Shown: piece after piece, positions 1 through 25,670 of the stretch
Layout: every line of letters starts with the position of its first letter
How positions within the stretch are numbered: position 1 is the stretch's first letter
Virus record (IMG/VR): IMGVR_UViG_3300010885_021971
Span: 1-25,670 of that record
From: a virus
Direction: 5' to 3' (one strand)
DNA: 25,670 nucleotides
Made by a program: the position numbers and the translations under genes
The notes under the pieces: generated by a model
Database searches by the model: none
Seen by the model: only the letters and a program-made list of their open reading frames with translations
Told to the model about the DNA's origin: nothing

Positions 1-492
1 CACTATAACGTTAAGACTTGGAAAATATTATCTGGTGATAAGTCAGACAACATTAATGGAATTTATTATTTGGGGGAAAAAACATTAGTTAAGTTATTTC
101 CTGAGTTACTTGACAAAGAGGTAAACATCGACGATATTTTAACAAAAGGAGAATTACTCTTAAAAGAAGATAAAGACAATCAATCTTTAAAAAACTTATT
201 AAGTGGTAGAACTAAAGATGGTATTTTTGGTGATGAGTATTACAAGGTAAATAAAAAACTTGTGGATTTATCGGAACCACTAATAAGTGAAGAAGGGAAA
301 GAATTAGTTGAATCTTATTATTCCGAGTCGATGGATCCCGACGGAAGAGGACATAAGAATTTAATTAGAATGATGATGGAAGATGGTTTGTTTAAATACC
401 TACCAAAGAATGACGAAAATTGGATTTATTTTATAAAACCATTTTTAAAGTTAACAAGAAAAGAAAAAACAAAGTTTAAAAACAAAAAGTAA
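1..492 (+). CDS. 5'-3' exonuclease / T4 RNase H-like protein, C-terminal part (5' end outside window)
   Basis: The open frame runs from base 1 with no start codon, so this is the last 163 residues of a longer protein. A TTG at 70 opens a shorter frame, but it lies inside the conserved motif and is not a credible start. Near the left edge is SGDKSDNINGI (residues 11-21 of the fragment) followed by LGEKT. This is the Gly/Asp-rich helix-hairpin-helix element with metal-binding aspartates found in FEN1-like 5' nucleases, including T4 RNase H and the 5'-3' exonuclease domain of PolA. Family members remove RNA primers from lagging-strand fragments, which fits the helicase gene two genes downstream. 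The C-terminus ends in a lysine-rich tail (TRKEKTKFKNKK). Only the motif region is recognisable; the rest is inferred from continuity of the frame. Confidence 0.8.
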   Translation, partial: HYNVKTWKILSGDKSDNINGIYYLGEKTLVKLFPELLDKEVNIDDILTKGELLLKEDKDNQSLKNLLSGRTKDGIFGDEYYKVNKKLVDLSEPLISEEGKELVESYYSESMDPDGRGHKNLIRMMMEDGLFKYLPKNDENWIYFIKPFLKLTRKEKTKFKNKK

Positions 493-504
493 AACAAAAA
501 AAAC

Positions 505-957
505 ATGAAAGAGCAAAACGACGTAACAAAGGTTGAATTCTTAATTACATTAAACAACAACTTTGTTGTTCAGAGATTTTTTAATGTTAAAGGGTTCAAT
601 AGTAAATCAAAAAATAGTGTTGAACTACTAAACTACCTTAATGGATTATCTGTAGAATTACAAACTAAATTAAGAAATAAGTGTGTTGTATATATGTTAG
701 AAAATCGTTTTCAAATTGAAGAGGATAGTAGCATTTTAGAAACATCAAATACGGATGGTCCGGAGGTATTTAACATAATTTTAAAGTTAGGAAATGAGAC
801 AATTTGTCATAGAGTGATTGATGCTAAAGTATACCCTCCAAAGGTAAGATATACGCTGGACGTACGGCCATCAATAAAAAACATTCTAAGAGACTTGACT
901 GACATTTTATCAGATAAAAATTTATCTTATACTTACCTTAATTATTCATTCGCCTAA
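505..957 (+). CDS. Hypothetical protein, 150 aa, between exonuclease and helicase
   Basis: I do not recognise this protein. It begins with ATG 12 bases after the exonuclease stop, preceded by an A-rich stretch and no Shine-Dalgarno. It ends with TAA immediately followed by TAG (955-960). The 150 residues contain no obvious catalytic motif, no membrane segment and only three scattered cysteines. The C-terminal half alternates charged and aliphatic residues, for example VYPPKVRYTLDVRPSIKN, suggesting a compact mixed alpha/beta fold. Its place between a primer-removal nuclease and the replicative helicase suggests a replication-associated or co-regulated role, but nothing in the sequence proves this. 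It could be a diverged small accessory protein; a profile search would be needed to name it. Confidence 0.75.
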   Translation: MKEQNDVTKVEFLITLNNNFVVQRFFNVKGFNSKSKNSVELLNYLNGLSVELQTKLRNKCVVYMLENRFQIEEDSSILETSNTDGPEVFNIILKLGNETICHRVIDAKVYPPKVRYTLDVRPSIKNILRDLTDILSDKNLSYTYLNYSFA

Positions 958-960
958 TAG

Positions 961-967
961 TATTTAT
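961..967 (+). promoter_or_regulatory. TATTTAT motif in the gap before the helicase gene
   Basis: The 38-base gap between 957 and 996 holds TATTTAT, 35 bases before the helicase ATG. The same heptamer occurs in the gaps before the genes at 4567, 6946, 16063 and 22971. It may be a promoter -10-like element or a processing site. It also occurs inside genes of this AT-rich sequence, so the call is weak. Confidence 0.25.
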
Positions 968-995
968 TAGAAAACAAACAACAAATCATTAAATT

Positions 996-2375
996 ATGTC
1001 AGACAAAAAGAACTTCGGGTATCTAGGGAACACCTTTCAAAACCAATTAATAAATAACATTATTGTTTATAAAGATTTCTCAAATTCCATCATTGAAGTT
1101 ATTGACCCGCACTATTTTGATAACCAATATTTCCGAATCATTTGTCAAATGATAAAGGAGTTTTATTCAAAGTATGAGCACACACCTACGTTTGATACAC
1201 TTGAACAACTGACAAAGTCAGAAATTAGTTCTCCGATGGCTCAGAAGAGTATTTTAGACACTCTTGACCAAGTAAGGACGGTTTCAGATGATGGTTCAGC
1301 GTATGTACAAGAAAAGGCCCTAAAGTTTTGTAAACAACAAGAACTCCAAAAAGTAATGACTAAAGCTCAATCAATCATCGATAAAGGTGATTTCGAGAGT
1401 TACGATACGTTAGAAGAACTGGTACGTGGAGCACTTCAAGTTGGCGAAACCGACAAAGGAACGACCGATGTTTTTTTTAACATTGATGAGGTTATGGATG
1501 ATGATTACAGACACCCTATTCCAATTGGAATACCTGGAATTGACAACCTATTAAAAGGTGGTTTGGCTAAAGGTGAAATTGGTGTAATTTTAGCACCAAC
1601 CGGTGTAGGTAAATCAACATTTACAACTAAAATTGCTAACCACGCATTTAATTTAGGGTATAATGTTCTTCAAATCTTTTTTGAGGACAACCCAAAAATT
1701 ATTCAAAGAAAACACTTTACGCTTTGGACAGGAATACATCCCGATGATTTATCTGAAAACAAAATAGAAGTTGTGGAAAAAATCAAACACATTCAATCAA
1801 CTATGAAAAATAAGTTGATAATGAAAAAACTACCTTCCGATACGATCACTATGAATCAAATTAAAAATCAAGTAAGAAAGATGATTGCAGAAGGGATTAG
1901 AGTTGATATGATAATTTTAGATTATATTGATTGTGTTTTACCTGACAAAAACTTGGGTGACGAATGGAAAAGTGAAGGTTCAGTTATGAGAGGGTTTGAA
2001 TCAATGTGTCACGAGTTAGACATTGCTGGTTGGACTGCAACACAAGGGAATAGAAGCTCAATATCATCAGAAGTTGTAACAACAGACCAAATGGGTGGGT
2101 CTATTAAAAAGGCACAAGTTGGTCACGTAATTATTACGGTGGCTAAGAGTCTACAACAGAAAGAAATGAATTTGGCAACAATCGCTATTACCAAATCTAG
2201 AATTGGTAAAGACGGAATTGTTTTTGAAAACTGTAAATTTGATAACGGAATGTTAGAAATAGATACGGAACAAAGCGTGACGTTTCTTGGTCATGAGGAA
2301 CAAAAAGAAGAAAGAAACAAAAACAGAATCAAAGAGCTACTTGAAAGAAAGAAGCAAAAACAACAAGAATCTTAA
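996..2375 (+). CDS. 41: Replicative DNA helicase, DnaB/T4 gp41-like
   Basis: This is a RecA-fold hexameric helicase that unwinds DNA at the replication fork, moving 5'-3' on the lagging strand with primase. Residues 1 to about 150 form a helical DnaB-N-like domain. The helicase core starts near residue 175 with the linker IPIGIPGIDNLLKGGL, typical of DnaB/gp41. Walker A is APTGVGKST at 200-208 (Lys206). Walker B is DMIILD at 304-309. A glutamine-rich stretch near WTATQGNRSS fits the H3/sensor region. The C-terminus is highly charged (EEQKEERNKNRIKELLERKKQKQQES) and may contact the primase or loader. At 459 residues it is close to T4 gp41, about 475. The ATG at 996 follows an A/T-rich leader without Shine-Dalgarno. 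It is probably co-transcribed with the reductase gene 24 bases downstream. Confidence 0.93.
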   Translation: MSDKKNFGYLGNTFQNQLINNIIVYKDFSNSIIEVIDPHYFDNQYFRIICQMIKEFYSKYEHTPTFDTLEQLTKSEISSPMAQKSILDTLDQVRTVSDDGSAYVQEKALKFCKQQELQKVMTKAQSIIDKGDFESYDTLEELVRGALQVGETDKGTTDVFFNIDEVMDDDYRHPIPIGIPGIDNLLKGGLAKGEIGVILAPTGVGKSTFTTKIANHAFNLGYNVLQIFFEDNPKIIQRKHFTLWTGIHPDDLSENKIEVVEKIKHIQSTMKNKLIMKKLPSDTITMNQIKNQVRKMIAEGIRVDMIILDYIDCVLPDKNLGDEWKSEGSVMRGFESMCHELDIAGWTATQGNRSSISSEVVTTDQMGGSIKKAQVGHVIITVAKSLQQKEMNLATIAITKSRIGKDGIVFENCKFDNGMLEIDTEQSVTFLGHEEQKEERNKNRIKELLERKKQKQQES

Positions 2376-2399
2376 CATAAATTAATAAAATAAAATAAA

Positions 2400-4259
2400 A
2401 TGGATATTTCGCAAAAAATATTAAGTGACATTACTGTCTTTATGAAATACGCTAAGTTTCAACCCGAAAAGAACCGGAGAGAGACTTGGGAAGAATTAGT
2501 AACTCGAAACAAAGAGATGCACCAACGTAAGTACCCTAACATTAAAAATGAGATTGAAGAGGTATATAAAATGGTATACGACAAGAAAGTATTACCATCA
2601 ATGAGATCATTACAATTCGGTGGTAAATCAATTGAAATTTCGCCAAACAGGGTTTACAACTGTGCTTATATGCCAATTGACCATGTTGACTCTTTTTCTG
2701 AAACAATGTTTTTACTTTTAGGTGGGACCGGAGTTGGATATTCAGTTCAAAAACACCACGTTGAAAAATTACCCGACGTTAAAAAACCAAACCCAGATAG
2801 AACAAGAAGATACCTAATTGGTGATTCTATTGAAGGATGGGCAGACGCGATTAAAGTGTTGATGGAATCTTATTTAGGATATAAATCATCAACACCTATA
2901 TTTGACTTTTCAGACATTAGACACAAAGGGGCGATGCTAGTAACATCAGGAGGAAAGGCACCTGGACCTCAACCATTAAAAGATTGTATACACAATATTA
3001 CAAAAGTGTTGAACAACAAAAAAGACGGAGAAAAATTAACACCAATTGAAACTCACGATATTGTATGTCATATTGCAGATGCGGTACTTGCCGGAGGAAT
3101 CAGAAGAGCGGCACTTATTTCATTATTTAGTGCTGATGATGAAGAAATGATTTCTTGTAAATCAGGAAGTTGGTGGGAACAAAACGCACAAAGAGGTAGA
3201 GCAAATAACTCAGCGGTACTTCTTAGACACAAAATAACAAAAGAATTTTTTATGGGTCTATGGAAACGTATTGAGTTGTCAGGTGCTGGAGAACCTGGAA
3301 TATATTTATCTAACGATAAAGATTGGGGAACGAATCCTTGTTGCGAAATCGCACTTAGACCATTCCAATTCTGTAACTTATGTGAGGTTAACGCTTCAGA
3401 CATTGAGTCACAAGAAGATTTTGATATGAGAGTTAAGGCGGCATCGTTTATTGGTACGTTACAAGCTGGATATACTGATTTCCATTACTTAAGAGATATT
3501 TGGAAGAGAACAACCGAAAAAGACGCACTTATTGGTGTTGGAATGACAGGTATTGGTTCGGGTGTTGTTTTGGGATATGATATGAAAAGAGCCGCTAAGA
3601 TGGTTAAAGAAGAGAACGAAAGAGTTGCTCAGATGATTGGAATTAACAAATCAGCAAGAACAACTACGGTTAAACCATCAGGCACCTCATCATTGGTGTT
3701 GGGCACATCATCAGGAATACATGCTTGGCATAATGATTTTTATCTAAGAAGAATACGTGTAGGTAAGAATGAATCGATTTATTCATATTTAGCGAATAAT
3801 CACCCTGAATTAATTGAAGATGAATTTTTCCGTCCTCACGATACTGCGGTAATCGCTATTCCACAAAGAGCACCAGAAGGGTCTATTGTTAGACACGAAT
3901 CTGTTTTTCAAATGTTAGAACGAGTTAAAAAAGTATCTCAAGAATGGATTAAACCGGGTCATAGAAACGGACAGAATACACACAATGTATCTGCTACCGT
4001 TTCAATTAAAGAAGATGAGTGGGATTTAGTTGGTGATTGGATGTGGAATAATAGAGATTTCTATAACGGACTATCAGTATTACCATATAACGGAGGAACT
4101 TATACTCAAGCTCCTTTTGAAGATTGTACAAAAGAAGAATTTGAAAGATTGGTTAAAACATTATCAGATGTTGATCTTACAAAAGTGGTTGAGTTACAAG
4201 ATAATACAGACCTTAGAGGTGAAGCTGCTTGTGCTGGTGGAGCTTGTGAAATAGTATAA
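2400..4259 (+). CDS. nrdJ: Class II (adenosylcobalamin-dependent) ribonucleoside-triphosphate reductase, compact monomeric type
   Basis: The enzyme reduces ribonucleotides to deoxyribonucleotides for phage DNA synthesis, using a thiyl radical generated from coenzyme B12. The N-terminal active-site cysteine is in VYNCAYMP (Cys88). The finger-loop motif NPCCEI gives Asn312, radical Cys314 and Glu316, with Cys rather than the more usual Gly at 315. Cys325 in FCNLC lies 11 residues on, the spacing expected for the second redox cysteine. The C-terminal CAGGACEIV supplies the Cys611/Cys616 pair (CX4C) that re-reduces the active site. The loop LLLGGTGVGYSVQ is typical of the class. At 619 residues it is shorter than the Lactobacillus enzyme (about 739), and the shortening lies mostly between the first cysteine and the finger loop, where that enzyme carries its allosteric insertion. 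No small NrdB-like subunit follows, consistent with class II. Confidence 0.92.
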   Translation: MDISQKILSDITVFMKYAKFQPEKNRRETWEELVTRNKEMHQRKYPNIKNEIEEVYKMVYDKKVLPSMRSLQFGGKSIEISPNRVYNCAYMPIDHVDSFSETMFLLLGGTGVGYSVQKHHVEKLPDVKKPNPDRTRRYLIGDSIEGWADAIKVLMESYLGYKSSTPIFDFSDIRHKGAMLVTSGGKAPGPQPLKDCIHNITKVLNNKKDGEKLTPIETHDIVCHIADAVLAGGIRRAALISLFSADDEEMISCKSGSWWEQNAQRGRANNSAVLLRHKITKEFFMGLWKRIELSGAGEPGIYLSNDKDWGTNPCCEIALRPFQFCNLCEVNASDIESQEDFDMRVKAASFIGTLQAGYTDFHYLRDIWKRTTEKDALIGVGMTGIGSGVVLGYDMKRAAKMVKEENERVAQMIGINKSARTTTVKPSGTSSLVLGTSSGIHAWHNDFYLRRIRVGKNESIYSYLANNHPELIEDEFFRPHDTAVIAIPQRAPEGSIVRHESVFQMLERVKKVSQEWIKPGHRNGQNTHNVSATVSIKEDEWDLVGDWMWNNRDFYNGLSVLPYNGGTYTQAPFEDCTKEEFERLVKTLSDVDLTKVVELQDNTDLRGEAACAGGACEIV

Positions 4260-4264
4260 TAAAA

Positions 4265-4480
4265 ATGACGGTAAACGCATCTAAAGATTGGGTACAAGAG
4301 TTGTACGTGAAGGAGTTTATTAGACCTAAACTCCTTCCTACTGACTTTTATTATAATGAGGATGGTAGAATGGTTATGACTGAAGAATACCATAAAGGTA
4401 GAGGGAGTTGTTGTGGAAATAGATGTTTACACTGCCCATACGAACCAAGATACGAAAAAGGTAACACTAAATTACAATAA
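4265..4480 (+). CDS. DUF5522-family small cysteine protein
   Basis: This 71-residue protein starts 6 bases after the reductase stop and is probably translated from the same message. The conserved block FYYNEDGRMVMTEEYH is followed by RGSCCGNRCLHCPY, giving Cys49, Cys50, Cys54 and Cys57 (CCX3CX2C). That arrangement is the hallmark of the DUF5522 family, small proteins common in Bacteroidota and other groups and of unknown biochemical function. The four clustered cysteines suggest a metal (zinc or Fe-S) site or a redox role. Adjacency to the reductase, which needs thiol reductant, makes a redox-helper role tempting, but that is inference. It is the last gene before a strong terminator. Confidence 0.8.
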   Translation: MTVNASKDWVQELYVKEFIRPKLLPTDFYYNEDGRMVMTEEYHKGRGSCCGNRCLHCPYEPRYEKGNTKLQ

Positions 4481-4490
4481 TAAAGATATG

Positions 4491-4518
4491 AATCGCAATT
4501 AAGTGTTGCGATTTTTTT
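4491..4518 (+). terminator. Rho-independent terminator after the replication/reductase block
   Basis: A perfect 8-bp inverted repeat, AATCGCAA (4491-4498) and TTGCGATT (4506-4513), flanks a 7-base loop and runs directly into a run of seven T (4512-4518). It lies 11 bases after the DUF5522 stop and separates the nucleic-acid metabolism genes from the tail genes. Confidence 0.88.
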
Positions 4519-4528
4519 ATTTTATATG

Positions 4529-4561
4529 TATTTATTCAAAAAATTGCAAGTTTATATTTAT
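4529..4561 (+). promoter_or_regulatory. Two TATTTAT motifs upstream of the tail operon
   Basis: Between the terminator and the gp25-like gene, TATTTAT occurs at 4529-4535 and 4555-4561. A promoter is expected here because the terminator isolates the downstream genes. I cannot tell which copy, if either, is the functional element; the second is only 5 bases from the start codon. Confidence 0.35.
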
Positions 4562-4566
4562 GTAAT

Positions 4567-5028
4567 ATGGCGAATGGTATAACATACGGAATAAATTTCC
4601 CTTTTAGACAAAGTATTAAAGGTCAGTATCTTTCTTTGTCTGAAAAAACTGATGAAGAAATTCGTTCAAATCTAATACACTTACTACTAACTAGAAAAGG
4701 TAGTAGGTATTATTTACCTGATTTTGGTACTAGACTATACGAATTTATATTTGAACCTTTAGATGGTGAAACCTTTGGTGTTCTTAGAGGGGAAATTGAG
4801 TCGGCGATTAACACCTTCATACCGAATTTAACAATACAAAGTATTAAAATAGAACCATATGTTAATAGTGAGCCTTCTTTAGGTGAATTAGTTGTACCTG
4901 AACAAGACATACCAACCTATGCGGTGCCCGGAGCTAACACAGAAGAATATACGGCAAAAATAAAAATTGAATATATTGATGAAAGTAATGCTTTTGGAAG
5001 TAGACAATTTGTAATAATTAATTTATAA
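4567..5028 (+). CDS. 25: Baseplate wedge protein, gp25/gpW family
   Basis: This is a structural component of the contractile-tail baseplate wedge, homologous to T4 gp25 and P2 gpW. In T4 the protein joins the wedge core and nucleates the sheath. The family signature is visible: an N-terminal Phe-rich start (YGINFPFRQS), a segment SEKTDEEIRSNLIHLLLTRKGSRYYLPDFGTRLYEFIFEPLD with the core motif LLTRKGSRYYLPDFGTRL (about residues 39-56), and helices reading RGEIESAINTFIPNL. The C-terminal half ends in beta strands (AKIKIEYID, RQFVIINL). At 153 residues it is slightly longer than T4 gp25 (about 132). The ATG at 4567 opens the tail block after the terminator. Two bases separate its stop from the gp6-like start, consistent with translational coupling. 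Confidence 0.92.
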   Translation: MANGITYGINFPFRQSIKGQYLSLSEKTDEEIRSNLIHLLLTRKGSRYYLPDFGTRLYEFIFEPLDGETFGVLRGEIESAINTFIPNLTIQSIKIEPYVNSEPSLGELVVPEQDIPTYAVPGANTEEYTAKIKIEYIDESNAFGSRQFVIINL

Positions 5029-5030
5029 CG

Positions 5031-6872
5031 ATGGCAAATAGAAAAATATCTTACACTGAAAGAGATTTTGAAGGACTAAGACAGGACCTGATAGACTATA
5101 CTCAACAATATTATCCCGATTTAATTCAAAATTTTAATGATGCTTCTGTATTTTCGGTATTAATGGATTTAAACGCGGCTATTGGTGATAACTTAAATTA
5201 TCATATAGATAGAAGCGTACAGGAAACTGTTTTACAATATGCCCAACAAAGGTCTTCTATTTTTAATATTGCAAGAACTTATGGATTAAAAATACCTGGA
5301 TATCGACCTTCAGTTGCCGTTATTGACATATCGATTACCGTACCCGCTTATGGTGATTCTGAAGATATACGTTATTTAGGTATTCTAAGATCTGCAGCAC
5401 AATTTAATGGTGGTGGTACATCATTTGAAACTGTTTATGATATTGATTTTGCCTCCCAATTCAATAGAGAGGGTTATATTAATAGAACAAAAATACCACA
5501 ATTTAGTGAAAACAATTCTGCACCTACAAGTTATATTATAACTAAAAGGGAGATAGTGGTTAATGGTACTACTCAAGTATTTAAAAAAGTTGTAACATCG
5601 GCAGATGTATCACCATTTTTTAATTTCTTTTTACCTGAAAAAAATATCTTAGGAGTTACTTCTATTATCCAAAAAGATGGTACTAATTATCAAGCGACTC
5701 CGTCTTTTACTGAATTTGAAACATCGCCAGATAGGTGGTATGAAGTGGATGCTTTAGTTGAAGATACCGTATTTATTGAAGATCCTACTAAACCTGTTGA
5801 TAAGGCAGGTGTAAAAGTTGGTAGGTATTTAAAAACTGAGAATAGATTTATAACTGAATATACTCCTGAAGGGTTTTTAAAAATACAATTTGGTGCTGGT
5901 ACAGTAACACCTGAAGAACAACTAAAACAATTTACAACGGTAGGGGTTCCTTTAAAATTACAAAATTATCAAAACAATATTGGACTTGGTTTAACGGTTA
6001 AACCAAATACCACTTTATTTGTTCAATATAGAACGGGAGGTGGATTAGGGAGTAATGTTGGTGTTGGGTCTATTAATCAAGTTGGAATTATTGATTTTGC
6101 AGTTAATGGACCATCTGATGTAATTAATAGTAATGTAATACAATCTATAAAAGTTAATAATGTGACTGCCGCGATTGGAGGAGCCAATCAACCATCAGTT
6201 GATGAGGTTAGAAATATGGTTACATATAACTTTGCGGCACAAAAAAGAGCGGTAACAATTAATGATTATAAATCTTTAATAGATAATATGCCGGGTAGAT
6301 TTGGTGCCCCTGCTAAAGTTTCAATAACAGAATACAATAATAAAATATTAGTTAAGATATTATCATTTGATACTGAAGGGGCATTAACTCAGACAATATC
6401 GAATAATTTAAAAACTAATTTGGCTACGTATCTTTCTAAATATAGAATGATTAATGATTATATTTCTATTGAGGTGGCTAAAGTGATTGACCTTGAGTTT
6501 GAATTTTTTATTGTGTTAAATTCTACCGGATCACAAAGTCAAGTTATAACCGAAGTTATTAATAATGTTACAAATTACATGTTACCGTCAACAAGAGAGT
6601 TAGGCGAAAATGTAAACGTATCTGAAATTAAACAACTGATACAAAATATTGATGGGGTAAATACACTTTCTGATGTTAGAGTTTATAATAAAGTTGGTGG
6701 GGTTTATTCTTCATCTGAAACGTCACAAAGGTATGTTGATAAAACAACAAAACAAATAGAACTTATAGATAACACAATATTTGCTGAACCTGACCAAATA
6801 TATCAAATAAGGTACGCAGCAAAAAACATTAAGGTTAGGGTTAAAAACTTAACAACCGTAGACTTTTCATAA
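5031..6872 (+). CDS. 6: Baseplate wedge protein, gp6/gpJ family
   Basis: This is the wedge subunit that in T4 forms the continuous inner ring of the baseplate, equivalent to P2 gpJ (Baseplate_J). The N-terminus SYTERDFEGLRQDLIDY, followed by DLIQNFNDASVFSVLMDL and IGDNLNYHIDRSVQE, is characteristic of the gp6 family. The core includes the Baseplate_J-like stretch with INDYKSLIDNMPGRFG (about residues 412-427). The C-terminal domain reads as alternating strands and helices (VITEVINNVTNYMLPSTRELG, VSEIKQLIQNIDGVNTLSDVRVY), as in gpJ proteins. At 613 residues it is close to T4 gp6 (about 660). The position right after gp25 matches the W-J order in P2 and related phages. The start follows the previous stop as TAA-CG-ATG, with no Shine-Dalgarno. 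Confidence 0.92.
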   Translation: MANRKISYTERDFEGLRQDLIDYTQQYYPDLIQNFNDASVFSVLMDLNAAIGDNLNYHIDRSVQETVLQYAQQRSSIFNIARTYGLKIPGYRPSVAVIDISITVPAYGDSEDIRYLGILRSAAQFNGGGTSFETVYDIDFASQFNREGYINRTKIPQFSENNSAPTSYIITKREIVVNGTTQVFKKVVTSADVSPFFNFFLPEKNILGVTSIIQKDGTNYQATPSFTEFETSPDRWYEVDALVEDTVFIEDPTKPVDKAGVKVGRYLKTENRFITEYTPEGFLKIQFGAGTVTPEEQLKQFTTVGVPLKLQNYQNNIGLGLTVKPNTTLFVQYRTGGGLGSNVGVGSINQVGIIDFAVNGPSDVINSNVIQSIKVNNVTAAIGGANQPSVDEVRNMVTYNFAAQKRAVTINDYKSLIDNMPGRFGAPAKVSITEYNNKILVKILSFDTEGALTQTISNNLKTNLATYLSKYRMINDYISIEVAKVIDLEFEFFIVLNSTGSQSQVITEVINNVTNYMLPSTRELGENVNVSEIKQLIQNIDGVNTLSDVRVYNKVGGVYSSSETSQRYVDKTTKQIELIDNTIFAEPDQIYQIRYAAKNIKVRVKNLTTVDFS

Positions 6873-6875
6873 GAA

Positions 6876-6931
6876 TATTTATTTTGGTCCATTTGGTGTT
6901 ATCTTTTAAAAGTACCAACTTAACTATTTAT
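6876..6931 (+). promoter_or_regulatory. Intergenic gap with two TATTTAT motifs and a weak hairpin
   Basis: The 73-base gap 6873-6945 contains TATTTAT at 6876-6882 and 6925-6931, the latter 21 bases before the next ATG. Between them, TTGGT (6893-6897) can pair with ACCAA (6914-6918) around the palindrome CTTTTAAAAG (6903-6912). The hairpin has unpaired bases and no T-run, so it is not a convincing terminator. A promoter for the 1800-residue gene is possible. Confidence 0.3.
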
Positions 6932-6945
6932 CAACAAAGAGAATA

Positions 6946-9900
6946 ATGACCAAAAGTTATAGAATAAGAACAACACCAGGGATAGATAAAAACATTAGAA
7001 TCAATGTTGAACAAGATTTTGATTTAATAGAAATTTTATCTTTAAAACTTAAACAAGAAGACGTTTATACTCGTTTCTGTGCGGACTACGGAGTAGTTGC
7101 TGGAAGAGTTATTGCAAATGGTGGATTTGGTGTTCCAAATGTGCCTATATCTGTATTCGTACCATTGACCACCCAAGATTCCTCAGACCCCGTAATATCA
7201 ACGTTATATCCATATAAAGCGTTAACAGATAAGAATGAAGACGGTTATAGGTATAATCTATTACCTTATATACAAGAAAATCAAGGACACACACCAACAG
7301 GAACATTTCCTGACGTTAATGATTTATTAACCAGATTAGAGGTACTTGAGGTATATGAAAAATATTATAAGTATACCGTAAGAACAAACGATAGTGGTGA
7401 CTTTATGATTGTAGGGGTTCCTTTAGGTATGCAAAGTGTGGTTATGGATATGGATCTTTCTAATATTGGGTGTTTTTCTCAAAGACCGTCGGATTTAGTT
7501 AGGCAAGGTTTAGGTGTTGAGTCACAATTTGCTGGATCTAATTTTAAATCGTCTGAAAATTTAGATTCATTACCTCAAGTCGTTAATCAGGCTAAAGACG
7601 TGGAAGTGGCCTCTTTTTGGGGTGAGACTGACATTTGTAATGTTGGTATTACTAGAGTTGATTTTGACCTTAGAGATATTGGAGTAGAAATACAACCACA
7701 AGCAATATTTATGGGGTCCATGTTCTCCACAAGTGAGGATGACCCGTTAGGGGTTTATTGTAAACCAACATTTGATTCTGGTAACCTATGTGATTTAGTC
7801 TCTTCCCAAGGGAAGATTTTGGCATTAAGACAAACAATATATAATGATAACGAAGGGTTTCCGGTTATAGAGGAACATAAGTTTGAACAAGGAGGTAATA
7901 TTATCGATGAAAATGGTACGTGGTTAGTTGAGGTGCCTATGAATTTAGATTACGTCTCTACTAATGAATTTGGTGAAGATATATTTTCAAACGACCCCTC
8001 AATTGGTATACCAACAAAAGGTAAATATCGATTTAGAATACAGTATCAAAATGAGGACGGTAATGAAAATAGTATACTGCGTGCAGATTATTTAGTACCA
8101 AATATTAAAGAATATGGGTGGAATAGTGGTAGTATAAATGGTCCGTATAGTCCTGATTTACAACAAAAATCATATGCGTTTAGTTTAGAATGGAAAGATT
8201 ATGGTGAATATTTAACAAACGCTAACTTTACTGGATTTACACAATTAGGTTATCAAATGGTCCAAGAGGCGATTAATTGTGAGGATAGATTTTTTGAATT
8301 TAATTACAATAGAGTTTATACCGTTGCTTCACACATTGATAGATGGAAATGGGGGTATAATAGAGCTAGACATTTAGGGATAAAAGAAATCACAAATAGG
8401 GAATGCTCAACAACCACTAATAGGTTTCCTGTTAATGACGGTGTTAGGAATTTTGATTTTATATTTTTCTTATTTAATTTACTTATTACTGTTTTATCTC
8501 CTGTTTTTATAATTGTTATTATTATTTTACATGTTTTAGCGTATATATATCCTATCATTGTTAGATTTATTAATAAACTTATTGAGTTTATTAATAATGT
8601 TATTTATGGTATTTGTAAGGCCATTCAGTTTATAACGTTTGATGCTAAACCTGAAGGTGGATGTAATAAAGAATCGTTAGCCCCTTTAGTTGAAAACAAT
8701 CCATTTAAAAGGATATCACTACCAATGATATCTTATCCTGATTGTGAGGCTTGTAATTGTGAAGATACTAATATGGTTACTAATACCGAATTTAATCCAT
8801 TTGACTATCTTTTAGTGTCAAATGGTAATTTTGGTCAATTAATAAACTCAAACTCATTAAATGAATTTGTCCCTACCCTTAGTGGGAGTAGTTTAAATAA
8901 TGGAATTAAACAAGGGTTATCGGGATATCAATATCTTTTAAACGCCGCGGCGGCTGGTTATATCGACTTAGACCCTAAATTGGTCAAGTTGCCGATTATT
9001 GAAACCCCTAATCAAGGAGGTGGTTATAAATATTTAGGTGATGACGTTACGTTATCACAGTCATTAAATATGGCAAATTTTAGGAGGAGATATTTTGATA
9101 ATGAGAATATTATCAAAACGACTGTAAATAATTCACCTCCTGGTTCAAATATACCACAACCGTCTAATAGTTTTACCGATTCTATATTGATGATTGTTTG
9201 TGATACGGGTACGTTACAAATATTAAGCGCCGGTGACTTAGTTTCATTTCATAATATTAGTAAAATTCATGACCCAAATTTAACTGGAGGGACTCTAAAC
9301 CAATTCAATAATAAAAAAATAACAGGTAGTACTAACCCTAACCAAACGTCGTTAATTACTAAAACGGTGACCTTTATTACTACTGGCGGTACAAGTGCTA
9401 CCGCTACTTTAAAATTAAGAATTACTGGAGGAACAAAGACTTATGATTTTCCAGCCGGAAATGAATATTTCCAAGTAATTACGGGAGGGACCGCTCAACA
9501 ATTTTCGGGATTAACAAATTTTAATAACCCGAACGGATTGTTAAATAAATATTTGTTTAACAAATCACAAAGAATTAAGTATAACCAACCTTCACCTATT
9601 CCTCCCGGACAGTTAGCTTTTTATCAAAAACCATTTAGTTATTATAGTAATTACCAAAATCAAGAAATTATTTTTTTAAGTCGAGGGGTTGATCCGTATA
9701 CTGAGAAACAAAACATACGATATGATTTATCTATGCTTTTTGGATATACCTTTAACCAAGGGCCTATTGTTGAGGGTAGTTACCATTTAAATATCCCAAT
9801 ACAGCCAACCGCGAATACCGTTATAAATAACGCCATTTGGAGGTCAGGGTATGTTTCGCCTCAATCACATAGTGTGACAAACTCACAAAACGTACCGTAC

Positions 9901-12348
9901 CATCAACCATTCTCATTTACTGTATCACCCACGTCGTTTACTGCATTTACAAATAACGTTGCTAAATATTATAACTCGACTGATAAGTCTAGATCAACAT
10001 ATAAGGCATTTTCAAGTGACACTACATCTTTAGGTTCGTACACGTCACCTGCCGGGGTTTATAGTGATATTGCGTACAATACTCCTCAGTTAGGTAAAAG
10101 TACGATAGGGTTTCAATACGGTAGTACAATTGTTAATGCTTCTAATCCTGGCGCCTCAACATATACTTGGTTATCTAGTACCGCAACTTGGGCATTTAAA
10201 AATAACTCTGAGGGTCAAAATATTATTGGTGGTTATGTTCCTGGAAGTTGTCAATACGTACCCGCAGGTATTCCTTGTTCAAATGGTAATGTCGGTGCCT
10301 GTGAAAACATTACAACAGGGGGTCCTAATTTTTACACAAACGTACAAAGCATCCAAACAGGTCAAGTTTTTTATACGGATCCAGCTTTGACAATACCTGT
10401 AGTTGGTCAGTTTAATCCTCTTATCGCGGGGTATATGTGGAGAATATTACAATATCAGGCGGTAAACGCACAAGGGGCACCAACTTGGTTAGTTGCAATT
10501 GCGGTAAGGATAAATAATGTTGGAGTTGTAACAGATTTAGAAATATGTATAGGGAATTGGCAAGGAGTTGGCGGTGGTGGAACTCAACCACCTAACTCAA
10601 TATCACCACAAGGTAATATTGAAGGCGGATCCTTTTTTGCTGGTGCTGAAATACAAGGGACGGTTATGCCTTCACTACCAACATCAAGAAAAAGCAGAGT
10701 CTTTTCTCCGGCGTATCATTTAGATAGTTTACCTAATATCACAATGAACTCGTCGACTAAACTTTTATTAAGGTCGGATAGATTACCTACCTCAGACACT
10801 ACGGAAGTGTCGGGGAATACTTCATATAGTCTACATTTAAATAATAATTTCTTAATTTATAAGTTAACTGAAGGTGGGTTGGTAATTGATATACCTGTTG
10901 TTAATTTACAAGCTACCGACACAACCAATAATCTACAGGATTTAGAAGATAGTAATATTGGTATTAGTAATGATGTACTTGGAAGTTTAGCTTGTGAAAA
11001 TATGACTTTACTATCTTGTTATTCGGGTAGCGGTGAAAATTTTGGTATTGATGACCCATGTCCTGAGAATAATCCAGGAAACCCACAAAAACAAAGGGTT
11101 ATGGGTGGATGTTATTATTTTGTTCAAGACGAACTAATAAAAACTATACCTGACGACATTAAATATTTTATCGAATGGAAGGCTAGATTTAGGTTTGTAT
11201 TTGGTGCTTGTAGGGGGGTTATAAGTCACGTGTTCCAAAACAATTGGGTTAATGGTACATTATACGCGTTTTCGTTTAGAAAAAAAACCATTTATGATTC
11301 TGTTGGTAATGTTAAAAGATATAAATTTTGTGGGTCTAATGATGGACTTTTATTACCGATCACAACAAACCAAGGACCAATATATTATGATAAAAGTAGA
11401 TTTTCTTTCTTTTATAGGTCAACACCTTATGACGCGACTATTGGTGGGTTTGTCGGTCAACAACCAAGAAAAAGAAACCCATTTAATGGAAACTGGAATG
11501 ATACTGATTATGGTGGAATGAACGATAAAAATTTATTTTTCCCAACCACAATAATGGATTTAGGTCCTAAAGACCAATTTGCTAAAGAGATTTGCTTCAA
11601 CCCACAACTTGAAGGGTATTTAGTTGATACAATAAAAAGTACAAGTTATAATGAAACTAGTGACATCTTACTATTCTTTATATTGTCGAGGTTATTATCC
11701 ACTTCTTTTGGTCAACAACTTACAAATTCTGGAGACGCATCAATCAATACGCTGTTCAGTCGATCTAAAGATAGGATTGATGGTGACATTGCTCAAATGT
11801 TTAGTATTAATTCGGAATATGGTGTTTTACCATTTACAAGTGAGTTTTATGATAATAATGACATTTATTTGGCGCCAAATACTAATGATGGTCCGTTGAT
11901 TGGGGCGTTATTTTCGGCAATAACTGAAAATAGAATACTATTGACTCCTGGTACGGTAACATTTGGATCGACAACTCAAACTGTTGGGTACCCAAAAACA
12001 CAAATAGTACCAATGTATAAGTGGAAAAAGGACAATAATAATATACCGCAAACAATATTGGGGAGTCAAGATAATGATTGGTGGACAACTTATGATTCCA
12101 ATAATAAATACTACTCGGCACCATACCAACAAATGTCATTTTCAAATACTGATTATTTTCAAGCAACCAACGGACCACAAAAAGGATATATCTACAACTA
12201 CACAAATACGGGTATACCTACATTTAATCCGTCAAATAACCAAACAAGTGATAGGTTTGTTGTTGGGGCCCCTTACCATTTTTATTTTGGGTTAGGAAAA
12301 GGTAAAACCTCACTTAATCGATACATAACCAAATATATTATTCCTTAA
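6946..12348 (+). CDS. Very large tail/baseplate structural protein (1800 aa) with internal hydrophobic segment
   Basis: I infer a virion structural protein from its position after gp25 and gp6 and its size; I cannot assign it to a named T4 gene. Residues about 45-170 resemble a transthyretin/CarboxypepD_reg-like beta-sandwich (AGRVIANGGFGVPNVPISVF, then TNDSGDFMIVGVPLG). At 502-565 is a strongly hydrophobic stretch: roughly 40 residues of Phe/Ile/Leu/Val that could span a membrane twice, then an amphipathic helix. A cysteine cluster follows (Cys573; CX2CXC at 600-605). The remainder is Asn/Ser/Thr/Gly/Tyr-rich, as in beta-structured fibre proteins. Around 1110-1215 lies a module with YTDPALT (1143-1149) that recurs at the C-terminus of the 889-residue adhesin. 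The start codon is preceded by AAAGAGAAT, one of the few purine-rich leaders here. It might be a gp7- or gp10-like peripheral wedge or a short-fibre platform. Confidence 0.85.
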   Translation: MTKSYRIRTTPGIDKNIRINVEQDFDLIEILSLKLKQEDVYTRFCADYGVVAGRVIANGGFGVPNVPISVFVPLTTQDSSDPVISTLYPYKALTDKNEDGYRYNLLPYIQENQGHTPTGTFPDVNDLLTRLEVLEVYEKYYKYTVRTNDSGDFMIVGVPLGMQSVVMDMDLSNIGCFSQRPSDLVRQGLGVESQFAGSNFKSSENLDSLPQVVNQAKDVEVASFWGETDICNVGITRVDFDLRDIGVEIQPQAIFMGSMFSTSEDDPLGVYCKPTFDSGNLCDLVSSQGKILALRQTIYNDNEGFPVIEEHKFEQGGNIIDENGTWLVEVPMNLDYVSTNEFGEDIFSNDPSIGIPTKGKYRFRIQYQNEDGNENSILRADYLVPNIKEYGWNSGSINGPYSPDLQQKSYAFSLEWKDYGEYLTNANFTGFTQLGYQMVQEAINCEDRFFEFNYNRVYTVASHIDRWKWGYNRARHLGIKEITNRECSTTTNRFPVNDGVRNFDFIFFLFNLLITVLSPVFIIVIIILHVLAYIYPIIVRFINKLIEFINNVIYGICKAIQFITFDAKPEGGCNKESLAPLVENNPFKRISLPMISYPDCEACNCEDTNMVTNTEFNPFDYLLVSNGNFGQLINSNSLNEFVPTLSGSSLNNGIKQGLSGYQYLLNAAAAGYIDLDPKLVKLPIIETPNQGGGYKYLGDDVTLSQSLNMANFRRRYFDNENIIKTTVNNSPPGSNIPQPSNSFTDSILMIVCDTGTLQILSAGDLVSFHNISKIHDPNLTGGTLNQFNNKKITGSTNPNQTSLITKTVTFITTGGTSATATLKLRITGGTKTYDFPAGNEYFQVITGGTAQQFSGLTNFNNPNGLLNKYLFNKSQRIKYNQPSPIPPGQLAFYQKPFSYYSNYQNQEIIFLSRGVDPYTEKQNIRYDLSMLFGYTFNQGPIVEGSYHLNIPIQPTANTVINNAIWRSGYVSPQSHSVTNSQNVPYHQPFSFTVSPTSFTAFTNNVAKYYNSTDKSRSTYKAFSSDTTSLGSYTSPAGVYSDIAYNTPQLGKSTIGFQYGSTIVNASNPGASTYTWLSSTATWAFKNNSEGQNIIGGYVPGSCQYVPAGIPCSNGNVGACENITTGGPNFYTNVQSIQTGQVFYTDPALTIPVVGQFNPLIAGYMWRILQYQAVNAQGAPTWLVAIAVRINNVGVVTDLEICIGNWQGVGGGGTQPPNSISPQGNIEGGSFFAGAEIQGTVMPSLPTSRKSRVFSPAYHLDSLPNITMNSSTKLLLRSDRLPTSDTTEVSGNTSYSLHLNNNFLIYKLTEGGLVIDIPVVNLQATDTTNNLQDLEDSNIGISNDVLGSLACENMTLLSCYSGSGENFGIDDPCPENNPGNPQKQRVMGGCYYFVQDELIKTIPDDIKYFIEWKARFRFVFGACRGVISHVFQNNWVNGTLYAFSFRKKTIYDSVGNVKRYKFCGSNDGLLLPITTNQGPIYYDKSRFSFFYRSTPYDATIGGFVGQQPRKRNPFNGNWNDTDYGGMNDKNLFFPTTIMDLGPKDQFAKEICFNPQLEGYLVDTIKSTSYNETSDILLFFILSRLLSTSFGQQLTNSGDASINTLFSRSKDRIDGDIAQMFSINSEYGVLPFTSEFYDNNDIYLAPNTNDGPLIGALFSAITENRILLTPGTVTFGSTTQTVGYPKTQIVPMYKWKKDNNNIPQTILGSQDNDWWTTYDSNNKYYSAPYQQMSFSNTDYFQATNGPQKGYIYNYTNTGIPTFNPSNNQTSDRFVVGAPYHFYFGLGKGKTSLNRYITKYIIP

Positions 12349-12350
12349 CG

Positions 12351-14063
12351 ATGAGAAAACAAGATGAGATAAGAATAGTTTTAGGATCCAAAAGATTTGC
12401 TGCCTCCACAACGGTGGATGAGCAAATTCAGTTACCTTTATTTGGTCAACAAAGGAATTTAGTTCAGGGTGATAGGTCTTCTATTGTTAGTTTGAATAAT
12501 ATTTTTGATAGTGAAAGACAGGCGTCAAATACGTTTAGATTAAATGGAAAAATTGTAAATATTTTTAAAAACGACATATCAGGTAAAACTAATTATAATC
12601 CATTTAAAAATAGTTTATATTATTTAAATCCTGAAACATCCATAAATACGAATGTTTGGTCTGGGTTTCCTCAGTATAGTGAGTTTAGTTTAATTAGGTC
12701 TAGTGGAATCACCGGTCATATTAATTTTACACCAAAAAGTGCATCAACATATAATTGGTCTTTCTATACGTCGTATGCGTATAGTAGTTCTACCGCTCAA
12801 ACCATGTCATACACTAGTGAAAAGTTTAATGTGACTAATCAGTCTTTTAACGTTACAAGCGGTATCCCCTTTGTTATGGAGACTGGAACAACAAACGGTA
12901 AATCTGTTGTGTATTTTTATTGTCCAACTAATCATAATTTACAAAATGGTCAGTGGGTTGAGTTAACTACAAGTATTAACAATAAGTACGTTTTCCAAGT
13001 GTTTAGTTTAGGTGACGGAAATTATCGTTCAGAAGAGAGAGTATTCACTATTTTTAATTTATCTTTTAGTGGTAACGATGTTTATGACGGAAGGTACGGT
13101 AATTTTAAAAGAATCGCTAATATCACTAATAGTGGTGAAACTAAATCAAGATATTATGTCAGACTACATAAAATAATAACAAATAATGATGAAACTTTTA
13201 TTACTAAATTAGGGTTTGAAAATAATCCATTTCCGATAAAAAGAAAATTGGAGTTCTCTTCAATAACACCTAATCAAGTACAAAGAGTTTCCGTTAAGAA
13301 TGGAACACAATCATATGGGTTTTCTGTAAACAAAGATATTGATATTCAAAATTTAATTGATAATAATGGTAAACCGATTAGTGAATTATTTTTTACTGTT
13401 ATTAATAAAGGGTATATGGGTTGGTTTAACAAACCAGGTACTAATCAAACCACCTCATTAGAGATTGGTTGGGAATTTAACTTTTTAAAAAACACAATGG
13501 ATAATTGGTGGAATAAACAATCAACCGCCAATAAAGACAACATCCCATATGGATTTTACACCAAACAAAATATTAATTTTTATTATAACAAAGATTTAAA
13601 AAATGGTGATTTAATTAAAGGTGATTTCTGTGAATACAATGATATTGAACAAAAAGAATATGTTTTATCCCCGTTATTTCATAAGTATTCTATTAATCCT
13701 GTAGTTTTTTTAGACACCCAAACTTCGGGTAACACTAATTTACCTTCGGGTTATTCATATAAACCACATTATTCTATACCTATTAGGGTTTATAGTGATT
13801 ATATAGAATCCGCAAGATTAACTGAAATTGACCAAGCACCATTCTATTCTTATTTTTCTAACAACACTCAGACATTTATTTGGAGAGATGTATATAGTTA
13901 TGGTTATATAGATAGTAATAATTTAGGTCTTAACATACCGTTTATTAATAACGCTCATTATCCATTTAAGGACATTGTTTTTATACAATATCCGATGAGA
14001 CGTAATGTAAGTGATGTTGAAACCACAATAATAAACGACCCAACTACTGACGATTGTGAATAA
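12351..14063 (+). CDS. Putative virion structural protein, 570 aa
   Basis: I do not recognise the family. The gene starts two bases after the 1800-residue gene's stop (TAA-CG-ATG, the same junction as gp25/gp6). The protein is rich in Asn, Ser, Tyr and Phe, with many short alternating-hydrophobic stretches (for example STYNWSFYTSYAYSSSTAQT), which points to a beta-rich structural or receptor-contact protein. It has no signal peptide or membrane segment. The N-terminal 50 residues (IQLPLFGQQRNLVQGDRSS) are less repetitive and may be the attachment domain. By position it could be the counterpart of T4 gp8 or another wedge-peripheral protein, but I see no motif that supports this. The stop overlaps the next gene by 8 bases. 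Confidence 0.8.
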   Translation: MRKQDEIRIVLGSKRFAASTTVDEQIQLPLFGQQRNLVQGDRSSIVSLNNIFDSERQASNTFRLNGKIVNIFKNDISGKTNYNPFKNSLYYLNPETSINTNVWSGFPQYSEFSLIRSSGITGHINFTPKSASTYNWSFYTSYAYSSSTAQTMSYTSEKFNVTNQSFNVTSGIPFVMETGTTNGKSVVYFYCPTNHNLQNGQWVELTTSINNKYVFQVFSLGDGNYRSEERVFTIFNLSFSGNDVYDGRYGNFKRIANITNSGETKSRYYVRLHKIITNNDETFITKLGFENNPFPIKRKLEFSSITPNQVQRVSVKNGTQSYGFSVNKDIDIQNLIDNNGKPISELFFTVINKGYMGWFNKPGTNQTTSLEIGWEFNFLKNTMDNWWNKQSTANKDNIPYGFYTKQNINFYYNKDLKNGDLIKGDFCEYNDIEQKEYVLSPLFHKYSINPVVFLDTQTSGNTNLPSGYSYKPHYSIPIRVYSDYIESARLTEIDQAPFYSYFSNNTQTFIWRDVYSYGYIDSNNLGLNIPFINNAHYPFKDIVFIQYPMRRNVSDVETTIINDPTTDDCE

Positions 14064-14949
14064 TAAATTTTTAGGGATAGTAAAAACGGAAGACGGGTTT
14101 CTTAATATACCGTTAGAAATTGATTTTGATTTTGAGGGTAGGAGTCAGAGTATTGAGTTATATGAGAGTGACGTTATAGAACAAATAATTAACCCACCTC
14201 AGGATTTTGAAAGTACAAAATTTGCACACGCCGAATGGACTTACGTTGCTACCGGATTAACCCTAAATTTAGTGGGGGGAATACTTATACCATCGGTTAC
14301 CACAACAACAACTAAAGTTACTAATATTAATTATGAATTTAATTTGTTTGATTACTTGTCAACTATTAGTGGTGCGACATTAAGTAATTGGGCAGTTGAT
14401 TATGAAAACGCGTCTTTTACCGATTCAGAAATATATTATTTTGCCAATTCATTTAAGGGTAGTTTCTTTAAGTTAGATTTTTATGATACTAACGAATCTG
14501 AAAGCCAAAAGATTCTTTTAACCATTATATTACCAACACAACAAGGGTTAAAAGAATCGGGAACTATTGGTAGTGTTAATGCACCAATAAATGTAATGGT
14601 TAAGAAGCCTAAATTTAAGTTAGATTATACCGGAGCCGACAAAGAAGGGTTTTTTATATATTTCTTAAAGGATAAAAGTTATCTTAACCTTGATGAGTTC
14701 TATGTTAGTGCTAAATTCTTTAACGCTAAAAAAGGACAATTCGTTAGATTAATGAATGTCCCTCAGTCTAATTTTGTTGGGGCGTCAAGATTTAATGTAG
14801 ATAAACAAAAAACATTCTATTACAAATATAAGTTAAATTATCAGACCTTTGAATATGAGGTTTTTTATGAAGCTCAAGTTGGTAATATTACAAGAGTGGG
14901 AACAATTAATTCCCCGATAAAGTGGTATGAATATGTTAACCCTAGATGA
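14056..14949 (+). CDS. Putative virion structural protein, 297 aa
   Basis: No recognised family. The likely start is GTG at 14056, inside the last codons of the preceding gene (8-base overlap). No ATG lies nearby in frame and the residues after the GTG already look like conserved protein (NNKFLGIVKTEDGFLNIPLE). The protein is acidic at the N-terminus and then beta-rich, with a threonine run (SVTTTTTKVT, near residue 80) that looks like a domain linker. The C-terminal third has regularly spaced Phe/Tyr (FYYKYKLNYQTFEYEVFYEA), typical of beta-sandwich tail proteins. Tight coupling to both neighbours suggests subunits of one assembly. It ends in an ATGA overlap with the next gene. Confidence 0.78.
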   Translation: MNNKFLGIVKTEDGFLNIPLEIDFDFEGRSQSIELYESDVIEQIINPPQDFESTKFAHAEWTYVATGLTLNLVGGILIPSVTTTTTKVTNINYEFNLFDYLSTISGATLSNWAVDYENASFTDSEIYYFANSFKGSFFKLDFYDTNESESQKILLTIILPTQQGLKESGTIGSVNAPINVMVKKPKFKLDYTGADKEGFFIYFLKDKSYLNLDEFYVSAKFFNAKKGQFVRLMNVPQSNFVGASRFNVDKQKTFYYKYKLNYQTFEYEVFYEAQVGNITRVGTINSPIKWYEYVNPR

Positions 14950-16028
14950 CACCTGAAAATATAAATATAGTGATTTCGCCCGAAGTTTTAAGGGATGACT
15001 TGTTTTTAGAAACATATCAAACAAATACGTTTGGTGTGTATTCAGGATTAAGTTACGTTCTTAGTGGCGGTACAAACGGCAGTTCGTTATTAACGGGATT
15101 AACGATACCTATTATGATTACACAAAACATTAACGACATTGGTTATTACTCAACCTTTGATGGGTACATAGACCAAATTGATGTTGTAACTAACTTTGTA
15201 ATATCAGGAGACCCGATTAGTCAATATACTGTATATGTGTATAATACTGCTAGTTATAATTTCCAAAATTACCTACAACAATCGGAATATGTAATTAATT
15301 GGGGTGATGGGTCAATAGGTCCTAGTTTAACTTTAGGTAATACAATTCAAAGTCATGTCTACGCGTCTAATCCACAAAATTACATAATAACTTTATCACA
15401 AACAAACATTTGGGGAACGACTACGGTACAAAAACCGGTTTCTGTACCATTTACTGGTATTACAATAACCAATCCATTAGGTGGTATTACTTTTACACCA
15501 CAAGGAGGTAGTTGGTCAGGAACACAATTAAGTTTAGATTTTATATTTACGGGTGACTCTGAAAATAATGTACAATCACAGATATCAAGTACATATACTA
15601 ATATTCCTTTTCCTGTTTCTGGATATACTAACTCACAATTAGAATTATTAAGGAGATGGGGACCACAACCATTCACAGTTGGGTACATTATGTCATTATC
15701 AAACGGATCGATAGGGTATGTTAGTCAAATAACAAACGAATATACCGCATATACAATTAACAGTGTTGAGTATTTTGACACACTTAATGGTAGGACATAT
15801 TTTGTGGTTGGTTCTTCAGGTATCACAGAAAATGATATCGTAGTTTCGGCATTAACTAAAAATGAATATCTGTTGGATTTTGTAATGGATCCAGAAGTAC
15901 AATCAGACATTATTGTTGAAAGAGGTCAGTATTCGGCTTTCGAGCCTTTACAAAGACTTAATGAAGTGGATAATATAGGTGACCTTACTAAGTATGGTTA
16001 TGGGTATTATAAAATTAACACTGCTTAA
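14946..16028 (+). CDS. Putative tail protein with PKD-like domain, 360 aa
   Basis: Its ATG overlaps the preceding stop as ATGA (14946-14949), so translation is probably coupled. Residues about 85-165 resemble a PKD-type immunoglobulin-like fold: INWGDGS (WGDGS at 119-123) is followed about 20 residues later by HVYASNPQNYIITLSQTN. The W-G-D-G loop and the later H-x-Y...I-T-L strand are the PKD signature. Such domains are common in Bacteroidota surface proteins and phage fibres, where they act as spacers or carbohydrate/protein-binding units. The flanking regions are beta-rich and unassigned, and the C-terminal 60 residues (VERGQYSAFEPLQRLNEVDN) look like an oligomerisation or docking segment. 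A virion location is inferred from context. Confidence 0.78.
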   Translation: MTPENINIVISPEVLRDDLFLETYQTNTFGVYSGLSYVLSGGTNGSSLLTGLTIPIMITQNINDIGYYSTFDGYIDQIDVVTNFVISGDPISQYTVYVYNTASYNFQNYLQQSEYVINWGDGSIGPSLTLGNTIQSHVYASNPQNYIITLSQTNIWGTTTVQKPVSVPFTGITITNPLGGITFTPQGGSWSGTQLSLDFIFTGDSENNVQSQISSTYTNIPFPVSGYTNSQLELLRRWGPQPFTVGYIMSLSNGSIGYVSQITNEYTAYTINSVEYFDTLNGRTYFVVGSSGITENDIVVSALTKNEYLLDFVMDPEVQSDIIVERGQYSAFEPLQRLNEVDNIGDLTKYGYGYYKINTA

Positions 16029-16043
16029 AAAAGTGTCATAAAC

Positions 16044-16055
16044 TATTTATAAATA
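16044..16055 (+). promoter_or_regulatory. Possible late promoter TATTTATAAATA before the 302-aa gene
   Basis: The 34-base gap contains TATTTATAAATA. Within it, 16048-16055 matches TATAAATA exactly, the -10 consensus of T4 late promoters, and 16044-16050 matches the TATTTAT motif of other gaps in this window. It lies 8 bases before the ATG at 16063, so a transcript starting from it would have almost no leader. Confidence 0.4.
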
Positions 16056-16062
16056 AAAACAA

Positions 16063-16971
16063 ATGGCTTTAGGAGCATACGGGACAGTAAGACCAGCGGA
16101 CGTTTCACCACAGGATGTGGAGATTATATTACATTATACTCCTTCCAGAGACGTGACCACTAATTTTACACTAAAAAAATTAAATGCGGCAACAATACTT
16201 ACCCCATATTATCATAATGATTCTACCGGTGGTAAAAAAAATGTTGAAATATTAGGTGGGTTATATAACCTTAAATTACCTGCAACTGAGTTTAATGCTG
16301 TTGGTATTTACACACTATATGTAAGACCTGCTGAGATTAGAACTAAAATTACTGATTGTGGGGTTTTATCCGCATTGCCAAACGTTAAAGGAATTGTTAT
16401 TGATGTTAACAATGTCCCACAACAATATAGAAATAAATTTGTTAATCAGGGTCTTGTTGGGTTTAGAATTGAATATTTAAATTCAGACGGTACAAAAGTA
16501 CCTAATTTTTTTAGAATAGTTACCTCCGCGTTTTTCTGTGAACCAGTCGTAACTAATCAAACAAATACGTCACAAAAGAGTATTCGTTATCGGTACACTG
16601 AAGGGTCTAGCAATTTAATATTTTGTACGTTATCGCCTTCATCCTCACCCACTAATAAACCAAACGCAACTCCATTTATAGGGCAACCAAATCAAAGTAT
16701 CATTATCACTAACACATTCTTTAATCCTGTGACTTTGGATATTCAAATTTCTAATTACGATATTGATACCTTAGCAATTGCACTTTACGGAAATCAAACT
16801 AAAAGTATTGATGATGGTGTTTATACATTATATGACACCGCCGGAAACATATATAAACAATATAACTTATTTGAGGTTAGAGATAACTTTAATGAATTAT
16901 TGTACGAGGTTAGACAAGATAGAGGAACTAATATCGACTTCAGTAAAAACTTTACAAACATAATTAGTTAA
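16063..16971 (+). CDS. Putative virion structural protein, 302 aa
   Basis: I do not recognise the family. The N-terminus GAYGTVRPADVSPQDVEIILHYTPSRD is followed by an evenly beta-predicted body (VGIYTLYVRPAEIRTKI, GIVIDVNNVPQQYRNKF) and a serine/proline-rich segment (SPSSSPTNKPNATP, about residues 199-212) that looks like a linker. The C-terminal part ends with KNFTNIIS. It contains only three cysteines and has no signal peptide or membrane segment. The last base of its TAA stop is the first base of the next gene's ATG (TAATG at 16969-16973), implying coupled translation with the 997-residue wedge-like protein and probably a shared structure in the baseplate. The function remains unknown. Confidence 0.78.
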   Translation: MALGAYGTVRPADVSPQDVEIILHYTPSRDVTTNFTLKKLNAATILTPYYHNDSTGGKKNVEILGGLYNLKLPATEFNAVGIYTLYVRPAEIRTKITDCGVLSALPNVKGIVIDVNNVPQQYRNKFVNQGLVGFRIEYLNSDGTKVPNFFRIVTSAFFCEPVVTNQTNTSQKSIRYRYTEGSSNLIFCTLSPSSSPTNKPNATPFIGQPNQSIIITNTFFNPVTLDIQISNYDIDTLAIALYGNQTKSIDDGVYTLYDTAGNIYKQYNLFEVRDNFNELLYEVRQDRGTNIDFSKNFTNIIS

Positions 16972-19964
16972 TGGCTGTTACTAAATACATATGTCCATCT
17001 CCAGCGCCTGTAGGATCAGGTACGTTTTCCGATAATTTGGTGGGATTCCAAATTGTTAATGGAGGGGGGTTGACACAAGGTAATTTCCAATTCACAAGTG
17101 CGATTTATGAAAAAATAGATAGAACTTTTAATACTGGTGTATTTTCAGATCCATATACGTTAGAAACTTTAAACATCACTGATGTTGCTGAGGCTAAAAA
17201 GATTATTGAAAAAAACTTTAAAGTTGTCCCTAATTTTGATTTAGCTCAAATAACGAGTTTTTCTCTTTATGGTTCACTACAAAAAAGACTATCCTCATCA
17301 ATAACTAAAGTAATTAATAATTTTCCAGCGGCAATTCAAATAGACCAACAGAACTATAGTTTAAACACGGGATATACCGCATTTAATATTGTTTATGATC
17401 CAATTGAGAATGAAACTTCTTTTGATGTTGATGTTCAATTTTTTAAGAATCCTTTTGATATTGATTATACAAATAATGCTACACTAAACATTCAGGTAAG
17501 GCCGTATAAAGTTAACAAATATAGAAATCTAACGGTTAATTTTAAAAGTTACGCATTGTATACTGATAATTTAACTACGGAATATAAAATCACTGACTTT
17601 GAACCAACAACAACTTTAACCGCAGGAACTATTAATATTATTGTAGAAGGTAAACCGTTTACCTCAACAAATACTGTACAATCTATTTTGTTTAAACCAA
17701 ATAATTTGGTGACCGAACAGATATTCCAAGATTCGTTTGATGAGGTTGAGGATTATATATTAAATAGAAAGTCCTACCCTAAATATACCTCTAAGTTTCA
17801 ATATCCTGATTACGATAGTAACGGTAACTATATTATGATATCCAAACTATTAACTTGGCAAACTGATGGTTTTTGGAATTTAGACATAACAACGTCTAAT
17901 TTTGATAAGTATTTAACAAATATACAAACAATTGCTGAGAAGCTTGACGAATATAAAACAAATTTATTAAGTAGATTTTTAACTTCTGGAAGTTTAAAAG
18001 AGTTTGATACCCCTGACCAAAAAATTGAAAAAGTTTTACAGATATATGGAAGAAGTTTTGATGAGACTAAAAAATATATAGACGCTTTAGCAAATATGAA
18101 TTCGGTTAACTATGTTGTGGGTAATGATATACCATCAGGACTACTTTCAAATTTAGCGGAAACTTTAGGGTGGAAAACCGCAATTTCGCCAATCACTAAC
18201 GACACGTTATTAAATACCGTATATACAACAACTAATGATGTAATATATCCTGGACAATCTAAAGAACAAACACCTGCGGAGATTAATTTTCAGTATTTTA
18301 GAAATTTAATTTTAAATTCTGCAATTCTTTATAAATCAAAAGGAACTCGACAATCCATTGAATATATATTAAGATTAGTCGGGGCTCCGGAACAAATAAT
18401 AGAATTCAATGAATATATCTATATTGCGGACCAAAAAATATCAGTAGAGGATTTTACCACACAGTTTGCTGAAATCTCTGGAGGCACAAAAATAGATAAG
18501 ATAACCTCTTATGATAGTGCAAACCTATTTTCAATACAGGGTGTCGCTTACACCGGATTCGCCGCTAACTCTAAGTTAATATCGGTTGGGACAACACTTG
18601 GGGATTACGCAATTTCATTGATTGATGGTTATCCTGAAAGTCCTGTATTTACCGAAGATTATTTTTTTCAAAAAGGTGCTGGTTGGTTTGAGTCAACAAC
18701 AGACCACCGGTCACCTGAGGTTATAAAATTCTCAACATCGGAACTTAATTCACAAATACCCGTATTTAGTTCACAACTAACTCCATTTACATATGGACAA
18801 GAGTATTTGGATAGGTATATTAAGTTTCCTTTTTTGGATTTAGGATATGGATTAACAAGGACTATAGATAATGTTAAATCTTGGAAAGTTGAGGATGTAG
18901 GTAAAAGAAAAAGTACTGAAAGTTTATCTGAAACAAATTATATAATAGAGAATGATAGTTTAGCTATTAACGTTAAAAACATGGAGTTATATCTTAACAT
19001 GGGTCAAGGTATAACATATGATATATGGGAAATGTCCTCTAAATATGGTTATCCTATAGCAAATACAGGACTAACATCACCATATCCATCACCTGGTAAT
19101 GTTGATTGGACTTATATTGATCCTAAACCTAATCAAAAAACGTTCTTAGAGTTTGCCCAAACATTCTATAATAACTTAATTAATGTAAGAAATCGACAAT
19201 ATATTTTTGATGGTAAAACGGGTGGGTATCCGACCTTACAATATATTTTTTGGAAATATTTAGAAACACCACAAAATACCACATTACCATTCAATGATTT
19301 TACCTATCAAAAAATGGTAGATTATACATTGGGTCTTGGTGATTATTGGGTTAGATTAGCCGAACAATTTGTTCCTGCCACTACAATATGGAATACAGGT
19401 CAAAAAATGGATAATTCCATATTCCATAGACAAAAAGTTGCGTGGAAAAGACAAAGAGGGTGTACCGAAATTGGTCCTAATCCTGTAATTACTTCTTTGT
19501 TTGAAGGATCATCAGGAGCTTTAGATTGTAATGACCAAACAATAAGTAGTGTATTGCCTTTCTTTGACCCTATTAGTATTTTGGGTTCTGAGATTTATAA
19601 TACTATTGTTGAACAGAACAATAACCCTAACAATTGTAACAACAATACTGCCGTTTCAATTTGGTATGTTGAATTGTCTATAACGAATACGATCACTGGT
19701 GTTGAACAAACGTTAATAAACCAACAATTCTTTATTGGTAATGGACCTAACGCTATGAGTCAGTTAGATGGTACACCTTTAACGTATGCGGTGATAATTA
19801 ACGCTATAGATTCGTCATTATCCACTTTATATCAGCAAGGTTTAGATTATTCGTTTGTGGGTGGTGTTCTGACTATTTACAACACTACATGTTATAATGA
19901 TTTTATGAATAACACATTAAATTTAGACATCTCTATTGACGTTAGTGTAGAATGTCTTGGATAA
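16971..19964 (+). CDS. Putative baseplate wedge protein, gpI/gp7-like, 997 aa
   Basis: The central region carries FRNLILNSAILYKSKGTRQS (KGTR at 457-460) followed by IEYILRLVGAPEQIIEFNEY. This resembles the helical R..I..A...YKxKGT..AIE..L...G pattern of the P2 gpI tail family, whose structural equivalent in T4 is gp7, partner of the gp6 dimer in the wedge. The upstream NLAETLGWKT and a long N-terminal beta-rich part fit a multidomain wedge protein. A later block, EQFVPATTIWNTGQKMDN then HRQKVAWKRQRGC, ends the conserved region. About the last 110 residues form a separate module resembling residues 631-760 of the next gene product. Length is close to T4 gp7 (about 1032). The family assignment rests on motif pattern and gene order, so it is moderate. 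Confidence 0.7.
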   Translation: MAVTKYICPSPAPVGSGTFSDNLVGFQIVNGGGLTQGNFQFTSAIYEKIDRTFNTGVFSDPYTLETLNITDVAEAKKIIEKNFKVVPNFDLAQITSFSLYGSLQKRLSSSITKVINNFPAAIQIDQQNYSLNTGYTAFNIVYDPIENETSFDVDVQFFKNPFDIDYTNNATLNIQVRPYKVNKYRNLTVNFKSYALYTDNLTTEYKITDFEPTTTLTAGTINIIVEGKPFTSTNTVQSILFKPNNLVTEQIFQDSFDEVEDYILNRKSYPKYTSKFQYPDYDSNGNYIMISKLLTWQTDGFWNLDITTSNFDKYLTNIQTIAEKLDEYKTNLLSRFLTSGSLKEFDTPDQKIEKVLQIYGRSFDETKKYIDALANMNSVNYVVGNDIPSGLLSNLAETLGWKTAISPITNDTLLNTVYTTTNDVIYPGQSKEQTPAEINFQYFRNLILNSAILYKSKGTRQSIEYILRLVGAPEQIIEFNEYIYIADQKISVEDFTTQFAEISGGTKIDKITSYDSANLFSIQGVAYTGFAANSKLISVGTTLGDYAISLIDGYPESPVFTEDYFFQKGAGWFESTTDHRSPEVIKFSTSELNSQIPVFSSQLTPFTYGQEYLDRYIKFPFLDLGYGLTRTIDNVKSWKVEDVGKRKSTESLSETNYIIENDSLAINVKNMELYLNMGQGITYDIWEMSSKYGYPIANTGLTSPYPSPGNVDWTYIDPKPNQKTFLEFAQTFYNNLINVRNRQYIFDGKTGGYPTLQYIFWKYLETPQNTTLPFNDFTYQKMVDYTLGLGDYWVRLAEQFVPATTIWNTGQKMDNSIFHRQKVAWKRQRGCTEIGPNPVITSLFEGSSGALDCNDQTISSVLPFFDPISILGSEIYNTIVEQNNNPNNCNNNTAVSIWYVELSITNTITGVEQTLINQQFFIGNGPNAMSQLDGTPLTYAVIINAIDSSLSTLYQQGLDYSFVGGVLTIYNTTCYNDFMNNTLNLDISIDVSVECLG

Positions 19965-19979
19965 AAAAATTAAAAAATT

Positions 19980-22649
19980 ATGAATTGTATTACTGGTTAT
20001 ACTAATGGTGTTTACTCTTATGTTGATTGTTGTGGACTCACAAGAGTTGGGGTATCTTCAGGTGAGACCGTATGTCTTAACCAAGCATATTCCGGTAGTG
20101 TTGTAAACATTGTAATCAACACTGGAAGTACATGTACGACTAATTGTACTGATTTACCGGTTATTGGCTATTATTTTACCGTGACAGGTACTTGCAATTC
20201 GCCAAGAGGGACTATAGTCATAAATCCAATAGGGGGGACTCCGCCGTATACTGTTGACCCTATATACCCAACTGGTCATGGGTTAAATACACAAACAGGT
20301 ACAACTCAAATCACATATACAGGTCTTAGTGCCACAACTTACGTATTTAGATTAAACGATAGTTTAGGGTATCAAAACGCTGAAACCTACATTAATATAT
20401 CTGTTGGTACTTGTTATGAGGGTAATATTATAGATGCTAACGGAACCAATTGTGGATTAACTAACGGTTATCTAACGGTAAGTGGATCATCACTTTTTCC
20501 ACCATACGATTTATTATTATATAAAAATGGAGCATTATCATTAATTGAGACTTCGGAGGCATTTCCATACACTTTTACAGAGTTAGATGCGGGGGTTTAT
20601 TATGTTTTAATTTCGGATAATAGTGTAACTACGGCTAAGACTGAAAATGTGGTAATATCTGCAAGTACTGAAATTAATTTTGGTCTATGGAAAGTTGATA
20701 CCTCAAAATGTTTATTAGATACCGGTAAGTTAGCGGTAACTGGAGTTACAGGTGTTGGACCATATACGTATTTATGGTCTAATGGGCAAACCGGTCAAAC
20801 AATCACTGGATTAACTATCGGGGAGTATTCAGTGACGGTAACCAGCAGAAATGGGTGTGAGCTTACAAAATCAAGTAATGTTGGGTCTGCCGAACAATTA
20901 GGCGTTGGATTAATAAATAACACAACCCCAAGTTGTTTTAATAGTAACGGTAAAATTGAGATAACATTAACGGGAGGTACTGCGCCTTTTTACTATTCTG
21001 CGTCGTCTGGTAATTTTGGGGTTACATTATCAGATACTTTCACAATGAGTGGGTTACCAAGTGGTGACTATTCTATTTTAGTAAAAGATGCTAATTTCTG
21101 TACTTTAAGTATTTTAACAACACTTAACACGGTTAATGGGTTTAGGGACGTTAAAAATGTAATAACAAATTCTGTTTGTAATAAAAATAATGGGTCTTTA
21201 AAAACAACCATTAATGGGTTATATGGGTTTTATTTATATTCTTTATCCGGTCAAAATACAAATGTTGTTTATGAGGAGTATAGTCAAAACCAAAATGTGA
21301 CTTTCAGTGATTTGGTTTCTGATACTTATTTATTAAAAATTTCAGGTCAATCTAGTAGTTGTCTTTATACGGAAAGAATACAAATAAGCGCTATAAACAA
21401 ATTTAATTTAACTGCAACAACAACTCCGTCTTCTTGTGGGTCACCAAACGGGTCGATATCCGTTAAAGTTGGTACTGGATATACGGGACCTTTAGATTAT
21501 ATATTGAGTGATGGTCAAAACCTAATTGATGTTTCGTTTAGTTCTTACACGTTTAATTATTTAACCCCTGGTGGGTATGTATTACAAGTTATCGATTCGG
21601 AAAATTGTATGGTATCTTTGGATTTGAATATACCTTTAAGCGGTAATTTATCGTCAACACTTACTAAGAGTGAATGTAAAAACAGTAATGATGGTATTGC
21701 TACTGTAACCATTTTTGAAGGTGCCCCACCATTCACTTATAATTGGTCAGATAATGTGCCGTCAGGAGGTACGGGAAGTACTGTGACAGGACTTTCAGGT
21801 GGAACATATGACGTAACCGTAACCGACAAAAGTGGGTGTACTAATTATTGGCCTTTTACAATAACTTGTAATCAAGTAATTGTGTCTGGTAGGTCAAGAT
21901 ATAATATTTTTAATAAACCTTTTATTAATACTTCAGGTACTAAGAGGTCGATATCTAAAATGTTGAATGAAGGGTTTATTGATTTAACTACGGGATATAC
22001 TAATTGTATTTTAAATAGTGCCGTTTTAGAGGCTGAGTTTACCATAAATGGTTCGGCACATACACAAACCTTTATATATAGTGATGACGGAGCATGGCAA
22101 AGAGCAATTGAAACCATATTAGAGAGTATTCCACAAATTACTTCATACACCGTTAATGTTTTAAACAATGTGTTAATAATCGTTTGTAATTGTGACCAAA
22201 TGGGTAATAGCTTCTTTAAGTTAGAATTATCAATTACATATGACATTAGTTGTGACCAAGTAAAAACACCGACGCCAACTCCGACAATGACAATGACGCC
22301 TACACCAACACCAACAGTTAGTCCGACACCTACTAGAACACCAACACCAACACCAACACCTGCTGGTTTTGTTTGGTATAGTAATGGTGAATATTACAAT
22401 ACTGCCGATGAGGATGTTTGTACGGATAACTTATGTAATGTTAACCTCTATACTACAGGGTCTTCTATATCAATAGGTAATATAGTTTACACTAACCCGG
22501 CATTAACGACTAAATATATAGGAACTAACTTAGACCCTAAAAATGGTGGATGGGCAAGAATTTATTTATCAAACAGTTGTCCAATAACGACAAGAAATGT
22601 TGTACAAGTTGATGGGGATGGTATTATAATTACAAAGTATACTTGTTAA
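19980..22649 (+). CDS. SprB-repeat tail adhesin with Thr-Pro linker, 889 aa
   Basis: This is a presumed tail fibre/adhesin. After a Cys-rich N-terminus (1-63) come about seven repeats of roughly 80 residues, starting near 64, 145, 234, 307, 388, 475 and 557 and ending near 630. The clearest reads GPYTYLWSNGQTGQTITGLT, then GEYSVTVTSRNGC; the last has APPFTYNWSD and GGTYDVTVTDKSGC. This is the SprB repeat pattern (C...G...GG.PPYTY.WS...L..G.Y.V.V.D..GC) of Bacteroidota gliding adhesins and other surface proteins. Residues 631-760 are a module also seen at the end of the 997-residue protein. At 763-794 is a Thr-Pro-rich mucin-like linker, and at 797-889 a terminal domain with YTNPALT shared with the 1800-residue protein. 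There is no signal peptide, as expected for a virion protein. The leader before the ATG is A/T only. Confidence 0.87.
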   Translation: MNCITGYTNGVYSYVDCCGLTRVGVSSGETVCLNQAYSGSVVNIVINTGSTCTTNCTDLPVIGYYFTVTGTCNSPRGTIVINPIGGTPPYTVDPIYPTGHGLNTQTGTTQITYTGLSATTYVFRLNDSLGYQNAETYINISVGTCYEGNIIDANGTNCGLTNGYLTVSGSSLFPPYDLLLYKNGALSLIETSEAFPYTFTELDAGVYYVLISDNSVTTAKTENVVISASTEINFGLWKVDTSKCLLDTGKLAVTGVTGVGPYTYLWSNGQTGQTITGLTIGEYSVTVTSRNGCELTKSSNVGSAEQLGVGLINNTTPSCFNSNGKIEITLTGGTAPFYYSASSGNFGVTLSDTFTMSGLPSGDYSILVKDANFCTLSILTTLNTVNGFRDVKNVITNSVCNKNNGSLKTTINGLYGFYLYSLSGQNTNVVYEEYSQNQNVTFSDLVSDTYLLKISGQSSSCLYTERIQISAINKFNLTATTTPSSCGSPNGSISVKVGTGYTGPLDYILSDGQNLIDVSFSSYTFNYLTPGGYVLQVIDSENCMVSLDLNIPLSGNLSSTLTKSECKNSNDGIATVTIFEGAPPFTYNWSDNVPSGGTGSTVTGLSGGTYDVTVTDKSGCTNYWPFTITCNQVIVSGRSRYNIFNKPFINTSGTKRSISKMLNEGFIDLTTGYTNCILNSAVLEAEFTINGSAHTQTFIYSDDGAWQRAIETILESIPQITSYTVNVLNNVLIIVCNCDQMGNSFFKLELSITYDISCDQVKTPTPTPTMTMTPTPTPTVSPTPTRTPTPTPTPAGFVWYSNGEYYNTADEDVCTDNLCNVNLYTTGSSISIGNIVYTNPALTTKYIGTNLDPKNGGWARIYLSNSCPITTRNVVQVDGDGIIITKYTC
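22266..22361 (+). repeat. Low-complexity Thr-Pro coding tract in the adhesin gene
   Basis: DNA made largely of ACA/ACG/ACT-CCA/CCG/CCT codons encodes residues 763-794 of the adhesin, almost entirely alternating Thr-Pro with Met, Val, Ser and Arg interruptions. It forms an extended linker between the module at 631-760 and the terminal domain. Confidence 0.85.
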
Positions 22650-22650
22650 T

Positions 22651-22941
22651 ATGTCTAGTTACTTAATAATCACAGGTCAAACAGGAGGAACCCCCCCATA
22701 TACGTTTTATGTTTGTGATGAATATGGTAATAATTGTCAAAACGTTGGAACAACTGGTGGTACTATAACACTCACCCCATTTTTTCAAACCGCGGGAACG
22801 TTGATGGTAAAAACTATTGATAGGGTTGGATGTGAATTTTTTGAAATTGTAAGTTGCCCTACGCCAACACCAACACCGACATTTACACCGACACCAACAC
22901 CGACATTTACACCGACACCAACGCCTACACCAACAGTATAA
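22651..22941 (+). CDS. Small single-repeat SprB-like protein with Thr-Pro tail, 96 aa
   Basis: It starts one base after the adhesin stop (TAA-T-ATG). Residues 1-70 are one SprB-like unit: SYLIITGQTGGTPPYTFYVC at the N-terminus matches the GG.PPYT strand of the large adhesin's repeats, and IDRVGCEFFEIVSC matches their terminal D..GC strand. From about residue 70 the chain is a Pro/Thr tail (PTPTPTF units) running to the stop, encoded by a 24-bp tandem repeat. The tail has no domain after it, unlike in the 889-residue protein. It may be a small decoration protein, a fibre-tip subunit, or a product of domain duplication. The next gene encodes a tail-less paralogue. Confidence 0.75.
   Translation: MSSYLIITGQTGGTPPYTFYVCDEYGNNCQNVGTTGGTITLTPFFQTAGTLMVKTIDRVGCEFFEIVSCPTPTPTPTFTPTPTPTFTPTPTPTPTV
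22868..22915 (+). repeat. Two perfect tandem copies of a 24-bp unit, plus a partial third
   Basis: The unit CACCAACACCGACATTTACA plus CCGA occurs at 22868-22891 and again without change at 22892-22915, with a diverging partial copy from 22916. Being a multiple of three, gain or loss of units changes the Thr-Pro-Phe tail by eight residues without breaking the frame. Confidence 0.9.
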
Positions 22942-22959
22942 AAAAAGGATATTCATCCA

Positions 22960-22966
22960 TATTTAT
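22960..22966 (+). promoter_or_regulatory. TATTTAT motif just before the 73-aa gene
   Basis: TATTTAT lies four bases before the ATG at 22971 in a 29-base gap, next to the short inverted repeat GGAT-ATTC-ATCC (22948-22959). This close to the start it would give a nearly leaderless message if it were a promoter, so it could instead be a translation or processing signal. Confidence 0.25.
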
Positions 22967-22970
22967 TAGT

Positions 22971-23192
22971 ATGATAATATATGTAACCGGGGTAACAAGT
23001 GGGACAAGTCCATATGACGTATTTTTATGTGATACTGGATATACGTCTTGTTTTTTAATATCTGGTAGTTGTCAAATACCACCTACGGTTGTGATTAATA
23101 CCAATTATTTTTTTCCTAATTATAAAAATGTTGGTTTAAAAATAGTAGACACAAAGGGGTGCATTTTTAGAAAGGTTCAGATTTGTCCATAA
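22971..23192 (+). CDS. Small single-repeat SprB-like protein, 73 aa
   Basis: I place the start at ATG 22971. The frame is open further upstream to 22854, but that part is only the Thr-Pro tract of the previous gene read in another frame. The protein MIIYVTGVTSGTSPYDVFLC parallels the 96-residue neighbour (ITGQTGGTPPYTFYVC), and it ends with GLKIVDTKGCIFRKVQICP, parallel to VKTIDRVGCEFFEIVSCP. The two are therefore paralogues of one adhesin repeat. This copy lacks the Thr-Pro tail. It has five cysteines, some probably paired as in the larger repeats. Role unknown; a minor tail or fibre component is the simplest reading. Confidence 0.72.
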   Translation: MIIYVTGVTSGTSPYDVFLCDTGYTSCFLISGSCQIPPTVVINTNYFFPNYKNVGLKIVDTKGCIFRKVQICP

Positions 23193-23194
23193 CT

Positions 23195-23225
23195 AATACC
23201 TTGTTAGGTTTACTATTGTTTTTTT
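23195..23225 (+). terminator. Possible weak terminator after the adhesin block
   Basis: Downstream of the 73-residue gene, ACC-TTGTTA-GGT (around 23198-23209) can form a short stem extended by imperfect AT pairs and is followed, after a few bases, by a run of seven T (23219-23225). The stem is weak, so termination would be partial at best. The 65-base gap also marks the change from tail genes to glycosyltransferases. Confidence 0.35.
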
Positions 23226-23257
23226 ATTCTTAAAACTTATCATGAAGAAAAGCCTTT

Positions 23258-24505
23258 ATGAAAATTTTTATTCAAATTGCATCATACCGTGATCCAGAAT
23301 TAAAACCAACAATTATTAGTTGTGTTGAAAACGCAAAAAATCCTGAAAATTTAGTTTTTGCAATTGCAAAACAATATCATACCGATGATAGTTTTGATGA
23401 TTTATCAGAATATGATGAAGATGAAAGGTTTAAAATCCTTAATATCCCTCACCAAGAATCTAAAGGTGCGTGTTGGGCTAGACACCAAATTCAACAATTA
23501 TACAATAATGAAGAGTACACTCTTCAAATAGATTCCCATATGAGATTTGAAAAAAATTGGGATGAAATGTTGATTAATATGTTAAATCAATTAAAAGATA
23601 TGGGCATTCCAAAACCATTATTAACGTCTTACGTTTCATCGTATAATCCACAAAATGACCCAAAAGATAGAGTTATGGTTCCTTGGAGAATGGCCTTTGA
23701 TAAATTCATTCCTGAAGGTGCGGTATTCTTTTTACCTGAGACCATACCTAATTGGGAAGAAATTGATACTCCGGTACCTGCAAGATTTTATTCTGCACAT
23801 TTTTGTTTTACTTTAGGACAATTTGCAAAAGAAGTCCAACATAATCCTGAATTTTATTTTCATGGTGAAGAAATCTCAATTGCCGTTAGAGCGTTTACTC
23901 ATGGTTATGATTTATTCCACCCACATAGAATTGTTGCTTGGCATGAGTATACTCGAAATGGTAGAACAAAACAATGGGATGACGATAAAGAATGGCATTT
24001 AAAAAATGATTCATCACACCTATTAAATAGACAGTTATTTGGTATGGACGGATTAACTCAAGAAGGTCATGACGGAAAATATGGGTTTGGTACCGAAAGA
24101 ACACTTAGAGATTATGAAATATACTCTGGGTTATTATTTGAAAAACGTTCCGTACAAGATTATACTTTACAGAAAAAATACCCACCAAACCCTTACGACT
24201 ATCAAAATGAAGAAGAATGGATTAATAGTTTTACTAAAAAAGTGACTAAGTGTTTTACTATTGATAAAGAAATGGTTCCCGAGAATGATTATGAATTTTG
24301 GGTTGTTGCGTTTAATAGAGAAGGTGGTGAGACTATATTTAGACAAGATGAGGATGTCAATGAAGTAAGAAAATTATTACAAGGTGACAGTCAAAAAATT
24401 AAAATATGTAGAACATTCCAAACTGCTGAGACACCACATACGTGGGTATTATGGCCATACTCAACATCTAAAGGGTGGTGTACAAAAATAGAGAGAGTAT
24501 TATGA
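23258..24505 (+). CDS. GT60-like glycosyltransferase (GlcNAc-transferase family PF11397)
   Basis: The N-terminus IFIQIASYRDPELKPTI, then ACWARHQIQQLYNNEEYTLQ and the DSHMRF motif (92-97), form the conserved core of Glycosyltransferase (GlcNAc). That family includes cytoplasmic Skp1 GlcNAc-transferase of Dictyostelium, which glycosylates hydroxyproline, and T. cruzi polypeptide GlcNAc-transferase, which modifies mucin threonine. Asp92-Ser-His94 acts as the DxD-like metal/nucleotide-sugar motif. EFYFHGEEISIAVRAFTHGYDLFHPH and GFGTERTLRDYEIYSG are further family blocks. The extra C-terminal part (from about 310) is an uncharacterised domain ending KGWCTKIERVL. No signal or membrane segment is seen, so it should act in the cytoplasm, where virions assemble. 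Likely substrates: phage structural proteins, a sugar acceptor, or less likely DNA. The ATG follows AAGAAAAGCCTTT. Its TGA overlaps the next ATG. Confidence 0.88.
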   Translation: MKIFIQIASYRDPELKPTIISCVENAKNPENLVFAIAKQYHTDDSFDDLSEYDEDERFKILNIPHQESKGACWARHQIQQLYNNEEYTLQIDSHMRFEKNWDEMLINMLNQLKDMGIPKPLLTSYVSSYNPQNDPKDRVMVPWRMAFDKFIPEGAVFFLPETIPNWEEIDTPVPARFYSAHFCFTLGQFAKEVQHNPEFYFHGEEISIAVRAFTHGYDLFHPHRIVAWHEYTRNGRTKQWDDDKEWHLKNDSSHLLNRQLFGMDGLTQEGHDGKYGFGTERTLRDYEIYSGLLFEKRSVQDYTLQKKYPPNPYDYQNEEEWINSFTKKVTKCFTIDKEMVPENDYEFWVVAFNREGGETIFRQDEDVNEVRKLLQGDSQKIKICRTFQTAETPHTWVLWPYSTSKGWCTKIERVL

Positions 24506-25107
24506 CGGTAGAAGCAGTGGTTGCTAAATACAATGAAGATGTATCTTGGACAAAAAAACTTAAGTATAAAGTAACTATTTACAATAAAAACGAAGCGGAT
24601 AATCATTTATTTGAAAGAAATCTGTTAAATTACGGTAAAGATGCACATACTCACTTACACCATATTGTAACAAATTGGTACAATTTAGCTGATTACACAA
24701 TATTCTTACAAGGAAATCCATTTGAACATGATTGTGAAACTTGTGTAGAATTTATCAATGATTGTGATTTTACCAAACCATTTTATCCAATTGGACCAAC
24801 TTACATTAGAGATAATGATGGCTGTATTAAGCAAGCTATAGATTATTGTGAAAAAATGGAAATTGAATACAAATTGCCATTTATGTTTATAGGTGGTATG
24901 CAATGTATTGTAAAGAAAGAACAAATTAAGAAAAGATCATTAGATTTTTATGTAAAACTAATGGAAAGTATAGCAAAAAACATTTCGACTTCTTCGTTTT
25001 CTGGAGGAGCACATGGAAACGATCCACAAATATGGGCACTAGAATATAGTTGGCCTACAATATTTGGTGTAAATGAAATGTTAACACATAAATTACATAA
25101 TTGTTAA
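24502..25107 (+). CDS. DUF3431-family protein, probable glycosyltransferase-related, 201 aa
   Basis: The start is ATG 24502, overlapping the previous stop as ATGA; an in-frame GTG at 24475 lies inside the preceding gene and is less likely. EAVVAKYNEDVSWTKKL at the N-terminus, then HTHLHHIVTNWYNLADYTIF followed by LQGNPFEHD, match the DUF3431 family found in fungi, bacteria and large viruses. Members are usually found next to glycosyltransferases and are thought to have a GT-like fold, though activity is not established. GGAHGNDPQIWALEYSWPTIFG ends the conserved region. There is no membrane segment. Translational coupling to the GT60-like gene suggests a shared glycan pathway. Confidence 0.83.
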   Translation: MTVEAVVAKYNEDVSWTKKLKYKVTIYNKNEADNHLFERNLLNYGKDAHTHLHHIVTNWYNLADYTIFLQGNPFEHDCETCVEFINDCDFTKPFYPIGPTYIRDNDGCIKQAIDYCEKMEIEYKLPFMFIGGMQCIVKKEQIKKRSLDFYVKLMESIAKNISTSSFSGGAHGNDPQIWALEYSWPTIFGVNEMLTHKLHNC

Positions 25108-25109
25108 AA

Positions 25110-25670
25110 ATGAAAAAAGTTTTAGTGGGGTTATCAAACAATATTTCCCAAAACATAACAAAAATAAAAGTATGGTCCCATAGTTTTAAAGCGCATACTA
25201 ATGGGGATGTTGTTTTACTTTGTGCCAACACCAGTGACGATGAGATACAAATGTGTCACGAATTGGGTATTATACCTATCCCTGTGATTGTTGAAGATAC
25301 TTGGTATATTAATAATAAAAGACTTAAACATACATTAGATTTTATTAATGAATCCGATTACGATTTATTTATGGTTACAGATGTGTTTGACGTTGCATTT
25401 CAAGGAGACCCATTTATTAAAATGAATGATGAATATGATGTATTTGTTGGTTCTGAGGGGTTAAGAATTAATGAAGAACCGTGGAATGGTGATGTTATTT
25501 CTAAAGTTTTCCCTGAAGATTTAAATATTTGTATAACTCACGACATTATATGTTCAGGAGTTATTGGTGGTAGAAAAGACGCATTAATTAAGGTATATAG
25601 TAAATTAAATGGTATGTGTGAGAATAGTAATAACTCCCACAACATAAAAGACCAAGCTGCATTAATAATA
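25110..25670 (+). CDS. Putative GT-A-type glycosyltransferase, N-terminal 187 aa (3' end outside window)
   Basis: The frame opens with ATG two bases after the preceding stop and stays open to the right edge. The pattern is GT-A-like: an initial beta strand MKKVLVGLSNN, a region of alternating strands and helices, and a central YDLFMVTDVFDVAFQGDP in which the D-x-x-D portion (TDVFDV) follows a hydrophobic strand, the usual place of the metal-binding DxD-type motif. A later stretch, ICSGVIGGRKDALIKVY, resembles the acceptor-side loop of small glycosyltransferases (SGVIGG...). I cannot assign a CAZy family. By context it is the third gene of the glycan cluster. Confidence 0.72.
   Translation, partial: MKKVLVGLSNNISQNITKIKVWSHSFKAHTNGDVVLLCANTSDDEIQMCHELGIIPIPVIVEDTWYINNKRLKHTLDFINESDYDLFMVTDVFDVAFQGDPFIKMNDEYDVFVGSEGLRINEEPWNGDVISKVFPEDLNICITHDIICSGVIGGRKDALIKVYSKLNGMCENSNNSHNIKDQAALII

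Follow-up and report, generated by a model that had tools for sequence, protein, structure and literature searches.

The window, by which we mean the whole 25,670-nucleotide stretch of viral DNA that was analyzed (IMG/VR record IMGVR_UViG_3300010885_021971), carries on its plus strand a series of tail-module genes, placed there by neighboring gp25 and gp6-like genes, followed by a glycosyltransferase cassette. One of these genes encodes an 889-aa protein (19980..22649) that contains SprB repeats (PF13573, E 2e-22) and, at residues 763-796, a Thr-Pro tract (22266..22367; TPTPTPTMTMTPTPTPTVSPTPTRTPTPTPTPAG); its homologues occupy positions -3 to -6 relative to the GT60-type gene described below in 29 loci. 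The next gene (22651..22941) encodes a 96-aa protein made up of a small conserved domain and a C-terminal Thr-Pro tract (residues about 70-95; 22858..22935). We propose both proteins as acceptors. A 73-aa gene (22971..23192) without a tract then separates the 96-aa gene from the GT60-type gene. In alignments, the 73-aa protein is homologous to the N-terminal domain of proteins that run on into a Thr-Pro tract, and in these relatives (378 aa in L003 and 171 aa in L013) the tract starts where the window copy stops. The initial annotation had described two Thr-Pro genes directly upstream of the enzyme: the tracts are as it reported, but the 73-aa gene intervenes.

The tracts of the window are dense Thr/Pro repeats, the property that we used to define a mucin-like acceptor. 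By the same definition, we found no tract among 736 genes in 80 control contigs picked for a Pro-Glu dipeptide repeat. Because these control genes were negative, and because the choice among synonymous codons for Thr and Pro changes along the window tracts, we conclude that the tracts are no accident of composition. We set aside an antisense Cys/Arg-rich open reading frame (22663-22956), which is merely the tract read in reverse.

The GT60-type gene (23258..24505, ATG start) encodes 415 amino acids. Its product matches Pfam profile PF11397 (E 2.2e-68) with 231.8 bits, above the curated cut-off of 21 bits, and phrog_24687 (E 8e-164), which bears out its initial reading as a GT60-like glycosyltransferase; throughout, GT60 membership was judged by PF11397 as a stand-in for CAZy. 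The enzyme is intact: residues D92, S93, H94, E205, H229 and E230 are invariant among 38 viral homologues. The Asp92-Ser93-His94 (DSH) motif (23531..23539) is likely the metal/UDP site, and His229 of the HEY motif (23942..23944) is a likely metal ligand; Glu205 lies in an FHGEE motif (23870..23872). Polypeptide GalNAc-transferases of family GT27 also use a DXH metal motif.

An AF2 model of the enzyme (pLDDT 92.5) was compared with solved structures using Foldseek. Each of the 35 best-scoring PDB entries was a polypeptide GalNAc-transferase (E about 1e-10 to 1e-8); against the GT27 folds, E was about 1e-10 and TM 0.44-0.54. GT-A folds resemble one another, and the TM of the best matches is near 0.5; the teichoic-acid transferase TarS also appeared, at a lower rank. 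Searches of the PDB with the sequence (phmmer) and with its profile returned no match, though the PDB holds GT27 structures, and we therefore rejected membership of GT27 at the sequence level. To the extent examined, the model showed no match to the lectin domain. Together, the model and the conserved residues point to an intact GT-A-fold enzyme with a conserved metal/nucleotide motif, and the fold, the intact catalytic residues and the gene context make a polypeptide a more plausible acceptor than DNA or lipid. We propose that the enzyme is an initiating polypeptide GlcNAc/HexNAc-transferase.

Two further genes follow. The first (24502..25107), whose start overlaps the GT60 stop codon, encodes a DUF3431 protein (PF11913, 4.9e-13) that is a putative chain-extending enzyme. 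The second (25110..25670) is cut by the contig end and reads as glycosyltransferase-like from its motifs; its full form in near relatives is 272 aa. This open reading frame has no Pfam match, and its AF2 model, built from four sequences, reached a pLDDT of 49, so that the fold search on it was disregarded. The presence of two further putative transferases suggests a glycan longer than the single +203 Da addition first envisaged. UDP-galactopyranose mutase is present in one GT60 cassette, a parallel to the galactofuranose of Trypanosoma cruzi mucins; a simple motif search did not locate this gene relative to the GT60 loci.

Linkage of GT60 genes and Thr-Pro tracts

The initial annotation had suggested looking for co-occurrence of this enzyme family with Thr-Pro tracts in other phages. 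We found such co-occurrence in several ways, and it extends to bacteria. Among 68 viral loci dereplicated at 90%, the gene just upstream of GT60 carried a tract in 24, compared with 7.1 expected from random placement within the locus; after dereplication at 70%, the corresponding figures were 6 of 14 loci and 1.3 expected (p 7e-4). Tract genes made up 61/253 of the genes within two positions of GT60 and 43/812 of those farther out (p 6e-16); the p-values in this section ignore the remaining relatedness of the loci. PF11397 was detected in 10 of 50 Thr-Pro contigs and in 0 of 50 Pro-Glu contigs (p 0.001). In a set of 29 related contigs, a tract was present in 10 of the 11 with GT60 and in 6 of the 18 without it (p 0.006). 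Homologues of a 997-aa tail protein were tried as a GT60-negative control and abandoned, since not enough were available and each one extending into the region carries GT60 as well as tracts.

Complete jumbo phage genomes exhibited the same pattern: three with GT60, which form one clade, hold 29, 19 and 19 tract motifs, whereas 11 relatives without GT60 hold none. One of the three is Xanthomonas phage XacN1, which has many Thr-Pro tract proteins (among them ORF325, 350, 369, 370, 372 and 384) and a GT60 45% identical to the window enzyme; XacN1/RAS14, both carriers of GT60, represent another lineage than the window phage. XacN1 resembles the window in these features, and its authors reported at least two glycoproteins, for which they suggested that phage glycosyltransferases may be responsible (PMC5852040); the passages of that paper that we consulted mention neither the tracts nor a link between GT60 and an acceptor. 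In a pair of marine phage-like contigs, GT60 likewise adjoins tract-bearing adhesins.

In bacteria, GT60 adjoins mucin-like secreted proteins or fimbrial adhesins. Mucin-like genes were found at 10/151 positions within two genes of GT60 and at 4/425 farther away (p 4e-4), and each of the six Burkholderia-type/Neisseriaceae loci that were tested (L491, L504, L507, L510, L511 and L513) has a gene for a fimbrial-domain protein directly upstream of GT60. Some bacterial GT60 enzymes are fused to HtrL_YibB, a domain that the literature places in lipooligosaccharide and unrelated contexts, and some, in deltaproteobacteria, are fused to radical SAM-SPASM domains, a peptide-acting enzyme type. Our literature search found neither a measured transfer by any phage or bacterial GT60 nor a paper linking phage Thr-Pro tracts to glycosylation.

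The tie between tracts and GT60 is not obligate, because tracts are often found without the enzyme: 40 of the 50 tract-bearing contigs lack GT60, and 11 of the 68 GT60 loci have no tract within 10 kb. In addition, the linkage may in part reflect shared location, as GT60 sits in the tail module, where the tracts are. The original proposal that the phage glycosylates its own tail adhesins is thus partly supported, by the co-occurrence, the fold, the catalytic residues and the gene context, but qualified by the many tracts that occur without GT60.

The acceptor residue and alternative readings

Within the tracts, replacements of Pro outnumbered those of Thr two to one (726 versus 344), and this conservation weakly supports Thr as the acceptor residue. 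The bias is also present without GT60 (332 versus 208), and tracts with and without GT60 were not clearly separated (odds ratio 1.3, p 0.012).

These observations bear on a different reading, in which the tracts serve simply as stiff linkers that carry no modification, in tail proteins that evolve fast, and the GT60 cassette travels as cargo in the same variable tail region and has another job. The frequent occurrence of tracts without GT60, the loci with GT60 and no tract, and a bias toward Thr that does not require the enzyme are all consistent with it. However, a stiff proline linker would be expected to keep Pro rather than Thr, and the gene directly beside GT60 is 3-4 fold enriched in tracts relative to other genes of the same locus. 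The matching presence and absence of GT60 and tracts in the complete jumbo genomes, and the same link in bacteria that lack a tail module, also argue against it, and we consider this reading unlikely.

We regard as quite unlikely a second reading, in which GT60 enzymes act on virion or secreted proteins outside the tracts, for example on Ser/Thr of binding domains, and the tracts are incidental. Several upstream tail proteins have no tract although GT60 is present, and the fimbrial adhesins beside Burkholderia-type GT60 have no clean tract, which favors this reading; the linkage and co-occurrence of tracts with GT60 speak against it. It is very improbable that GT60 glycosylates hydroxyproline after a prolyl hydroxylase has acted on the tracts, in the manner of Skp1 Gnt1: that GT60 member does use hydroxyproline (PMC6939170) and the tracts are half proline, yet Pro occupies the less conserved tract positions, and a search confined to the prolyl-hydroxylase-type family PF13640 found such genes in 0 of 11 related records with GT60. 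Equally remote is a role for the cassette in adding sugars to the phage's DNA or to a polysaccharide of the host surface (to exclude superinfection or change the serotype): phage glycosyltransferases are known to act on both targets, HtrL is named in lipooligosaccharide-locus papers, and GT25 and capsule-type enzymes are among the neighbors of GT60, but the cassette lies in the tail module, polypeptide transferases are the best fold matches, the radical SAM-SPASM fusion points to peptides, and the 25 commonest Pfam matches of 99 downstream neighbors include no flippase or polyprenol-phosphate transferase.

Proposed mechanism and comparison with known systems

We consider it likely that the window encodes a phage-borne, cytoplasmic, mucin-type O-glycosylation system for its own tail proteins, extended by a variable cassette. 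We infer that GT60 would take an N-acetylhexosamine (GlcNAc being the most likely) from a UDP-sugar and attach it to Thr hydroxyls of the Thr-Pro tracts, acting on freshly synthesized tail-module proteins ahead of virion assembly or in its course. On this first sugar the variable downstream transferases would build further, so that each phage has a glycan of its own. Densely glycosylated stalks may be extended, protease-resistant and variable at their surface, and could both hold the binding domains out and shield them. Because GT60 is paired with tracts in unrelated phages too, and also in bacteria, this phage of bacteria probably sugar-coats its own tail. One relevant mass-spectrometry dataset, on the virion proteome of XacN1, is already public (ProteomeXchange PXD008065, named in PMC5852040).

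For a broader claim, we see about even chances: that GT60, HtrL_YibB and a variable extension cassette are widespread among prokaryotes and phages as their equivalent of mucin-type O-glycosylation, cytoplasmic and directed at Thr-Pro-rich adhesin or tail stalks, and that the versions carried by phages are exchangeable and provide every virion with a glycan coat of its own. If true, a modification described from eukaryotes, where GT60 and GT27 enzymes carry it out, also exists in prokaryotes and viruses, and the long Thr-Pro tracts, a recurrent and unexplained feature of phage tail proteins, have a function. It would also bear on how phage tail proteins are made, displayed and recognized by hosts and antibodies, and would offer a simple cytoplasmic enzyme to attach sugars to proteins in bacteria.

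Among the closest known systems is TcOGNT1 of T. cruzi, a GT60 UDP-GlcNAc:polypeptide alpha-GlcNAc-transferase for mucin-like proteins (PMC9472816). It and the window enzyme share the family (judged by Pfam in place of CAZy), Thr on mucin-like acceptors and extension by further transferases, the latter two as proposed for the phage; TcOGNT1, however, works in the Golgi on secreted surface mucins, whereas the phage enzyme would act without compartments and is encoded near tail genes. Skp1 Gnt1 of Dictyostelium and Toxoplasma, a cytoplasmic hydroxyproline GlcNAc-transferase (PMC6939170), shares the family and, if our proposal holds, a protein acceptor in the cytoplasm, but it needs prolyl hydroxylation, and no PF13640-type hydroxylase accompanies the phage enzyme. 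The GT27 polypeptide GalNAc-transferases are the best solved-fold matches, yet share no sequence-level match. Finally, glycosylation of virion proteins is described for mycobacteriophages, where the glycans sit at the C-terminal ends of capsid and tail tube subunits rather than on Thr-Pro stalks (Freeman et al. 2023, doi 10.1016/j.chom.2023.05.028, as described in PMC12619734). Virion glycosylation is already known; what looks new here is the enzyme class, the acceptor and a module shared by phages and bacteria.

The glycosyltransferase and its likely acceptor

The analysed DNA, an IMG/VR virus contig of 25,670 bases, encodes from its left end a helicase of the DnaB type and a ribonucleotide reductase, followed by baseplate proteins (gp25 and gp6-like) and large unassigned proteins. 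The right part carries, in order, an 889-aa protein with SprB repeats (19980-22649), a 96-aa protein (22651-22941), a 73-aa protein, the GT60-like enzyme (23258-24505), a DUF3431 protein and, last, an incomplete ORF resembling a glycosyltransferase. The initial annotation had noted Thr-Pro tracts beside this enzyme, and we confirmed both: the tracts lie at 22266-22367 and 22858-22935, and the enzyme matches PF11397 with an E value of 2.2e-68. The 73-aa gene, which separates the 96-aa gene from the enzyme, lacks a tract; because its relatives extend beyond the end point of the window copy into a tract, we conclude that this copy is shortened. A Cys/Arg-rich antisense ORF (22663-22956, minus strand) is simply the Thr-Pro tract read in reverse.

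Three motif elements do not vary among 38 viral homologues: DSH, the Glu in FHGEE and the His-Glu pair in HEY. Polypeptide GalNAc-transferases, the initiators of mucin-type O-glycosylation, bind metal via a DXH motif, suggesting that DSH is its counterpart here. The enzyme gave a confident AF2 model, whose best 35 PDB fold matches were all polypeptide GalNAc-transferases; because TM scores were about 0.5 and other GT-A enzymes appear further down the same list, these matches support, rather than prove, a polypeptide GalNAc-transferase-like enzyme.

Characterised GT60 enzymes add alpha-GlcNAc to Thr of T. cruzi mucins (PMC9472816) or to hydroxyproline of Skp1 (PMC6939170). Hydroxyproline is less likely as the acceptor here, since a search of 11 related GT60-encoding records for PF13640-type prolyl hydroxylases gave none. 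Within the tracts, substitutions affected Pro in 726 cases and Thr in 344, of which 95 were Thr to Ser. This bias agrees with a requirement for the hydroxyl and is suggestive only, because it is also present, though weaker, in tracts without GT60 (332 versus 208).

Co-occurrence of GT60 and tracts in phages

We collected 254 viral stretches encoding GT60 relatives, of which 80 were kept; a second query, a 40%-identical GT60 variant, added 60 loci, and 120 of the resulting 140 contained a tract. The co-occurrence that the initial annotation proposed seeking in other phages was borne out: the gene directly upstream of GT60 carried a tract in 24 of 68 loci dereplicated at 90% enzyme identity (7.1 expected with tract genes placed at random within the same locus) and in 6 of 14 at 70% (1.3 expected), and 61 of 253 genes within two of GT60 had tracts versus 43 of 812 farther away. 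PF11397 occurred in 10 of 50 contigs chosen solely for a Thr-Pro repeat versus none of 50 chosen for a Pro-Glu repeat. A set of 29 contigs sharing a related reductase had tracts in 10 of 11 members with GT60 versus 6 of 18 without it. All these counts carry real caveats, being drawn from fragmentary contigs and related sequences in which both features reside in the tail module. In L088, from a close relative of the phage analysed here, the GT60 at the same locus (18401-19594) is just 40% identical; the gene has therefore been swapped for another of its kind, not lost.

Genes downstream of GT60 include those for FkbM and other methyltransferases, GT2, GT25, GT10, GT11, a sulfotransferase, UDP-galactopyranose mutase and DUF3431, with a carbamoyltransferase in the jumbo phage XacN1. 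A constant GT60 with variable downstream genes suggests that the first sugar is fixed and the outer part of the glycan varies, the constancy of GT60 arising partly by construction, as loci were chosen by this gene.

Tract motifs number 29 in XacN1, 19 in RAS14 and 19 in CM1, jumbo phages infecting Xanthomonas or Stenotrophomonas that each encode GT60, whereas GT60 and tract motifs are both missing from 11 relatives, including two Xanthomonas phages. The contrast is a clean one between long genomes; because the three form a single clade by polymerase identity, it probably reflects one evolutionary event. XacN1 tracts lie in large proteins, for example ORF325, ORF350 and ORF384, as well as ORF369, 370 and 372, which are encoded close to the tail sheath gene. 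From proteomics, the authors who described XacN1 reported at least two glycoproteins, for which they proposed phage glycosyltransferases (PMC5852040). In a further lineage (L486 and L523), GT60 and a second transferase adjoin tract adhesins; both loci are filed under bacterial MAGs yet are phage-like, with adhesins, internal virion-like proteins and GT60.

Bacterial loci and domain fusions

Among 209 bacterial stretches encoding GT60 relatives, mucin-like genes were again concentrated near the enzyme (10 of 151 within two genes versus 4 of 425 farther, a set that includes phage-like L486), as in a Saprospiraceae MAG, Jiulongibacter and Gemmatimonas. The Gemmatimonas protein directly upstream (L484, 9221-9874; 217 aa) joins a PqqD-like N-terminus to a mucin-like C-terminal tail, and PqqD is among the Pfam matches of bacterial GT60 neighbours. 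Six Burkholderia-type and Neisseriaceae loci were tested (L504, L507, L510, L511, L513 and L491), and each has a fimbrial-domain protein directly upstream of GT60, five of these proteins carrying an MrkD-like receptor-binding domain; type VI secretion ImpA genes are close by in some such loci.

Of 69 viral loci, 31 have HtrL_YibB close to GT60, as do XacN1 and many bacterial loci. In Myxococcota and others, both domains occur in a single fused protein (L503:17-3649, L527:10001-12910, L534:3652-6897, L536:2756-6019 and L489:943-3114), with reversed domain order in a Vicingus MAG, suggesting that HtrL_YibB works on the GT60 product. In a scanned deltaproteobacterial locus (L542:6805-8673), GT60 is fused to radical SAM and SPASM domains, as in peptide-modifying pathways, which points to peptides as GT60 substrates; 622-aa proteins in L537-L539 and L543 are similar to this fusion.

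Predicted tail self-glycosylation

The initial annotation had interpreted the arrangement as possible self-glycosylation of tail adhesins. This is the best-supported reading of our data, and we consider it probable that the phage glycosylates its own tail Thr-Pro tracts via GT60. Glycosylation of phage virions is itself already known, as described in PMC12619734; what looks new is the enzyme class, the proposed Thr-Pro acceptor, and a link spanning phages and bacteria.
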